Positions 1 to 64,000 of a stretch of 64,000 nt of DNA are shown here, in pieces. A program made the position numbers and the translations under genes. Origin of the DNA: Pedobacter sp. Hv1 (GTDB lineage: Bacteria; Bacteroidota; Bacteroidia; Sphingobacteriales; Sphingobacteriaceae); contig NZ_LLWP01000004.1 of the NCBI RefSeq assembly GCF_001412215.1, positions 310,001 to 374,000 on the forward strand, in the 5' to 3' direction. The notes beneath the pieces are model-generated. The model saw only the letters and a program-made list of their open reading frames with translations. It was not told where the DNA came from and did not search any database. Position 1 is the first letter of the stretch. Every line of letters starts with the position of its first letter.

Positions 1-980
1 CTTAACATTTTCTTTAAGGCTTCGGCACGTTGTACAGATAGTTTGAGGTTAGTTTTTTCTTCTCCATCGCTATCTGTATGGCCAATAATTTTAATTTTAA
101 CTGTCGGGTTTTCTTGTAAAATAACTGCGATGGCTTTAATTAGACCCAGTGATTCAGATTTGATATTCGCTGAATTTACATCGAACAAAATACCTGATGA
201 AACAAATTTACCTTCGTTGATGAGTTGATGACGTGTATCTGGATCACCAACGGCTAATCTCAAATTATTGATGTAATATTTGTCTTCTTCTTTTTTAAAG
301 TTTCCAGTTTGAAAGAGGATGCTGTTGTACTTTTTATCTTGAACAAAAGCAGTTGGTAAGTCCCATATTTTTTCTTGGTTGAGGTAGACCCGTAACCGGT
401 TTTTTTGACGCCAAATACTCACATGAACGGTAGCTTTTACATCACTGACAAATTCATTTTGTATGGCTTTATTTTTATCACCATAATTGCCGTTGTTGTA
501 AATTTGATAATTGGTAGTGCCTTTACTATTTGAAGTAGATACCGATTTTGGATGAATGCCTATTTCGATACCATTTCTGCCCAATCTGTTAAACTGTTTC
601 CATTTCACGTAATCAGTACTTGGTTTAGCCAACTCGGCGATAGCAAAACTTAAGGGATTGCTATAGAAATTAAAATTGGCACTACTAGTTACATCAAACT
701 CAAATGTAAAATTATCAGGTAAGTTATTGATAACATGTGGTATGAATACTCCATTTTTACCAAAGTTGAACCATTTTTCACCATTTAGCGCTACAATTTC
801 ACCACCGCTATTTGTACTCCATTTGGCAGGAAAATCACCTAATTGATCTTGACTAAAATTTTCGAGTACTAGAATTTTATCACCTTGTACAAAATCAAAT
901 TTTCTGGTAATATCGTTGTTAACTTGTGCCTTACTTAGGCCGCAAATGCACATCAATAGGATAAATATTTTTGCTTTCAT
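1..980 (-). CDS. OmpA family outer-membrane protein, 3' end cut by window edge
   Basis: The frame is open from an ATG at 980 to the window edge (about 326 codons) with no stop. It begins with a signal peptide (MKAKIFILLMCICGLSKAQ). The first 250 or so residues are a beta-rich concanavalin-like region with WNG/aromatic patches. Near the cut end comes an OmpA/MotB peptidoglycan-binding domain: GKFVSSGILFDVNSANI, then the hallmark IGHTDSDG and LSVQRAEALK. The family anchors the outer membrane to peptidoglycan. The N-terminal region may bind carbohydrate or protein at the surface, but this is inference. It lies just downstream of two exported lipoproteins on the same strand and may be cotranscribed with them (25-bp gap). 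Confidence 0.85.
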   Translation of the reverse strand, partial: MKAKIFILLMCICGLSKAQVNNDITRKFDFVQGDKILVLENFSQDQLGDFPAKWSTNSGGEIVALNGEKWFNFGKNGVFIPHVINNLPDNFTFEFDVTSSANFNFYSNPLSFAIAELAKPSTDYVKWKQFNRLGRNGIEIGIHPKSVSTSNSKGTTNYQIYNNGNYGDKNKAIQNEFVSDVKATVHVSIWRQKNRLRVYLNQEKIWDLPTAFVQDKKYNSILFQTGNFKKEEDKYYINNLRLAVGDPDTRHQLINEGKFVSSGILFDVNSANIKSESLGLIKAIAVILQENPTVKIKIIGHTDSDGEEKTNLKLSVQRAEALKKML

Positions 981-1005
981 CGTTTTTGATTGAATTCACT
1001 AAGAT

Positions 1006-2055
1006 CTATTTGACAAAAACACCAGTTATTCTACAATCGCTACTTCCATCACTCAGTTTGGTTTCTTGCCCATTTAACCAAGTTTTGGCAATATATTTTG
1101 TGGTAGTTCCAATACGCTCGTATCCACCAATATAAACATCGGTACCACTTGCTGCTATGCTATATAAATAATTAATTTTACTAGCATCGGTTAGGTTAGA
1201 TGCTACTCCATTTTTCCAAACTTTGCCTACGGTGGTAGATCCGCTAGAGGCTTCTGCACCAACAATGTAAGTATCGTTACCCAAAGCAACTAAATCCCTG
1301 ATATCAGTAAAAACAGCACCATTAGTTAGGTCTGTAAATGTGCCATTTTTCCATTGTCTTAATTTGTAGTTGCCAGAGCTTTCTACCTGCTCCTTTACGG
1401 CTACATAAACATCGCTTCCAATTACAGTTATGCCAGCTGTTAAGGCATTATACAAGCCGCCAGTTAAACCAGTTACTGTTCCGTTTTTCCATAGATTTGC
1501 TTTATAAGTACCGTGGCTAGCCACAAATTCGCTATAAGCCACATATACATCATTACCGTTAACATATAAACCCCCAGTTTGTATGCCTACAAGCCCATTA
1601 CTAATATTTGTAACGACGCCATTTTTCCAAAGTTTAGTCACATATATTTCATTCGCATTTTTTTCACTAAAAGTTACGTACACATCTGTACCAGCAACAA
1701 AAATTCTATCTGGTACAGCATTGTATGCTGTATTGCTTAATGTAGTAGGTACGCCGTTGCGCCATAGTTTAGCCACTAAATTTGTACCGTTATGTTCTGA
1801 TCCAGTTACCAATACTTCGCCATTAATTATTGCAATACTGCTTGCATAAGAATTTTTGGTGCCATCGGTTAAATTAGTAGCTATTCCATTTTTCCAATAT
1901 TTGATAACCGATATACCTGTTGTAGGATTAATATCTTGTCCAACTGCGTAATAATTTTTAGTAACTGGTATCGGTGTTGGTTCCGTTTCTATTTCCTTTT
2001 TCTTACACGCTGTTAATACAACAACACATAAAATGATTAAAATTTTTGTTTTCAT
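1006..2055 (-). CDS. lipoprotein with seven WxNG repeats, probable beta-propeller
   Basis: 349 residues with a lipoprotein signal (lipobox VLTAC, then KKKE) and a short Pro/Thr linker. The rest is seven imperfect repeats of about 45 residues, each centred on W-K/R/L-N-G and followed by a D-V-Y-V/I strand (GSDVYVA, GTDVYIGG). Seven units of this size fit a seven-bladed propeller closed on itself. I do not recognise a named family; similar WKNG repeats occur in Bacteroidota exported proteins of unknown function. No catalytic residues are evident. The gene follows a lipoprotein gene with an almost identical leader (11-bp gap), so the two are probably one transcript. Confidence 0.75.
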   Translation of the reverse strand: MKTKILIILCVVVLTACKKKEIETEPTPIPVTKNYYAVGQDINPTTGISVIKYWKNGIATNLTDGTKNSYASSIAIINGEVLVTGSEHNGTNLVAKLWRNGVPTTLSNTAYNAVPDRIFVAGTDVYVTFSEKNANEIYVTKLWKNGVVTNISNGLVGIQTGGLYVNGNDVYVAYSEFVASHGTYKANLWKNGTVTGLTGGLYNALTAGITVIGSDVYVAVKEQVESSGNYKLRQWKNGTFTDLTNGAVFTDIRDLVALGNDTYIVGAEASSGSTTVGKVWKNGVASNLTDASKINYLYSIAASGTDVYIGGYERIGTTTKYIAKTWLNGQETKLSDGSSDCRITGVFVK

Positions 2056-2066
2056 GATAGGGTGAG

Positions 2067-2825
2067 TTATTTTTTAATGTATTCGAAAGATTCCGCACTG
2101 TTTGAATTAATAGTGCGTTTGGTGATGTATCCATCCATATTATACTCGTAAGTTACAGTAGCATTAATGGCTGAACCTGAGATGTTATTCGTGAAATTTT
2201 GTATGGTATGGTTATTAGCATGCATTATCGGAGTGGTGTAACCTATAGGGTATAACTGCAAAAAGCTTTTCTTATCGTCAAAGCCACCAAATACTTGAGT
2301 AGAGAATAAAGTTCCAGTAGGCCCAAAAATCTCTAATTTGATCACATTTTTTCCATCATTACTGTAGGTGTATACCTCACTTCCTGTAACTGTACCTGAA
2401 GCGTCTTTTTTAGAGATTGTAACTGTATTTGCAGTATAGGTAAAGTTTTTAGATGATATGAATGCACCAGTTGTTTTGTTAGCATAGGTTTCTAAGGTCA
2501 CTTTCCCGTTTGCATCATAGGTGTTTTTATAAACATAATCATCAGATGATGGGTTGGTTACATCAGCATGTCTTTCTGTAATGCGATGATTTGCATCGTA
2601 TATAAAAGTAAAAGTAAATGAGGGACTTGCTGCTTCATTTTTACTTACAAAAGTGATTGTTCTCAATTGGTTTTCTGCATCATAGTTCCAAGTGTTTTCA
2701 CCACTGGCAAATATTTGTTTTTTGACATAAGTTTTTTGCTCAACTTTGGGTTCATTTGCTGTTTCCTTTTTCTTACATGCTGCCAATACAACAATACATA
2801 GCATGATTAAAATTTTTGTTTTCAT
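2067..2825 (-). CDS. lipoprotein with YD/RHS-like strand repeats
   Basis: 252 residues with a lipoprotein signal (lipobox VLAAC, then KKKE). The mature part has repeated pieces such as NYDAENQLRTITF, IYDANHRITER and YDANGKVTLETY, typical of the short YD-type beta repeats in RHS-like and DUF4595-like Bacteroidota lipoproteins. It is much too short to be an RHS toxin shell and has no toxin tail. It is most likely a surface-attached beta protein of unknown role. It is first in the lipoprotein run on this strand; the divergent LuxR gene starts 129 bp away. Confidence 0.7.
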   Translation of the reverse strand: MKTKILIMLCIVVLAACKKKETANEPKVEQKTYVKKQIFASGENTWNYDAENQLRTITFVSKNEAASPSFTFTFIYDANHRITERHADVTNPSSDDYVYKNTYDANGKVTLETYANKTTGAFISSKNFTYTANTVTISKKDASGTVTGSEVYTYSNDGKNVIKLEIFGPTGTLFSTQVFGGFDDKKSFLQLYPIGYTTPIMHANNHTIQNFTNNISGSAINATVTYEYNMDGYITKRTINSNSAESFEYIKK

Positions 2826-2953
2826 GGTAAGGTTTTCAATTAGGTGAAGATTTTAATCAAATCTAATGGTTAAAAAAAGACCAAAAAATAGCAGATATCT
2901 ATCATTTTAATTCCCTTTAAAAAAGATTATCTTAGGTAGCTGTAACCTATCTT

Positions 2954-3748
2954 ATGAAAACTTTAAAACCCTTAACTACAGCACAATTTGAGAAAAATGC
3001 TAAATCGGATAAAGAATTAGGCATTGTTGATTATCAAACTTTTTTTGAACGCCAAATTAAAGAAGCCCATCATTTCGCTATTGGTCCATATTATTGGTTT
3101 ATTGGCGATAGTGCCCATATGCTCATTACTACTGCCAGTGAGAATATTGATGAACTCACTCCGTTCACAAAATCTGAATGGGAAAACAAATCGGCCTTAT
3201 TTTTTGTAGAAAACATACATCCAGAAGACAGCCCTTACGTTTTATCGGCCATACAGTTTGCTACAGATAGAATTGTTGGTTTGCCTGTAGAACGACAACA
3301 AGATGTGAAAATAAACATCTATGCCAGGATGTTAAATGCAAATAAAATATATCGTTGGGTATTGATACAAATGCCCAGTATCTATGTAAATAACGAAAAT
3401 TTGACTACCTGCGGCTTGATGATGATTACCGATTTAACACACTTTAACTTTAATAGCAGACCGATTTTAATGACACTTGTTGACATCATTGATGGCAAAA
3501 CCGAATATTACCATTTGGCAATGGGAGAGGGCGTAACAGCTAATGGTATTGAACTACCTCATATCACTAAGCGAGAAAGGCAATTGTTAAATTTAATGCT
3601 TAGAGGGCTAACCAGTCCGGCTATTGCTCAAGACTTGTGTATTTCGTATTCTACAGTAGAAAATCATAAAAGAAATTTACGTAGAAAAACGGCAACAAAA
3701 ACATCGGCAGAATTGGTACACTTTGTAATGAGCAATAATTTATTGTAA
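2954..3748 (+). CDS. LuxR-type transcriptional regulator with PAS-like sensor
   Basis: 264 residues. The C-terminal 65 residues are a LuxR/NarL helix-turn-helix: TKRERQLLNLMLRGLTSPAI, then STVENHKRNLRRK. The first 190 residues look like a PAS-fold sensor of the Bacteroidota type (FVENIHPEDSPYV resembles the 'IHPDD' segment of PAS domains). There is no receiver domain, so it is a one-component regulator. Its ligand is unknown. It is divergent from the lipoprotein run 1-2825, a plausible target, though nothing in the sequence proves this. Confidence 0.8.
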   Translation: MKTLKPLTTAQFEKNAKSDKELGIVDYQTFFERQIKEAHHFAIGPYYWFIGDSAHMLITTASENIDELTPFTKSEWENKSALFFVENIHPEDSPYVLSAIQFATDRIVGLPVERQQDVKINIYARMLNANKIYRWVLIQMPSIYVNNENLTTCGLMMITDLTHFNFNSRPILMTLVDIIDGKTEYYHLAMGEGVTANGIELPHITKRERQLLNLMLRGLTSPAIAQDLCISYSTVENHKRNLRRKTATKTSAELVHFVMSNNLL

Positions 3749-3826
3749 GTTGTTATAGTTACCTATTGATTAATATATCGTGTACATCAAAGGTGTTAAC
3801 TATTGATTAGTTTTGGAAGGATGATG

Positions 3827-4567
3827 CTATTTAAAAATGGTTTGGCCTTTTACCAGCCATGATAATCCAAAGAATTCAACGGCCACTACTTCCATCCAAT
3901 AGGTAAGGTGATGTTTAGTGTAATAAGCTTCGTCTATCCATCCCAGAAATCCTGAGAAAATGATAGACATCGCAATCAGCATCATGATCCCACAGCAGAT
4001 ATAAATTCCGTTACTGATATTTTTTGTTCGTCCTCTGTCCTTGATCTTTTTTATACTTGATCGGGTAAAAATAAACAGCGACATATAGGCAAGGCAACCA
4101 AGGAATATCCCTGCTGAGATGTAATGGAAATTGTGCCTGAACTTACTCGGTTGGATGAATGTGACCGAGTATTCAAAGTTGGTTTGACAACAAGTTTCGG
4201 TAATGTTACTGGTAGGAAATAACAATACACAAAGGGCAAAGATACCTGCAGCAAAAGACAGGTAAAAATCTACAGGATCTTTTCCTTTATAAACGATTAG
4301 AAATATGGCCATCAGGCTGATGATGATGGTAAAGATGCTTCCAGCCCTGGTGTAGTAATAATGGCTTATGGATTCAAGAACTATATTGTAATGGCTTGTG
4401 ATCGAAAGAAACCACCACAACAATAAAGGTAGGGCCATTCCCAATATGCCAATCAATCTTCTCAGGGTTGCACTGTTGGTGAGCCAGATATTTTCTTCTT
4501 CGGTGTAGTCAATTTTAAGTGCCTTTGTTAGTCGGTCTCCTTTAGCAGTCTTTTTCATTGTAGCCAT
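3827..4567 (-). CDS. multi-pass membrane protein, DUF998-like layout
   Basis: 246 residues from the ATG at 4567; the open frame extends upstream only through a TTG. At least six hydrophobic segments are visible, including LIGILGMALPLLLWWFLSI, IFTIIISLMAIFLIVY, FAAGIFALCVLLFPTS and ICCGIMMLIAMSIIFSGFLG. The loop SISHYYYTRAGSIF and conserved His residues recall DUF998-like membrane proteins. No function is assignable. It has no close partner: 159 bp separate it from the exported protein upstream, and it is convergent with the LuxR regulator. Confidence 0.65.
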   Translation of the reverse strand: MATMKKTAKGDRLTKALKIDYTEEENIWLTNSATLRRLIGILGMALPLLLWWFLSITSHYNIVLESISHYYYTRAGSIFTIIISLMAIFLIVYKGKDPVDFYLSFAAGIFALCVLLFPTSNITETCCQTNFEYSVTFIQPSKFRHNFHYISAGIFLGCLAYMSLFIFTRSSIKKIKDRGRTKNISNGIYICCGIMMLIAMSIIFSGFLGWIDEAYYTKHHLTYWMEVVAVEFFGLSWLVKGQTIFK

Positions 4568-4726
4568 TTTATATGTTTTTTGATGGTTAGTTTGACAGAT
4601 CAAGTGTTTATCAGCATACGATTAGTTTAAGCCACCGTTCTTGGCATTGAATAACAATTAGTTCAATAAAATTCTGAAAATATATCAAGAATTAGATAGG
4701 TGTTTTTACCCTTTTTTATACATTTA

Positions 4727-6652
4727 TTACTTTTTTGTACCCGAAACTGGCTCTTCTTGGGTACCTTTTTTTAGACTGAATGGTATGTTGTAGGTAATGC
4801 CAATAGCTGGTGCAATCTTAAATTTCTTAACATAGGAAACGCTCGTTTCTGCTGCATTCACAAGTTCGAAATCCGATCTGCTATCTCCAATTACTTTTTC
4901 GTATCTGTTGCTTATCCGATTAACATTGCCCATTACTGCACCTATATTTAAAGCTATACGTCCATTTTCTTTACCGAGCAAAAAGCTAAGGCCTGTAAAA
5001 TATCGAGGCCTGATCTGATCGTTTAAGCTAACACCCGCTCCTAAGTGCCAGCCCCAACTAAAGTTTACAGAACATCGATTGTAAAAATGCAGGTAACTAA
5101 CGAACCCAAACTCTCCAGAACTTCCATCATCTTTAATCCTTTTACCCTTAAGGGTATCCAAACCTGTACCAGCACGATTAGGCACGAGGTTGTAATCTGA
5201 TTTAAGTGAATAAATATGATCCTTTAAAAATGGTGCGTAATATAGACCTGAGCTTACATCGACCTTGAAATTACCGATGATAGGTACCGGCACTACCATT
5301 TCTTTTACCTTGTCTATGTAAGCGGTTCCTTCTTTAGCTAGAATACTAAATTTAAAGTCGATACGGTCTTTGTTGGTAGCAGCACGTGTATTGCGTAACA
5401 TGTGGATATAGGTACCTATTAGTTTATTGTACAACTGTGTGGCTGTTTTATACAATGTACTGTCTTCTTTAGCAATCTTTAATTCCTGTTTTAGGAACTC
5501 ATTTAAAGTAAGTGTAGGAGATTTCGCCATTGGTTGAGCATGAAGGAATGCGTCAACTCTCTTTTTAGCTTCAATTTTATTATAGGTCAATTTAAAGTTT
5601 AAATTGTCGCAGGCGGATTGTTGGCCAAGCCAAAAATCGTTCAATGCAGCGATCATCGTCAATATTCCTGCTCTTACTACATCAATACGGTTTTCCTTTT
5701 CATCTGGTCCATCACTAGCGCCTTCGCCAGCAACACCATCAAAAGGAGAAAAATATCTTGCCAACAGTGCATTTGTATTTTGCCAAAGACTCTCAGAGCT
5801 TTCATTTATATCCAGTTTATAGATGTTGGGATTTACATTGATAATTTCAAAACCTAAAGGATCGCCACCCTTTACATGGAATTTTCTTTTCGTAGCTGCC
5901 GACAGGCGAGTTACATCTCCTTTATTGTCTACGAAATAGGTTTGGTTCGCTTTTGCGTCATAAAATATTCGATTTCTAGGTACTGTTTGCTTGAGCCTTT
6001 TATAGCGAGCTGTATCCTTGTTTAATTTTTCATTCTTTCCTGTGTCTAGAAATGAAGTGATACTTTCCCCCTCCAAACAAGGATAAACATCTTCAGGACA
6101 ACATTCTGATACAATGTCTAAGTTTGACAAATTAACGTTAAAGTTGTGTTTTTTTGCGATCGCTAGATAATCAACTGCTGGTGCCACAATTTTAGGTGTC
6201 TCAGCATCCCCTGTAGGCGTTCCAGTTTTTTTTTCTACTAATTTAATTTCATATTGACATTCATTTTTAGCTGGATCTTTAGCATCTTTAATATAAAGGA
6301 TTTTAAAGGAAATGATATCCTTATCGCCCTTAGCTTGCAATGCGGCATTATATATGAAAGTTAGATGGGTATTAGAAACTTTACCTTCAAGTAGCGGTGA
6401 TGGAGTGCCTGCACTATTAAGTCGTTGTAGTTTATAATTGGCCTGATTACGCTCCGCTTCTTTTTTGTCGGGAAAGTTAATCGTAACATAGAAATTATCG
6501 TTTTTACCAAGCTCCTCCTGCTTGGGGTCTTTGCAATTGTCTTTCTTCAGATCCTTAACATTAATAACTGTTCCTGTTTTGGTTTGGCCTTTTACCGAAA
6601 TGCAAAATAGCATTAATAAGGTTAGAGCGAAAATGTAGATAATTGTTTTCAT
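4727..6652 (-). CDS. exported protein of unknown function with C-terminal barrel-like region
   Basis: 641 residues starting with a clear signal peptide (MKTIIYIFALTLLMLFCIS...VKGQ). Residues 25-150 are beta-rich with a few Cys. A Cys-cluster stretch (SECCPEDVYPCLEG) lies near 182-195. The middle is alpha-helical. The last 180 residues alternate polar and hydrophobic or aromatic residues (FGFVSYLHFYNR, FSWGWHLGAGVSL, YFTGLSFLLG, IALNIGAVMGNV) like a small outer-membrane barrel. I do not recognise the family. Its start lies 12 bp from the stop of the SLATT-trypsin gene, so the two are almost certainly one operon. It would sit in the periplasm or outer membrane. Confidence 0.7.
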   Translation of the reverse strand: MKTIIYIFALTLLMLFCISVKGQTKTGTVINVKDLKKDNCKDPKQEELGKNDNFYVTINFPDKKEAERNQANYKLQRLNSAGTPSPLLEGKVSNTHLTFIYNAALQAKGDKDIISFKILYIKDAKDPAKNECQYEIKLVEKKTGTPTGDAETPKIVAPAVDYLAIAKKHNFNVNLSNLDIVSECCPEDVYPCLEGESITSFLDTGKNEKLNKDTARYKRLKQTVPRNRIFYDAKANQTYFVDNKGDVTRLSAATKRKFHVKGGDPLGFEIINVNPNIYKLDINESSESLWQNTNALLARYFSPFDGVAGEGASDGPDEKENRIDVVRAGILTMIAALNDFWLGQQSACDNLNFKLTYNKIEAKKRVDAFLHAQPMAKSPTLTLNEFLKQELKIAKEDSTLYKTATQLYNKLIGTYIHMLRNTRAATNKDRIDFKFSILAKEGTAYIDKVKEMVVPVPIIGNFKVDVSSGLYYAPFLKDHIYSLKSDYNLVPNRAGTGLDTLKGKRIKDDGSSGEFGFVSYLHFYNRCSVNFSWGWHLGAGVSLNDQIRPRYFTGLSFLLGKENGRIALNIGAVMGNVNRISNRYEKVIGDSRSDFELVNAAETSVSYVKKFKIAPAIGITYNIPFSLKKGTQEEPVSGTKK

Positions 6653-6664
6653 ATTGAATTGAAT

Positions 6665-8383
6665 TTAAACTGCGGTGAAATAAATATTATTGTAGATTGA
6701 TCTCATTGGAATTATCCAGGCATAGCCTTCATCTTCGGCAACAGCGAAGATCATGCCCAGAAGCTTGTTATCTTCAGTTAAAACAACAGCTCCACTATCT
6801 CCTTTTTTAGCGCAAATTTTCAACTGAATGACTTCTGAGAAAACCTGAACTATTCTATTGCCGGTATATAGTCGAAATCCAATTTTTGGTGATGCATCTT
6901 TATTGAATAGCACACCCTCGCAGGCTGCACCTGAAGTGCGACCGCAAAATTTGACTTTTAATTTCTTCTCTTCCTCCGATGTAGCATCATGAATTTGGTC
7001 AGCAAAGGGCATGGTATAAATCTTTTGGTCAATTTCAGCTCTTGTTGTAGTAAATAGGCCAATGTCTAATTTGTTATTGAATATACCATGTGAAGCGGTG
7101 CCAATAAAAACTGGAGATGGGAAAGCTGGTGTCAAATCAATCTCACTTGGTGAAATTACGTCCTTCATTTTACCTGTAGAAGTGCCATTTGGTTTTGGAA
7201 TTTGAAATATGCCGTTCGCCATTTCAGTAGGGAACAATACATGATAGCAGCTTAACCCATAGACCTGCTTATCATCTGGCAGTTGTACCCTTAACCCAAG
7301 TGTGCCCACGGCTTTGATGCCAGACTTACCAATACTGCATCCTAGAGGTCTAGGTCCATTTATTCCCACACCAGTAAAATTTCCACTTTCTATAATGCCG
7401 GTTTCAAGCACATCGGTGGGTATGCTGTAGCCCTGATAAAGGACTTCTGTAGGAACAGAAGAGGTGGTCCCTGGAGTTAGGTTTGTTACTTTTTGCGTAA
7501 CATAGAACTGTATACAATACGCATTTTCATCAACAACAGCTTGAGTATTCCCAGTTAATTTATTGGCAATGGCAACACCAGTATAATTTTGTATCGTTGT
7601 TTCCCAGGTATCCATGTTTTGAATAATCGCTTGATTGATGATGGTCTTCTGTTCTTCTGATGGTAGGCTATGAATATCGATCAGCGCAGCACTTTTCGTT
7701 TTATCTTTTTCGTTCTCTTGCTGCCGAATTTCTACTTGTCGTTTACGATCAATTTCTGATTTAATGGTGTCGCTTTGAGTCTTTAATGCTGACATCAGCT
7801 CGGCCAAACCCTGTTGAAACTCTTTAGACCAGGCCTCGGTTTCGGTGCGTACCAATTCATTAAAACCATTTTGAAACACGATCAGTGAATCGATCATATA
7901 GGCAAAAGTGATGGGCGTTAGTGGCGTGTTAGTTAAGAGATTAGATTGCCAACGTTGAACAAACGTATTTCTCATATTGGTCAGATCCATTCGTGTCATT
8001 ACAAAGCGAACCCAGCTATTTGTAAATCCATAGTACTTGTCAAATAGTAGAAGACCACCACCAATTCCTGCCGCTAGATATCCCAGGTATAAAAATGTCG
8101 TTAATTGTACATCTTTGTTCTCATCAGTCTCTATAAAAAAATAGGCAATCAATGGCATTAAAGTGCTGATGATAAATAAGCATATTGCTATGGAGCGCAG
8201 TTTTCTGGCCCAGTATCCCTTTTCTTTACCATAGGCATAATACCATTCAATCTTATTATCGATAACCTTCATGGTTTGCTGATACAATTCCTCCAACTTA
8301 TATGAAGCGACTTTACTATCCCAATTTTTTAATAACGTGAAGTCAAGCAAGGAAGATGTAGAATATTTTTTCTCGTTACTCAT
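6665..8383 (-). CDS. SLATT-like two-TM domain fused to a trypsin-like serine protease
   Basis: 572 residues. Residues about 20-62 form a charged helix, with TM segments at about 65-84 and 95-114. DKYYGFTNSWVRFV follows TM2 and resembles the post-TM segment of SLATT (DUF4231-type) membrane effectors. Flanking charges favour both termini in the cytosol. A coiled helix (about 180-230) leads to a chymotrypsin-fold domain with a full triad: His381 (SCYHVLF), Asp440 (KLDIGLF) and Ser530 (KKGDSGAVV). A membrane-tethered cytosolic protease is the simplest reading. SLATT domains are known as pore-forming parts of bacterial conflict systems. The partner gene starts 12 bp downstream. The protease call is firm; the SLATT call is moderate. 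Confidence 0.8.
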   Translation of the reverse strand: MSNEKKYSTSSLLDFTLLKNWDSKVASYKLEELYQQTMKVIDNKIEWYYAYGKEKGYWARKLRSIAICLFIISTLMPLIAYFFIETDENKDVQLTTFLYLGYLAAGIGGGLLLFDKYYGFTNSWVRFVMTRMDLTNMRNTFVQRWQSNLLTNTPLTPITFAYMIDSLIVFQNGFNELVRTETEAWSKEFQQGLAELMSALKTQSDTIKSEIDRKRQVEIRQQENEKDKTKSAALIDIHSLPSEEQKTIINQAIIQNMDTWETTIQNYTGVAIANKLTGNTQAVVDENAYCIQFYVTQKVTNLTPGTTSSVPTEVLYQGYSIPTDVLETGIIESGNFTGVGINGPRPLGCSIGKSGIKAVGTLGLRVQLPDDKQVYGLSCYHVLFPTEMANGIFQIPKPNGTSTGKMKDVISPSEIDLTPAFPSPVFIGTASHGIFNNKLDIGLFTTTRAEIDQKIYTMPFADQIHDATSEEEKKLKVKFCGRTSGAACEGVLFNKDASPKIGFRLYTGNRIVQVFSEVIQLKICAKKGDSGAVVLTEDNKLLGMIFAVAEDEGYAWIIPMRSIYNNIYFTAV

Positions 8384-8763
8384 GGTACTGATTCTTAAAT
8401 TTCCCGAATAATGTTTTGCAACATTGAAGTAAAAATAATAGGAGCGATGTGATTTGTTAGGGGTGTAAATCCTAATTATTTACAGTTTTTTACCTCTATA
8501 TATTGTAGAATATTTTTCGTATAAGGATAGAACAGCGACTGGTTGTCTCAACCATTTTAATTGACCCGCTGCATCAATTTAAGAAATAGCCCGCCTAAAG
8601 AACCAGAAATTGATCTCGAAGGACGAACTCATATTAGAAGGCTTGATACACTAACAGATCGTTATCTTTAAATTGCGAAGAAGTGCGTAAATTGGATACC
8701 GGTTCAATGCGGTTGACACATTAAAAAGATGGTATATTAAAGTTTGACGCAAATAAACAGATC
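8384..8763. other. intergenic stretch, no gene seen
   Basis: This 380-bp region lies between the divergent SLATT-trypsin gene and the Crp-type operon. All frames are broken by stops. It should hold both promoters, but I could not place a convincing TAnnTTTG element. The half near 8600-8720 is less AT-rich than its surroundings and may be gene debris, but I could not read a protein from it. Confidence 0.4.
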
Positions 8764-9330
8764 ATGAAAATAATTAAGGATATACATGAAGATGAATGGT
8801 CTTCCATAACAAATATTGGAACTACAGTCCATTTGAAGAAAGATCAAATCATCTTTCGAAAAGGTGAGTCTGTAAATAAGGAAGTTTTTTTAATAGATGG
8901 AATCGTTAGAGGCTTTATGATAGATGAAGATGGTAATGAGAAAAGCACGTCTTTTTTTGAAGAAGGAGAGTTTATGAGCACGCAGGCACTTAGAACTAAA
9001 AAAGGTGTTTCTCTCTATAATTATCAAGCTTTATGTCGTACAAAATTATTGGTATTCGATTCAAGGCAATTAAAGGACCTACTATCAGAGAAAAAAAAGT
9101 TATCTCAAATAGGTAAAGCAATAAAGGAAAGAGAACTGACCAGACTTATGAATAGAGATGATTGTTTGATGCAAGTAAAAGCCGTTGACAAATACTTGAA
9201 GTTTATTGCGTTTTATCCCAATTTAGAAAGGCAGATTTCTCAACGCTATATAGCTTCGTACTTAGGTATCACCCCTGTTTCACTCAGCCGCTTAAAAAAA
9301 ATAATGATTGTAAAAACTGATAACAATTGA
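8764..9330 (+). CDS. Crp/Fnr family transcriptional regulator
   Basis: 188 residues. The N-terminal 120 residues follow the cyclic-nucleotide-binding fold (KKDQIIFRKGE, GIVRGFMIDEDGNEKSTSFF, GEFMSTQA). The C-terminus carries a winged HTH (RQISQRYIASYLGITPVSLSRLKK). The Arg and acidic residues that bind cAMP in true CRP are not evident, as is usual for Bacteroidota members. It heads a three-gene unit in which each gene overlaps the next by 4 bp, so it probably controls its own membrane and SpoIIAA-like partners. Confidence 0.87.
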   Translation: MKIIKDIHEDEWSSITNIGTTVHLKKDQIIFRKGESVNKEVFLIDGIVRGFMIDEDGNEKSTSFFEEGEFMSTQALRTKKGVSLYNYQALCRTKLLVFDSRQLKDLLSEKKKLSQIGKAIKERELTRLMNRDDCLMQVKAVDKYLKFIAFYPNLERQISQRYIASYLGITPVSLSRLKKIMIVKTDNN

Positions 9331-9935
9331 TAACAGAATTAGAAGTCCATTGGAATAATTTTGTAGTTATTAATCATAAAATTTATTTCGAAGTGAAAAA
9401 GCTAACGAGTTTCTTTTTTAAAAATGGAAAATATAAAATTGCCCTGCCGATATTAGGATTTGGATTTGCTCTACAAGCCTTATTAATAATAGATTATCTG
9501 CCTAAATTTCTTCAATATTCCGATAATGTGAAGAACCCCGACCAGCTCTTTACTTATAACTATGAATACATTGTGAACCTCTATCAAAAACTAGGCGAAG
9601 AAGGAAGAAACTTTTATTTTAAAATGCTTGGAGTGGATTTTTTATACACCACCATTTCCGGCATAGGTTATTCCCTGTTACTTGCAGCCTTAGTTAAAAG
9701 GGAAAAATGGTATATTATTCTGCCTCTTTTTTTAACATTTTCAGATGTTTTTGAAAATGTTTCGCAAATTATTTTGATGAATAATTTTCCTGAAATATCG
9801 GCTTTAGGAGTAACCATATCAAGTGCATTTAGCGCTATTAAAATGATAGGTGGCGCAACTAGTGTTTTATTAATTTTATTCTTTATAGGTAGGAATATAA
9901 TCCATTGGCTAAAAAATAAAAAGACCACGATATGA
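9327..9935 (+). CDS. membrane protein of unknown function in Crp operon
   Basis: 202 residues. The likely start is the TTG at 9327, which overlaps the TGA of the Crp gene as TTGA; the next start candidate is a GTG near 9393. Hydrophobic segments are ALPILGFGFALQALLIIDYL, FLYTTISGIGYSLLLAALV, WYIILPLFLTFSDVF and a C-terminal one (TSVLLILFFIGRNII). It is about four-pass with no motif I recognise. The overlaps at both ends imply translational coupling and a shared function with the regulator and the following protein. Confidence 0.7.
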   Translation: MITELEVHWNNFVVINHKIYFEVKKLTSFFFKNGKYKIALPILGFGFALQALLIIDYLPKFLQYSDNVKNPDQLFTYNYEYIVNLYQKLGEEGRNFYFKMLGVDFLYTTISGIGYSLLLAALVKREKWYIILPLFLTFSDVFENVSQIILMNNFPEISALGVTISSAFSAIKMIGGATSVLLILFFIGRNIIHWLKNKKTTI

Positions 9936-10360
9936 GAGCTCCAAATTACAAAGTCGGTTGGATATTAGAAACTAAAGTTGCTGCACTAACTCATTTTCAT
10001 TCAGAAATCACACATGAAGATATGATTGGTGTATTTACTGAAACCCAGAAATTATTAATGGATACGAAAGGACCATTTCAAATAATAATAGATAACCGTT
10101 TAGCACCGTTGAACAAATTATTTTCCTTAGAAGAATTACAAAACTCATCACCTTTACTTCTTCATCCATTTCTTGATCACATAGTAATTGTGAAACCGAA
10201 TCATTTAGAATTAAGAATCAATGAGACACCTATAGAAAAACGTAAAAGTACATACTTGAAAAATGTATCTTCAATACAAGAGGCATTAAATTTTCTCCGG
10301 CAGGCAATTCCCGAATTAAGCCAGGCAAAAATGGACAGTCACTTTTTTGACAATAATTAG
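9932..10360 (+). CDS. SpoIIAA/STAS-like small protein
   Basis: 142 residues starting in an ATGA overlap with the membrane-protein gene. The pattern (VGWILETKVAALTHFHSEIT, EDMIGVFTETQKLL, FQIIIDNRLAPLN) matches SpoIIAA-like proteins: a beta strand, an 'ITHEDM' helix entry, then a strand ending in D-x-R. Such proteins are small cytosolic STAS-like folds that bind lipids or protein partners. No STAS phosphorylation serine can be named with confidence. Its job in this operon is unknown. Confidence 0.6.
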   Translation: MRAPNYKVGWILETKVAALTHFHSEITHEDMIGVFTETQKLLMDTKGPFQIIIDNRLAPLNKLFSLEELQNSSPLLLHPFLDHIVIVKPNHLELRINETPIEKRKSTYLKNVSSIQEALNFLRQAIPELSQAKMDSHFFDNN

Positions 10361-10610
10361 TTATGAATTGAAAACCATGAGATGTAGCAATGGGAACTGT
10401 TTGCCAAATGACTTTCTCAGGAAATCCAACATGACAAGATGCTTAATCGGGCCTGTTCTTGCAAAATGAACCTTGTCAACCCATGCTGGCGCAAGCGTCC
10501 TGCTTGTGCCTTAACTAAATAGCATAAACTTATACTAAACTTAACCCTATACCTTAACCTTATTTACCAAATATTTAATATCTTCAAAACTTAAACCTAA
10601 CAACACTTAA

Positions 10611-11216
10611 ATGAACAAGTTATTAATGCTCTCTCTGCTGGCATGTTTGTGCACTAGTATGGCTTTGGCCCAACAAAAAAAGGTTCAGCTTTCTTTTAAT
10701 ACCAATTTAATAGATGCCTATGCCGCGGCCGAAATTAATCTCTCAGCAAACAGCACCTTATACACCGCTATTGGTTTTGGGGCAGGTAGTGTAAGCTCTA
10801 TAGACTTACATAAATATTTCGATAAAAGTAAACACAACCAAAGAGGCACAGATGTGGTTTTACCTGATATCTTTTTTGCGCCTTACTTTAATATCCAGTA
10901 CCGCAACTATTTTGCAAGAAAAAGCGATGAAAGAAGGGGAGCTTATACCGGTCATAATTCTGGGCTGTATGTAGGTGCCCGTTTAAAAATGTATACGGCG
11001 CCAGCCTTTGTGTTAAAAGAAGAGGTTAAACCCATGAAAGAAAATTACACCCTTGGTGCAATATTCGGTTATCAAAAAGCCGTAGGTGCTAAAAGAAAGT
11101 TGCTCTTTAATATCAATGGAGGTGTAAGTACCCATGCCAATTATAACCTTTCTTTTTTTGCGTGGAAACCCATGTTGCATACTTCAATAGGTTATATCCT
11201 TTCGGGCAACAAGTAA
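10611..11216 (+). CDS. exported barrel-like hypothetical protein
   Basis: 201 residues with a signal peptide (MNKLLMLSLLACLCTSMALA, then QQ). The mature part has alternating-residue strands (YTAIGFGAGSVSSI, FFAPYFNIQYRNYFAR, GLYVGARLKMYTAPAF, YTLGAIFGYQKAVG) and ends in a strand, as small outer-membrane barrels do. The final residues (YILSGNK) lack the usual terminal Phe. No family is recognised. It stands alone between a 250-bp gap and a degenerate region. Confidence 0.65.
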   Translation: MNKLLMLSLLACLCTSMALAQQKKVQLSFNTNLIDAYAAAEINLSANSTLYTAIGFGAGSVSSIDLHKYFDKSKHNQRGTDVVLPDIFFAPYFNIQYRNYFARKSDERRGAYTGHNSGLYVGARLKMYTAPAFVLKEEVKPMKENYTLGAIFGYQKAVGAKRKLLFNINGGVSTHANYNLSFFAWKPMLHTSIGYILSGNK

Positions 11217-11229
11217 CTCTAAGTGTTTT

Positions 11230-11560
11230 AGGCCTTGTGGTTTAGCCCAAATAATTTATATATTAGGCTAAGGCTTCATTGCCTACATAACGCTTTCAAC
11301 ACATTCTCACATGCAAACACGCGGGGCAGGATACATGGATGGCTAGGCGGCAAACCTTTAAGGATATACTGCACCACCACCCGCGAAGATTGGGACGAGT
11401 ATGAGCATTCGCATAACATTACTGGGCTTTTGCATGGCCACGGGGCTCTTTGGGGCAGGAGATGGCCTGTATTTGGTTTATAATGTATAAAAGCCTGCCA
11501 ATACGGTACAGTTTAGCGGAAAAGGGGTATTTAATAACCTGTTTAAGGCCTAGGCCAACG
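11230..11560 (+). other. degenerate, locally GC-richer stretch; possible gene debris
   Basis: This segment is clearly richer in G and C than its surroundings. It carries short coding-like pieces in more than one frame, for example MSIRITLLGFCMATGLFGAG starting near 11402, each ending quickly in a stop. An 82-codon open frame at 11235-11483 has an unlikely composition (Trp- and His-rich) and no ribosome site. It may be a decayed exported-protein gene, but I cannot name the parent. Confidence 0.35.
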
Positions 11561-11588
11561 CAAGTTCAAATCCCAACGGCTCTAAAAC

Positions 11589-11620
11589 AAAAAACCTCCA
11601 AGCTTTTAAGCTTGAAGGTT
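11589..11620 (-). terminator. Rho-independent terminator of tRNA-Lys
   Basis: AACCTCCAAGC (11593-11603) pairs with GCTTGAAGGTT (11610-11620), with one mismatch. In the minus-strand transcript it is followed by a T-run. It lies 6 bp beyond the 3' end of the tRNA. Confidence 0.75.
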
Positions 11621-11626
11621 ATCTTG

Positions 11627-11699
11627 TGATCCCGCTGGGATTCGAACCCAGGACCACTACATTAAAAGTGTAATGCTCTACCAGCTGAGCTACGGAATC
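11627..11699 (-). tRNA. tRNA-Lys (UUU)
   Basis: A 73-nt cloverleaf on the minus strand. The acceptor stem GATTCCG pairs with CGGGATC. The D arm is GCTC-AGCTGGTA-GAGC. The anticodon stem TTACA/TGTAG has loop CTTTTAA, giving anticodon TTT. The T arm is CTGGG-TTCGAAT-CCCAG. CCA is not encoded. It is identical to the tRNA at 62595-62667. Confidence 0.97.
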
Positions 11700-11958
11700 A
11701 TTTCCTTTTGTTTAAGGAGGGGCAAATATAGAAATTAAAATTAATTTGCCCAACTATTTCTACAAAAAATTAAAATCAATGAGTTTAACTCCTGTAAATG
11801 AGCTTATTTATTCTTTTAGCCTTGGGCAATGTCTTGTTTAAATAGCAGTCAACTAGATTTGTATGCTCTAGCTTTAATAAAATCTTTGATTTCTTCTTAC
11901 CTTAGTATTACCCCATCTGGTACTGTTAGGTTAAAATTGATACGTATATACCAAAATT

Positions 11959-12345
11959 ATGAAAGTAAATTTAGATAGCATTATTCTCTATGTTCAGAAT
12001 GTGGACAATTTAAAATCATTTTATACCAAAACCTTTAACCTCGAAGTAATTGAAACCTACGAATCGACATGGGCATTGCTTAAAGTTGGTGATGGCAAAA
12101 TAGGCTTGCACAAAATTGGGGAACAGTATTGGGACGAAAGTAAAGGTGCTTTTAAATTTGACAACAATACTAAAATTGTTTTTGAAATTGATGCAGACAT
12201 TCATCAGATCAGAACACAGTTGCTTGATCAAAAAGTAGCCATGAGAGCAATTAAAACTTTCGATAATTACGATTATTGGCTTTGCGATGGTGAAGACCCT
12301 GAAGGGAATGTTTTTCAAATTAAGCAGAAAAAAATTGACAAGTAG
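11959..12345 (+). CDS. VOC (glyoxalase/bleomycin-resistance fold) protein
   Basis: 128 residues with the paired beta-alpha-beta-beta-beta units of the VOC fold: ILYVQNVDNLKSFYTKTFNL at the start, and DPEGNVFQIKQ at the end giving the usual C-terminal Glu/Gln position. Members are metal-dependent lyases, dioxygenases or drug-binding proteins; the substrate here cannot be read. It is 9 bp upstream of the APH-type kinase, so they are likely cotranscribed and might form a small-molecule modification pair. Confidence 0.82.
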   Translation: MKVNLDSIILYVQNVDNLKSFYTKTFNLEVIETYESTWALLKVGDGKIGLHKIGEQYWDESKGAFKFDNNTKIVFEIDADIHQIRTQLLDQKVAMRAIKTFDNYDYWLCDGEDPEGNVFQIKQKKIDK

Positions 12346-12354
12346 GAGTATATA

Positions 12355-13269
12355 ATGATAACCAACAAAAATGTACCACCACCATACTTGGAAGATCTTG
12401 TAACCACTGCAGTTGGTAAAAAATGCATTAGTTGGAACATTCCTGATTGTGGACTCTCATCAGCACTTAGATTTTCTGTACAATTAGCAGATCATAGTTG
12501 TGTTTTTGTTAAAGCATCTACTGATCAAGAGACCGCCCAATGGTTGCGTAATGAGTATTTGGTATTGTCAACTCATCAGCAAAAATTTATGCCTACAGTG
12601 ATCAAATGGATTGACGAACCCACAATTTACCCGGTGCTGATTACGCAAGACTTAAGCAGTGCCTATTGGCCAGCAAGCCACAATGGGGTTACTTGGCGTG
12701 AGGGTGATTTTGATTTATTATTTAAAGGTATCAAAGAGCTTTCTACTGTTAGGGCGAATTCAGTACTCCCAGTGTTATACAAGCCAACTAATTCTCTTTG
12801 GTCTAAAATTGCCAGCAATCCAACAGCTTTTTTAAGCTTGGAATTGTGTTCTACAACTTGGTTAAACAAGGCTATAGCTATTTTGATTGCAGCAGAAAAA
12901 ATGACTGATGTAACTGGTCATTATCTTGTACATGGAGACCTTAGAAGCGATAATATTTGTTTTTTAGATTCGCAAGTAATGTTTGTCGATTGGAGTCATG
13001 CTGCTCAAGGCAACGACCTTCATGATCTGGCTTCGGTACTGCCCACACTTTACTTAGAGGGTGGTCCTGCACCATACCAAGTCATGCCAGAAGCAGGGAG
13101 TGAGGCAGCATTGAGCTGTGCTAGGCACATCACTAGATTAACAGTACAACATGCTATGCCACCATGGTTAAAAAATGTATTTAAGAAATTAATTGCTATA
13201 GAACTAGAATGGGCAGCTCATTGCCTTGAATTAGATGAACCAGATGGAATATCATGGCGTTCCATTTAA
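12355..13269 (+). CDS. aminoglycoside phosphotransferase/choline kinase-like protein
   Basis: 304 residues of APH fold. The catalytic loop VHGDLRSDNICF (HxDxxxxN) is at about residues 195-206, followed by the metal-binding VDWSHAAQGNDLHDLA (D-W in place of the DFG-like Asp). The N-lobe is short with VFVKAS supplying the probable ATP Lys. The family phosphorylates aminoglycosides, macrolides, choline, homoserine and others, so resistance cannot be inferred. Its stop overlaps the stop of the convergent DUF418 gene. Confidence 0.8.
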   Translation: MITNKNVPPPYLEDLVTTAVGKKCISWNIPDCGLSSALRFSVQLADHSCVFVKASTDQETAQWLRNEYLVLSTHQQKFMPTVIKWIDEPTIYPVLITQDLSSAYWPASHNGVTWREGDFDLLFKGIKELSTVRANSVLPVLYKPTNSLWSKIASNPTAFLSLELCSTTWLNKAIAILIAAEKMTDVTGHYLVHGDLRSDNICFLDSQVMFVDWSHAAQGNDLHDLASVLPTLYLEGGPAPYQVMPEAGSEAALSCARHITRLTVQHAMPPWLKNVFKKLIAIELEWAAHCLELDEPDGISWRSI

Positions 13270-14342
13270 CCAGATATTTTTCGCATCAACATTTCTAAAG
13301 GTCCGTTTTTAAATTTTTTAAGCCATAACCAACTCCAGCATACACTAATTATAAAATAAGCTATTGAAAATAACAATATAAAGATTGGGCTAACATTTTC
13401 CCTTTGATTATAATGATTTACCGATAGCACCTGCTGGATAAAAGTAAACAATAAGATCCCTATAACTAGATGTGAGACATAGTGGCTCAAAGTCATTTTT
13501 CCTGTTGCAGCAATTGCCTGTACCACTTTATTATTCTCTACATAATTGCCTAAATACATCAAACCAGCAATTAACATCAATCCAAAAGCAGCAGTAGCGA
13601 GCATAAAGGGTAAAAAAGGAGGGATGTAATCGGCAGTGAGGTAAAATAATACATCTTTATCAATCATTATTTTTGGTGCCAAAAACTGGATGCCTTCTAC
13701 CAAAACAAATACAAAAAAGCCTAAGCTAAACATGCGTTTTTGTGTATTGGCTATGCTCCAGTTTAACCTACCTAACCACATTCCAAAAAGGAAATAGGCC
13801 GCCCAAGGAAAAATAGCATTCCAACCATTGTAAAATGTATTTCGCATAAAGCCATTAAAAGTCCAGAAACCAGTATACTGAAGGGTTTCGAAATTCCACC
13901 CACGTTCATAAGGGATACAGATCAACAGCACGTGAAAGATCAATACCGTTAATGCAGCAATATAGAGATAAACACGTTTTGGCAAAAACAATACACAAGC
14001 AGCTATGCACATATAACCAGCATAAAAATGTAAAATATCTGCTGGCCACCACAAACAAAGCAATAGTCCAGTAATAAATAAAAACAACGACCGCTTTACA
14101 ATGGTTATTTGTAATGCTGTTTTTTCTGTAAGCGTGTAAGTTGTTCTATTACTCATCAATGCAATACCCATACCTGCCAACATTACAAAAACAGAACTTG
14201 AGTTGCCATTAAACAATAGCAAGAACTGGCCAATGAAACTATTGTCTGTTTTAGCACCAAAAACTGTGTTGAAATTTACAATAAACATGCCCAATATAGC
14301 ATATGCTCGGGCCAGGTCGAATCCAATTATTCTTTGTTTCAT
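13266..14342 (-). CDS. DUF418-type polytopic membrane protein
   Basis: 358 residues with about ten hydrophobic segments. It opens with RIIGFDLARAYAILGMFIVN, the conserved DxxRAxAxLGM start of DUF418/acyltransferase-like membrane proteins. The later segment GKMTLSHYVSHLVIGILLF matches the DUF418 core (T-L-S-N-Y-x-x-Q-S-type motif, here L-S-H-Y). The family is thought to include membrane acyl-transfer enzymes, but its reaction is unproven. It is followed on the same strand by a Crp-type regulator gene 86 bp upstream. Confidence 0.85.
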   Translation of the reverse strand: MKQRIIGFDLARAYAILGMFIVNFNTVFGAKTDNSFIGQFLLLFNGNSSSVFVMLAGMGIALMSNRTTYTLTEKTALQITIVKRSLFLFITGLLLCLWWPADILHFYAGYMCIAACVLFLPKRVYLYIAALTVLIFHVLLICIPYERGWNFETLQYTGFWTFNGFMRNTFYNGWNAIFPWAAYFLFGMWLGRLNWSIANTQKRMFSLGFFVFVLVEGIQFLAPKIMIDKDVLFYLTADYIPPFLPFMLATAAFGLMLIAGLMYLGNYVENNKVVQAIAATGKMTLSHYVSHLVIGILLFTFIQQVLSVNHYNQRENVSPIFILLFSIAYFIISVCWSWLWLKKFKNGPLEMLMRKISG

Positions 14343-14428
14343 ATAAGTGGGTATTTAATTTTTGGCAAAATTGCAGTTAGCATTTCAACCGACATTTGAC
14401 TTAGGTCAAATAAATACCAGCTTGTTGA

Positions 14429-14998
14429 TTAAATAAGTTTAGCCCTTATTCTGCTCAGTGTTTCTAATGAAATACCCAAATAAGAAGCGATGTAGCTTAA
14501 GGGAATATATTGTATAATGTGTGGTTGTTTTTGAAGTAAAAACAGATAACGTTCTGTAGCAGTTAAAGTATGAAATTGGAATAACCTATCTTCTAGCCAG
14601 ATGGCATAATATTCTGTCATCATTAGATCGAGCTCCATTAATGCTGGATATTGTGTTTTGAGTACTTGAAAAGCTTGATAGTCTGTTACTGTAACTGAAA
14701 CATCGGTAATGGCCTGTATAAATTCTCTACTAGGGCTTTGTTGGACATAACTGTGCAATGAAATTGCAATATCATCCTTAAAGAACAGTTCAGTTGTCAT
14801 TTCTTTTCCATCATTCAGGTAGTATTTTCTGGCTATCCCACTTTCTAGCACATAGCTTTTTTTACAGGTTTCGTCCATGCTCAGCAAAAAGCTACCCTTT
14901 TTAAAAGTTTTGATGGTAGAAATATGTTGTAATGCTGTTAAAATTTGGGGATCGAGATAGTTGATAAAAGCATTGATTTTGTTGAGATAAGCAATCAT
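14429..14998 (-). CDS. Crp/Fnr family transcriptional regulator
   Basis: 189 residues. There is a cNMP-binding beta barrel (FKKGSFLLSMDE, GIARKYYLNDGKEMTTELFF, DIAISLHSY) and a C-terminal HTH (YIPLSYIASYLGISLETLSRI). It is the short Bacteroidota form. The start ATG at 14998 gives the standard N-terminal helix. It may regulate the neighbouring DUF418 or DUF2306 membrane-protein genes on the same strand. Confidence 0.87.
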   Translation of the reverse strand: MIAYLNKINAFINYLDPQILTALQHISTIKTFKKGSFLLSMDETCKKSYVLESGIARKYYLNDGKEMTTELFFKDDIAISLHSYVQQSPSREFIQAITDVSVTVTDYQAFQVLKTQYPALMELDLMMTEYYAIWLEDRLFQFHTLTATERYLFLLQKQPHIIQYIPLSYIASYLGISLETLSRIRAKLI

Positions 14999-15149
14999 TG
15001 ATGAGCAAAGACTAGTTTTAAAATCAGCTACAAGCTTGGCAATGATACATTAATTTTATGAAAAGCAGAAGCAGCAATTGAGTTTGTTAAGGTCTCTAAG
15101 ATAACACTTAAATAAAATTCAATAGCCTCCAGTATTTACGCTAATCTCA

Positions 15150-15818
15150 TTAAATGCTTGGTCTATTCTGGTATCCGAAGTGATAGGGTGTAGAATCTGT
15201 TGTGGTATTCACTTTAACTATGCTGCGTTTGATAATTAAATTGGCTGCAACCAGATTGGGGATCCAACATAACCAAGCTACAATGGTATAGGCAATAATG
15301 AAATCGCCAATGAGTACAACCAACAAAGGCAACCATATTCTTAAGGTTACAGCGGCAAAACAAGCCGCATAACTGTAAATCATTAGCTTTTGATGCAATT
15401 GAACCTGTCTGTTTTTGATGCTCACAAAAGCCATTAATGTAGTCGCAAACCAAATTACACCTAAACAAATAAATCCTAAAGCAGTTAATAGGCCACCTGT
15501 AGCAGAAAAAGCGATATAAATGCCTGCTACCGAGCTCAACAAAACAGAAAGTACGTAAACCTTGCCAATTTGCTTGTGTAAACCTCTATTCTTATTTCTA
15601 AATTTTGTTCCAAATTGTGCCCAGCCAATCAATAATGCCAAGCCACCTAAAAAGATATGGATATAAAAAGCACTATTCCAGAATGGATTGGTTAAAAGTG
15701 ATGTTGATTTGAAACTCAATAGACCAAATTGTTTATCTAACACGATATAGACCATTGGATAGAATCCTATTACAATAGCAAGAGCAACTAATAAAATCCA
15801 TAATGCTTTCTTCTTCAT
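15150..15818 (-). CDS. DUF2306-type membrane protein
   Basis: 222 residues with about six TM segments. It shows the DUF2306 pattern: FYIHIFLGGLALLIGWAQF with a conserved His, LHKQIGKVYVLSVLLSSVAG (N/L-H-K-x-I-G-x-x-Y), and QLHQKLMIYSYAACFAAVTLR with the H-x-x-x-M-I-R/Y-S-Y motif. The conserved His residues suggest haem or metal binding, but the function is unknown. It often neighbours Crp-type regulators in Bacteroidota, as here. Confidence 0.88.
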   Translation of the reverse strand: MKKKALWILLVALAIVIGFYPMVYIVLDKQFGLLSFKSTSLLTNPFWNSAFYIHIFLGGLALLIGWAQFGTKFRNKNRGLHKQIGKVYVLSVLLSSVAGIYIAFSATGGLLTALGFICLGVIWFATTLMAFVSIKNRQVQLHQKLMIYSYAACFAAVTLRIWLPLLVVLIGDFIIAYTIVAWLCWIPNLVAANLIIKRSIVKVNTTTDSTPYHFGYQNRPSI

Positions 15819-16143
15819 CTTTTTGAACCAAAAAATTGTAAAATAAACCGCAAGCCAATTCCATCCACATCAATAGCTTTCCTTTGATAAGGTACTGTAA
15901 TGAAGCATCTTGAAATAGATGTTAAGTTTGAGCGCTTGTAGCTATTTAATTTTGGTTATTAATAAACTAGCTTCAAACAAGATAATTAATTTTATAGTTA
16001 TGGCCCATTGTTTTAAACGTTCATCTTATTCATTTTTTATAGACGATGAACTCATCGTAAGTAGATTTTAAGCTCAATAGAATAGCCTAAAACCTATAGG
16101 AATAATACCTTTCTGGCTAAGAGCAAAATATAAGTAAGAATGG
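15819..16143. other. intergenic stretch, nothing identified
   Basis: 325 bp with no open frame of note on either strand. A TAATTTTG at about 15950 on the plus strand resembles a Bacteroidota -7 element, but no gene follows it in that direction. Confidence 0.4.
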
Positions 16144-16590
16144 CTAACTGTTAAATTGACGAAGATGGTGGTCGGTATGTTTGTATACCAATAGTCCAAT
16201 CTGTTCTTTTGTTAGTCGTCCAAAAAATGAATGGACCACATCTGGGTTTGTTAAATGTGCATATTCTTCAAATAAGGCAATCCATTTTTTTCTCTCCATC
16301 AGTATATTGCCACTATTTTCTTTTACTTTAAGTTCAGGTAAGGTAGGCACATTCATTTTAATGGGCTGATCATTTTCTGTGAAATCTTTCAATGCCATTC
16401 TGCCAAATAACAAACCGATAAATGCCCTTTTGTATTTGGTTTTGCCCAACATCATGTTTTCATAAGTAGTACAATGTTTTAACATTTGATAGACATTCAT
16501 TTTGCCCCATTGGGCCGTACTTTTTTCATCCAATGTATTGATCCGATCAATCAATTCGGCTCTCGTGGCTTGGTCAAATATTGTTTTCAT
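16144..16590 (-). CDS. DUF1569 protein (DinB-like fold)
   Basis: 148 residues. The central WGKMNVYQMLKHCTTYENMM (W-x-x-M-x-x-x-Q-M-x-x-H) and the terminal YKHTDHHLRQF (H-x-D-H-H-x-x-Q-F) match DUF1569, a DinB-like four-helix protein with metal-binding His. The family's reaction is not established; DinB-like folds often act in thiol-dependent or stress reactions. It is a single gene, and a terminator lies 32 bp beyond the start of the next unit. Confidence 0.85.
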   Translation of the reverse strand: MKTIFDQATRAELIDRINTLDEKSTAQWGKMNVYQMLKHCTTYENMMLGKTKYKRAFIGLLFGRMALKDFTENDQPIKMNVPTLPELKVKENSGNILMERKKWIALFEEYAHLTNPDVVHSFFGRLTKEQIGLLVYKHTDHHLRQFNS

Positions 16591-16675
16591 ATTCGTTAGT
16601 GTGCTTAATCAAATATAATTGCAATAGCTGAAAAGGATAGGGTGCAATACCGACATTTTATAGTGCGATTTCGGA

Positions 16676-16710
16676 CAACAAAAAAGGGAGACTATACAGC
16701 ACTCCCTTTT
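16676..16710 (-). terminator. Rho-independent terminator of copper arm
   Basis: AAAAGGGAG (16682-16690) pairs perfectly with CTCCCTTTT (16702-16710). On the minus strand the stem is followed by TTTTTTGTTG. It lies 19 bp past the stop of the double-HMA gene and so ends the minus-strand copper transcript. Confidence 0.85.
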
Positions 16711-16728
16711 CGAACAATGTTCATTTAT

Positions 16729-17166
16729 TTAAATGGCTTCGATCTTAAACCCTGTTTTTTGAATGGTTTCAATGAGCTCTTCTTCGCTAATGCCATTGCT
16801 TTTCACCGAAAGGATTTTGTTTTGATCTGTTGTATCAACACTCCACTCGGCAATACCTGCATTTGCATTTAAAGCAGGTGTTACTTTTGCCACACAGCCA
16901 CCGCAATTGATATTGGTTTTAAATCTCAGCACCTCATCGTTATTTGCATCGTTTATTTCTGCTTCAATACCTGCTACTTCATAGCCAGCATCTGCAATAA
17001 AATCAATTACTTGCTGTTGCAGGCCATTATTTTCAATCGTTACAACTGCCATGGCAGGTTTGATTTCTTTAATACCAACACCTTCTATTTTTGAAATGGC
17101 ATTGTTAACACGCATTTGGCAATGGCTGCTTGTCATATCTGGAATGGAAATTTTTATTGTTTTCAT
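16729..17166 (-). CDS. tandem HMA-domain protein with one degenerate metal site
   Basis: 145 residues made of two heavy-metal-associated folds and no signal peptide. The second has an intact CxxC (NINCGGCVAKV). The first reads IPDMTSSHCQMRV, where the usual CxxC has become SxxC, so one thiol is missing. HMA proteins carry Cu(I) to P-type ATPases. Lying 55 bp downstream of the CopA gene on the same strand, it is a likely cytosolic chaperone or buffer. The two domains may differ in role, with one binding metal and one docking. Confidence 0.88.
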   Translation of the reverse strand: MKTIKISIPDMTSSHCQMRVNNAISKIEGVGIKEIKPAMAVVTIENNGLQQQVIDFIADAGYEVAGIEAEINDANNDEVLRFKTNINCGGCVAKVTPALNANAGIAEWSVDTTDQNKILSVKSNGISEEELIETIQKTGFKIEAI

Positions 17167-17221
17167 TTTTAAATTGTTTTATTTATGGTTTCGATTATTT
17201 GTTTTTAAATGTTGAAAGCAG

Positions 17222-19636
17222 CTATTTTTTCCACTTTAACAAAAGACTATTGGTTACTACACTTACACTGCTCAAAGCCATGGCGGCACCAGCAATCATT
17301 GGGTTCAATAAAAAGCCATTTACAGGATATAAAATGCCTGCTGCAAGCGGAATACCAATGATATTGTAGATAAATGCCCAGAATAGATTTTGGCGAATGG
17401 TAGCTACCGTATTTTTTGAAAGCCTAATGGCTTCTGGAATTTTGGTCAGGTCTGAAGAAATAATGGTCATTTTTGCTACATCCATAGCAATATCGCTGCC
17501 TTTGCCCATGGCAATACTTACATCGGCCTGTGCCAATGCTGTACTGTCGTTAATTCCATCGCCAACCATGGCTACAATTTTTCCTTCACTTTGCAGTTGT
17601 TTGATAAAACTTGCTTTTTGATCAGGCATTACTTCTGCTTTATAAGCTGTAATTCCAGTTTGTTTGGCAATAGATTTGGCAGTAGTTTCATTGTCGCCTG
17701 TAAGCATATAGACTGCTATACCGTTATTAATTAACTGCTCAATAGCTTGTTTAGAAGTCTCTTTAATCTGATCAGCGATGGCCAATACAGCTAATGCATT
17801 TTCGTGATTTGCAAACCAGATTACAGTTTTAGCCTCATTACCCCATTGTGTTGCTTTAGTTAACAATTGCTCCTCAACTTTAATTTGATGTTCGGTAAGT
17901 AATTTGTAGTTGCCCACAAAATAGATTTGACCATCTATATCGGCTTTTGCACCTCTACCAGTTATACTTTCAAAGTGGTGAACTGTTTTTAAAGCTAGAT
18001 TTTCAAAATGTTTAACCACTGCTTCGGCTAAAGGATGTTCAGATAGTTTTTCAATACTAACTAAAGCCTGTTTGGCCAATTCATCTTGGTTTAACCAAAA
18101 ATCGTCTGTTACCACTGGTTTGCCTTCGGTAATGGTTCCTGTTTTGTCTAAAACCACTACATTTACTTTTTTGGCCAGTTCTAAACTTATCGCATCTTTA
18201 ATTAAAATGCCATGTTCGGCAGCTTTGCCAATGCCCACCATAATTGCGGTAGGAGTGGCTAAACCTAAAGCACAAGGACAAGCAATAACCAGTACGGTGG
18301 CTAAGGCAATTAAACCTTGAGAAAAACCATTCTGTCCGCCTAAAATGATCCAGGTTACAAAAGCAATCATTGCAATTACAATCACAACTGGAACAAATAT
18401 GCCTGCAATTTTATCAACCAGTTTTTGTACTGGCGCTTTACTGCCTTGTGCCTCTTGTACCATTCTAATGATTTGTGCCAGCATCGTTTCTGCGCCTACT
18501 TTTTCGGCACGGAACTGAAAACTTCCCTTTTGGTTAATGGTACCAGCAAAAACTGATTCGTTTTCTTTTTTTAATACAGGTACAGGTTCACCACTCAACA
18601 TACTCTCGTCTACATAAGAGTTGCCTTTTACCACTTGGCCATCCACAGCAATCTTTTCACCTGGTTTGACCAAAATGATATCGCCTTTGCTTACTTCTTC
18701 AATGGCAATTACTACTTGTTGATCATTCTCCTTAATAATAGTCACGGTTTTTGGTTGTAACCCCATCAGTTTTTTAATGGCCGAAGAGGTATTGCCTTTG
18801 GCTTTTTCTTCTAATAGTTTACCCAATAAAATAAAAGAGATGATTACAGCTGCTGCTTCAAAATAAACATGTCCATGTAAGCCTCTTTCCATCCAAAATG
18901 AAGGAAATAAGGTGTTGAAGACACTAAATAGATAAGCAATACCTGAACCTAAGGCTACCAAGGTATCCATATTTGCAGAGCGATGTTTGGTCTGCTTCCA
19001 GGCGTTGATAAAGAAGTCTTTACCAAACCAAAGCACTACTGGTGTTGAAAGTACCCACATGATCTCGTTGGCATAAGGCATATTCATGTAAAACATGCCA
19101 ATAATGACAACTGGTAGCGAAATTATGCTTGCCCATAAGGTTTTGCGTTTTAACTGGCCAAACTTTTGCGCATGAATTTCTTCTAGTGTTTCAGATTCCT
19201 TATCGGCATTAGCCAGCAATAGATCGTAGCCAATACTTTGTACGGCTTTTTGTATTTCTTCTGTACTGATCAGATTGGGCAAATATTCGACAGTTACGCT
19301 AGCCGTTGCGAAATTTACAGCAGCACTAATCACACCTGGCTGAGCTTTGATGATACTTTCCGTACTCACAGCACAAGAAGCGCAGGTCATGTCTAAAACT
19401 GGAATTGTTTTTTTTACACTCGTTACCCCGTAACCTAAATCGCGAATGGCATTTACTGCATTGGCAATGGTTGAATTGTCTTTTGTTGTAATTAACGCTC
19501 TATTGTTATTGAGTTCTACTTGATGAGAATCGACACCTTTTACTTTTGCCAGGCCTTTATCTACTATCAATGCACAATGCTCACTTTCTACACCTTCTAA
19601 TGGAATATAAATAGGTGATTTTTGATCTGTTGACAT
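17222..19636 (-). CDS. copA: Cu(I)-exporting P1B-type ATPase
   Basis: 804 residues, full length. It has two N-terminal HMA domains: the first is degenerate (GVESEHCALIV), the second intact (DMTCASCAVST). Eight TM segments carry the CPC ion site (VIACPCALGLATPT). P-type motifs are all present: TGE-like SGEPVPV, DKTGTITEG, SEHPLAEAVV, MLTGDN and GDGINDSTALA. The last TM pair has YN (FIYNIIGIPLAA) and MALSSVSVVTNS, the signature of the Cu(I) subgroup. It pumps Cu(I) from cytosol to periplasm, feeding the Cus system encoded on the other strand. An AAGTTCG direct repeat lies just upstream of the start. Confidence 0.96.
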   Translation of the reverse strand: MSTDQKSPIYIPLEGVESEHCALIVDKGLAKVKGVDSHQVELNNNRALITTKDNSTIANAVNAIRDLGYGVTSVKKTIPVLDMTCASCAVSTESIIKAQPGVISAAVNFATASVTVEYLPNLISTEEIQKAVQSIGYDLLLANADKESETLEEIHAQKFGQLKRKTLWASIISLPVVIIGMFYMNMPYANEIMWVLSTPVVLWFGKDFFINAWKQTKHRSANMDTLVALGSGIAYLFSVFNTLFPSFWMERGLHGHVYFEAAAVIISFILLGKLLEEKAKGNTSSAIKKLMGLQPKTVTIIKENDQQVVIAIEEVSKGDIILVKPGEKIAVDGQVVKGNSYVDESMLSGEPVPVLKKENESVFAGTINQKGSFQFRAEKVGAETMLAQIIRMVQEAQGSKAPVQKLVDKIAGIFVPVVIVIAMIAFVTWIILGGQNGFSQGLIALATVLVIACPCALGLATPTAIMVGIGKAAEHGILIKDAISLELAKKVNVVVLDKTGTITEGKPVVTDDFWLNQDELAKQALVSIEKLSEHPLAEAVVKHFENLALKTVHHFESITGRGAKADIDGQIYFVGNYKLLTEHQIKVEEQLLTKATQWGNEAKTVIWFANHENALAVLAIADQIKETSKQAIEQLINNGIAVYMLTGDNETTAKSIAKQTGITAYKAEVMPDQKASFIKQLQSEGKIVAMVGDGINDSTALAQADVSIAMGKGSDIAMDVAKMTIISSDLTKIPEAIRLSKNTVATIRQNLFWAFIYNIIGIPLAAGILYPVNGFLLNPMIAGAAMALSSVSVVTNSLLLKWKK

Positions 19637-19668
19637 ATTTCTTTGTACTATTTCTGATTAACAATACA

Positions 19669-19689
19669 AAGTTCGATACATTAAGTTCG
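19669..19689 (-). promoter_or_regulatory. AAGTTCG direct repeat upstream of copA
   Basis: AAGTTCG occurs at 19669-19675 and again at 19683-19689, 14 bp apart start to start, 33-53 bp upstream of the copA ATG. AraC-type activators bind tandem direct repeats, and an HMA-AraC regulator gene is the next gene upstream. The pairing is inference; I saw no copy in front of the plus-strand arm. Confidence 0.4.
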
Positions 19690-19852
19690 TTTCATTTACA
19701 CTATTCCTAGATTGATTTATAGATTTTACGTTTTAATAAGGTAGAAGGTAAAAGGGATAGGGTTTAAGGTGTATTTTACCTAGTAACAGTTAAATCTTGA
19801 TGTTTAGGGAGGGAAAAGGTGTAAGGCGTAAGGTTTAGGGTCTTGACAGCTA

Positions 19853-20416
19853 TTATACTTGATCTAAAGACTTTCTTTTGTCTTCAGTGCTATTTTTAAA
19901 TTGACTAGGGGTGTAGCCAGTTATTTTTTTAAACTGATTGCTCAAATGACCAATGCTTGAATAGTTGAGCTGATAGGCAATTTCGCTGAGCGATAACTCT
20001 CCGTAAGCAATGAGTTCTTTTACCCTTTCAATTTTTTGGGCAATAAAATATTTTTCAATGGTGAGGTGCTCTATTTCCGAAAATAGATTGGAGATGTAGT
20101 TATAGTCGTGGTTAAGTTTTTCGCTTAAATAATCGGAAAGGTTTACTTTTAAGTTCACGTCTTGGTGGTGTACCAACTCGATGATGTGTTTTTTAATATT
20201 TTCGGTCAATCTTGTCTTTTTATCGTCAATCAGCTCAAAACCCAGCTCGTTCAAAGCTGTTCCAAGGTTTATTTTGGCTGTTGTTGTCATTTCTTCTTCA
20301 AGCGTAACTTCGCCTAAGGTTACAGCAATTGGGGCAATACCTAATTTTTCTAATTCTGTACGAACCACCAATTTGCAACGGTCACAAACCATGTTTTTGA
20401 TATAAATCTTTGTCAT
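19853..20416 (-). CDS. AraC-type regulator with N-terminal HMA-like metal-binding domain
   Basis: 187 residues from the ATG at 20416 (a GTG lies one codon upstream). Residues 1-65 read as an HMA fold: KIYIKNMVCDRCKLVVRTEL has the MxCxxC site. The fold ends in ALNELGFELI, as HMA domains end in '..GY/F'. Residues about 95-180 are a two-HTH AraC domain (GELSLSEIAYQLNYSSIGHL, then FKKITGYTPSQFK). The architecture suggests Cu(I) or a similar ion controls DNA binding directly. It lies between copA and the divergent cus arm, so it probably regulates the island. Confidence 0.85.
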   Translation of the reverse strand: MTKIYIKNMVCDRCKLVVRTELEKLGIAPIAVTLGEVTLEEEMTTTAKINLGTALNELGFELIDDKKTRLTENIKKHIIELVHHQDVNLKVNLSDYLSEKLNHDYNYISNLFSEIEHLTIEKYFIAQKIERVKELIAYGELSLSEIAYQLNYSSIGHLSNQFKKITGYTPSQFKNSTEDKRKSLDQV

Positions 20417-20430
20417 CACCTATAAATGGT

Positions 20431-20964
20431 TTAATAATTACTAAATGCAGCTGGATATTCGACCATTCCACTCACCCCTTTTAGTCCATCTTTAACCAAT
20501 TCAATAGCCATACAGTTTTCTAGTGGCACATCAAAAGGCAAACTGATGTTAAATTGATGGGCAGGTTGATAACCGAATTTGGGATAATAATCGGCATGAC
20601 CTAAAAGCACCACAGATTGAAAACCTGCTGCAATGGCATTTTGATGGGCATTTAAAATCAACATTTGGCCAATGCCTTTATTTTGGTAGCTTGGCCATAC
20701 GGCAACAGGAGCTAAGGCTAATGAACTGAAAGATTGCTGTTGGTTAACAATTTGAATGGGGGTTAAAAGAACATAGCCTGCTAACATACCATTGTATAAG
20801 GCCACTAAGGAAAGTTCAGGAATAAATGCTGGAGACTTTCGGAGCTTTTCAACTAAAAACTGCTCTCTATGGTTACTAAACAACTCGTTTTCAAAAGCTT
20901 TTTCAATTAATTCAAAAACATGCTGATGATCTCTTGTTTCCTCTTTTCTGATTTCTACTTTCAT
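20431..20964 (-). CDS. GNAT family N-acetyltransferase (YhbS-like)
   Basis: 177 residues with the GNAT acetyl-CoA loop VWPSYQNKGIGQMLI (Q/R-x-x-G-x-G/A) and the GHADYYPKFGYQPA segment typical of YhbS-like enzymes. The start codon overlaps the stop of the upstream VOC lipoprotein gene as ATGA. The substrate is unknown. It is probably transcribed into the copper regulator gene, 14 bp downstream. Confidence 0.88.
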   Translation of the reverse strand: MKVEIRKEETRDHQHVFELIEKAFENELFSNHREQFLVEKLRKSPAFIPELSLVALYNGMLAGYVLLTPIQIVNQQQSFSSLALAPVAVWPSYQNKGIGQMLILNAHQNAIAAGFQSVVLLGHADYYPKFGYQPAHQFNISLPFDVPLENCMAIELVKDGLKGVSGMVEYPAAFSNY

Positions 20965-21476
20965 TTTAAACTATTTGAATTGGCATTAGGAGCATCCATA
21001 TGCAAAGCAATTCTATTGCCTTCACTGTCTTTAAATTCTGCAACAAAACCCAACGGTCCATTTGAGGTTTTTGGATACAAAAGCGTTCCGCCATTTTTTA
21101 GGGCCAATGTTAAAGTTTCATCTATATTTTCAGTTTTGAAATAGATGAGCGTGCCATTTATACTTGGTTGATAGATCTCGCCTTTGGCCAATGCTCCAGA
21201 AATTCCCTCTTGTTTTGCTTCAAAAGGAAACAAAGCCATTTCATTGTGATCTATCATCTCCTTTTCAAAAGAAAAATTAAACACAGCCGTATAGAATTTT
21301 ATCGCTCTATCCATATCAGTTACTGGAATTTCAAAATAAACTACAGGGTTTGATGATTTCTTCATACTGGTTTCAATTGTAGCCTTCTCTTTTTTAGTAC
21401 TGTTTTTACAGGAGATAGTTAGGCTAATCATTATGATTAGACCAATTAGGGTTCGATAGCTGCAACATTTAAACAT
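20961..21476 (-). CDS. VOC-fold protein with lipoprotein leader
   Basis: 171 residues from ATG 21476. Residues 1-23 look like a lipoprotein signal (LIGLIIMISLTISC, then KNSTKKE). The VOC domain starts at VVYFEIPVTDMDRAIKFYTA, about residue 45, with DSEGNRIALH at the end. An internal ATG at residue 38 would give a plain cytosolic VOC protein, the more common form. If the long start is right this is a periplasm-facing VOC protein. Coupled by ATGA to the GNAT gene. Confidence 0.75.
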   Translation of the reverse strand: MFKCCSYRTLIGLIIMISLTISCKNSTKKEKATIETSMKKSSNPVVYFEIPVTDMDRAIKFYTAVFNFSFEKEMIDHNEMALFPFEAKQEGISGALAKGEIYQPSINGTLIYFKTENIDETLTLALKNGGTLLYPKTSNGPLGFVAEFKDSEGNRIALHMDAPNANSNSLK

Positions 21477-21600
21477 TCATCCAAATTTAAGAGATTTTAT
21501 TTACGCTAGGTCCAAAATTTCGCTCTCTTGAAAATAATGTAAATAAAACCAGAAATTATATAACAAGTGCCTGTATTATATTTTCTAAAATTGTAAAATA

Positions 21601-21999
21601 ATGAAAAGAGCACTATTTACCTTTCTTGCAATTTTTTACCTGAGCGTTTCAAGTGGGGCAACTGTGCATTTTCATTATTGTATGGGCCAACTGGTAAAGT
21701 TGAGCTTAAATCAACCCCAAAAAGATAATTGTGGGGTATGCGGCATGTCTAAAAAGGAAGTTAAAAAACACTCCTGCTGCAAAGACGATTATAAACAGGC
21801 CAAAGTAGACACTAGCAAAAAAACAGCACAAACGGTTTATCAGTTCAATGCACCTGTTGTTGCAGTCGATCAGCAATATGGAGCTGTTACAGACCCAATT
21901 GTTTTGTCTAGTGAGACCAATAAAGCTGTATATGGTCATTCACCACCCGAAAGTGAGTGTGTACCCATCTTTATCCGTAACTGTACCTACAGAATATAG
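21601..21999 (+). CDS. HYC_CC_PP family exported protein
   Basis: 132 residues with a signal peptide. The three features that name this Bacteroidota family are present: HFHYCMGQ after the signal, Cys-rich centre (NCGVCGM, HSCCKDD), and a C-terminal PP (HSPPES). Its Cys, His and Met content fits periplasmic copper binding, and family members usually lie in copper or heavy-metal clusters. It opens the plus-strand arm, divergent from the VOC-GNAT-regulator run. Confidence 0.82.
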   Translation: MKRALFTFLAIFYLSVSSGATVHFHYCMGQLVKLSLNQPQKDNCGVCGMSKKEVKKHSCCKDDYKQAKVDTSKKTAQTVYQFNAPVVAVDQQYGAVTDPIVLSSETNKAVYGHSPPESECVPIFIRNCTYRI

Positions 22000-22098
22000 A
22001 ATTCCTTTCTATTGATCACTAGCACATTCGTGTATCAGGTGTAGCATAGCTATGCCCAAACTTTCTATAATCCAATTATTTTTTCAAACCAATTAATC

Positions 22099-22461
22099 AT
22101 GAAATCATTACGATTCTCTTTGGTAGCCTTATTGGCTTTCCTTGGCAGTGCTGCATTTGCACAGTCTAAAACAGACAGTATCAAAGTTGCTGGCAACTGT
22201 GGCATGTGTAAAAAACGCATCGAAGCAGCTGTAAAAGCAGATGGTGTAACAAGTGCCGAGTGGAGCGCTAAAACCAAAATGCTCAGCATTAATTACGATG
22301 CGAGCAAAATTAAGTTAGACGACATTCAACGCAAAATTGCTGATGTTGGTTACGACACCCCAAAATTTAAAGCCACCGAAGCAGTTTACACCAAACTTCC
22401 AGGTTGCTGCAAATACGACAGGGAAGGTCAGCCTGCTCAAAAACCAGAAACACATCACTAA
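22099..22461 (+). CDS. periplasmic HMA-domain metallochaperone
   Basis: 120 residues: signal peptide (LLAFLGSAAFAQ), then an HMA fold with VAGNCGMCKKRIEAAV (CxxC) and the closing IADVGYDTPKF. A second Cys pair (PGCCKYD) and a His tail (PETHH) follow. Unlike most HMA chaperones it is exported, so it probably hands copper to the RND pump within the periplasm. It is 50 bp upstream of the split cusA genes, separated by a GC-rich hairpin. Confidence 0.88.
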   Translation: MKSLRFSLVALLAFLGSAAFAQSKTDSIKVAGNCGMCKKRIEAAVKADGVTSAEWSAKTKMLSINYDASKIKLDDIQRKIADVGYDTPKFKATEAVYTKLPGCCKYDREGQPAQKPETHH

Positions 22462-22471
22462 TATGAACATC

Positions 22472-22495
22472 AGGTGCCCGAGCAATTGGGCACCT
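22472..22495 (+). terminator. GGTGCCC hairpin between periplasmic HMA gene and cusA
   Basis: AGGTGCCC (22472-22479) pairs with GGGCACCT (22488-22495). Only CTCTTTG follows, so it is a weak or partial terminator, or a processing/stability hairpin that sets relative expression of the small chaperone and the pump. Confidence 0.5.
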
Positions 22496-22511
22496 CTTTG
22501 AAAAAAATAAA

Positions 22512-23810
22512 ATGGTACATAAAATTATAGAATGGTCAATGCGCAACCGGTTTATTGTGCTGATGCTTTCTGCCGGACTATTTGTATGGGGTATATTTTC
22601 CGTACAAAAGAACCCGATAGACGCAATTCCAGACCTTTCAGAAAACCAGGTGATCGTATTTACCGAATGGATGGGCAGATCGCCACAATTGATAGAAGAC
22701 CAGGTAACCTACCCTTTAGTGACCAATTTACAGGGGATACCTAAAATTAAATACGTAAGAGGCTCGTCAATGTTTGGCATGAGCTTTATCTATGTCATTT
22801 TTGAAGACGATGTAGATGTTTATTGGGCCAGAGAACGGGTAATGGAAAGGATCAGTACCATCTCTAAAACCCTGCCCGATGGCGTAGCACCACAATTAGG
22901 CCCTGACGGTACGGGTGTTGGACATGTACTTTGGTATACTTTAGATGCACCAGATATGGATCTGGGCGAACAGCGTGCCATACAAGATTGGTATGTGAAG
23001 TTTGCCCTGCAGAATGTACCTGGTGTAAGCGAGATTGCCTCTTTTGGTGGTTTCCAGAAACAATACCAGATCAATATCGATCCTAATAAACTGCTTTATT
23101 ATAAACTGAGCGTACCACAGGTAATTGCTGCCGTGAGGAGCAACAACAACGAATCTGGAGGCCGAAAGTTTGAAATGAGTAACATGGGGTATATCATTAA
23201 AACATCTGGTTACCTCAAATCTATAGCCGAGATTGCCAATATCCCTGTTAAAAATCAAAATGGTACACCAATTAAGGTTTCAGACTTGGCTACGGTACAG
23301 ATGACAGGAGAAACCCGACTCGGCATATTTGATCAAGATGGCAAAGGCGAACGTGCAGGTGGTATTGTAGTAATGCGCTATGGCGAAAATGCTGCTGAGG
23401 TAATTGACAAGGTAAAGGCCAAAATGAAGGAAGTATCAAAAGGACTACCCAAAGGTGTCAAATTTGATATTGTGTACGACAGGGGAGAACTGATCAAAGA
23501 ATCAGTAGACTCAATCAAACACACCTTAATTGAAGAGATGATCGTGGTTTCACTCATCGTATTTGTGTTCTTGTTCCATTGGCGCAGTGCCTTAAGTATC
23601 ATCATACAAATTCCAATTACCATAGCCGCCAGTTTTATCCTGCTCAATGCTTTTGATATTTCTTCAAATATCATGTCGTTAACGGGTATTGCCTTGGCCA
23701 TTGGTGTAATTGTAGACAATGGGATTATCATGAGTGAAAATGCATATAAACATCTCGCAGAACGCTACGAATTGTGGGAAAAAGATCAAAATAAAACAAC
23801 ATCATCATGA
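22512..23810 (+). CDS. cusA: CusA-type RND efflux pump, N-terminal half
   Basis: 432 residues covering TM1, the first periplasmic porter region and TM2-TM4 of a heavy-metal RND pump (full members are about 1040 residues). It starts with EWSMRNRFIVLMLSAG and has DAIPDLSENQVIV, typical of CusA/CzcA. TM4 contains the proton-relay Asp (AIGVIVDNGIIMSENAY). It ends soon after TM4, in the cytosolic loop, with a charged tail. The stop overlaps the start of the second half as ATGA. The two proteins together cover the whole family length, so this looks like a coupled split gene rather than a wreck. Confidence 0.93.
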   Translation: MVHKIIEWSMRNRFIVLMLSAGLFVWGIFSVQKNPIDAIPDLSENQVIVFTEWMGRSPQLIEDQVTYPLVTNLQGIPKIKYVRGSSMFGMSFIYVIFEDDVDVYWARERVMERISTISKTLPDGVAPQLGPDGTGVGHVLWYTLDAPDMDLGEQRAIQDWYVKFALQNVPGVSEIASFGGFQKQYQINIDPNKLLYYKLSVPQVIAAVRSNNNESGGRKFEMSNMGYIIKTSGYLKSIAEIANIPVKNQNGTPIKVSDLATVQMTGETRLGIFDQDGKGERAGGIVVMRYGENAAEVIDKVKAKMKEVSKGLPKGVKFDIVYDRGELIKESVDSIKHTLIEEMIVVSLIVFVFLFHWRSALSIIIQIPITIAASFILLNAFDISSNIMSLTGIALAIGVIVDNGIIMSENAYKHLAERYELWEKDQNKTTSS

Positions 23811-25744
23811 GAACATGGTTAAAAAATATATTTCGTAAATCTCCAGATTGGATCACTGAAGAAGATCGCTTGGAGGTGATTACCAAATCTAGTAAACAGG
23901 TGTCGAGGGGCGTATTCTTTGCCACAGTAATTATCATTACCTCTTTTTTACCTGTATTTATGCTCACAGGGCAAGAAGGTAAATTGTTCCATCCATTGGC
24001 TTATACCAAAACATTCATCATGATTGTGGATGCGCTATTGGTGATTACTTTGGCCCCGGTACTGATTTCCTTCTTTATGAAAGGAAAATTCAGGCCAGAC
24101 AATGCTAATCCAGTAAATAGAATATTAGAGAAGGTGTATGAACCCATTATCAGAACGGTACTAAAGTGGAGAAAAACGACTATCGCTATTAATATCATTG
24201 CTTTACTGATTACCATTCCCTTACTTAAAAATTTGGGTACAGAGTTCATTCCGCCATTAGACGAACAAAGCATTTTGTTTATGCCGGTAACTTTACCAGA
24301 TGTTTCTAATGCTGAAGCTAAACGGATATTACAGGTGCAAGATAAGATCATCAAGTCTGTACCAGAAGTTGATAAAGTATTAGGCAAAGCAGGTAGGGCC
24401 AATACTGCTACCGATAACTCGCCAATTAGTATGATCGAGACGATCATAACCCTAAAGCCAAAAAGCGAATGGCGTAAAGGCATTACCAAAAAGGATATTG
24501 TAACCGAATTAGATGCCAAATTGCAAATTCCAGGTGTGGTAAATGGGTGGACCCAACCGATCATCAACAGAATCAATATGTTGGCTACGGGTATCCGTAC
24601 CGATGTGGGGATTAAGGTATTCGGACAAAACCTCGATACGATTGCTTCTGTATCAGAAAAAGTAAAAGCAGCTTTAGCAGGTACAGCAGGGGTAAGCGAT
24701 CTATTTGTAGAACCCATTACTGGTGGTAAATACCTCTCTATTGATATTAAAAGAGAAGAATTGGCCCGTTATGGCCTCAATGTGGATGATGTAAACCAAG
24801 TGGTAGAGAGTGCCCTGGGTGGTGCAACCGTTGGCAATACGATAGAAGGTAGACAACGTTTTTCTATCAGTGTGCGTTTGGCCCAAGAATATAGAAATAG
24901 TGTAGAACGTATTCAGCGTATTCCAATCCAATCGACCACTTTTGGTGAGGTTCCATTGTCAGCAGTTGCTGAGGTGAAGTTTGAAGATGGTCCGCCAATG
25001 ATCAGTTCTGACAATGCCATTTTACGTGGTGCCGTAATGTTCAATGTACGTGACAGAGATTTGGGTAGCACAGTTCAAGAAGCGATGGAGAAATTGAATA
25101 AAGAAAAAGGAATACTTCCAGAAGGTTATTTCTTAGAATGGAGTGGCCAGTACGAAAACCTGATCAGAGGTAAACAAACCTTAATGTGGATTGCTCCCGT
25201 GGTATTGCTGATCATCTTCTTCTCTTTATATTTTGCATTTCGTTCTATCAGAGAGGCTTTTTTAAGTCTCATTACGGTGCCTTTCGCTTTAATTGGTGGA
25301 GCTTATATGATCTATTTCTGGGGCGTAAACCTATCTGTTGGTGTAGCAGTTGGTTTCATTGCGCTGTTTGGTATCGCCGTAGAAACGGGAATTGTAATGG
25401 TCATCTATTTGAACGATGCCATGCAACAACTCATCAAACTGAAAGGAAATTCAAGCGAAACAATTACAAAAGAAGACTTGAGAATTTATGTAATTAATGG
25501 GGCTGCGAAAAGATTAAGACCAAAACTGATGACTGTTTGTGTGTCGTTGTTTGGCCTAGTGCCTGTATTGTGGGCTACTGGTGTAGGTGTAGATGTAATG
25601 CAGCCAATTGTGCTGCCCATGATAGGTGGGGTATTGACCTCTTCAACACACATTCTACTGGTTACACCACTGATCTTTTTAATGTCTAAAGAATACGAAT
25701 TGAGGAAATATGGAAAATTGGAGGTGCACGATGTACATCATTAA
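23807..25744 (+). CDS. cusA: CusA-type RND efflux pump, C-terminal half
   Basis: 645 residues beginning in the loop before TM5 (RGVFFATVIIITSFLPVFML, then GQEGKLFHPLAYTKT) and running through the second porter region to TM12. The relay residues in this half are present: Glu in TM10 (FGIAVETGIVMVIYL) and Lys in KRLRPKLMTV. MFP-docking and porter segments such as GIRTDVGIKVFGQNL are normal. It needs the preceding protein to make a complete pump. The ATGA overlap would favour equal synthesis. The next gene (TolC-like) starts inside its last codons. Confidence 0.93.
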   Translation: MRTWLKNIFRKSPDWITEEDRLEVITKSSKQVSRGVFFATVIIITSFLPVFMLTGQEGKLFHPLAYTKTFIMIVDALLVITLAPVLISFFMKGKFRPDNANPVNRILEKVYEPIIRTVLKWRKTTIAINIIALLITIPLLKNLGTEFIPPLDEQSILFMPVTLPDVSNAEAKRILQVQDKIIKSVPEVDKVLGKAGRANTATDNSPISMIETIITLKPKSEWRKGITKKDIVTELDAKLQIPGVVNGWTQPIINRINMLATGIRTDVGIKVFGQNLDTIASVSEKVKAALAGTAGVSDLFVEPITGGKYLSIDIKREELARYGLNVDDVNQVVESALGGATVGNTIEGRQRFSISVRLAQEYRNSVERIQRIPIQSTTFGEVPLSAVAEVKFEDGPPMISSDNAILRGAVMFNVRDRDLGSTVQEAMEKLNKEKGILPEGYFLEWSGQYENLIRGKQTLMWIAPVVLLIIFFSLYFAFRSIREAFLSLITVPFALIGGAYMIYFWGVNLSVGVAVGFIALFGIAVETGIVMVIYLNDAMQQLIKLKGNSSETITKEDLRIYVINGAAKRLRPKLMTVCVSLFGLVPVLWATGVGVDVMQPIVLPMIGGVLTSSTHILLVTPLIFLMSKEYELRKYGKLEVHDVHH

Positions 25745-26981
25745 AAGAATAGTAATTATGCTGTTGTTACTGCCTTTTTATGGGTTAGCACAACAAAGTC
25801 CAGTGCTATCGCTGGATACCATCCTAAACAGGATAGATAAAAACAACCTTTTGTTACAATCTTATGGTTTAAAAGCCGAAAGCTATAAACACAGTGCAAA
25901 AGCGGCAACTGCCTGGATGGCACCCATGGTTGGTGTGGGTACGTTTATGACACCTTATCCAGGTCAACAACTCATGGACGATAGAGACAAAGGTTCTTTA
26001 ATGTTACAACTGGAACAGGATATTCCCAATCCGGTAAAATTAAAGGCCAATAAACGGTACATCGAATCGAAAGCTAAGGTAGAGAACGAAACCAGAGGGA
26101 TTACGTTAAACGAATACAGAGCCCAGGCTAAACGTTTATATTTTGGTTGGTTGGTTGCTGCACAGAAAATTAATGTGTTGCAACAAAACGAGAAGATTAT
26201 GCAGACCATGAAAAAGATTGAAGAGATCAGGTATCCCTACAATCAATCCAAACTGGGTAGTGTTTACAAAACAGCGGCCAAACTGGAAGAGAACAATAAT
26301 ATGATCAGGATGCAGGAAGGTGATATTGCCAAAGCAAGGGCTTGGTTAAATAGTTTGATGAATAGCAGTGGAAATGCCATTTTCGCTATCGACACTAACT
26401 ACAAGCCTCTTTTTGTGCCTGCTGCCAAGATTGATACGGCTAGTTTGGCTTTGGCTAGAAATGATATCAAAAAGATGGACTATAACATCCAGTCTATGCA
26501 ATTGAATATCGAGGCCATGAAAAAACAGAGCCGACCAGATTTTAGATTGAGGTTCGACCACATGTCGCCACTGACCAAAATGATGCCTAAAGCATTTAGT
26601 ATAATGGGTATGGTTAGTATTCCAATTGCGCCTTGGTCTGCAAAGATGTACAAATCAGAAGCCAAAGGTATGGCTTACGAAATTGAGGCCATGAGCAAAG
26701 AAAAAGCGGCCATGTTGCAAGAAACACAAGGCATGCTCTATGGAATGCAATTTGAAATTCAATCGATGCAAAAACGCATTGATGCCTTAGAGCATAAGAT
26801 TATTCCGAGTTTACAAAAAACATTGGACGTAAACTTCTTGAGCTACCGAGAGAACAAAATGGAATTGCCACAGGTCATCGATTCGTGGGAAGCACTGACC
26901 ATGATGCAGACCAATGTATTGGATGAGAAACTGAAACTTTATTTAATGATTGCTGATTATGAGAAAGAATTATATCGTTAG
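25731..26981 (+). CDS. TolC-family outer-membrane factor (CusC-like)
   Basis: 416 residues from ATG 25731, chosen because GGAGG lies 7 nt upstream and a signal peptide follows (VIMLLLLPFYGLA); an in-frame ATG at 25710 is longer. The body is long amphipathic helices with coiled-coil spacing, the TolC pattern, including LEQDIPNPVKLKANKRYIE. Central residues are rich in Met (MSPLTKMMPKAFSIMGM), consistent with Cu(I) handling. It would form the outer-membrane exit duct. It overlaps the pump gene before it and the adaptor gene after it. Confidence 0.88.
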   Translation: MYIIKRIVIMLLLLPFYGLAQQSPVLSLDTILNRIDKNNLLLQSYGLKAESYKHSAKAATAWMAPMVGVGTFMTPYPGQQLMDDRDKGSLMLQLEQDIPNPVKLKANKRYIESKAKVENETRGITLNEYRAQAKRLYFGWLVAAQKINVLQQNEKIMQTMKKIEEIRYPYNQSKLGSVYKTAAKLEENNNMIRMQEGDIAKARAWLNSLMNSSGNAIFAIDTNYKPLFVPAAKIDTASLALARNDIKKMDYNIQSMQLNIEAMKKQSRPDFRLRFDHMSPLTKMMPKAFSIMGMVSIPIAPWSAKMYKSEAKGMAYEIEAMSKEKAAMLQETQGMLYGMQFEIQSMQKRIDALEHKIIPSLQKTLDVNFLSYRENKMELPQVIDSWEALTMMQTNVLDEKLKLYLMIADYEKELYR

Positions 26982-28182
26982 GCCATTGGTCTATTTCCTT
27001 GCTGCAATCGTATTGGTAATCAGTTCTTGCAAAGGAAATAAAGAAAATAAACATACTACACATAATGACCCTGGTGCGTTGACCATAGATAGTAACTTGT
27101 CTCATTTGTTACAGCCATCAAATGAGCAAGTTGTATCTACCTTGCCAGTAATCAAGGCAGAATATGGTACACGGATATTTACCGAAGAAGCTCAAGGGAT
27201 CATCAATTATGATACCCGTAACCAAAACAGTGTAGCCAGTAGGGTAAGTGGTAGAATAGAACGTTTGCTGATCAAATACAACTATCAACCGGTTAGTAAA
27301 GGACAATTGATTATGCAAATCTATTCTCCAGACCTGGCAGCTGCACAACAAGAACTCTTGTTTCTTAAACGGACAGAAACAGATCAAACCTTAATAGATA
27401 GAGCAAAACAAAGGTTAATGTTATTAGGAATGAATGCTGCAGGAATTAATCAAGTACTAAAAACCGGAAAAGTAAATTATCTTATTCCAGTTTATAGCAA
27501 TGCTGATGGTTATATCTTAGAAAAGTCTGCCGCACCTGTTTCGGTTGCAGCACCTGCTGCAACTACAGCAAGCGGTGGCGATGGGATGAGCGGAATGGGT
27601 GGTGGAAGTACAGCTGCTGCTACACCTAGCAGTAGCGCAACACCTGCAAATTCTCCTGTATTGTTGCGAGAAGGACAATATGTTACTGCTGGCCAATCGC
27701 TCTTTACCATCTACAATGGCAACAACTTAATCGCAGAATTTGCTTTTAAACCTGCATTAGCTGCATTAGTTAATAAGGGAGATCAATTTGCTTTTTATAA
27801 AACAGCAGATAAAAGCACCATTAAAAGTGCGACCATTGGTTTAATTCAACCCATTTTTAAAAATGGAGAGAACTTCACCATTGCCAGAACTTACCTCAAC
27901 CAATCCAATTTTAGAGTTGGTGAACTACTAACAGCCAGAATTCCAGTATTGTTAACTGCTTCTTGGTGGCTTCCAGAAACGGCAGTGCTTTCTATCGGTA
28001 ACCAAACCATCATCTTTAAAAAAGAAGGCAATGTAGTGGTACCTAAAACCATAGATGCAGGAATTACCATTGCGGGCATGGTACAAGTTAAAACAGACAT
28101 TAGTAATTGGGAAGTGAGTAAAAACGCAGCGTATTTGATAGATAGTGAAAGTTTTATCAAAGAGCAGCCGACAAAAAAATAG
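26959..28182 (+). CDS. RND membrane-fusion adaptor (CusB-like), first copy
   Basis: 407 residues from ATG 26959, overlapping the TolC-like gene by 23 bp (a TTG lies three codons upstream). Lipoprotein signal (VLVISSC, then KGN). It has the lipoyl half-motif SRVSGRIERLLIKYNYQPVS and hairpin helices (SPDLAAAQQELLFLKR). The second lipoyl half is entered through a Gly/Ser/Ala/Met-rich insert of about 40 residues with MSGMGGG. Periplasmic adaptors link pump and duct. This copy has no separate metal-binding N-terminal domain. Confidence 0.87.
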   Translation: MRKNYIVRPLVYFLAAIVLVISSCKGNKENKHTTHNDPGALTIDSNLSHLLQPSNEQVVSTLPVIKAEYGTRIFTEEAQGIINYDTRNQNSVASRVSGRIERLLIKYNYQPVSKGQLIMQIYSPDLAAAQQELLFLKRTETDQTLIDRAKQRLMLLGMNAAGINQVLKTGKVNYLIPVYSNADGYILEKSAAPVSVAAPAATTASGGDGMSGMGGGSTAAATPSSSATPANSPVLLREGQYVTAGQSLFTIYNGNNLIAEFAFKPALAALVNKGDQFAFYKTADKSTIKSATIGLIQPIFKNGENFTIARTYLNQSNFRVGELLTARIPVLLTASWWLPETAVLSIGNQTIIFKKEGNVVVPKTIDAGITIAGMVQVKTDISNWEVSKNAAYLIDSESFIKEQPTKK

Positions 28183-28186
28183 AATT

Positions 28187-29413
28187 ATGGAACGTAAATC
28201 ATTCATCAAAAAATTTGCCTTAATGGCTGTGCTTCCATCGGTGTTTATTGCTGCCTGCAGTGAAGAGAAAAAACCAGAAGCCGCAGCAGCAAATAAAAAA
28301 CTACAAACTTTTACCTGTCCAATGCACCCACAGGTAATTAAAAATGAAATGAGTACCTGTCCAATTTGTGGGATGGACTTGGTGCCTTTTGAAAAAAACA
28401 GCAACGAGAAAGCGCTTAAAATAGACGAGAAACGTCAGGCTTTGGCTAACATCACCACCATGGTTATTGGTGTGAATAGTCTTACTGGTTTTAAACAATT
28501 GAATGGTCGTTTAACGATTAACCCAGAGCAAAGCAATTATATCTCTAGTCGTATTGCTGGTAGAGTAGAACAATTGTATATCAGAGAAACAGGTGTAAAA
28601 GTAAACAAAGGACAAGCCTTATATCAATTGTATTCAGAACAATTGGCTACACTTCAACAAGAATACATGATGGCAATAGCACAAGAAAAACAGTTTAGAG
28701 GAGATCAAATAGAGCGTCAGATTGTAGCTTCGGCCAAACAGAAACTCTTGTTGTATGGCCAATCAGAAAATCAGGTGCAACAATTGGCAAAAACACAACA
28801 AAAAGATCCTTATGTTACATTTTATGCGCCAACAAGCGGTGTGGTTGCCGAATTATCCATTACACAAGGTCAATATGTGGCAGAGGGAAGTCCGATATTA
28901 CGATTAGAGGGTTATGGTCAATTGTGGGTAGAAGCCGATGTTTATCCAAGTGAAGCCAAACAGGTTAAACAAGGACAAAAGGTTAAAGTAATTATTGCCG
29001 GTTGGGAAGATCAACCACAGGAAATGACCATTGATTTTATCACACCTGCACTACAGGCTGGCACACAACTTACGCAGATCAGGGGAAGTATCCCAAATCT
29101 AAAAAACCAATGGCAACCCGGTTTACAGACTAATGTATTTCTTCCTTCCGGAAACCAAGGTAATGCACTAACCTTACCTGTAGATGCTGTAATTAGAGAT
29201 GGTAAAGGGATGCACGTATGGATTAAAAGTGGAAAAGACAACTTTGAACCTCGATTGGTAAAAACTGGAACAGAAAACGATCAGCAAGTAGAAATAGCCG
29301 AAGGTCTGCAAAATGGCGATCAAGTTGTAGTAACTGGCGCATACCTCTTATATAGTGAATATATCCTTAAAAAAGGTAAAAACCCTGTTGAAGGACTTAA
29401 ACTCAAATCTTAA
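28187..29413 (+). CDS. RND membrane-fusion adaptor (CusB-like) with metal-binding domain
   Basis: 408 residues from ATG 28187, 4 bp after the previous stop. Lipoprotein signal (VFIAAC, then SEEKK). A heavy-metal-binding domain follows (FTCPMHPQVIKNEMSTCPIC and GMDLVP). The adaptor core contains SRIAGRVEQLYIRETGVKV, helices with LYSEQLATLQQEYMMA, and YAPTSGVVAELSITQGQYV. This is the classic CusB layout for Bacteroidota. Having it directly behind another adaptor gene suggests a mixed trimer-of-dimers adaptor ring. Confidence 0.9.
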   Translation: MERKSFIKKFALMAVLPSVFIAACSEEKKPEAAAANKKLQTFTCPMHPQVIKNEMSTCPICGMDLVPFEKNSNEKALKIDEKRQALANITTMVIGVNSLTGFKQLNGRLTINPEQSNYISSRIAGRVEQLYIRETGVKVNKGQALYQLYSEQLATLQQEYMMAIAQEKQFRGDQIERQIVASAKQKLLLYGQSENQVQQLAKTQQKDPYVTFYAPTSGVVAELSITQGQYVAEGSPILRLEGYGQLWVEADVYPSEAKQVKQGQKVKVIIAGWEDQPQEMTIDFITPALQAGTQLTQIRGSIPNLKNQWQPGLQTNVFLPSGNQGNALTLPVDAVIRDGKGMHVWIKSGKDNFEPRLVKTGTENDQQVEIAEGLQNGDQVVVTGAYLLYSEYILKKGKNPVEGLKLKS

Positions 29414-29436
29414 AAAGTAATTATAAAAAAGAAAAC

Positions 29437-30000
29437 ATGAATACAATCACCAATTTTACCATCGCTTTTGCAGCAGTGGCCTTATTTGCAGCCTGTGGAA
29501 ACACTCAGAAACCTACTGAAGCTAATGAGCATGCAGGTCATAACCATGCAGAAGGCGAAGGACATGGAGCTCCAGTAGCACAAACTGCTGTAGGGGTAAG
29601 TTTAAAAGATGATCAATTAAATGCTGTTTACCCACACTATACCCATTTAACCACTGCGTTGGTTAATGGCGATTTGGCTGAGGCTAAAGTTGCAGCCAAC
29701 GCCATTGAACTTGGTGCCAAAGCTCTCGCTAATGGAAGTGCATTAGCGAGTCTTGCTGCTAAAATAGGAGCGGGAACAGACATAGAAGTACAAAGAGCTT
29801 TATATGCTGATTTAAGTACTGATTTTATTGCAAGGGTAAAAAGCAGTGGCTTAAAGTCTGGAGAAATCTATGTTGAATATTGTCCAATGGCCTTGAATGA
29901 CAAAGGAGCTTCTTGGTTAAGTAACCAGAAAGACATCAAAAACCCTTATTACGGCGAAAGCATGTTGACTTGCGGTGAAGTAAAGGAAACACTAAAATAA
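29437..30000 (+). CDS. DUF3347-type copper-binding lipoprotein
   Basis: 187 residues: lipoprotein signal (VALFAAC, then GNTQK), a His-rich linker (EHAGHNHAEGEGHG), and a DUF3347 domain. The domain's closing signature is clear: YVEYCPMALNDKGASWLS, then NPYYGESMLTCG. Cys and Met in CPM and MLTCG are likely copper ligands. The domain often follows CusB in Bacteroidota, either fused or next to it. It closes the cus operon and probably binds periplasmic Cu. Confidence 0.9.
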   Translation: MNTITNFTIAFAAVALFAACGNTQKPTEANEHAGHNHAEGEGHGAPVAQTAVGVSLKDDQLNAVYPHYTHLTTALVNGDLAEAKVAANAIELGAKALANGSALASLAAKIGAGTDIEVQRALYADLSTDFIARVKSSGLKSGEIYVEYCPMALNDKGASWLSNQKDIKNPYYGESMLTCGEVKETLK

Positions 30001-30017
30001 TCTGTTAGTCAATTGTT

Positions 30018-30249
30018 GGTCGGGATTTATAATCTCGACTAACATCAGCTTATAAAAGCATTTGTTGGTCTGGTCTTCGACAGGCTCAGACTGACAATTT
30101 TTTAAATTAACTGTTATTGTTCAAGACTTGCACAAGTCTTGTCATGCTGAGCTTGTCGAAGCATTTAATACTTTAATCTTGGACCAACTCAGACTGACAG
30201 CTTTTCTTTATTAGTCAAGATTGCTAGTCGGGATTTGTAATCCCGACTA
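30018..30249. repeat. cluster of short intergenic palindromic repeats
   Basis: Two repeat types sit between the DUF3347 and esterase genes. One is the hairpin GTCGGGATTTGTAATCCCGAC (30227-30247) with a decayed partner at 30018-30040. The other is the dispersed unit TTCGACAGGCTCAGACTGAC (30076-30095) with an opposite-facing copy at 30141-30163. Both recur at 34495-34517 and 35805-35828. They look like REP-type elements; as long hairpins they may also stop transcription from both sides. Confidence 0.7.
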
Positions 30250-30283
30250 TTTAATTAACCTTTAGCTAAGGCCACTATATCTT

Positions 30284-31198
30284 TTACCTCTTTGATTTTT
30301 TTAAGAAATCATTTTCAATTAACCAACTTTTACAAAGGTTAAACCAGTTGTTTTTGCTATTCAGATCTGTTAGGCCAAAACCATGACCACCAGACTGTAA
30401 AATGTGCATTTCGGCTTTTACATTTGCTTGGAGCAAGGCATTAAAGAACAATAAACTGTTTTTTACCGGAATAACATCGTCATCTGTGGCATGGACCAAA
30501 AATGTAGGTGGAGTGTGAGTGGTAACATGTTTTTCGGCACTATAAAAATTCAACAATTCTGGAGAAGGTTTTTTCCCAATTAGATTTTCACGAGTTCTGG
30601 GGATGTTTGGATCATAGATAATAACTGGATAGAGTAAGAGCATGAAATCTGGTCGGAGATTGACTTGTTCTGGATTTGCGATCACAATTTTGTTTAGTCT
30701 TGTACCTTCAGTAGCTACCAGGTGCCCGCCAGCAGAAAGCCCCACCATGCCTAATTTGCTAGGATTGATACGCCACTCTGCTGCTCTTTTACGCACCAAT
30801 TGAACGGCAGCTTGTCCATCTTGTAGAGGACCAATAGATTTATTCACCATAATGGCATCATTAGGTAAACGATATTTGAGGATAAAAGCGGTAACTCCAA
30901 TCTGGTTAAACGCTTTGGCCAATTCAATACATTTTTTAGGCGACAACACAAAATAACCACCACCAGGCGCAATGATCACAGCAGTTCCAGTAGCCAATTC
31001 CTTCTTTGCAAAATAAGCAGTTAAAGTTGGTACGGTTACCTTACTAATTAACCCATTACTATCAATTTCTTCAACATAGTTTGTAGGTGCTTTTTTCGAG
31101 TTAGGGATTTCCTTTTCATAAAGTGGGATAATTTGATCTTGTGCCTTTGCAGATAGAAATAGCAGGAAAATAACTGAAAGCAGGAGTATGTTTTTCAT
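30284..31198 (-). CDS. exported alpha/beta hydrolase (esterase/acyl hydrolase)
   Basis: 304 residues from ATG 31198; the GTG further upstream would precede a signal peptide (MKNILLLSVIFLLFLSAKA) and is unlikely. It has the oxyanion loop APGGGYFVLS, nucleophile elbow GLSAGGHL (Ser), acid in ATDDDVIPV and His in SGGHGFGL. This pattern is common in Bacteroidota polysaccharide esterases and BD-FAE-like enzymes. The periplasmic location suggests deacylation of sugars or xenobiotic esters. The AraC gene upstream on the same strand may control it. Confidence 0.85.
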   Translation of the reverse strand: MKNILLLSVIFLLFLSAKAQDQIIPLYEKEIPNSKKAPTNYVEEIDSNGLISKVTVPTLTAYFAKKELATGTAVIIAPGGGYFVLSPKKCIELAKAFNQIGVTAFILKYRLPNDAIMVNKSIGPLQDGQAAVQLVRKRAAEWRINPSKLGMVGLSAGGHLVATEGTRLNKIVIANPEQVNLRPDFMLLLYPVIIYDPNIPRTRENLIGKKPSPELLNFYSAEKHVTTHTPPTFLVHATDDDVIPVKNSLLFFNALLQANVKAEMHILQSGGHGFGLTDLNSKNNWFNLCKSWLIENDFLKKSKR

Positions 31199-31269
31199 AA
31201 AGTATGTATCAGATACCACAAAACTATACTTTCAATAAAAAGGAAAATGTGCAAAAATGCTCAAATTGA

Positions 31270-32178
31270 TCAGCAATTTCTATAACTAGTGGGTGGTGTG
31301 CCGTATGCTGTTTTAAAGGCCCTTGAAAAAGCGCTTACATTTTCAAAACCGCATAGCCAGGTAACTTCATGTATCGGCTTGGTAGTCGATTTCAATAGTT
31401 CAGCAGCACGTTGAAGTCTAATATTGATTAAGTATTGATAGGGGGTAGTATTGAAAACAGATTTAAATTGCCTTACCAATTGTGGAACAGACAAACAAGA
31501 AAGTTTACTCATTACATTGAGGTCAATATCATCTATATACGACGAATGGAGGATGTCTTTTGCAATACATAAACGTTTATAAACTTCCATTTTTGTACTG
31601 CGCTTAATGGCATTTACCTGTTGTGCACGTTTTGTATCCGACTGATGGGTTTGGAGCAAATAACGAAGTAAAAAAAACAGCTGTTCATCAGCCATGCTGC
31701 TATGGTAGCCTTGGTTGTTCAATTTATAGAGTAAAAGATTCAATTGCTGTTGCAGCTCAGGAGTAATGTTTTGTAAGGTCTGAAAGAATTCAGGTGCTTG
31801 ATGAAGATGATCAAAGGGAGCATCCAATACACTTTCTTCCTTATTAATGGTATCATGAAATACTGCAGCCGCAAATTCTTGCTTAAAAAAAACAGAAAGG
31901 TTTTTAACCTTCTCTCCAGTATCCATGTGGCAAGAATACTCCTGTTCGTTATTTAAAATCAAAAATTGACCCGGTCTAATGGCCAATTCCTGTCTGTTTA
32001 TGCCATACCATTCTTCTCCGCTCAGTATTGTTTTAAAAGAAAGACAACCTACATGCCGATCACAAGAACTGTAACTACTTTCAGCATTGAATATAATGTT
32101 GTGCTTTTTGAATAGGCTAAAATGCAATTCTTCATCAAAGTCTGGTTTGGTATGGTCTGGCAAACTGGTAAAATACAT
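31270..32178 (-). CDS. AraC family transcriptional regulator
   Basis: 302 residues. A cupin-like N-terminal sensor (LSGEEWYGINRQELAIRPGQ, FLILNNEQEYSCHM) is followed by a C-terminal pair of HTHs (LNVMSKLSCLSVPQLVRQFK, then TWLCGFENVSAFSRAFK and YGTPPTSYR). This is a typical ligand-responsive activator. It sits 72 bp upstream of the esterase on the same strand. Confidence 0.88.
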   Translation of the reverse strand: MYFTSLPDHTKPDFDEELHFSLFKKHNIIFNAESSYSSCDRHVGCLSFKTILSGEEWYGINRQELAIRPGQFLILNNEQEYSCHMDTGEKVKNLSVFFKQEFAAAVFHDTINKEESVLDAPFDHLHQAPEFFQTLQNITPELQQQLNLLLYKLNNQGYHSSMADEQLFFLLRYLLQTHQSDTKRAQQVNAIKRSTKMEVYKRLCIAKDILHSSYIDDIDLNVMSKLSCLSVPQLVRQFKSVFNTTPYQYLINIRLQRAAELLKSTTKPIHEVTWLCGFENVSAFSRAFKTAYGTPPTSYRNC

Positions 32179-32255
32179 ATCGTACTAAAGGCTATAGCTA
32201 GTGCAGGGTAATATCTAAGTCTAACGCCAATTTCTCTGTTTTTGTTTACCGATAC

Positions 32256-32732
32256 CTATTTATTTTTCAATTGCAGTGCCCTCTGTAAAAAGCTTTGGGT
32301 GGCCAATTTTTCCTCAGCTTCTTCAATCGCTTTCAATAAATTGTTTTGGTTGGCAGCAATCTCAGTTAAAATGGTAGTCATAATTTCCCATACAGGTTTC
32401 ATTTGTAAAATCAACTCTTGACCTTTTGTAGTGAGCATGATCAATCTCTTACGTTCGTCTGTTTTATCTTTTTTAGAACGAATAAGTTTCTGTTTCTCCA
32501 GTTCTCTTAATAAACTAATGGTTGAAGGATGGGTATATCCAATTTCATTGGCAATTTCTACCACACTTAACGTTTCTTTATGGTAGAGCGTAAAAATCAC
32601 CGGAAACCATTTGGGTTCGAAATCAATACCAAATGTTTTGTAAAGCAGGGCACCATCCTTGCGCAATTGTTCACTTAAACGCTGTAGCCTTGTAGAAATG
32701 GCTAGAATGCCTGTTTCGTTAATTACATTCAT
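32256..32732 (-). CDS. MarR family transcriptional regulator
   Basis: 158 residues. The winged helix core is LSVVEIANEIGYTHPSTISL, followed by the wing KTDERKRLIMLTTKGQEL, which holds the conserved D-x-R-x-R-x-x-x-L-T-x-x-G. The start overlaps the GNAT stop as ATGA. MarR proteins usually repress their own operon, and a clean palindrome lies upstream of the GNAT gene, so autoregulation is likely. Confidence 0.9.
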   Translation of the reverse strand: MNVINETGILAISTRLQRLSEQLRKDGALLYKTFGIDFEPKWFPVIFTLYHKETLSVVEIANEIGYTHPSTISLLRELEKQKLIRSKKDKTDERKRLIMLTTKGQELILQMKPVWEIMTTILTEIAANQNNLLKAIEEAEEKLATQSFLQRALQLKNK

Positions 32733-33226
32733 TTGATGTTGTTTAAATCGAGCTCACAAAATACATCATCGGCAGCCATTAAAGGAAATGTTTTTGGTAA
32801 ACTTTCTTTCGCTATGCGGGTAAATTGATTTCTTTCATAAAAACGCAAGGCCGCTTCTAAAATATGGATCGTTCCAAGATACAGATAGGTTAAGCCCTTT
32901 GCTTTGCTATAGGCGATTAAGGTTTCTAATAAGTGCTGGGCAATATTGAATTCTTTACCCCTAAACTCTTTTTTAACAAACATTTTTCTGATGGCACCTG
33001 CTTGCTCATCAAATTTGATCAATGCGATGGTACCAACCAATTCTCCTGCTATAAAAGCGCCCCAAAAGCAACCACCACCACTGTGGTAAAAATCGGTGAT
33101 TGACAAAAGATCAGGCTGGTCTTGTATGCCAATAGCAATATTAAACTCGTTTTGCTGAATGTTCAAGATCAGCTCAATTACAGCTTCTGCTGCATCATTA
33201 TGAATTGGAATAATTTGTGCTTTCAT
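32729..33226 (-). CDS. GNAT family N-acetyltransferase
   Basis: 165 residues with the acetyl-CoA loop IRKMFVKKEFRGKEFNIAQH and a closing LRFYERNQFTRIAKESLP. FKSGGGCFWGAF-type residues precede it (YHSGGGCFWGAFIAGELVG). MarR-coupled GNAT enzymes are common in Bacteroidota. It is first in the operon with the MarR gene, which overlaps its stop. The substrate is unknown. Confidence 0.88.
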   Translation of the reverse strand: MKAQIIPIHNDAAEAVIELILNIQQNEFNIAIGIQDQPDLLSITDFYHSGGGCFWGAFIAGELVGTIALIKFDEQAGAIRKMFVKKEFRGKEFNIAQHLLETLIAYSKAKGLTYLYLGTIHILEAALRFYERNQFTRIAKESLPKTFPLMAADDVFCELDLNNIK

Positions 33227-33251
33227 CAGTTTTTCATTTATAAAACAAAAC

Positions 33252-33269
33252 TACGTAGTTAACTACATA
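33252..33269 (-). promoter_or_regulatory. palindromic operator, probable MarR site
   Basis: GTAGTTAACTAC at 33255-33266 is a perfect 12-bp palindrome, and outer bases extend the pairing (TA..TA). It lies 29-40 bp upstream of the GNAT-MarR operon start, where a repressor would block transcription. Position and symmetry fit MarR binding. Confidence 0.65.
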
Positions 33270-33318
33270 TATGGAAATTATTTTAAAAAAAATTATCTTG
33301 TAATAAGATTTTAAATGC

Positions 33319-33855
33319 TTATTGAACTTGTAATTCGAGATGGATGTCAAGCGGTTCGAGCTCAAACAACTGAGGGTCAATTTCTTTTACCAGTGTAGCT
33401 CCAAGGTTTAAATAAAAATCGACAGTTGCCTTAGTAGGAGTGGCAGAAATATAAAGTTTAGCTGCACCAAAGCTCAATGCCACTGTTTTACATTCTTGTA
33501 CCAAGTAATGACCAATCCTTTTGCCCCTAAAAGCATTGCTTACATACAAAATATCCATTTTACAATAGTTGTTGCTTTTTCCTCTTCTGTTATGTTCAAC
33601 AGACGTAATGCCTACCAATCTATCGCCATTAAAAGCACCAATCACTTCTCCACCATCGGTCAAGAGCATTTGTTGTTGTGCAATCAAGTTTTGTAGTTCA
33701 TCAGGTTCAAAAGCACCAGCCAAACAAGGTTCTGGTTTAAGGATCAATTGGCCATTTTCAAATGCATATATTTCGGTAATGTACTCTGTTCGGTCAATTT
33801 CTTGGAATTTAACCAGTTCTTTAGCTTCTAAAGGTCTATAGGTAATGTTTTGCAT
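33319..33855 (-). CDS. GNAT family N-acetyltransferase
   Basis: 178 residues from ATG 33855 (the frame extends upstream only through a TTG). It has the GNAT core: LVGITSVEHNRRGKSNNY, the acetyl-CoA loop LYVSNAFRGKRIGHYLV (F/Y-R-G-x-x-I-G), and a C-terminal VDFYLNLGATLV. The substrate is unknown. It stands 93 bp from the GNAT-MarR operator on the same strand and has its own upstream space. Confidence 0.85.
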   Translation of the reverse strand: MQNITYRPLEAKELVKFQEIDRTEYITEIYAFENGQLILKPEPCLAGAFEPDELQNLIAQQQMLLTDGGEVIGAFNGDRLVGITSVEHNRRGKSNNYCKMDILYVSNAFRGKRIGHYLVQECKTVALSFGAAKLYISATPTKATVDFYLNLGATLVKEIDPQLFELEPLDIHLELQVQ

Positions 33856-33982
33856 GGATAACTTGTTGGGCAATATAGTAAAATCGTCATTGTTTGTACA
33901 CTCACATCTAATAAATTAATAGTATTTGTGTAGCGTTTGGCAATAATAACCCGTATATACATTAACCTCAAATAAATAACTC

Positions 33983-34465
33983 ATGAAAAAAGCAACATCC
34001 CTTTTAACATTCAACACTGTAATTTTATTCATTGCCACTTTATTTTTACTCCCATCTTGTACTAAAAAGGAAAATGAAGACCCAGCATGTTTGGCCATAT
34101 TTGCGCCAGATCTATTGCGCATTAATGTAGTTGATAAAACTACAGGTTCTGACCTTTTCTTTCCAACTATACCGCGTTACACTGTTGACGATATTACCTA
34201 TACCATTGGAAATGAAAAAGCAAAAATAAAACCAAAGATAGATAACTCAACTACATTGGGTAAACACTTTGTTATTCCAAATAATAGTACTACAGCTAGT
34301 AGTATAAAAATTTACATTTTGGATGAACTTAAATTTACCATTGATTATACGACGAAAAAACAAAATGATACCAAATGCTCAAACTATATTTTTGATAAAC
34401 TGACCATCAATGGCAGCCAAAAAGAAGAAAATATACAAGACCGTATCATCAAACTGAAACTGTAA
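33983..34465 (+). CDS. hypothetical lipoprotein
   Basis: 160 residues with a lipoprotein signal (FLLPSC, then TKKENED). The mature part is beta-rich (NVVDKTTGSDLFFPTIPRYT, ITYTIGNEKAKIKP) and has no motif I recognise. Many Bacteroidota genomes carry single genes like this for envelope lipoproteins of unknown role. It is followed at 30 bp by a strong palindromic repeat. Confidence 0.65.
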   Translation: MKKATSLLTFNTVILFIATLFLLPSCTKKENEDPACLAIFAPDLLRINVVDKTTGSDLFFPTIPRYTVDDITYTIGNEKAKIKPKIDNSTTLGKHFVIPNNSTTASSIKIYILDELKFTIDYTTKKQNDTKCSNYIFDKLTINGSQKEENIQDRIIKLKL

Positions 34466-34494
34466 TAGATCAGTTGGTCGAAATTATAGACGTT

Positions 34495-34517
34495 GGTCGG
34501 GATTTGTAATCCCGACC
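34495..34517. repeat. palindromic repeat/hairpin, same family as at 30.2 kb
   Basis: GGTCGGGATT-TGT-AATCCCGACC forms a perfect 10-bp stem with a 3-nt loop between convergent genes. The sequence is nearly the same as the hairpin at 30225-30249. Without a T-run it is more a dispersed repeat than a classical terminator, though it may stop both transcripts. Confidence 0.7.
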
Positions 34518-34522
34518 TAAAG

Positions 34523-35014
34523 TTATACAGATGCTTTTGTTCTTAAACTTTGCACAATTGCTACACAGCGCTCTTCAAAAATGCTATGCTCAATAGGTAG
34601 TACAACAGACTCAAACAATTTCATCAATTCTTCAGAGTGGTTAGCTACTCTTTTGGTTTGGATATTAAATTGGATAAATTTCATCCAAAGAATGGCCTTC
34701 AGTTCAGTTTCATCTTCATTCCACATCTTCATCTCTACCAATAATATATTGTTTGTAAATTGGATCAACTGGCTTTCTATCAGAACAGTTTCCATGGTAA
34801 AAGCAGGTTTGATATAACTGATCTGGTTAGATACTACTACCCAGCTCAGTCCTGTGGTTTCCATATTCTTGAAAACATCAAGATTATAGTGTGTGGCAAT
34901 CTGATCCTCACGTGCATTTAAGAAGTAATCTAAATACTTAGAGTTGTTTAAATGGTTAAAAGGATCACAATCTTGAAACCTAATTTTTCTTTTGTTTTTT
35001 AATATTTTTTCCAT
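34523..35014 (-). CDS. acyl-CoA thioesterase, 4HBT hotdog fold
   Basis: 163 residues. The hotdog signature IRFQDCDPFNHLNNSKYLDY carries the catalytic-type Asp and the NHLNN turn of 4-hydroxybenzoyl-CoA-thioesterase relatives. Two strands follow (SWVVVSNQISYIKPA, LIQFTNNILLVEMKMW). It hydrolyses acyl-CoA or acyl-ACP thioesters of unknown chain. A TetR-type operator sits just upstream of its start and is identical to one in front of the TetR gene, so it is probably repressed by that protein. Confidence 0.88.
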   Translation of the reverse strand: MEKILKNKRKIRFQDCDPFNHLNNSKYLDYFLNAREDQIATHYNLDVFKNMETTGLSWVVVSNQISYIKPAFTMETVLIESQLIQFTNNILLVEMKMWNEDETELKAILWMKFIQFNIQTKRVANHSEELMKLFESVVLPIEHSIFEERCVAIVQSLRTKASV

Positions 35015-35033
35015 TGTTATGTTGTTTTAAACC

Positions 35034-35051
35034 AAATACCAATCGGTATGT
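35034..35051 (-). promoter_or_regulatory. TetR-type operator upstream of thioesterase
   Basis: AAATACCAATCGGTATGT, containing the inverted repeat ATACC-N2-CGGTAT centred on AATC, lies 20-37 bp upstream of the thioesterase ATG. An identical 18-bp copy is found at 35694-35711 before the TetR gene. Such sites are typical for fatty-acid-related TetR repressors. Confidence 0.75.
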
Positions 35052-35067
35052 GGCGGGTTAAATTTTT

Positions 35068-35649
35068 TTACATTTTAATTTTCTCAATGATTACTTCATC
35101 TATGAAGTCCATGGCAGTTTTGATATAGCTTTGATCGTAATGCGTAAAGGCTAGGAGAGAGCTTCCTTCGATGATGGATAAGATCGTTTTTGCATAAGAT
35201 GACGCGTCAATGTTTACGTTGATCTCCTTGTTACTGATCCCATCAACAATAATTTTGCTTAGGCCATCCATCATTTGTTTAGATAGTGCTTGTGCAGCCT
35301 TAAACAGTAGTGGATTATTATAACTTGCATCTACCCCAACTCTTAACATAGGGCAGCCTCCACGGTCCTTAACCAATTCGTAATAATTACGTTGGTAATT
35401 GGTAATGGCCTGTAATTTGGAAATACTTCCAGTTGTATTAGCAATTAATTTGAATAAGGGGATGAGCGCTATTTTTACATTCAGTTCAAAAGCTTTAAGG
35501 GCTAAATCTTCTTTATTTTGAAAGTTACAGTAAATAGCACCCTTAGTTAAACCGGTAGCTGTAGTAATGTCTGCCAAACTTGTACCGATGTAGCCCTTTT
35601 TGTTAAAAACAGGAGCAACTTTATCCAATATAAATTCTGCAGTATTCAT
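35068..35649 (-). CDS. TetR/AcrR family transcriptional regulator
   Basis: 193 residues. The N-terminal HTH reads GYIGTSLADITTATGLTKGA and IYCNFQNKEDL, the canonical TetR recognition helix. The C-terminal part fits a ligand pocket (RGGCPMLRVGVDASYNNPLL). Identical operators precede this gene and the thioesterase gene downstream, so it should repress both. Acyl-CoA is a reasonable guess as inducer, by the nature of the target. Confidence 0.92.
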   Translation of the reverse strand: MNTAEFILDKVAPVFNKKGYIGTSLADITTATGLTKGAIYCNFQNKEDLALKAFELNVKIALIPLFKLIANTTGSISKLQAITNYQRNYYELVKDRGGCPMLRVGVDASYNNPLLFKAAQALSKQMMDGLSKIIVDGISNKEINVNIDASSYAKTILSIIEGSSLLAFTHYDQSYIKTAMDFIDEVIIEKIKM

Positions 35650-35693
35650 ACAACTAGTAAGTGATTATAAAAAGGGTGAACAAATATAACAAC

Positions 35694-35711
35694 AAATACC
35701 AATCGGTATGT
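35694..35711 (-). promoter_or_regulatory. TetR-type operator upstream of tetR gene
   Basis: This is an identical 18-bp copy of the operator at 35034-35051, located 45-62 bp upstream of the TetR ATG. It supports autoregulation. Confidence 0.75.
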
Positions 35712-35764
35712 ATTATTGGCAAATATTTTTTTTGCCGTTTTAAATTGGATGATAAATGAATGGT

Positions 35765-35950
35765 TTAACGGTCTGGAAAACATTTCTGACTAGGCCAAAA
35801 TATGGTCATGCTGAGCCTGTCGAAGTATCTATTTAGTGGGTATTAGGTCTATTTAGCTTAATTTTCAAGGGTATCAAGTAAAAATGTCTTTAAAGTGGAT
35901 TACAAATCCACCGTATTAACGGTCGAGAAAACATTTCTTGACCAACAAAA
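35765..35950. repeat. intergenic repeats in the tetR upstream region
   Basis: A GTCATGCTGAGCCTGTCGAA unit (35805-35824) matches the dispersed repeat at 30.1 kb. Around it, TTTAACGGTCTGGAAAACAT (from about 35764) returns in similar form (TTAACGGTCGAGAAAACAT, from about 35916) as a direct repeat about 150 bp apart. Between them is a hairpin-like GTGGATTACAAATCCAC. No gene lies in the 280 bp between the operator and the next stop. Confidence 0.55.
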
Positions 35951-35993
35951 GACCAACTAGAATCTTAATTCCTTAATGTTTAAACAAGAAAGC

Positions 35994-36491
35994 TTACTTC
36001 TTATATCTCAGTAAAGTAGCATCAACCAAATGTGCTATTTTCAAAAACTCATGGCTCAATGTCACAATCTCTGTATTCAATTGATTGAGATCAGCTTTTA
36101 CTGTGCCTTGCATTAAGGTGAGTGGTCCAAAATTTACACTTACATTTGGCCATGCCTGTTCAAAAGCTTTAAAAGCATTTCTAAAATCATCAGCAAATTT
36201 TCTGCTTTCTATGGTATAACCTTTTAATTTGCGCAGTTTCAATGCATGGATATTATAAAACAACTCATTCTTTTTGATACCGTCTTCGGTTAACCAAATA
36301 GAAAAGAAAATCCTCGATTCGGCAGTAACAGGATCTTGAAGTGGACTTGCCCAAGAACATTTATACAACTTCAAAACAACAGAATCTAAACAGACTCCAG
36401 TTACTATTTCGATGTCTTTTTCATCCAATAGTTTTTGATCAAGGAGTTTAGCTGCCTTTTTAAATTTATCTAAATAATTTGCTATGTCCAT
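35994..36491 (-). CDS. hypothetical cytosolic protein
   Basis: 165 residues with no signal peptide and no TM segment. It is mixed alpha/beta with a helical C-terminal third (LNQLNTEIVTLSHEFLKIAH). I do not recognise a family. It contains SAVVLKLYKCSW-like strand patterns (LDSVVLKLYKCSWASPL) and ends in basic residues. It stands alone between the tetR upstream region and a divergent exported protein. Confidence 0.6.
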   Translation of the reverse strand: MDIANYLDKFKKAAKLLDQKLLDEKDIEIVTGVCLDSVVLKLYKCSWASPLQDPVTAESRIFFSIWLTEDGIKKNELFYNIHALKLRKLKGYTIESRKFADDFRNAFKAFEQAWPNVSVNFGPLTLMQGTVKADLNQLNTEIVTLSHEFLKIAHLVDATLLRYKK

Positions 36492-36676
36492 ATTAGATCT
36501 TGGTTATTTACAAAGAATACATTTGCGTAGTTAAAGTTAACAAAAGTATTTAATCAAAATATTAAATCCTCTGCTTAAAGAGATGTCTATGGTCATCATA
36601 TGATTAACCTAGCACACCTAAAATTTAGTCTCTATTTTGGCCTGTAATTTGTGCTAATTTCAATAAACTTTATCCT

Positions 36677-37246
36677 ATGAAAAACCTAATTCTTTTATTT
36701 TTTGCTATGCTATGGTATGGAGCCGCCACTGCACAACCAGCAGCACTTGGAGGAACAATTACCTTTGAGCAAAATGGCAAACAGTATACAGCCAAAAACA
36801 TTAGTGGAACAGTGCTAACAGGCAAGGACAATAATGCCATCCTAACTTTGAATTTTAGCGTAGATGAAAAAGAAAGGGAAGTAGGGGTTCGGTTCTATTT
36901 AAGAAAAATGGGCGAGTTAAAAGCTGGAGCAATAGTGCTTGCTAAAATGGACAATAAAGCCAATCCAAATTTTGGTGTATTTAGTAATATCCCGCCAGGA
37001 GATGCAGATGCAAATGATCATAATGCTGGAGCAGGTACAGCAAAAGATATTTCAGCAGATTCAGAAAAAGGGAGTTTTATCATCAGCAATGTAACTGTAA
37101 ATGGTAATCAAGTTATTTTATCTGGAAGTTTTGAATTTACAGGTAAAAACGCCGTAGAAGAAGGTGCCGAAAAGAATATTATAGTAAAAGGGAATTTTAG
37201 CAAAGTAAGCATTAAGGCACTTGGCCCTCATCTTTTGAAACAATGA
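36677..37246 (+). CDS. exported hypothetical protein
   Basis: 189 residues with a signal peptide (LLFFAMLWYGAATAQ). The mature protein is beta-rich: a 'GGTITFEQNGKQYTAKN' opening, paired strands, and a closing SGSFEFTGKN and IIVKGNFSKVSI. It resembles Bacteroidota DUF6252-like proteins that end in 'ITDGxF'-type strands, but the match is loose. It is convergent with the response-regulator gene, 6 bp from stop to stop. Confidence 0.6.
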   Translation: MKNLILLFFAMLWYGAATAQPAALGGTITFEQNGKQYTAKNISGTVLTGKDNNAILTLNFSVDEKEREVGVRFYLRKMGELKAGAIVLAKMDNKANPNFGVFSNIPPGDADANDHNAGAGTAKDISADSEKGSFIISNVTVNGNQVILSGSFEFTGKNAVEEGAEKNIIVKGNFSKVSIKALGPHLLKQ

Positions 37247-37252
37247 TGCGCT

Positions 37253-37888
37253 TTAAAGTAGATTTTGCTGTGTGGCAATTCGGATAAGATCTGCTACGTT
37301 TTTAGCCTTTAATTTTTGCATCAGGTTTTTTCGATGGTTCTCTATCGTAAACTTACTTAAGAAGAGTAGTTCTGCCATACCGGGCGAATTTTCTCCGGCT
37401 GCAATCAATTTTAAGATCTCCGTTTCGCGTACGGTTAATTTGGGTAAATCTTGTTGTTCATTTAATACCGGGCGGGCTATAATTTCATTCACTACCTTGC
37501 TAAAAGTGATCTGACCACTTAAAGCTCCATTGATACAACCTACAATTTCTTCAACAGTTGCATCTTTAAGTACGTAACCACTTGCACCATTTGCCAACAT
37601 CTGCATAATGGCACTTCGTTCTTTATGGTTGCTAAATGCCAGTACAACGGTTTTCGGCGATATTTTTTTGATCTCCTTACACAAATCCATTCCATTAATA
37701 TCTGGAAGGATAATGTCTAATAAAACAATTTTAACGTGCGTTTTTTTAATAAAACGAATAAAATCGCTACCACAGGTAAAAGTTTTAACCACTTCAAATT
37801 CTGGTTTTTTGCTTAAAAGTCTAACCAAACCCTCTATCACTACTGGGTGGTCATCAACTATGGCAATTGTAATTTTAGGTGGTAACAT
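37253..37888 (-). CDS. NarL/LuxR-type response regulator
   Basis: 211 residues. The receiver domain has acidic DDHP, phospho-acceptor Asp in IVLLDIILPDING and Lys in VLKDATVEE. The C-terminal LuxR HTH reads LTVRETEILKLIAAGENSPG and FTIENHRKNLMQKL. It overlaps the TPR histidine-kinase gene by 14 bp, making a coupled two-component pair. Dyad sites in the promoters at 39.9 and 40.3 kb are candidate targets. Confidence 0.94.
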   Translation of the reverse strand: MLPPKITIAIVDDHPVVIEGLVRLLSKKPEFEVVKTFTCGSDFIRFIKKTHVKIVLLDIILPDINGMDLCKEIKKISPKTVVLAFSNHKERSAIMQMLANGASGYVLKDATVEEIVGCINGALSGQITFSKVVNEIIARPVLNEQQDLPKLTVRETEILKLIAAGENSPGMAELLFLSKFTIENHRKNLMQKLKAKNVADLIRIATQQNLL

Positions 37889-39863
37889 TGAGTTCTATAT
37901 TAATGGAGGTACCTTGTTTATTTTCTGCCGACAATATCTCAATTTTTCCCTTTAAATAAGCCACTCGGTTTTGCATATTACTTAAACCAAACCCCTGTCC
38001 TTTAAGTGCATCTGCTGGATTAAACCCTTTGCCATCGTCTTCAATAGTAATAAAGACTATGTTTTTATCCTGAGAGCATTGCAATAGGATGTTTTGTGCT
38101 GATGCATGTTTAACTGCATTGGCCAATGCCTCTTGTACAATACGATAAATTATCAGTTGTTCCTTTTTAGGAATAGTACTTTCCATATCCAAACACTGAA
38201 AATATACTTTCAATTTTTCAGTGGTAAGCGATTCGCACAAATCATTTAACGATGCTTGCAGTCCTAACTTCTGCAACATGCCAGGCATCATATCATAGGC
38301 AATTTGCCGAAGTTCCGTTATGGAATTTTCTAACTGATAAATAATGTGTTGGAGTTCAACATCTTTATCGTTTTTCTTTTCTAAGGCATAATGGGCAAGA
38401 TCCATTTTGGCCATGGCCAGTGTTCCACCTAAACCATCGTGTAAATCGCGGGCTACTCTATTTTGTTCGTTTTCTTTGGCATTTAACATTACTTCGGCAA
38501 TTTTTAATTGCTGCTGGCTATCTATATCTTTAAGTTGTTGCAGGTGGTTCAAATCTTTTTGTGCAGCCAATTTTTTGCTACTGCTATAAAAAAGCCAACC
38601 TAAACCTGCTACAATTAGCAAAAACAAACTGGTAGAGCCTAATAACCAGCTCAGTAAACGGCTATTTTTGGTGGCTAGTTTTGCTCGTTGATTTTCGGCA
38701 TTGAGTTGAATAATCTTCTTTTGATTTTCTTCAGTCCTATATTTCACCTCAAACAAATTAACGGTTTCCTTTAGTTTGTTAGTATGGATACTGTCACTTA
38801 GAACGGTATAAAGTTTTAACCAATCGTATGCTTTCTTATTGTTGTTCAATTCTTTGTAGCTAATAGAAAGACCATTATAAACTTGCAATTTGTTGGAGTC
38901 CCAAACCATAAACTGTTTATTTTGCGCTAAAATTAGTGCCACATCTTTAGCCTGTGCATATTTATGGGTATTGTACAGTGCATAAAATTTTTGCAACAAT
39001 AAACGCTGTTCTGCATAAGTACCTTTTATTTCTTTGGCCAATAACATTCCCTTATCAATTACTCTTAACGCGCTATCGTATTTAAATGCTACATTGTACC
39101 GAAGTGCTTCTGCCGCATAATAGGCTAACCAGATACTAGATTTTGGGTAGGGGTCTATCAATAATTTTAGACTATCTAAGTTGGCTTTGGCCGCTTTCAA
39201 CTTACCTAAAGAGATATTATTTTCGGCTATAGATTGATATACCATCGCCAAATAATGAGGAGCATCAGCATTTTTGAGCGTTACCAATGCTTTATTCAAA
39301 TAAATCTTTTCTTTATCATATTGATGTAGCTCTTTGAAACTTACCGAGAGTTGGTAATAGTTTTTACCTAGAAAACCGAAATCTCCAGATTTTAAGATCA
39401 AAGGAATGGCCTTATCAATAATAATTTCTATAGACTCTTTAGACCTAGCACCAATGTATTGATAAAATGCATAAGTGTACCAACACATAGACCTCAAACG
39501 AAAAGCTTCTTTGCTCTGGAATTGTTGCAAGGCCGAATCAGCCTTCAAAAAAACTTCCTTGGCCAATTTTGGGTTCTTATTTGCAATAATTAAGCCTTGG
39601 TAATACAAAAAAACAGCTTTCATAAAAGGATCATTCTTGCTGTATTTTAAGCCTTTTAACAAATAAGCTCTAGCTTTTGTGCTATCAGTTTTCAAGTAAT
39701 ACTCTGAAAGTAAAAAACTGCTTTTTGCCTTTACATTTACGGCAACTGTTGTATTCAATTGCTTTTGTAGACTATCTACATAATTAAAATCACCCAAAGG
39801 AATCTGTGCATGAACAGCAAAAAAGCAAATGGATAACCAGATAATGAACAAATATTTTTTCAT
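37875..39863 (-). CDS. TPR-containing sensor histidine kinase (HisKA_3)
   Basis: 662 residues: signal peptide; about 300 residues of TPR-like helices in the periplasm (KAYDWLKLYTVLSDSIH-type units); a TM near 400 (LLSWLLGSTSLFLLIVAGL); a coiled coil; then HisKA_3 with phospho-His in RVARDLHDGLGGTLA and HATPase (IEDDGKGFNPAD, GQGFGLSNMQNRV). Periplasmic TPR kinases are a Bacteroidota speciality and sense unknown envelope signals. It overlaps the response regulator gene. The start region is near the first promoter-cassette repeat on the opposite strand. Confidence 0.93.
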   Translation of the reverse strand: MKKYLFIIWLSICFFAVHAQIPLGDFNYVDSLQKQLNTTVAVNVKAKSSFLLSEYYLKTDSTKARAYLLKGLKYSKNDPFMKAVFLYYQGLIIANKNPKLAKEVFLKADSALQQFQSKEAFRLRSMCWYTYAFYQYIGARSKESIEIIIDKAIPLILKSGDFGFLGKNYYQLSVSFKELHQYDKEKIYLNKALVTLKNADAPHYLAMVYQSIAENNISLGKLKAAKANLDSLKLLIDPYPKSSIWLAYYAAEALRYNVAFKYDSALRVIDKGMLLAKEIKGTYAEQRLLLQKFYALYNTHKYAQAKDVALILAQNKQFMVWDSNKLQVYNGLSISYKELNNNKKAYDWLKLYTVLSDSIHTNKLKETVNLFEVKYRTEENQKKIIQLNAENQRAKLATKNSRLLSWLLGSTSLFLLIVAGLGWLFYSSSKKLAAQKDLNHLQQLKDIDSQQQLKIAEVMLNAKENEQNRVARDLHDGLGGTLAMAKMDLAHYALEKKNDKDVELQHIIYQLENSITELRQIAYDMMPGMLQKLGLQASLNDLCESLTTEKLKVYFQCLDMESTIPKKEQLIIYRIVQEALANAVKHASAQNILLQCSQDKNIVFITIEDDGKGFNPADALKGQGFGLSNMQNRVAYLKGKIEILSAENKQGTSINIELNVTT

Positions 39864-39930
39864 AACACGTAGCTAATATAATGGAGGACAATGTTTAGCA
39901 TAAATTATGGATTATGAAAATTAAGCTAGA

Positions 39931-40005
39931 AAAATAGCTATAAACAGCTAGTATAAAATGACGTATTATAGTTATTGTCTCCTTACTCTGGTCATTATAA
40001 TTTTG
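39931..40005 (+). promoter_or_regulatory. promoter cassette, copy 1, before candidate ncRNA
   Basis: This 75-bp unit starts with a dyad, TAGCT-ATAAAC-AGCTA (39934-39949), and ends in TAATTTTG (39998-40005), a match to the Bacteroidota -7 element TAnnTTTG. Copy 2 at 40297-40371 matches at 62 of 75 positions by my count, with dyad and -7 element in identical register (67 bp). Facing plus strand, it precedes a gene-less stretch that ends in a strong terminator. Confidence 0.7.
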
Positions 40006-40011
40006 TATTCA

Positions 40012-40236
40012 CCGAGCATAACAAGCTTATCGGCTAAAGTGGCTACAAAAAAAAAACTATACTGTTTGTCAATAAAAAGACTGCTAGTGGAATTATAAAG
40101 AAAGACTAAAACTAAAAACTAAACTATAAATTAACTAAGTAACTAAAAGGGGAGTGTAAATTAATAACTGTTAACTAATAACTAATGTTTGATTATAAAG
40201 AGTCGTTATCGGATGGTAACGACCTTTATTTTTTTA
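40012..40236 (+). ncRNA. candidate small RNA between promoter cassette and terminator
   Basis: Transcription from copy 1 should begin about 7 nt after TAATTTTG and would stop at a strong hairpin (GTCGTTATC-GGAT-GGTAACGAC at 40202-40223, extended by AAAG/CTTT) followed by ATTTTTTT. The 225-nt interval is AT-rich, full of stops in all plus frames, and has repeated AACTAA units. The only ATG-led frame, from 40185, is 27 codons and crosses the terminator. I know no Rfam family like it. It might instead be the remains of a lost gene. Confidence 0.4.
40197..40236 (+). terminator. Rho-independent terminator of candidate ncRNA
   Basis: GTCGTTATC (40202-40210) pairs with GGTAACGAC (40215-40223) around a GGAT loop. 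AAAG before and CTTT after lengthen the stem with one bulged A. ATTTTTTT follows. No coding gene ends upstream on this strand, so it must belong to another transcript. Confidence 0.8.
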
Positions 40237-40296
40237 AGACTAATTTACAAACCTTTACCTGTAAGTGATATCATAGCTATTAGATCATGGGCGACG

Positions 40297-40371
40297 AAAA
40301 TAGCTATAAACAGCTAGTCTAAAATGACGTGTTACAGTCATTGTCTCTCTATGCTAGTTACCCTAATTTTG
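40297..40371 (+). promoter_or_regulatory. promoter cassette, copy 2, before lipoprotein operon
   Basis: The same dyad (TAGCTATAAACAGCTA, 40300-40315) and TAATTTTG (40364-40371) as copy 1, at the same spacing. It ends 42 bp before the ATG of the lipoprotein gene at 40414. A NarL-type regulator usually binds dyads like this; its two-component gene pair is the next locus upstream. Confidence 0.7.
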
Positions 40372-40413
40372 GATAAATATTCATTTACATCTCTTAAACA
40401 TAACCTATTTACC

Positions 40414-40830
40414 ATGAAAACTACATTAAAAAACCTAGCTGTTGCCCTTATTTTATTAGTATCTGCCGTATCAATTTTATCATCTTGTAAAAAGGGTGGT
40501 GGAGGATCAATACCAAATGCCGACAAATTTCCATTAACCAATTTTAACATTACCACTACTGCCCCAAGGGTTAACGGTACTTCTGTTTATATCAGTTATG
40601 ACATTAAAAATGTTTCTACAAAAAATTATGTCATATTAGATAATTCACAACACATTATATACGTCCGCTTTACCATTGCAACAACAGATGGTACCACCTA
40701 CGAGCAAAGCCGATTGATACCAGATTTACAGGCAAATACTACCTCCGCTCAAGAAGTATTACTTCAAATGTCGAGTGGTAAAACTTTAGATCCCTCTAAA
40801 ACCAAATTTGAGCTTTATTATGAGCGATAA
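40414..40830 (+). CDS. hypothetical lipoprotein
   Basis: 138 residues from ATG 40414; the longer open frame has no start-like features and would put 30 residues before the signal peptide. Lipobox VSILSSC is followed by KKGGGGS. The mature part is one Ig-like beta domain (FNITTTAPRVNGTSVYISYD) that may be a small adhesion or scaffold module. It is the first gene after promoter cassette copy 2 and probably cotranscribed with the exported protein 39 bp on. Confidence 0.7.
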   Translation: MKTTLKNLAVALILLVSAVSILSSCKKGGGGSIPNADKFPLTNFNITTTAPRVNGTSVYISYDIKNVSTKNYVILDNSQHIIYVRFTIATTDGTTYEQSRLIPDLQANTTSAQEVLLQMSSGKTLDPSKTKFELYYER

Positions 40831-40869
40831 GAGAACAGTATAACTTATTAATTAAAATTAAGAACAACC

Positions 40870-41328
40870 ATGAAAAAAATAGCACTAATCTGTTTCGCCA
40901 TTTTGGTATTTGGCGGTACTTCTGTAAATGCACAAGGTGTATTAGACAAAATTGAAAACATACTGAACAAAGCCGATCGTGCTACCAATACAGCAGATAA
41001 GGCTGCAAAAACCGGACAAAAAGCAACCAATTTATTGGCTAAAAAAAAAGGCACGGAAGCAGAAGTGGCAGAAACAAAAACCACACTCAAACTTACAGGT
41101 GTTAATTTTGCCGCGCTAAAAGAATTGAATGAAAAGTTGCTTATCGCCAAAGGAGTAGAAAGCACAAAAATGAAGTTTAGTGCTACTGGATCTACCATTT
41201 TACTGCAACATGTGGGTAGTACCGAAGACCTTTTAAAAATCCTACAAAAAACCAACCCAACCATATTTGCCGATAAAAATATTGATGGAATGGACGATGG
41301 TGAAATATCGGTAAAGGTAAAACTATAG
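40870..41328 (+). CDS. exported protein with coiled N-terminus
   Basis: 152 residues: signal peptide (ICFAILVFGGTSVNAQG), then an Ala/Lys/Thr-rich helix (NKADRATNTADKAAKTG) and a compact beta-alpha domain (TTLKLTGVNFAALKEL, GSTILLQHVGSTEDLL) with repeated secondary structure and an Asp-rich tail. No family is recognised. The terminator 75 bp later marks the operon's end. Confidence 0.65.
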   Translation: MKKIALICFAILVFGGTSVNAQGVLDKIENILNKADRATNTADKAAKTGQKATNLLAKKKGTEAEVAETKTTLKLTGVNFAALKELNEKLLIAKGVESTKMKFSATGSTILLQHVGSTEDLLKILQKTNPTIFADKNIDGMDDGEISVKVKL

Positions 41329-41402
41329 CTGTTTGATATTACAAATAGAAGGCAAGCTTAAAAACAAAATCATTCAAATAGCAAATAAGGCTAAACAATA
41401 GG

Positions 41403-41437
41403 AGAGCCATTGTCAACTGATAATGGCTCTTTCTTTT
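41403..41437 (+). terminator. Rho-independent terminator of lipoprotein operon
   Basis: AGAGCCATT (41403-41411) pairs with AATGGCTCT (41422-41430) and is followed by TTCTTTT. It lies between convergent genes and serves the plus-strand operon. Confidence 0.8.
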
Positions 41438-41453
41438 GATATACTCACGATTA

Positions 41454-42077
41454 TTATTTTTTCCTACCTACAAATCTAATCACCGAACCTTGCCCATTAT
41501 GGAAAAAACCTTCATTAAGTTCAATTACTGTTTCTTCTAATGTGATTATTTCATAGTTGTGAAAATCGGCCTTAATTTCGTCGATAGAAAATAACGATTC
41601 GATGTCTTTAGGTCCACCAACCTTATCATTCTTTGCCAGGTATTCAAGGTGATTTTTACTAAAAGCTTCGAAAATGACAATGCCTCCTTTGCGTAAGTAT
41701 TGATCTAGTTCTTGGTGCAGCTTAGATTTTAAATTTGCCGGAAAATGAGCATAAATTAATGCTATGGCATCAAATTGTTCAGCCTTATATCCCAGATTTG
41801 CCAATTCTCCAATTTGATAATCAACACTTACTTTATTCTTTTCTGCCAATTGAAAAGCTTTTTTTTGTCCTTCATTGCTAATGTCAAAAGCGGTCACCTT
41901 CCAGCCTAGTTGAGCTGCAAATACAGCATTACGTCCTTCACCTTCGGCAGGAAAAAGTATATTTCCAATTGGTAATTGAGTTAACTGTTCTTTTAAATAA
42001 TTGTTGGGTTCTTCGCCATAAGCAAATTCATTGTTTGCATATCTCTCGTTCCATCTGTCGGTCCAGGTATTCGTCAT
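41454..42077 (-). CDS. class I SAM-dependent methyltransferase
   Basis: 207 residues from ATG 42077; upstream there is only a TTG. It opens [20 protein letters not shown], common in TehB/thiopurine-type methyltransferases. SAM motif I is [19 protein letters not shown] (E-G-x-G-R-N), motif II is [14 protein letters not shown] and [15 protein letters not shown] follow. The family detoxifies tellurite, thiols or halides in various bacteria; the substrate here cannot be told. It stands alone. Confidence 0.85.
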
Positions 42078-42158
42078 CTTTATGGTTTTTGGTTGTGGCC
42101 AAATTACACTTAATGACAATGGTTTATCTTTATTATGTGTTTTTATGACATTATGCTA

Positions 42159-42632
42159 TCAATGCAGGTTCTCCTTAACCCTTACATATTTCTCTGTAAT
42201 TACGCGATCAACTCCAGCTGCTTCTACTTTTTCCATTCCGGTTTGGATGAGGGTATCTTTATGAATACTCACTTTAAAATTAAAGGTTTTACCTTCCCAG
42301 TTTTTGTCTTTATAGAAGTCTAAATATTCAGTATACTCGTTTCCTGCTAATTTATACCTACCACCACCTGCATCAAAACGGTCGTTGCTGTTTTTAGCTG
42401 TGTCCAGATCATGGTTTAAAAAAGCAAAATGGGTATCATTAATGATCTTGATCATTCGTTTGTTGCCCTTGGTAAAATCTATTACTGTACTTTTTCCTTT
42501 ATCTAAGGTTGTAGCAGAAAGCAATTGCCAAGTACCTTTAAGTGCAACAGTGGTTTCTTCGATTTGAGGAGAACGGACGCAAGCCAAAAAAGTAGTGGTG
42601 CAAAGGGTAAGTAATATAATTTTAATCTTCAT
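42159..42632 (-). CDS. lipocalin-like lipoprotein
   Basis: 157 residues from ATG 42632 (another ATG three codons upstream). Lipobox TTTFLAC is followed by VRSPQ. The body starts LKGTWQLLSATTLDKGKSTV, the G-x-W opening of lipocalin-like DUFs in Bacteroidota. It continues with strands including MIKIINDTHFAFLNHD and GRYKLAGNEYTEYLDFY, and ends in ITEKYVRV. It probably binds a small hydrophobic ligand in the periplasm or at the outer membrane. Confidence 0.75.
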   Translation of the reverse strand: MKIKIILLTLCTTTFLACVRSPQIEETTVALKGTWQLLSATTLDKGKSTVIDFTKGNKRMIKIINDTHFAFLNHDLDTAKNSNDRFDAGGGRYKLAGNEYTEYLDFYKDKNWEGKTFNFKVSIHKDTLIQTGMEKVEAAGVDRVITEKYVRVKENLH

Positions 42633-42892
42633 GATGATCATTTAAAAGGATGAACTTCTAATTTAAATATTAATTGTAAAAAACTGGAATTTTGGACGTG
42701 TCCATTTAATTAAATACCGAGCCGAGTTGATCAAGTTTCACCATCAATGATTAATTTTCATAGTTACAATATCAAAAAAATGTAAAAAGATGTTTATGGA
42801 GTAGATGGTGACTAAACTCTTCCCATTAAATGCTTTATTTCAACTACTTTTAGTTGAATAATTCTCTATCACATTCAATCAATTTACTGCGC

Positions 42893-44323
42893 ATGAAAAT
42901 CTTTTTGCGGTTCCCTATTTTTAAATTTACTGTGTTATTAGTGCTCTTTAGCCATTTTTCTAGCCAACTTTGTTATGCACAGGCAAAACAAGGTTTTATT
43001 GTTCTTTCTGGCACGATCAAAAATGTAGCTCCCCAGCCAGACGGGAAAAAGACTATCGAACTCAGTTTTCCATTTAGCCTAAATCGACCTGCTAAAAAGA
43101 TCAATTTGGATGCAGAAGGTTCTTTTAGGGATACCATAGCCAATATGAGCGGTATGTGTATTTTATTGGATGGAAATTTTCCAATTTATTTCTACTTAAG
43201 CAAGTCTAAAACATATCATATCGCATACGATGCTGATCAATTTAGAAAAGGAGGTAAGGTAATATTGGGCGGCGATGATATTGCCATTAACCGTTATTAT
43301 ATAGAAAAAGCGCAACAAAGAGAAATATTTGACCCTAGTGGTACTGGTAAAACTGAAGCTCAATTTAAGGAGTTTGCAATAGCGCTAAAGACAAAAGCAT
43401 TAGATAGGGTTAATAAGGCAACCCTACCAAAAGAATTGGTTGCTACAGAAAGAAAAGCCATACAATACGAATATCTCTTTAACCAATATCTTTTTATTGC
43501 CTTGAGAGAATTGGATGATCCTTCTTTTAAACCTAGTGCAGCTACTTTAAAAGAGTTTGTAATTAATTATAATAACGAAAAAGACTATATCACATATAAT
43601 TATTACAGGCGAATGGTATATGAATATTATATGAAAGTGCTCAGAAACCTAGAGAAGAAATCTATACTAAAGGATCCATCTTATTCATTGGCACAACACC
43701 GAGTAAAATTATTGGCAGAACTAGTTCCAAATCAATACATCAAAAATTACCTGATTTATGAAATGGCGATGTTTGACATGAAAGCGGCCAAAGACCTTGA
43801 AACTTTTTACACTGATTTTAAAAAATACTATACAGGCACCGACGAAAAGTTTAAAAATAGCATGGCAAATGCTTACCAGAGCTTGGTAAAATTAAAAAAA
43901 GGTACCCCATCGCCAGAATTTGTAGATTACATAAACTATAAAGGGGGTACCAACTCGCTTAAGGATTATAGAGGGAAATATGTTTACATAGATCTTTGGG
44001 CTACCTGGTGTGGTAATTGTTGGAATGAAATGCCATACCTAAAAGAATTGGAACATGCTTATGAGGGTAAGAATATAGTTTTTGTGAGTATCTCTTTAGA
44101 TGAAGATATAAAAGAATGGGCTAAAACAGTGAAAGAAAAAGCTATGGATGGCATACAATTATTAGTAAAACAACCTCAAAGTAGTTTTATTAAAGAATAT
44201 GCAGTTAATGGTATCCCGAGATATATATTTTTAGATCCAGAGGGAAAGATTATTGCCTACAATGCGCCAAGACCATCGGATAAAGAAAAACTTGAAGACT
44301 TGTTTAAAAGCGTTGGGCTATAA
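42893..44323 (+). CDS. TlpA-like exported thiol-disulfide protein
   Basis: 476 residues from ATG 42893, where a signal peptide begins (LVLFSHFSSQLCYAQ); the open frame before it lacks a proper start. A beta-rich N-terminal domain (residues 30-120) and a helical middle precede a C-terminal thioredoxin fold with LWATWCGNCWNEMPYL (WCxxC, here CGNC) and cis-Pro in VNGIPRYIFLD. Such proteins keep periplasmic thiols reduced, and in Bacteroidota are often anchored by DUF4369-like domains. It is a single gene, with no clear partner. Confidence 0.87.
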   Translation: MKIFLRFPIFKFTVLLVLFSHFSSQLCYAQAKQGFIVLSGTIKNVAPQPDGKKTIELSFPFSLNRPAKKINLDAEGSFRDTIANMSGMCILLDGNFPIYFYLSKSKTYHIAYDADQFRKGGKVILGGDDIAINRYYIEKAQQREIFDPSGTGKTEAQFKEFAIALKTKALDRVNKATLPKELVATERKAIQYEYLFNQYLFIALRELDDPSFKPSAATLKEFVINYNNEKDYITYNYYRRMVYEYYMKVLRNLEKKSILKDPSYSLAQHRVKLLAELVPNQYIKNYLIYEMAMFDMKAAKDLETFYTDFKKYYTGTDEKFKNSMANAYQSLVKLKKGTPSPEFVDYINYKGGTNSLKDYRGKYVYIDLWATWCGNCWNEMPYLKELEHAYEGKNIVFVSISLDEDIKEWAKTVKEKAMDGIQLLVKQPQSSFIKEYAVNGIPRYIFLDPEGKIIAYNAPRPSDKEKLEDLFKSVGL

Positions 44324-44434
44324 GGTAAAGAGTGTTAACAGCATAATAATCAAGTCATAAAATGATGAAGTGTAGTGCTCATATCTCTTCATGCATATTC
44401 TCATATTTTTTTTCGATTTTAGCAAAAACAAATT

Positions 44435-45001
44435 ATGTCTATATCCAAACTTGCTATTTACCGTCGAAAAAAGGGATTGACCCAAGAGCAATTGGCCGAA
44501 TTGTCTGGAGTAACCACAAGGACGATCCAACGGATTGAAAAAGGAGCCGTTGTTCCTCATATCCAAACCTTAAAAATGCTGGCGAACTGTTTGGATATTG
44601 AAACTGAACTTTTAATGGATGTGGCAGAAGGTCATGCTGAAACAAAAGAAAAAACAAAATCTTCATCTATCATTCCTCTTTTTCATTTGTTGGCCCTTTT
44701 AGGTTTAGGCTTTCCAATCTTAAATATTATTCTTCCATTTATTTTGTGGCTCATGAAAAAAGATGAGGGACCTGATTTCGATACACAGGGAAGAAAAGTA
44801 CTCAACTTCCATCTTACATTAACCATTTTGTTTTTCCCTGCTATTGTTTTAATGGTGCTCTATTTTCCGGTAGGTTTTCCTTTGGTGGTGATCATTTATG
44901 GAACTATGGTCATCATGACTTTGTTGAACTTATTCCGCTGCATTAACCTACAGCCAGTTCGTTATCCTTTCTCTTATCCTTTTTTAAAAATAGACCAATA
45001 A
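44435..45001 (+). CDS. XRE-type HTH regulator fused to DUF4870-like membrane domain
   Basis: 188 residues. The first 65 are an XRE helix-turn-helix (YRRKKGLTQEQLAELSGVTT, RTIQRIEKG). The second half has three TM helices (LFHLLALLGLGFPILNIILP, LTILFFPAIVLMVLYF, VVIIYGTMVIMTLLNLF) in the DUF4870 pattern, with VLNFHLT between. It is a membrane-tethered DNA-binding protein, and signals would arrive through the membrane. Target unknown. The serine hydrolase gene follows on the same strand after about 110 bp. Confidence 0.85.
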   Translation: MSISKLAIYRRKKGLTQEQLAELSGVTTRTIQRIEKGAVVPHIQTLKMLANCLDIETELLMDVAEGHAETKEKTKSSSIIPLFHLLALLGLGFPILNIILPFILWLMKKDEGPDFDTQGRKVLNFHLTLTILFFPAIVLMVLYFPVGFPLVVIIYGTMVIMTLLNLFRCINLQPVRYPFSYPFLKIDQ

Positions 45002-45113
45002 GCTATCAAAAACTGATTATTTGCTTAATTAAGACTTATTTGTCGTGTAGGTGACGTAGTGCTGTCGTTGTATGTTCTTTAATTTCGTCGGAGATTTGAT
45101 AAAAAAACAAGTC

Positions 45114-46268
45114 ATGAAAAAATTAATCTTTATCCTTATCAATTTTATTTATTTAACCTCATTTGCACAACAGGTTACTACAATTAAACAACTCAATGGC
45201 AAAACCATTGCCATCACTACATTAACAAAAAGACTAGCGCACATTGTAGATAGTGCAAAAATAGCTGGCCTACAAATTGCCATTATCAACAACAACGAAA
45301 CCGTTTGGAAAGGAAACTTTGGTTCGAGAAATATTGAAAAACAATTAAAGATTGAAGAGAATACTGTAATGTACGCGGCATCGCTTACCAAACCAGTAAG
45401 TGCTTACTTATTTTTACGTTTGGCAGAGAAAGGTTTATTCAACCTTGATGTACCAGTTCAGCATTACTTAAAAAAACCAATAGGGCAGTACGCTAAATGG
45501 AAAGACCTTGGCGATGACACTGCTGCATTTAATCAAGTTACCCCAAGAATGCTTTTAAGTCACAGTTCTGGCATGCCTGTATTACGTTATTTATACCAGA
45601 ATAAGGTGAACCTAATTGCCAAACCCGGAGAAAAATTCTACTACTCTAACGAAGGATTAAACCTGTTGGGATTTATGATAGAAGAATATTTAGGCAAAAG
45701 ACTGGAGCTGTTAGCAAAAGAAGAGATTTTTATCCCCCTACAAATGGACCATACTTCTATGGTTTGGGAGCCTGAATTTGAACAGAATTTTTCTTTGGCT
45801 TATTATAAAGATGGGAAAGTTTATGGATCTGAAAGAAGAACTGATAGTCGGGCAGCAGGCTCAATGACTACCACTGCTTCAGATTATGCCAAGTTTGTAA
45901 CCAATTTAATGTTACAGAAAGGAATGTCGACTCAATTGTACAGACAAATGCTTTCGGCTCAGATCAATATCAAAAGTAAACGCGGATTTGGTCCTTTAAG
46001 AGATAGTTTAACCCTTGATAACGATCAAATGCATTTGGCTTGGGGATTAGGTGTTGGACTATTTCAGAGTAAAGCTGGCAAAGCATTTTTCCATACCGGC
46101 CATGGCGAAGCCAATCAGAATTATTTTGTTGCTTATCCGGCAAAGGGCATTGCTGTAGTACTGCTTAGCAATAGCGAAAATTTTGAGTCTGTTTCAATGC
46201 AGCTCGTAGCGGCCTGTATTGGCGACCAATATTCGCCATGGCGTTGGTTAGGGCATTTAGATCATTAA
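45114..46268 (+). CDS. class C beta-lactamase-like serine hydrolase
   Basis: 384 residues from ATG 45114, where the signal peptide begins (FILINFIYLTSFAQ). The serine beta-lactamase-like motifs are present: SxxK in YAASLTKPVSA, YxN in FYYSNEGLNLL, and HTG in FFHTGHGEAN. Proteins of this group are usually esterases or D-amino peptidases rather than antibiotic-hydrolysing enzymes, so resistance is not implied. It is exported to the periplasm. It ends in a strong terminator. Confidence 0.88.
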   Translation: MKKLIFILINFIYLTSFAQQVTTIKQLNGKTIAITTLTKRLAHIVDSAKIAGLQIAIINNNETVWKGNFGSRNIEKQLKIEENTVMYAASLTKPVSAYLFLRLAEKGLFNLDVPVQHYLKKPIGQYAKWKDLGDDTAAFNQVTPRMLLSHSSGMPVLRYLYQNKVNLIAKPGEKFYYSNEGLNLLGFMIEEYLGKRLELLAKEEIFIPLQMDHTSMVWEPEFEQNFSLAYYKDGKVYGSERRTDSRAAGSMTTTASDYAKFVTNLMLQKGMSTQLYRQMLSAQINIKSKRGFGPLRDSLTLDNDQMHLAWGLGVGLFQSKAGKAFFHTGHGEANQNYFVAYPAKGIAVVLLSNSENFESVSMQLVAACIGDQYSPWRWLGHLDH

Positions 46269-46286
46269 AAAACCTAGAAGCAGTAG

Positions 46287-46330
46287 GTAAGGTTTGGTTT
46301 CCATTATTTGTGACCAAACCTTACGCTTTA
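46287..46330 (+). terminator. Rho-independent terminator after serine hydrolase
   Basis: GTAAGGTTTGGT (46287-46298) pairs perfectly over 12 bp with ACCAAACCTTAC (46313-46324). GCTTTATATT follows. It sits between convergent genes. Confidence 0.8.
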
Positions 46331-46369
46331 TATTCAATTAGGAGTTAGTGGTTGATTTATAAATAGTTT

Positions 46370-47374
46370 TTATTGCTGTCTTAGATAGATACTTTTATTG
46401 GTAGACTTTAAAATGAGGACAATACCACCACCATTTAGTTTTCCCTTGATTTTTTCTCCAGAGCTTGAAAAATTAACAGAAGAACTAGAGAATGTGCCAA
46501 AATTATCTGTAAGTAGCGTTGTTGCATCAATACCATGTTGAACTTTATCTTTGTTAACTGAAGTATTACCAGAAAGAGTGATTGATGTACTTACGTCTTT
46601 GTTAGAAGAGCTGCTACCAACACCAGTTAACGTAGTGCTTTTATCGTTAGTAATAGTGGCTTCTTTTTTCTCGGTTTCTTTCTTTTCAAAATCGATATTA
46701 AAAGCTTTGTCTACGTAAACTTTTCCATAACTAGAGCCTAATTCCAAATTCGCTTTGGTGTTTGTGGCTAAAGTAATATCTACATACCCATATACCGAGA
46801 TAATAGAGATTGGACCTTTTATATCACCACCAAATATACCTTCAATAGCGCCATTAACAGTTTTAATGTTCATTGGTCCGGTATTGTTTTCGAGTTTAAT
46901 TTTCTGGCTATTGGTAGAAACCTCTATTTCGCCTTTTAGATTTTTGAGCACAATCTCGTTTGTTGATGTGCTATTGTTGTTAGTATAGGTATAAAATAAG
47001 TTATTGTTGTTATTTACAAATGATACTTTAATCTGTTGTGGTACTTTGATAGTTAAAATGCCAATTGAACTTTTTGATACCATATTTACATTAATGTCTG
47101 GCCCATTTTCTACCACACTAATTCCTAGTCCGGTATTGTCTGTATAACCAGAACTGCTTACCGCTACCAAACCTTTTGCTCGTTCGTCTACTTGGCCTGT
47201 TTCAGTCTTTGTGGTCATAAAAACAATATCCTTACCATCATAGCCTTCTACTACAACATTATTTACATTGAGCTTTAACCATCCGGTAGCTTTTGCCAAC
47301 TTGTATTCTTTTTGTGCATTGGCCAATTGGCCTACAGTTAACAGGATAAATAAGATTACTAATTGCTTTTTCAT
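46370..47374 (-). CDS. exported DUF4097-like beta-solenoid protein
   Basis: 334 residues with a signal peptide (FILLTVGQLANAQ). The body is repeated short strands (IVLKNLKGEIEVSTNSQKI, MNIKTVNGAIEGIF, GPISIISVYGYVDITLA, LELGSSYGKVYVDK) with G-x-V/I-x-V turns, the DUF4097/adhesin-type beta-helix. A Ser/Asn/Thr-rich C-terminal part follows. It lies 30 bp behind the HEAT-membrane gene and the sigma gene, a common Bacteroidota operon order in which the beta-helix protein is the end product. The function is unproven. Confidence 0.78.
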   Translation of the reverse strand: MKKQLVILFILLTVGQLANAQKEYKLAKATGWLKLNVNNVVVEGYDGKDIVFMTTKTETGQVDERAKGLVAVSSSGYTDNTGLGISVVENGPDINVNMVSKSSIGILTIKVPQQIKVSFVNNNNNLFYTYTNNNSTSTNEIVLKNLKGEIEVSTNSQKIKLENNTGPMNIKTVNGAIEGIFGGDIKGPISIISVYGYVDITLATNTKANLELGSSYGKVYVDKAFNIDFEKKETEKKEATITNDKSTTLTGVGSSSSNKDVSTSITLSGNTSVNKDKVQHGIDATTLLTDNFGTFSSSSVNFSSSGEKIKGKLNGGGIVLILKSTNKSIYLRQQ

Positions 47375-47404
47375 TTCTTTTTCGTTTATATAATATGTTA
47401 AATT

Positions 47405-48214
47405 TTAAAGTTTACTTTGGTTCAATAGTACTTGATAGGCTTGGTCTTTCACCATGCCAGCAGTGGTTGGGTCATTGGCAAGTGCATATAATTTTTCATC
47501 AAGTTTAGCATCATTGGTTCTGGCTAGTAGGTTAATGAGTTCAACCTGTACCAATGGGTCTTTTTGGCTAATTAACGATTTTACAAATGCTTTAACCACA
47601 TAATTGTCTTGTGCATATTTGCTCAGTAGTTCTAAAACAGCCAAGCGTACATTACTGTTAGAGTCATGATTTAAAGTTTTTGTCAACTCATCTATGATCT
47701 GATTGTTGATGATTTTAGTTTCTTGGATTTTAAGTACCGCCGTTAAACGGTTACTTGCCGAACTGCTATCTGTTAGATTGCGGTATATGGCAACCATATC
47801 TGTCGGTTGGTGTGCACTTTTACGGGCTCGCTCATTTTTCTTGATAGGAGAGATTGCTACCTCAAAATTATTGGTGGTGTGCTGCTCGTTTTTTAGGGCA
47901 CTACTTGCCACTTTACCTTTTGCTATTTTTTCTTCGATAACTGCCTGAGGTTGTTTTTTACCTGCTAACTGCAAATGACCAGCACTTTGATCTTTAGCTG
48001 TATTTGTAAATAACAGATAGGTAATTGACATGATGATTAAAATAGAAGCTGCCGCCATCCATTTATGGTTAATCAACAATTGTATTAAAGGTTTTTTCTT
48101 TTTAGGTGATGCTTTTAGCTCATCCTTTATCCTAAAAAAGATAGCTTCAGAAGGTTCTAGATGATCAAAGCCTTCTCTGTTCGCTTCTACATATTTTTTT
48201 AATTGATCATTCAT
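47405..48214 (-). CDS. single-TM protein with HEAT repeats, probable sigma-factor partner
   Basis: 269 residues. Residues 1-50 are cytosolic and charged, a single TM lies at about 51-70 (WMAAASILIIMSITYLLF), and the periplasmic part ends in HEAT-like helices (DELTKTLNHDSNSNVRLAVL, ELLSKYAQDNYVVKAFVKSL, DPLVQVELINLLARTNDAKL). No zinc-finger Cys/His anti-sigma motif is present. Its start overlaps the sigma gene by 8 bp, which implies it acts with that sigma factor as an anti-sigma-like regulator. Confidence 0.78.
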   Translation of the reverse strand: MNDQLKKYVEANREGFDHLEPSEAIFFRIKDELKASPKKKKPLIQLLINHKWMAAASILIIMSITYLLFTNTAKDQSAGHLQLAGKKQPQAVIEEKIAKGKVASSALKNEQHTTNNFEVAISPIKKNERARKSAHQPTDMVAIYRNLTDSSSASNRLTAVLKIQETKIINNQIIDELTKTLNHDSNSNVRLAVLELLSKYAQDNYVVKAFVKSLISQKDPLVQVELINLLARTNDAKLDEKLYALANDPTTAGMVKDQAYQVLLNQSKL

Positions 48215-48761
48215 GATATACTTTATCTTTTAATGATAATAAAATTCTTTTCTTGGCTCTATGGTACTGTGTTCTTACCGTATTGTGTGATATTGCTAAC
48301 ATCACTGCTATTTCTTCTTGTGGTATCTGCTCAAATAAATAGAGGCATACAATTGTTTTATAACCTGGTGGTAGCTTTTCTATACTGTTCCGTACATCTT
48401 CCATTTTGCTCTCAAATATTTCATGTTCACTAGGGTCGTACTCCTTTTCTGCTGCTATCTCTACAAAATCCATCTCCGTAAACTGAATTTTCTTTCTTCT
48501 TAAATGGGTTATGGATTTATTGATGGCAATCCTTTTTGCCCATGCTTCAAAACTCATTACAGTAGTTAAGCGGTCGATATCTTTGAAAGTAGTTAGAAAT
48601 GTCTCCTGTAAAATATCTTCAGCTTCGGCAGTATGTGAAACAATTCGATGTATAGAATTGTAAATCCCCTTGGCATATTTTCTGTATAATCCACTATAGC
48701 CCAGATCATCGTTAGCTTGGCACATCGCTATGAGTTCATGGTCGTTTTTTTCTACTTTCAA
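48207..48761 (-). CDS. ECF sigma-70 family factor
   Basis: About 184 residues from a TTG at 48761 that yields the normal ECF beginning (KVEKNDHELIAMCQAND). The open frame goes on to another TTG at 48890, and the first ATG at 48725 is also possible. Region 2 is GLYRKYAKGIYNSIHRIVSH and EDILQETFLTTFKDI. Region 4 is GYKTIVCLYLFEQIPQEEIA and ISHNTVRTQYHRAKKRI. It is the short ECF form. It overlaps the HEAT membrane protein, its probable control partner. Confidence 0.88.
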   Translation of the reverse strand: MKVEKNDHELIAMCQANDDLGYSGLYRKYAKGIYNSIHRIVSHTAEAEDILQETFLTTFKDIDRLTTVMSFEAWAKRIAINKSITHLRRKKIQFTEMDFVEIAAEKEYDPSEHEIFESKMEDVRNSIEKLPPGYKTIVCLYLFEQIPQEEIAVMLAISHNTVRTQYHRAKKRILLSLKDKVYHE

Positions 48762-48952
48762 TGTCAATGGTGTATTCTTGCGTAAAAATAAAATTAGTTG
48801 TTTATAGGGTAGTCGCAGTGAGTGGATTATTGTTGCATCAGTTTGATATATTTTTTCAAAAAAATTATGGCCAAAAAAATAGTTGATCAAATTATAGATT
48901 AAGTTACAGTCATTTCATTTAAAAATGAATTATTCTGATCTGGTAGGATGGG

Positions 48953-50059
48953 TTATTTGAAAATATTTTCAAGCATAGTATCAAGCGGTGTATGGTCTTC
49001 GCTAAAACGCCCAATAATCTTTCCTTCTCTATCAATCAATATCGATGTAGGGTACGCTGTTACATTATATGATACGGAAATAGCTGTTAATGGTGTATCG
49101 CCCTGCAATACCTGTAACCAAGGGAGTTTATCATCGGCAACAGCCTTACGCCATGCATCTGGTGTCCTATCATCTGCAGCAATACCGATAATCTCAAACC
49201 CCATATTTTTATACTTTTCGTATAATTTGATTAAATGTGGATTTCCTTTACGACAGGGAACGCACCAGGAACCCCAAAAATCAAGTAATACATATTTCCC
49301 CTTCAAATCTGTAAGTGATAATTTTTTGCCATTGATATCTTCTTTTGCAAATGCTGGAGCCATCACCCCGGGAATGCCCAATTTTCTTTCTGCTAACTGC
49401 TGAGCTATGTTTTTTCCATACCTACTTTGTTTAACTGCTGCTGGAAATCTATTGTAAAAATATTGAAGACTGTCTGTACCCAGCTCTCTTGCAAAAACCT
49501 GTAGAATATAAGCTGATGCAAAGGAATAAGGATATTTATTAATGAAGTGATGGTTAGTTTCTTCTACTTCTTTAAAGTAGGGGTCGAGTACCCAATCTTT
49601 TAAGGTTTGATAAGCAACATTACTCCGTTTGTTTACTGCCATTAAAGTATCGATTACCCTTTTCCATCTTTTTTCTATTTTTTGGAGGGAAATGTTCAGC
49701 TCATTAAGTTCATGTTGCGATTTTGAACCTGTCATAGAAAGCCTCGTTAGGTCATCTCTATCTTTGATCAACACTTGCATAGGTACAGGCTCCAGAATAA
49801 CCTGTGTCATGCTCTTTGCATAAGAAAGTCTAGCTATGGTTGGTGTTGCAATGCCCCCCTTAAAAACAAAATTCCCTTTATCAAGCAAACTGCTATCTAG
49901 TTTCCAACGCCCATCTGTCTCTGGATAATAAAGGTAGATATAACCTGTTGCACTTGCCAGAAGTTTACCTTGTAACCTAAATGATTTTGCGGTTTGCGCC
50001 TGCAATAAATGCGATGACAGCAATAGCGCCAATACCAAACTTATTTTGTTTCTTTTCAT
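48953..50059 (-). CDS. TlpA-like protein with DUF4369-type N-terminus
   Basis: 368 residues: signal peptide (SLVLALLLSSHLLQAQ); DUF4369-like beta domain (KSFRLQGKLLASATGYIYLY, LLDKGNFVFKGGI); a helical linker; and a thioredoxin domain with VLLDFWGSWCVPCRKGNPHL (CxxC, here CVPC) and cis-Pro in VTAYPTSILID. A periplasmic thiol-disulfide reductase, probably membrane- or lipid-attached in some relatives. Lone gene. Confidence 0.92.
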   Translation of the reverse strand: MKRNKISLVLALLLSSHLLQAQTAKSFRLQGKLLASATGYIYLYYPETDGRWKLDSSLLDKGNFVFKGGIATPTIARLSYAKSMTQVILEPVPMQVLIKDRDDLTRLSMTGSKSQHELNELNISLQKIEKRWKRVIDTLMAVNKRSNVAYQTLKDWVLDPYFKEVEETNHHFINKYPYSFASAYILQVFARELGTDSLQYFYNRFPAAVKQSRYGKNIAQQLAERKLGIPGVMAPAFAKEDINGKKLSLTDLKGKYVLLDFWGSWCVPCRKGNPHLIKLYEKYKNMGFEIIGIAADDRTPDAWRKAVADDKLPWLQVLQGDTPLTAISVSYNVTAYPTSILIDREGKIIGRFSEDHTPLDTMLENIFK

Positions 50060-50260
50060 ATATTACCCTAGTTGTGAATTAATTAATAGAGATCTGTTTT
50101 ACCAGCAAGTCGCTGGTTCAGAAATAATGTTGCATTAACGTATCACAATCGATGGAACAATTGATAATAGACAGCAGGCTCTTGAATAGATGGAAAGGAG
50201 AAATACCCATCATCTATAAGGATACCATTGCAGTAAAAAAAAAGATGTTTTGGGGCTTAA

Positions 50261-50638
50261 CTACTCATTCTTGAGTTTCGCTTTTTGGTAATTTTTTATT
50301 TCCTCTTCAGTGGCTGGATAGATTTGAGCAATTTCGTTGCCATTATCTTTAAATACTGTAGCACGCACAGGAATAGCTAAACGTTTAGCCTCTTTAATCA
50401 ATTTAATGTTTTGGGCGCTTCCTTTTAACCCTAGGTCAATGAAAAAATACTGGGCACGTGGAGCTAATACAATACTTGCGGTATCGTTCTTGATGGAAAG
50501 TATTTCTGGAAGTACAGCTCCAATTTCAATTGTTGCTCCATCTTTAATTCTCTTCTCTTTAGTATTGGTTATTTTCTTTGTACAGGCAGAGAAAATCAAA
50601 CAAATCACACCGCAAACAACTATAAAATACTTGGTCAT
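50261..50638 (-). CDS. small lipoprotein of unknown function
   Basis: 125 residues. Lipobox CLIFSAC is followed by TKKITNTKEK. The mature part is a small alpha/beta domain (SIVLAPRAQYFFIDLGLKGS, AKRLAIPVRATVF, EIAQIYPATEEEIKNYQKA). No family is recognised. About 200 bp upstream separates it from the TlpA-like gene. Confidence 0.62.
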   Translation of the reverse strand: MTKYFIVVCGVICLIFSACTKKITNTKEKRIKDGATIEIGAVLPEILSIKNDTASIVLAPRAQYFFIDLGLKGSAQNIKLIKEAKRLAIPVRATVFKDNGNEIAQIYPATEEEIKNYQKAKLKNE

Positions 50639-50763
50639 TTTATCTTTACATTAAATTGTATACCACGATAAACGAAGCATTTTTACCCAATAGTATTTAC
50701 ACCTTAGGATAAAAATATTTTCATGCCCAATTGGTCATACAGGCTATTACCTTAACTCGTTCA

Positions 50764-51111
50764 TTAAAAGCCAAGTTTAGCCTTTGAAATGATCAGGGCT
50801 ATGAATGTTAGTGCAGCGATTAAAGTACCAATAGGTAGGTACCAGAGCGTAAGTACTGCAAGTGCTAGCCCAAAAATATAACCCCAACTCTGTGCAGTTA
50901 GCAGGGCATAGATCCAAATTAACCATAGTAATCCGTAAAGGATAAAAACTGGACCAAGTTTAAATACATCTATGTCTAGCTTATAAAATAGGTTAGCCCA
51001 TGGCCCTGGTTTCTCAGGACCAATATATTTACCATTTATCATTACATATATGCCATCAAGAAGCATATATCCACCATTCAAAAGTCCAAGTATAGTGATC
51101 AATATTTTCAT
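50764..51111 (-). CDS. small four-pass membrane protein
   Basis: 115 residues with hydrophobic segments ILITILGLLNGGYMLLDGIY, VFKLGPVFILYGLLWLIWIY, YIFGLALAVLTLWYLP and IGTLIAALTFIALIIS. The loop NGKYIGPEKPGPWANLF recalls small uncharacterised Bacteroidota membrane proteins. No function can be assigned. Confidence 0.65.
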   Translation of the reverse strand: MKILITILGLLNGGYMLLDGIYVMINGKYIGPEKPGPWANLFYKLDIDVFKLGPVFILYGLLWLIWIYALLTAQSWGYIFGLALAVLTLWYLPIGTLIAALTFIALIISKAKLGF

Positions 51112-51374
51112 TAGCTGTTTGTGTTGGTTTATAAAATTGAGAAATTTGATGTAAATATGTTCAATTTACGACAAATTTTAAATAAAATTTGCACCCTTCA
51201 AAACAGCACAAAACAACTGGTTATCAACTACTTTTACTAACCATCAGGCTAATGCTATAAAACTTAAAGCAAGCCAGGTTTTATCTTTTAAAGTTTTAGA
51301 ACAATAGCTGATGTGCTTTGCAAGTATTTTGTATTTTAGTTTGGTAATTGCACTTGTAAATCTATAATGTATAT

Positions 51375-52238
51375 ATGAATCTTAAAGTAAAAGATGAAAA
51401 CACCAAAGGAGAGCTGATCCTTTTCAAAGAAGAAGCTGGATTTGATCGGTTATCATTTACCAGAGATAGATTTAATAAATACTTTACCATAGTTTGGAAC
51501 AATGCTGCAAGCCAAATCGTTACAATTGATGGGGTTGAACATCAGTTTCCGGCCAATACCTTGCTTACGCTGCTGTTCAATCAGACCTTTAGTTTTGAAA
51601 ATTCAGAAACGCTCCTAGCATGGCAATTCAATAGGGAATTTTATTGTATCATTGATCATGATAGTGAAGTAAGTTGTGTGGGCTTTCTTTTTAGCAGTAC
51701 AGATCATCTATTTGTTAAGCTAGACAATTTGGCCCAGCAAAAGTTAAAACTGCTTTCTGATGTTTTTCTTGAAGAATTTAAAACTTCAGACCATATCCAG
51801 AATGAGATGTTGTTGGTATTGTTAAAAAGATTGATCATCTATATTACGCAATTGGCTAAATTAAGCTATCATCCAATCAAAAAAATGGAAGATGCGAGAT
51901 TTCACATCATTAGAAAATTCAATCTTTTGGTAGAGGGAAATTTCAGAACCGAGCACTCCGTTCATTTTTATGCAGGTCAGCTCTACAAATCGCCTAAAAC
52001 ACTTTCCAATCTTTTTGCCATTTTTAATCAGAAGCCACCTTCACAAATTATTCAAGAGCGCATTACCATAGAGGCTAGAAGGTTGCTCTGTTATACCGAT
52101 AAATCTATCAAGCACATTACTTTTGAGCTTGGCTTTGACGATGTGTCCTATTTTTCAAATTTTTTCAAAAAAAATAGTGGTTTCTCACCCTCAGATTTTA
52201 GAAATACTGCTCGATCTGCACGATTAATTAAATCATAA
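51375..52238 (+). CDS. AraC family transcriptional regulator
   Basis: 287 residues. The N-terminal cupin-like sensor (VWNNAASQIVTIDGVEHQFP, LTLLFNQTFSFENSETLLAW) is followed by an AraC domain (VHFYAGQLYKSPKTLSNLFA, then FELGFDDVSYFSNFFKKNSG and FSPSDFR). This subgroup is common in Pedobacter-like genomes. The direct target is unclear; the divergent neighbour is a small membrane protein. Confidence 0.88.
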   Translation: MNLKVKDENTKGELILFKEEAGFDRLSFTRDRFNKYFTIVWNNAASQIVTIDGVEHQFPANTLLTLLFNQTFSFENSETLLAWQFNREFYCIIDHDSEVSCVGFLFSSTDHLFVKLDNLAQQKLKLLSDVFLEEFKTSDHIQNEMLLVLLKRLIIYITQLAKLSYHPIKKMEDARFHIIRKFNLLVEGNFRTEHSVHFYAGQLYKSPKTLSNLFAIFNQKPPSQIIQERITIEARRLLCYTDKSIKHITFELGFDDVSYFSNFFKKNSGFSPSDFRNTARSARLIKS

Positions 52239-52252
52239 CAACCTCATGTGTA

Positions 52253-52287
52253 GTTAGAATCAAATTGTAATCAAAGGAGATTCTAAC
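52253..52287. terminator. hairpin between convergent AraC and GntR genes
   Basis: GTTAGAATC (52253-52261) pairs with GATTCTAAC (52279-52287), a 9-bp perfect stem with a 17-nt loop. There is little T-run on either side, so efficiency is uncertain, but it is the only hairpin between the convergent stops. Confidence 0.5.
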
Positions 52288-52301
52288 CGCTAACTTATCA
52301 C

Positions 52302-53324
52302 TTAAAAAGAATTTCGCTCAATGGTTAAGAAAGGGTTTGCTATCTTTTCTCTTTTGTTGTTTAAAACCATCTTTGCCATATCAGTACCCATTTTACCAAA
52401 ATCGCTTGTTATTGTGGTAATTCCTTCGGCAATGATACTTTTTAATGGGGTTTCATGATAAGAAACTATTCCCAAATCTTTGCCTAAAACCCAACCATTC
52501 ATTTTTGCAGTAGTGATAATATGAACCAGGTCGTTATCATCGTTGATAATATAAAGATCACCTTTTCTTAATTTATAACCTACAGTTTCCCTTTCTACAA
52601 TACTTGGAATGGCCGAATGCTTAAAGAAATTCTCAAAGCCGGTAATCACATCATAGGAGCGCGAATTACTAGAGAAAAGTAATACTACACGTTTATAATT
52701 GTTCAATCGTTCTTTATAACTTTCAAAGAAATTATAGATGTCTTTTTCATAATTCTGGCACACATAAGGGTATTTATTCCCTAATTCTTTCATTCCTGAA
52801 TCTAGTAGGTATAATCGCTTTTGGTCAAGCTCTGTCAATATCTTCTTGGTATCTTTATGAAGTACCGGCATTACAACAAAAGTATTGTAATAGGCCGAGT
52901 GGTTCTTGATCAATGTTTCAAAAACCTTAACATTATGATGATGAAAATAGATGTCAACTGTTGCTTTGGCTTTTATCTCGTTAATAAATGCATTAAACAA
53001 GACCTCTCTGTAAGGATTAAATGTACTGAGTAGTAAAAATATATTTTTATCAGGTGTAAAGTTATCGTTGGTTACAAAATACCCTTTTCCTGGTATAGAG
53101 TCGATAGTACCTGTATTGCGAAGATCATTATAAGCTTTAAATATTGATCCCCTTGCAATAGAAAATGCTGCTGCAATATGATTAACCGAAGGTAGGGTAT
53201 CGCCCTGTTTCAGTTTGCCAGAAGTAATCGCATCACGAATGGATTGCACTATTTGTTTATAAATAGGTGTCGATTCCTGAGCATTGATTTTGATTAGGGA
53301 TTGCTCATTCAAAGCATTTTTCAT
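52302..53324 (-). CDS. GntR-type regulator with LacI-like sensor
   Basis: 340 residues. The N-terminal winged HTH is SGKLKQGDTLPSVNHIAAAF and ARGSIFKAYNDLRNTGTIDS, followed by PGKGYFVTN. The remaining 250 residues resemble periplasmic-binding-protein folds (VVLLFSSNSRSYDVITGFE, LGIVSYHETPLKSIIAEGIT), a Bacteroidota arrangement for sugar sensing. It is divergent from murQ and the MFS gene. The intervening 128 bp hold GTATATAC, a GntR-type core, so it should control the amino-sugar operon. Confidence 0.88.
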   Translation of the reverse strand: MKNALNEQSLIKINAQESTPIYKQIVQSIRDAITSGKLKQGDTLPSVNHIAAAFSIARGSIFKAYNDLRNTGTIDSIPGKGYFVTNDNFTPDKNIFLLLSTFNPYREVLFNAFINEIKAKATVDIYFHHHNVKVFETLIKNHSAYYNTFVVMPVLHKDTKKILTELDQKRLYLLDSGMKELGNKYPYVCQNYEKDIYNFFESYKERLNNYKRVVLLFSSNSRSYDVITGFENFFKHSAIPSIVERETVGYKLRKGDLYIINDDNDLVHIITTAKMNGWVLGKDLGIVSYHETPLKSIIAEGITTITSDFGKMGTDMAKMVLNNKREKIANPFLTIERNSF

Positions 53325-53403
53325 ATGCCAAATATATAACTTCTACATAGTTATCATTAAAAAATATTTTGGATTAATGTAATTTATATTTAATATTGTT
53401 TTG

Positions 53404-53428
53404 TATGTACCAGTATATACCAGTACAT
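53404..53428. promoter_or_regulatory. probable GntR operator in front of murQ
   Basis: GTATATAC at 53413-53420 fits the GT-N-TA-N-AC core bound by GntR-type regulators. It sits inside TACCAGTA repeats (53408-53415 and 53418-53425) spaced 10 bp apart. The site lies 25-49 bp upstream of the murQ ATG and about 80 bp from the divergent GntR gene. Confidence 0.6.
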
Positions 53429-53452
53429 AATATAAATAACTTGCATTATCAG

Positions 53453-54271
53453 ATGAATTTGGAAAAAACTACAGAGATGCCATCGAAATATAGGCACTTG
53501 GAAAAAATGTCGACAGTTGAGCTATTGAATAATATCAATACAGAAGATGCTACAGTTGCTGAATCTATAAAACAACATCTCCCACAAATTGGAAACTTGG
53601 TCAATATCATTAAAGAAAGGCTTTTATCAGGAGGGAGGCTTTTTTATATCGGAGCAGGTACCAGCGGACGATTGGGTGTATTAGATGCTAGTGAGTGTCC
53701 ACCAACATTTGGGGTTTCTTCTCATCTAGTTATAGGCATTATAGCTGGTGGAGACAAGGCACTAAGATTTGGTATTGAAAATGCTGAAGATAGTGAGCAA
53801 TTAGGATGGGCAGATTTGAATAACTATGAACCTACACAAAAAGATGTAGTTGTTGGTATAGCGGCGAGCGGAACGACACCTTATGTACTAGGTGCTTTAA
53901 AACAAGCTCAAAAGATGGGCATTGTTACTGGATCAATTGTTTGCAATCCAAATAGTCCTATTTCTGCATTTGCTGATTTTCCAATAGAAGTGGTTGTAGG
54001 ACCAGAATTTATTACTGGTAGCACAAGAATGAAAAGTGGCACTGCACAAAAGTTAATATTGAACATGATCTCTACTGCAGCTATGATTGGCATTGGAAGG
54101 GTTGATGATAACAAAATGGTAAATATGCAGATCACCAATCAGAAATTGATAGACAGGGGTACCAAAATGTTAATGGATAGGACAGGTATTGAAGATTATG
54201 AAAAAGCAAAAGCAATGTTAATCAGATATGGAAGTGTTCAGGAAGCTTTAAAAATAACCAAGCAATTATGA
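53453..54271 (+). CDS. murQ: N-acetylmuramic acid 6-phosphate etherase
   Basis: 272 residues from ATG 53453, the usual MurQ start (TEMPSKYRHLEKMSTVELL); the longer frame is not start-like. MurQ motifs: GGRLFYIGAGTSGRLGVLDA, SECPPTFG, GVAASGTTPYVLGAL-like (GIAASGTTPYVLGAL), SGSTRMKSGTAQK-like (TGSTRMKSGTAQKLILNM). It cleaves the lactyl ether of MurNAc-6-P to give GlcNAc-6-P and D-lactate in peptidoglycan recycling, in the cytosol. The MFS gene starts in an ATGA overlap with its stop. Confidence 0.96.
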   Translation: MNLEKTTEMPSKYRHLEKMSTVELLNNINTEDATVAESIKQHLPQIGNLVNIIKERLLSGGRLFYIGAGTSGRLGVLDASECPPTFGVSSHLVIGIIAGGDKALRFGIENAEDSEQLGWADLNNYEPTQKDVVVGIAASGTTPYVLGALKQAQKMGIVTGSIVCNPNSPISAFADFPIEVVVGPEFITGSTRMKSGTAQKLILNMISTAAMIGIGRVDDNKMVNMQITNQKLIDRGTKMLMDRTGIEDYEKAKAMLIRYGSVQEALKITKQL

Positions 54272-55533
54272 CAAATGTATCTCTACCATTAAAAGAAAAA
54301 AACTATACTGCTCAGGTCATCACAATAGGTGGTTTCTTCTTCATATTTGGCTTTTTAACATGGGTAAATGGTACATTAATTCCATACCTTAAAATAGCAT
54401 GCGAACTGGAAGAATGGCAGGCTTACCTGGTTGTTTTTGCCTTTTACATTTCTTATACGGTAATGGCTTTGCCATCTGGAAAATTTCTGGAACGTACAGG
54501 GATGGTGAGTGGAATGAGGATAGGCTTACTTATAATGGCATTCGGTTGTTTGTTATTTGTACCAGCCGCCTTGACCAGAATGTTTCCTTTATTTCTTCTA
54601 GGGCTGTTTATTGTTGGTACGGGATTAACCTTATTACAAACCGCAGTTAACCCTTACATTACCCTGCTCGGACCACCAGAAAGAGCTGCCCAGAGAATTA
54701 GTATAATGGGCATATGTAATAAGTTTGCAGGTGTTATTGCACCAATAATTTTAGGAGCAATCCTGCTGCATCAATCAGATTTGTTGATCTCCGAATTAAA
54801 AGGTCTTAGTGGTTTAGCAAAACAGGAAAGATTGGATGAACTGGCTCGTGGGGTAATTTTACCTTATATGGTTTTAACAGCAATTCTGATATTGATTGCT
54901 TGGCTTTTAAAGTACCCTAAGCTTCCTCCTCTGCAAGCCGAAAGCTCGAAAGAAGATGACCACAAAAAATCTCTGACAAGCCAGCAAGTGAAAAGTTTTT
55001 CATTAGGATTTTTGGCTATATTTTGCACTGTTGGTGTTGAGGTTATTGCTGGAGATACGATAGGGAATTATGGTCTTTACCATAATTTGAGCTTAGATAT
55101 TGCTAAAAGTTTAACCTCTTATACACTAGCAGCGATGATGACGGGTTATATCATCGGTGTGGTAATCATTCCCAAATATGTAAGTCAAGAAAAAGCCTTT
55201 TTATTGTCAAACCTTTTGGCAATGGTACTTACAATGGTCATTCTTTTTAGTCCCAGTACAACCTCTATTGCTGCTGTGGCATTGTTAGGTTTTGCCAATG
55301 CCTTATTATGGCCTGCTATTTGGCCAAAAGCACTGAAAACACTTACTGGAAAACAATTAAATAAGGCTTCAGCAATATTAATTATGGGTATTGCCGGAGG
55401 GGCATTATTGCCTTTGCTTTATGGTTGGATTTCTCATTCCTTTAATAATCAGATTGCTTATCTGGTGCTCATTCCATGTTATCTTTTTAATATTTATTAT
55501 TTTTTCTATCAACCATCTAACTCAAAAACTTAG
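54268..55533 (+). CDS. FucP-type MFS sugar permease, candidate amino-sugar importer
   Basis: 421 residues with twelve TM segments. It opens ITIGGFFFIFGFLTWVNGTL, a FucP/glucose-galactose symporter hallmark, with the paired G-K-x-L-E-R-x-G loop (PSGKFLERTGMVSG) and LQTAVNPYITLLGPPERAAQ, another strong family marker. Coupling by ATGA to murQ points to uptake of MurNAc or a related cell-wall sugar; the family itself carries several sugars. The terminator follows 38 bp later. Confidence 0.92.
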   Translation: MTNVSLPLKEKNYTAQVITIGGFFFIFGFLTWVNGTLIPYLKIACELEEWQAYLVVFAFYISYTVMALPSGKFLERTGMVSGMRIGLLIMAFGCLLFVPAALTRMFPLFLLGLFIVGTGLTLLQTAVNPYITLLGPPERAAQRISIMGICNKFAGVIAPIILGAILLHQSDLLISELKGLSGLAKQERLDELARGVILPYMVLTAILILIAWLLKYPKLPPLQAESSKEDDHKKSLTSQQVKSFSLGFLAIFCTVGVEVIAGDTIGNYGLYHNLSLDIAKSLTSYTLAAMMTGYIIGVVIIPKYVSQEKAFLLSNLLAMVLTMVILFSPSTTSIAAVALLGFANALLWPAIWPKALKTLTGKQLNKASAILIMGIAGGALLPLLYGWISHSFNNQIAYLVLIPCYLFNIYYFFYQPSNSKT

Positions 55534-55571
55534 AATAATAATTAATCATACATTCAAAAATTAGCACTCTT

Positions 55572-55604
55572 GCCCATTGAATTATTTCAATGGGCTTATT
55601 TATT
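55572..55604 (+). terminator. Rho-independent terminator after murQ-permease
   Basis: GCCCATTGAA (55572-55581) pairs with TTCAATGGGC (55586-55595), a 10-bp perfect stem with a TTAT loop, followed by TTATTTATT. Confidence 0.85.
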
Positions 55605-55630
55605 AATTTCAAATTGAGAATATGGGATGA

Positions 55631-55828
55631 TTACTCTTGATTCTTTTTATTTTCTCTAGCATTTTTGATGATAAAGAAAACACAAGCCACAAAAACGATG
55701 ATGTAAACAACAGCTAATGCAGGTTTTTCAAATTTAAAATTTTGAAAGTCGAATTGTTCATACAATGTTACTCCTAAAATGATTGCCACAATCCAAAATA
55801 CAAAGGATGTTGCTTTTTTCTTTTCCAT
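55631..55828 (-). CDS. small two-pass membrane protein
   Basis: 65 residues from ATG 55828; the longer frame runs into the gene upstream and is not needed. Two hydrophobic stretches (FVFWIVAIILGVTLYEQF, ALAVVYIIVFVACVFFIIK) and charged ends. No motif. The start is 5 bp past the stop of the DUF3667 gene, so it is probably translated with that gene and may be its small partner. Confidence 0.6.
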   Translation of the reverse strand: MEKKKATSFVFWIVAIILGVTLYEQFDFQNFKFEKPALAVVYIIVFVACVFFIIKNARENKKNQE

Positions 55829-55833
55829 ATTTT

Positions 55834-56550
55834 TTAATGTTTGATGACAAAGTCGATTAATCCGCCTAAAAGCACTACAGAGAGCCAAAAACTAATCATT
55901 CCTAATAGATAAGAAACCAATGCTTTCACATAGTTCATTACTTTTTTCTTGTCAAAAAATTGGCCGATAGCCCAAGTACCATAAACAATAAATACCATGC
56001 CTGCTATTTGCATTAAGTCAATGTTTGTGAGCCCTTTAAACAGCGCAAAAACAGCCATAACCAACATTCCCATGCCCATTACAAAACAAAGCAGTATCAA
56101 AATTTCATAGAAATTATAGTCGTACTTTTTAAAAAAGACTTTCAACCAAAAGGCAATAAACATCCCCATAATTAGGTTCGAATAGCCATAATGGTCTTTA
56201 ACCCAGTCTGAAATTAACCCAGCTGAAGATTTTTCCACTTCGTCAAATTTCACATATCCATCTTTAATATGAAAAAAGTGATTGACAAGTGTATAAACTA
56301 GAGAGGTAATAATGATAAAAATAATTGGTTTAACCAATCGGTTCCTGTTTTCAGCTACAAAATGCCGAACACTTTCTCCAGGTCTTGTTAGTAATTCTCG
56401 AATAGTATAGAGTATGCCTTTCTCAAAGTGTAAAATGTGCTCAATTTCGTGAATAATGTAATGTCCACTAATCCGTTTGAGTTTAACAGGTTGTCCACAG
56501 TTGGCACAATAGTTTAGATTCACTTCTACATTGCAATTTTTGCAATTCAT
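55834..56550 (-). CDS. DUF3667-type zinc-ribbon membrane protein
   Basis: 238 residues. The N-terminus is a zinc ribbon (NCKNCNVEVNLNYCANCGQP). It is followed by RISGHYIIHEIEHILHFEKG and GILYTIRELLTRPGESVRHF, the conserved DUF3667 stretch. Four to five TMs follow (IIFIIITSLVYTLVNHFF and others). The role is unknown; such proteins occur throughout Bacteroidota. The 65-residue membrane protein gene follows closely. Confidence 0.9.
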   Translation of the reverse strand: MNCKNCNVEVNLNYCANCGQPVKLKRISGHYIIHEIEHILHFEKGILYTIRELLTRPGESVRHFVAENRNRLVKPIIFIIITSLVYTLVNHFFHIKDGYVKFDEVEKSSAGLISDWVKDHYGYSNLIMGMFIAFWLKVFFKKYDYNFYEILILLCFVMGMGMLVMAVFALFKGLTNIDLMQIAGMVFIVYGTWAIGQFFDKKKVMNYVKALVSYLLGMISFWLSVVLLGGLIDFVIKH

Positions 56551-56783
56551 AATTTGTCTGTCAGTCGTTAATTACTTTGTCGGTTACGAATAAACCAAAA
56601 TTAAACAAATATTTCAACTGTGTATTGGATTCAGATTATTGCTTCATGAAATTATTATAAACATTAAGTAAGATTAGCTTAATTAAAGCAACATCAAAAT
56701 ATTTATCTTTATTTACTGTTATACCTATCAATGGGGAGTAAATGATCATCTTTCTGCCACCCACCCAACATTAATTACAAAAA

Positions 56784-58169
56784 ATGAAAAGAACAATCAT
56801 CTTTCTGATCGGAGTACTTTCCTTAAACCTTATTCCTGCTTTCTCCTGCACAATTTTCATTGCTAACGATGGCAAGCATATCTTAGTTGGAAATAACGAG
56901 GATTATTCTCCATTAAAAAGAACTTTTTTGTGGGTAAGACCTGCAACACAGCAAAAGAAAGGTTACGTTTTCTGGGGATTTGAAGAAAAATATCCAGAAG
57001 GAGGAATGAATGACCAAGGGCTTTTCTATGATGCAGCTGCTCTTCCACAGGAAGTAAACATGGTAAAAAACCCTATAAAACCTGATTTTGAAGGATATAT
57101 TCTAGAGAAAATATTACAAGAATGTAGTACGGTAAAAGAAGCATTAGCGCTTTTTAATCGCTATAACCTTACTTGGCAGCAAAAAGCGCAGATCATGATC
57201 GCCGATCGTACAGGTGATTATGCCATTGTCAATGCAAGCTATACGATCCATCCGAGCGATAAAAAATATGTATTGACCAATTATAATCTCCAAGATGCAA
57301 AAAATGCTGATTTTAAATGCTGGCGCAGAAAAACGGCTTACCATATGCTTAACAATAGCCCAGTAACAGTAGGGGATTTCACTAAAATACTCGATGCTAC
57401 TGCACAACGAGAAACCGACAACAGTACGGTTTACAGTCAAGTATGTGATCTGAAAAATAAAACCATTTATTTATATCAGCGCCATGATTATACTGTTTCT
57501 AAAAAAATTGATTTACTTCAATTGCTTAAAAAAGGACGTCAGAATATAGAAATAAAAGCGCTATTCCCAAAAACTGTATTTGATCAAATCAAAAATACGT
57601 ATGAAAAGGAGGGGATCTCGGCTGCCATTAAAAGCTACCAACAACAAAGAAAATCAAATCAAGCGGCTTATCAATTTACAGAGAAAGACCTGGAAACATT
57701 AGGTTATCAGTTGATAGATAGCAATCGCATAACAGACGCAGAAAAGCTGTTAGAAACTAATCTCAGCTATTACCCTAATTCAGAAAGGGCAAAAGTAGCA
57801 CTCGCAAATGCCTACATCCGTAGTGGAAAAAAGGAGAAAGCAAATCAGCTGTATCAATTGATAAAAGAAGTCAACCCTTCCAATTATTACCTCAATCTAT
57901 TTGGGCCAAAGCAAAACATGGTTACTTTTAGCATAAAAGGCATGCAAGGAGCTGAAACCATTGCCTTGGCAGGTACATTTAATAATTATGATCCAAAAGC
58001 CAACCTATTTGTGAAGAAGGACGGTGAATGGATATGTACGCTTCATATTCCTTCAGGCAAGTATGCTTATAAACTCTATGTTGACAATACTTATTGGATA
58101 CAGGACCCTGCCAACCAGATGCATATCAAACCTAACGAATGGTGGGACTCTTATTTACAGGTTCAATAA
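56784..58169 (+). CDS. Ntn (choloylglycine-type) amidohydrolase with TPR and glycogen-binding-like modules
   Basis: 461 residues. Signal peptide residues 1-21 end just before Cys22 (AFS, then CTIFIANDGKHILVGNNEDY), which becomes the N-terminal nucleophile of an Ntn hydrolase. The hydrolase body runs to about 285. Two TPR-like helix pairs follow (NRITDAEKLLETNLSYYPNS, YIRSGKKEKANQLYQLIKE). The last 85 residues resemble a CBM48/AMPK glycogen-binding beta domain (ALAGTFNNYDPKANLFVKKD, GKYAYKLYVDN, TYWIQDPAN). It probably cleaves linear amides in the periplasm. I know of no settled substrate for this combination. Confidence 0.85.
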   Translation: MKRTIIFLIGVLSLNLIPAFSCTIFIANDGKHILVGNNEDYSPLKRTFLWVRPATQQKKGYVFWGFEEKYPEGGMNDQGLFYDAAALPQEVNMVKNPIKPDFEGYILEKILQECSTVKEALALFNRYNLTWQQKAQIMIADRTGDYAIVNASYTIHPSDKKYVLTNYNLQDAKNADFKCWRRKTAYHMLNNSPVTVGDFTKILDATAQRETDNSTVYSQVCDLKNKTIYLYQRHDYTVSKKIDLLQLLKKGRQNIEIKALFPKTVFDQIKNTYEKEGISAAIKSYQQQRKSNQAAYQFTEKDLETLGYQLIDSNRITDAEKLLETNLSYYPNSERAKVALANAYIRSGKKEKANQLYQLIKEVNPSNYYLNLFGPKQNMVTFSIKGMQGAETIALAGTFNNYDPKANLFVKKDGEWICTLHIPSGKYAYKLYVDNTYWIQDPANQMHIKPNEWWDSYLQVQ

Positions 58170-58298
58170 ACAAATAGCTGGTTGCGATCAATCTAAAACT
58201 ACTATATCGCTATTTTTTTGTATATTTAATCTTATCGGTACATACATCGAATTGATCAATAAACTCAGTCAAAACTATAGAAATTGCTTTAACACGAT

Positions 58299-58709
58299 AT
58301 GATTAAAAAACACTTGTTAAAGATCTGGATTATTACTTTTCTAACAACTGCGATAGCTACATTTCTATTGGTGCATTTAATTGAAATTTACAGAACTGAT
58401 CATTTGAAACATTACATGCCTTACTTTACTGAATTGGTATGCACTTTAATTTCAATGGCTTTATCTTTTAGCTTTTTTACTGTTTTTCTTAATCTGAATA
58501 AAAAAGTTAGGCAAAACACAGTTTCAAATCTGCTTTCATTTTTTCTCTTCCCCACAATCTGTGGTTTTATCATTATACCTATAACTTTCAATAGATGGCC
58601 AGCAGATTTAAAGTACGTGTTGGCCATGATCATTCCCTTTTTTAGTTTTCTAATTTTTCAATGGTACAGGTTTAAGAGATACATGAAGATTGGTTGTAAT
58701 GCTATTTGA
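58299..58709 (+). CDS. four-pass membrane protein of unknown function
   Basis: 136 residues with TM segments IWIITFLTTAIATFLLVHLI, YFTELVCTLISMALSFSFF, NLLSFFLFPTICGFIIIP and YVLAMIIPFFSFLIFQWY. It is AT-rich and has no recognised domain. It lies beside the left tRNA-fragment repeat and its stop is 27 bp before that repeat. Confidence 0.6.
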   Translation: MIKKHLLKIWIITFLTTAIATFLLVHLIEIYRTDHLKHYMPYFTELVCTLISMALSFSFFTVFLNLNKKVRQNTVSNLLSFFLFPTICGFIIIPITFNRWPADLKYVLAMIIPFFSFLIFQWYRFKRYMKIGCNAI

Positions 58710-58735
58710 AAAAAACTCAAATAATAGCATAAAGC

Positions 58736-58781
58736 AAAAAGCCCCACATTTCTGTAAGGCTTTTCGTGATCCCGCTGGGAT
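58736..58781. repeat. direct repeat (left) with terminator hairpin and tRNA-Lys 3' fragment
   Basis: 46 bp: a hairpin region (AAAAAGCCCCACATTTCTGT then AAGGCTTTTC) followed by GTGATCCCGCTGGGAT. The last 16 bp equal the complement of the 3' end of tRNA-Lys (compare 11625-11640). The right copy at 60565-60610 matches at 43 of 46 positions. No tRNA body is attached. Confidence 0.75.
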
Positions 58782-58834
58782 AATGACTTATTAATCCAAT
58801 CGATACTAAATGAGTTGTGTTCTTAAAAACTAAT

Positions 58835-59728
58835 TTAGTAAGGTGATAAATTAGTTTTTTTCATTTGCTCTATAAAAAGGTTAATTTCTTTCAAGTTATT
58901 ATTCTTCAGTTTGAATGAATAAAATAGTTTTTGCTCTATTATTTTAGAAGACTTAATTGGTGCTTTAATTAAATTTTTGTCTAACTCTTCATCACATAAA
59001 TGTTTAGGAACTATACTAAATCCACTATTATTTTTTAAAGTTTCTATGATGCCCAAATAAGAGGGTAAAATATATCTTGGAACTATTCTAGGATGAGTAT
59101 TAAATCTAGAATCCCAGAACTTTTTTATATCATTTTGGTTATTGTCATAGGTAAACCAAGTTTGCTTTTGTAGCCATGTGATGAATTGCTTATCATTTTT
59201 TTCAATATGCTCTGGAATAACAATAGAATTGGAGCAAATTAATTCTAACTCTTCATGCTTTAAGTAGGTGAATTGATGGTCGTAAGTATCGTGTTTTTTT
59301 ATGCCAACCAATAATTGAATTTTTTCCATTTCAAGAGCTTCAATCAATTCTTTTTCATTTCCAAATTGGGTCACTATATACATGTCAAAAGTATAAATGT
59401 GATGTATTAATTCTTTCTTGAAAAAATCTGTGGTACAGCCAATTGTTATTGCAGACCGTTGTTTTTTTGTTCTTTGACTTGAATAGTATTCTACTTTTTC
59501 TAATTCACTTAATGGATTATTAATTTGTGAATATAAAAATTTTCCATATTCGGTAGGTGCTAATTTCCGAGTAGTTCTTTCAAATAGTTTTTTTCCAATA
59601 TGGCTTTCTAGGGCAGATAAATGTTTACTAACTCCAGGTTGAGTCATGTTTAATTTTTTTGAAGCTTCTGTTATATTTTTACATTCATATATAGCGCTGA
59701 ATGTTCTCAACCACTCTAAATTAATCAT
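58835..59728 (-). CDS. LysR family transcriptional regulator
   Basis: 297 residues. HTH at residues 1-65: EWLRTFSAIYECKNITEASK, KLNMTQPGVSKHLSALESHI, GKKLFERTTRKLAPT. The C-terminal effector domain has normal length. It is divergent from the flavin reductase gene (79 bp between starts), the usual LysR-target arrangement. Codon use is markedly AT-rich, in line with the surrounding framed segment. Confidence 0.92.
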   Translation of the reverse strand: MINLEWLRTFSAIYECKNITEASKKLNMTQPGVSKHLSALESHIGKKLFERTTRKLAPTEYGKFLYSQINNPLSELEKVEYYSSQRTKKQRSAITIGCTTDFFKKELIHHIYTFDMYIVTQFGNEKELIEALEMEKIQLLVGIKKHDTYDHQFTYLKHEELELICSNSIVIPEHIEKNDKQFITWLQKQTWFTYDNNQNDIKKFWDSRFNTHPRIVPRYILPSYLGIIETLKNNSGFSIVPKHLCDEELDKNLIKAPIKSSKIIEQKLFYSFKLKNNNLKEINLFIEQMKKTNLSPY

Positions 59729-59807
59729 AACATATATTATAAATAAGTAAACAAAAATAATTAAAATTATTAATGTGTTGACTCTATGTTTGTAAAAAAA
59801 AGAACAA

Positions 59808-60428
59808 ATGACAAAAACATTGGTAATAAATTATACGCCTAGAAAAGGCTCTTACACCCAAATTTTATTTGATGAGTTTGTGGAACTAGCAAAAGGAAAA
59901 ACAGAAATCAAACATTTAAATTTAGCTGAAACCCCACCAGAATTATTATTAGAGAAAAATTTGAATTTAATAATGGAATGGAATAGGGGTAAAAGAGACT
60001 TTTCAGCAATAGAACTCTTAACGCTATCTAATCATCATAAACTTATAGATGAAGTTATTGCAGTTGATCATATTGTATTGGCTTTTCCTATTTACAATTT
60101 TACAATGCCAGCAACAGTAAAGGCTTGGATAGATGCTATTGTTGTTAGTGATAAGACATTTTCTTTTAACCCTGAAACAGGCTTTAGTGGTCTTTGTAAA
60201 GATAAAAAAGCTTTATCAATAGTAGTTGGTGGATTCGATTATAATAATTCCGATAAGATCAAGGAATTTGCTTCAGCAACAATCAAACAAAATTTTGATT
60301 TTATGGGTATTTCTTCAGAACAGATTTCAGCTTTTGGGGTTGACCAAAATAGAGACCAATTAAATTCAATTCTTGAAAATGCGAAATTGGAAATAAAAAC
60401 TTTGATTGATAGATGGTTTCCAAATTAA
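59808..60428 (+). CDS. flavodoxin-fold NAD(P)H-dependent FMN reductase/azoreductase
   Basis: 206 residues. Flavodoxin-like start (LVINYTPRKGSYTQILFDEF), AFPIYNFTMPATVKAWIDAI (FMN-binding P-x-x-N-F-x-x-P-x-x-x-K-x-x-I-D), and FSFNPETGFSGLCKDKKALS match the acyl carrier protein phosphodiesterase/azoreductase group. It is cytosolic and probably reduces quinones or azo compounds. TATGTTTG at 59785-59792 looks like its -7 element. The divergent LysR gene is its likely regulator. Confidence 0.9.
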   Translation: MTKTLVINYTPRKGSYTQILFDEFVELAKGKTEIKHLNLAETPPELLLEKNLNLIMEWNRGKRDFSAIELLTLSNHHKLIDEVIAVDHIVLAFPIYNFTMPATVKAWIDAIVVSDKTFSFNPETGFSGLCKDKKALSIVVGGFDYNNSDKIKEFASATIKQNFDFMGISSEQISAFGVDQNRDQLNSILENAKLEIKTLIDRWFPN

Positions 60429-60455
60429 TACTAATGTTTCAGCATCTCGCTCAAT

Positions 60456-60490
60456 TGGTGCCCAAATTTGCCGATTACAATTGGGCACCA
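60456..60490 (+). terminator. GGTGCCC hairpin after flavin reductase
   Basis: TGGTGCCCAA (60456-60465) pairs with TTGGGCACCA (60481-60490). No T-run follows. CAATTGGGCACC here is identical to part of the hairpin at 22472-22495, suggesting a dispersed hairpin family. Confidence 0.5.
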
Positions 60491-60564
60491 GTTTGTATGG
60501 TGTAAGATGATTTGAAATAACTTATTATTCTTTCAGAATTACGGTTTTTAATATCTTTTAAACA

Positions 60565-60610
60565 AAAAAGCCCCACATTTCTGTGAGGCTTTTCGTGATT
60601 CCGTTGGGAT
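60565..60610. repeat. direct repeat (right) with terminator hairpin and tRNA-Lys 3' fragment
   Basis: 46 bp matching 58736-58781 at 43 positions. It has the better hairpin (GCCCCACA-TTTC-TGTGAGGC, one mismatch) and ends GTGATTCCGTTGGGAT, a slightly decayed tRNA-Lys 3' end. The bases after it (ATGAACTTA) still resemble the T arm of the tRNA. Confidence 0.75.
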
Positions 60611-60704
60611 ATGAACTTAGTTCAATTTTTAGCGTTTACATCCGGAAAGTTTGTTAATGGTGATGCCTTTTATATTATATTCGTCTTATTAGAAAGCCTT
60701 TATA

Positions 60705-62450
60705 ATGAAAAAACTCTTTATACTCTTAGCAATCTTTATCAAATTTACCTTTGGCGTAGCGGCACAAACCATCATGATGCCTCCCTTAGACAGCTACCTA
60801 GGCATTTACAGCAGCAAAAAATCGTCGATCAAAATAACCATCAGCAAAAATAATACGACGCTAATAGCCCAAGCAACCGGGCAGAACGCTTTTCCATTGG
60901 AGGCCGGTGCCAAAGATCAGTTCTTGTATTATAAGGCTGGCATTGAGTTGTTATTTGATGCTTCCAAAGGTGAAATGACGGTGAACCAGGGCGGAGACAT
61001 ATCTTTATTTACCAAGAATAACTTTACACCTCAAACGGTAATCGCACAACAACCCATAATCTATCAGCCTGAAGCCATGCAAGCTGATCTCAATAAATTT
61101 AAAAATGCACTTATCAAAACACATCCAGGCCTTTACACAAATCAATCCCCGGAGAAATTTGAAGAAATGGTAAACAAATTAATGTTGGAAACTTCCAAAC
61201 CTATGCAGGCTGCAGATTTTTACAAGGTTGTACTCCAAATGATTGCTAATATTCATGATGACCATACGAGTGTAAAGGCTTTTAACCATTTGGGCGATAT
61301 TATAGCTAATCAAAAATGGCTACCCTTTCAAATTTACGTTAAAGATGAGCGCATTTTCATTGTCAACAACTTGAGTAATTTACAAATCCCTGAAGGCTCT
61401 GAAATTCTGGCAATAGATGGTTATTTAAGCAATAAGATTTTATCTGAAACTTTGAAATATTTCTCTTCCGATGGTACCAGCGAATCTCCTACACTACATA
61501 AATTAGGAGTTTCTTACTTCCATCTGTTTGGTAAACTATATCCGCAGATCTTTGGAGAAAAATTGTCCTACAATCTTTCTTACCGTGATTATAAGTCTAA
61601 CAAAATTTTAACCGCACAAGTGGAACCAATCTCTGAACAAAACTACATGGCACTCAAAGGAAAACGTTATCCATTAACCATCCAATCGACAGATGCTTTT
61701 AATTTTACGCTTAATAAGTATGGAAATCATGCAATTCTCAAAATCGATCGATTTTTCAAAGACAGTTTTAATGAACCCCAAAATACCTTTCCTGATTATT
61801 ATAAAAAATGTTTCAAAGAAATTTATGCTAACAAAATTAAAAACTTAATCATCGACTTAAGAGATAATAGTGGTGGTAAGGCAGAAAATGCCGCTTATTT
61901 ACTTCAATACTTAATTGATAAGCCCATAATTCCAGCTAAAGAAATAACTACATTGGGGAATGATAACTACTTTTTGAAAGCAACCGGCGTTAAACTTGGA
62001 TTAGATGAAGACTTTGGCCTGGCTCAGCAAATGGATGGAACTTTTAAGGTTACAAAATCAGATATCGCACTAGAGAAATTTGATCCAATTAATGAATATC
62101 ATTTTAATGGAAATTTAGTGGTGCTCATTAATGGTGGAACGCTTTCAGCGGGTGGCACAGCTGCAGGACTTCTAAAAGAATATACGAATGCTATTTTGGT
62201 CGGTAGTGAAACTTCCGGATATGCAGGTATAAGTAATGGTGTTCAAAAAATATCAATATTGGGCGGCCATACTGAAACGGCCATAACCATACCGCTTTTC
62301 CATGGCGTGTATGCAATAAACCCAATTATACAGAAAAGAGGAGCTATTCCTAATTATCAGGTATCAAACTCTGTTGAGGACATACTTGGAAACAGGGATG
62401 CGGTTCTAGAATTTGTATTTAAAAACTTATTGCATATTAATGCTAAGTAA
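60705..62450 (+). CDS. S41 family exported peptidase
   Basis: 581 residues: signal peptide (LFILLAIFIKFTFGVAAQ), an N-terminal beta domain (residues 25-105) like the DUF3471-type tails of serine hydrolases, helical linker, a PDZ-like portion (IFIVNNLSNLQIPEGSEILA) and an S41/tricorn-core fold. The core has IKNLIIDLRDNSGGKAENAA, nucleophile Ser in INGGTLSAGGTAAGLL, and VGSETSGYAGISNG. It is a periplasmic or surface peptidase of unknown substrate. A terminator follows. Confidence 0.88.
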   Translation: MKKLFILLAIFIKFTFGVAAQTIMMPPLDSYLGIYSSKKSSIKITISKNNTTLIAQATGQNAFPLEAGAKDQFLYYKAGIELLFDASKGEMTVNQGGDISLFTKNNFTPQTVIAQQPIIYQPEAMQADLNKFKNALIKTHPGLYTNQSPEKFEEMVNKLMLETSKPMQAADFYKVVLQMIANIHDDHTSVKAFNHLGDIIANQKWLPFQIYVKDERIFIVNNLSNLQIPEGSEILAIDGYLSNKILSETLKYFSSDGTSESPTLHKLGVSYFHLFGKLYPQIFGEKLSYNLSYRDYKSNKILTAQVEPISEQNYMALKGKRYPLTIQSTDAFNFTLNKYGNHAILKIDRFFKDSFNEPQNTFPDYYKKCFKEIYANKIKNLIIDLRDNSGGKAENAAYLLQYLIDKPIIPAKEITTLGNDNYFLKATGVKLGLDEDFGLAQQMDGTFKVTKSDIALEKFDPINEYHFNGNLVVLINGGTLSAGGTAAGLLKEYTNAILVGSETSGYAGISNGVQKISILGGHTETAITIPLFHGVYAINPIIQKRGAIPNYQVSNSVEDILGNRDAVLEFVFKNLLHINAK

Positions 62451-62537
62451 TGTTCTTAGAGGAGTATAACTTGTATATCAATTAATTGTTAAGGGGGCAC
62501 TAATTTATTGCATATTTTGATATATCCCGTAAAAGAA

Positions 62538-62570
62538 AAAACCCTGCAAATCAAATGATTGCAGGGTTTT
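62538..62570. terminator. bidirectional terminator between S41 peptidase and tRNA-Lys
   Basis: AAAACCCTGCAA (62538-62549) pairs perfectly with TTGCAGGGTTTT (62559-62570). It has A/T-runs on both sides and lies between the S41 gene (plus) and the tRNA (minus), so it can serve both. Confidence 0.85.
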
Positions 62571-62594
62571 AGTTTCTTTTTAACTTATTATTTG

Positions 62595-62667
62595 TGATCC
62601 CGCTGGGATTCGAACCCAGGACCACTACATTAAAAGTGTAATGCTCTACCAGCTGAGCTACGGAATC
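62595..62667 (-). tRNA. tRNA-Lys (UUU), second copy
   Basis: 73 nt, identical in sequence to the tRNA at 11627-11699, with anticodon TTT in the loop CTTTTAA. The genes lie 51 kb apart and have different terminators. Confidence 0.97.
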
Positions 62668-62837
62668 TACTTTGAATAAACGTTTAACCGTTTGTTTTAA
62701 AGTGGTGCAAATATAGGGTTATGCTCCTTTCAATGCAAGGTTTTTTTTAAAGCATTGCGTACCCTGCTGATTTATAAGGGAATTAATTATCAAATCGTTA
62801 ATTACAGGTTAAAAAATAGACTTAAAATAGTTCCATT

Positions 62838-63698
62838 TTAAGCTACAGCATACAATTTCTGATATTGTAAAGGGCTTTTGCCTGTAATGTTTTTAAAGTA
62901 TTGGTGGAAACTGGCAAAATTATAAAAACCACTTTCGTAACAGATCTGCTTTACATTCAGGTTTCCATCCATTAGCAATTTGCAGGCATGGCTTACCCTA
63001 ATCTCATTTAAAAAGGTAGAATAGGTCTTTTTGCTTCGAGATTTAAAATATTTACAAAATGAATTTGGACTGATCTGGGCAATCCCTGCAATGGTATCCA
63101 AACTGATCTTCTCTTTAAAATTGGCAATCGTATATTCGTATATGGCATGGATTCTGTCTTTTTCCGATGCCTGAAAATGATATTTAAAACCGATAGACAC
63201 TAAATTTCTCTTTTCCTTACAGCTTTGGATAGCGAGGAGGGCCTCCATTAAATTGATCAGTTTTCTACTGCCATTACTTGCAATTACCTGCGTAATCAAT
63301 TGAGCAATGGCTTTCCTTTCTTCACCCAATACCTGAATTCCCAATTTTGCCTGTTGTAAAATCTCAAAAAGCGCTGCGTTTTCTGGTAAGGTCAAAAAAT
63401 CATTTCCCCAAAAATCTTCCTTAAAATGGACCACTTTTACATCTACCTCGCCATTACCTTCAATTGTGGTATCAAAACGCCAATAATGGGGTACATTACT
63501 GCCTACCAACATCACGTCACCATCTTTAAAAGTTTGAATGCTATCACCAATAAACTGCATGCCACTTCCTTTTTCAAAATAGATCAATTCTACCTCTGGG
63601 TGGTAATGCCAATGGCTATTGGTATCAGCAATCCTATCCCTACGGGCACTAAAAGAATGGATCAAGTCTGTAGCAACCTTTAATAACTGAGGTTTCAA
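62838..63698 (-). CDS. AraC family regulator with cupin sensor
   Basis: 286 residues from a TTG at 63698, giving the typical KPQLLKV start of this Bacteroidota subgroup; no ATG lies upstream in frame. The cupin sensor has WHYHPEVELIYFEKGSGMQF, GDVMLVGSNVPHYWRFD. The AraC domain has LDTIAGIAQISPNSFCKYFK and CYESGFYNFASFHQYFKNIT, then GKSPLQYQ. It is divergent from the FucP-type permease, so a sugar-responsive activator is likely. Confidence 0.9.
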   Translation of the reverse strand: MKPQLLKVATDLIHSFSARRDRIADTNSHWHYHPEVELIYFEKGSGMQFIGDSIQTFKDGDVMLVGSNVPHYWRFDTTIEGNGEVDVKVVHFKEDFWGNDFLTLPENAALFEILQQAKLGIQVLGEERKAIAQLITQVIASNGSRKLINLMEALLAIQSCKEKRNLVSIGFKYHFQASEKDRIHAIYEYTIANFKEKISLDTIAGIAQISPNSFCKYFKSRSKKTYSTFLNEIRVSHACKLLMDGNLNVKQICYESGFYNFASFHQYFKNITGKSPLQYQKLYAVA

Positions 63699-63889
63699 TG
63701 GTATTTGAATTAGTTAAACTTATCATCAATTTAGAAATGAATTTAAGTAGAATAATACAATATCTCTTAATATTTAGACAAAATCTTTAAATGAAGTCTA
63801 AGGCCCAATCGTTTTATTTGTATAGGGAAGGGGTATTGTTTCATTAAAACTGGTACCTTTTACCACAACCTAACCAAATAGACCAAAAC

Positions 63890-64000
63890 ATGATGAACCC
63901 AACCAAAGGCAAAAATTACCTCTTTGCCCTCATCTTAGTGACCAGCCTCTTCTTTTTCTGGGGCTTTGTACACAACCTCGATCCAATTTTAATCCCTCAC
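63890..64000 (+). CDS. FucP-type sugar MFS permease, N-terminal fragment
   Basis: 37 codons are visible from ATG 63890 (a second ATG follows at 63893), open to the window end. NYLFALILVTSLFFFWGFVH and NLDPILIPH match the first TM of FucP-type H+ symporters (F-F-x-W-G-F-x-x-N-L-x-x-x-L-I-P). It is cut by the window. It is divergent from the AraC gene, its probable regulator. Confidence 0.85.
   Translation, partial: MMNPTKGKNYLFALILVTSLFFFWGFVHNLDPILIPH

Follow-up and report, generated by a model that had tools for sequence, protein, structure and literature searches.

A putative two-chain CusA-type RND permease encoded by split genes in Pedobacter sp. Hv1 and other Bacteroidota

Pumps of the RND superfamily are usually viewed as indivisible single chains, with the proton relay and the substrate cleft in one polypeptide. 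SecD and SecF, also of this superfamily, are two chains that give a unit of 12 transmembrane (TM) segments; they divide at the boundary of the 6+6 pseudo-repeat and are fused in some species. TriABC of Pseudomonas is an RND pump with two different adaptors, and its permease is a complete single chain of ~1000 residues. MdtABC of E. coli has two different permease chains, but MdtB and MdtC are paralogues of ~1000 residues each, not halves. The nearest described case is MmpL13a/MmpL13b of Mycobacterium tuberculosis, an RND protein encoded by two adjacent ORFs and broken after four TM segments (PMC6463170). That split is recent: M. bovis and M. canettii have the gene intact, M. leprae has it as a pseudogene, and the break is seen as decay under way (PMC6463170).

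We found a CusA-type permease of Pedobacter sp. Hv1 that, like MmpL13a/b, is broken after four TM segments. The window (the whole stretch of DNA that was analyzed) is 64,000 nucleotides long. The original prediction, made from the letters of the window, described ORFs of 432 and 645 amino acids joined by ATGA, and these are present:

22512..23810, + strand: cusA-N, first permease chain, 432 aa (TIGR00914 positions 1-427, E = 2e-137; PF00873; phmmer match to CusA)
23807..25744, + strand: cusA-C, second permease chain, 645 aa (TIGR00914 positions 430-1035, E = 5.5e-186; PDB match to CusA 437-1043; residue conservation)
23807..23810, + strand: ATGA overlap, with the start of cusA-C inside the stop of cusA-N (sequence)

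Together the two ORFs account for one permease. They cover positions 1-427 and 430-1035 of the 1051 positions of TIGR00914 with no overlap and no loss, and in an alignment to E. coli CusA only ~10 loop residues between them are without a match. By homology to CusA, cusA-N contains TM1, the first periplasmic loop, TM2-TM4 and a new C-terminal tail of ~20 residues, and cusA-C contains a short head, TM5-TM12 and the second periplasmic loop. The break lies in the TM4-TM5 cytosolic loop, as predicted. The claim that the halves sum to the family length held for the profile, which is covered nearly end to end, but not strictly for the residue count: the sum of 1077 aa is ~20-30 above that of a single chain, because both new ends have short extra tails. 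Scored singly, the halves reach 459 and 620 bits, below the whole-protein cut-off of 701, as expected for parts. Jointly they have the homology over the whole of TIGR00914 and PF00873 that marks CusA-CzcA proteins. The usual single chain of ~1040 residues, which is not definitional for HME-RND permeases, is interrupted here by a stop and a start. We classify the locus as a split variant of the HME-RND/CusA-CzcA permeases and not as a typical member.

The residues expected of a Cu(I)/Ag(I) pump are kept and are divided between the chains. Aligned to CusA (PDB 3k07/3ne5), D405 corresponds to cusA-N D402, E939 to cusA-C E526 and K984 to cusA-C K573, so the TM4 Asp, the TM10 Glu and the Lys of the RPK motif are all present, as had been noted. 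The methionine triad of the CusA subtype, M573/M623/M672, corresponds to cusA-C M159/M209/M258, and E625 of the metal site to cusA-C E211. cusA-N also has M388 and M407; cusA-C has K68, E526 and K573 on the proton path and also M598. Likeness to CusA extends to K482, to the methionine relay positions M391, M410, M486 and M1009, and to the TolC and CusB-type partners in the operon. Unlike CusA, which is one chain of ~1047 aa, the window protein is encoded as chains of 432 and 645 aa. It also differs in having Ile at the positions of M403 and M501, two adaptor genes, and the permease genes first in the operon.

The proton relay is thus shared, with D405 (TM4) on the N chain and E939, K984 and K482 on the C chain; the metal-binding M573/M623/M672/E625 are all on the C chain. 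Point mutation of D405, E939 or K984 abolishes transport by CusA (PMC8092243), and the relay is therefore expected to require both chains. With catalytic residues spread over the two, neither half is expected to pump alone, and homology to CusA suggests that an active pump needs both within one protomer. By the same TM numbering the break gives 4 + 8 segments and ignores the 6 + 6 repeat. In this it differs from SecD/SecF, as the cut lies inside the first repeat; it differs from TriABC and MdtABC in that the permease is made as two halves and not as complete chains.

We found that the split is not peculiar to the window. The Pedobacter sp. Hv1 genome (4.9 Mb) has a second complete operon with an identical break (contig C8). 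A search of related genomes for the same break point found it, with both halves in order, in 173 distinct loci, down to ~53% identity. Loci were gathered by searching at the level of genus, family, class and phylum and from named genomes; the genome samples were subsets, and the counts are lower bounds. Split loci occur in Pedobacter, Chitinophaga, Dyadobacter, Olivibacter, Flavobacterium, Hymenobacter, Telluribacter, Flavihumibacter and other Bacteroidota, with close relatives on plasmids of Spirosoma, Runella, Hymenobacter, Adhaeribacter and Haliscomenobacter. For the plasmids of Runella, Hymenobacter DG01 and Haliscomenobacter, the gene tables give two neighboring genes, each called 'efflux RND transporter permease subunit'. 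On one plasmid, that of Hymenobacter radiodurans (L229), the second half seems further broken or mis-assembled, with an annotated start ~900 nt late and no usable start found; the first adaptor there is annotated in two pieces.

A frameshift from sequencing or assembly, or a recently broken pseudogene, would be expected to leave two adjacent ORFs with a one-base shift and halves that sum to about full length, much as seen in the window. However, the break recurs at the same point in the 173 loci, in the second copy of the Pedobacter sp. Hv1 genome and on finished plasmids whose annotation lists two genes. Both halves are constrained (see below), and the new termini are recognizably conserved among Pedobacter and Chitinophaga. 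The probability of this explanation is negligible. Neither chance nor a single-base error, the latter named at the outset as an outcome that would refute the prediction, is the cause, and we rejected sequencing error and pseudogene alike on the conservation data.

We found no description of a conserved split HME-RND/CusA permease in Bacteroidetes in the open literature searched, outside of which most subscription journals lie. A copper-gene survey of Bizionia argentinensis (Bacteroidota) names CusA-like 'RND transporter subunits', and its passages on these make no mention of a split (PMC11213822).

The junction between the halves is variable. Exact ATGA is found at 32% of junctions (55/173); at the others the two genes share 8-23 nt, meet end to end or are spaced. 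The second ORF begins between -23 and +15 nt from the first stop in 155/173 loci. In 17/173 the halves are 19-952 nt apart, and twice a whole gene lies between them: a complete class I SAM methyltransferase gene in Chitinophaga japonensis (L149, 5247-5978) and a complete, different class I SAM methyltransferase gene in genome G563 (L083/L286; L083 3467-4162, - strand). The two halves are separable as genes. Methyltransferases are also found near the operon on the Runella and Hymenobacter radiodurans plasmids. In some Pedobacter-like genomes the gaps (L032, L052, L031, L142, L146) hold repeated palindromes of the type GACGCACAATTGTGCGTC and minisatellite-like repeats.

The original prediction was of a two-polypeptide pump with translational coupling setting 1:1 synthesis. 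Its first part is strongly supported by the single origin, the wide retention, the constraint on both halves and the divided catalytic residues, but 1:1 coupling is not established, given the variable junction. Junctions within -30..+15 nt make up 90% of those between permease halves, compared to 96%, 94% and 84% of the other junctions in the same operons. Because these are equally tight, ATGA coupling is weakened as a special feature of the permease. Coupling may help balance the two chains, though it is neither specific to them nor essential. Bacteroidota mostly do without Shine-Dalgarno-like sites, and the AGGAG/GGAGG sequences just ahead of the second ORF in many of L061-L067, L069, L073, L075, L077, L121-L124, L219 and L222 are therefore unusual.

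The junctions also bear on whether programmed ribosomal frameshifting at the overlap yields a full-length chain. In the window, the ATGA overlap puts cusA-C in the -1 frame, as is the case at some frameshift signals. Across the loci, however, all three frames occur: 98 and 67 loci have the second ORF in one or the other of the shifted frames, and 8 have it in frame behind the stop. The gap runs from -23 to +952 nt and in places holds a whole gene; a single signal cannot serve all of these. The varied frame and spacing therefore rule out programmed frameshifting as a general mechanism, and we consider it highly unlikely.

Our results are most consistent with one ancient fission followed by at least three later fusions. 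In trees computed without the junction columns and with a fused outgroup, all split copies fall together with strong support, and next to them are single-chain relatives of ~1045-1110 aa. Nested within the split group are fused copies: L106 (1050 aa), L282/L283 with the partial L285, and L284. The closest relatives of L106 are split and 84% identical, as are those of L284. The split/fused character changes four times on the tree, each change forced by well-supported branches. Forcing the split sequences apart from the nested fused ones was worse by 833 log-likelihood units (p-AU 1e-6). The re-fused loops are unlike each other in sequence. The operon order of the nested fused copies matches that of the split ones, and the fused copies therefore most likely descend from split copies. 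One fission and three fusions is the simplest history for these sequences.

Both halves are under strong purifying selection. Measured against the window gene, dN/dS was ~0.02 in each half; these values are rough because synonymous sites are near saturation. The paralogous halves within the genome are 96% and 95% identical in protein, with near-saturated synonymous sites. Across loci, identities of the N and C halves correlate at 0.97. D405 was kept in 157/157 copies examined, as were the methionine triad and E625 (157/157), and among scorable copies E939 was found in 152/154 and K984 in 150/154. The proton relay is thus near-invariant among relatives. A decaying split of the MmpL13a/b type would show a recent break, intact sister genes and relaxed constraint; the CusA split is instead ancient, of single origin, common to many genera and constrained.

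These data make it extremely unlikely that a single half does the work (the C chain, say, which has the metal site) and that the other is vestigial or does something else. All three triad methionines are indeed in the C chain, and some divergent copies lack relay residues. In contrast, D405 and its surroundings are invariant in the 157 first halves, dN/dS is equally low in the first half, and the N/C correlation is at the value given above. Decay of either half among relatives, which was to count against a stable two-chain pump, was not observed, with one caveat. The divergent split copies L109, L207, L208 (at 4120) and L042 have RPL or RPV where RPK is expected, and one is also without E939; their metal-site methionines are retained despite the change of K984 to Leu or Val. 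These copies may be differently energized or decaying, and not every split copy need therefore be an active proton-driven pump.

The genes around the permease are those of a copper operon:

17222..19636, - strand: copper-type P-type ATPase with HMA domains (PF00122, PF00702, PF00403)
19853..20419, - strand: AraC-type regulator, HMA-like N-terminus (KNMVCDRC) (PF12833; homologues beside L106 and the second operon)
21601..21999, + strand: small Cys/His-rich protein, first gene of the cluster, no Pfam match (ORFs compared by eye; look-alikes in the second operon and at L106)
22099..22461, + strand: HMA-domain protein, signal-like N-terminus, just upstream of cusA-N (PF00403; also in the second operon)
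25710..26981, + strand: TolC/CusC-like outer-membrane channel (PF02321)
26950..28182, + strand: first CusB/HlyD-type periplasmic adaptor (PF16576, PF16572)
28145..29413, + strand: second CusB/HlyD-type periplasmic adaptor, N-terminal heavy-metal-binding domain (PF16576, PF19335)
29437..30000, + strand: DUF3347 protein, regular member of these copper operons (PF11827; homologues in the second operon and Runella)

The partners of an HME-RND permease, a CusC/TolC-type channel and CusB-type adaptors, lie directly downstream. The AraC-type regulator is probably copper-responsive. The methionine triad, the neighboring copper-type ATPase, the HMA and DUF3347 proteins and the HMA-AraC regulator all point to Cu(I)/Ag(I) as the likely substrate.

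Gene order sets the split operons apart. The order An-Ac-TolC-B-B was found in 93/96 split loci with enough flank and A-TolC-B-B in four of four re-fused loci, compared to TolC-B-A in 18/20 unsplit outgroup loci. Nearly all split operons have two adaptors after TolC; unsplit relatives usually have one. This association could mean that the split is adaptive, with a two-chain protomer co-evolved with two adaptors into a hetero-adaptor pump or for regulated disassembly. However, a single branch gives rise to both the split and the two-adaptor operon, which makes their association one event. Both adaptors are retained in the four re-fused loci and therefore do not need a split permease, and re-fusion on at least three occasions suggests that selection for the split is weak. 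We regard adaptation of this kind as quite improbable. A broader proposal is unlikely: across the clade, the protomer of this Cu(I)/Ag(I) pump would be an obligate heterodimer cut in the first TM repeat, its two adaptors would be non-equivalent and arranged in a fixed hetero-ring, and assembly and disassembly would be regulated. Such a pump would consist of four kinds of chain plus TolC.

The two ORFs very probably represent one functional Cu(I)/Ag(I) RND permease made of two non-covalent chains, derived from a single fission and re-fused at least three times. cusA-N would contribute TM1-TM4 and the first periplasmic loop, and cusA-C TM5-TM12 and the second loop. The chains would associate non-covalently into a CusA-like protomer, and three protomers (three N and three C chains) would form a trimer that docks to the two kinds of adaptor and TolC. 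Transport by this assembly is predicted from sequence. The gene broke once, in the permissive TM4-TM5 cytosolic loop, in an ancestor of a large Bacteroidota clade; the split has since been kept through descent and plasmid carriage and undone by re-fusion at least three times. Most likely it persists as a near-neutral, easily tolerated arrangement; it may also have an adaptive role. Modeled singly with AlphaFold, the halves gave poor structures (pLDDT 64.7 and 48.0, from shallow alignments). In a Foldseek search with the low-confidence N-half model CusA ranked first, but with a TM-score <0.5 and 12 Å rmsd.

CusA has thus been cut at an unexpected place, and both pieces have been kept over long bacterial evolution and re-joined several times, which identifies the TM4-TM5 loop as a place where a cut is tolerated. 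The half-protomers are separately taggable, a natural experiment in RND pump assembly, and natural fused/split pairs ~84% identical are available for testing assembly and coupling. The split also explains the 'permease subunits' of ~430 and ~645 aa in annotations of Bacteroidota copper operons, which are open to being mistaken for fragments. Pedobacter sp. Hv1 also encodes RND permeases of 1451-1491 aa (L004 229-4698, L006 274-4746 and L007 265-4617, all - strand) that have a TolC-type outer-membrane (OEP) domain fused at the C-terminus.
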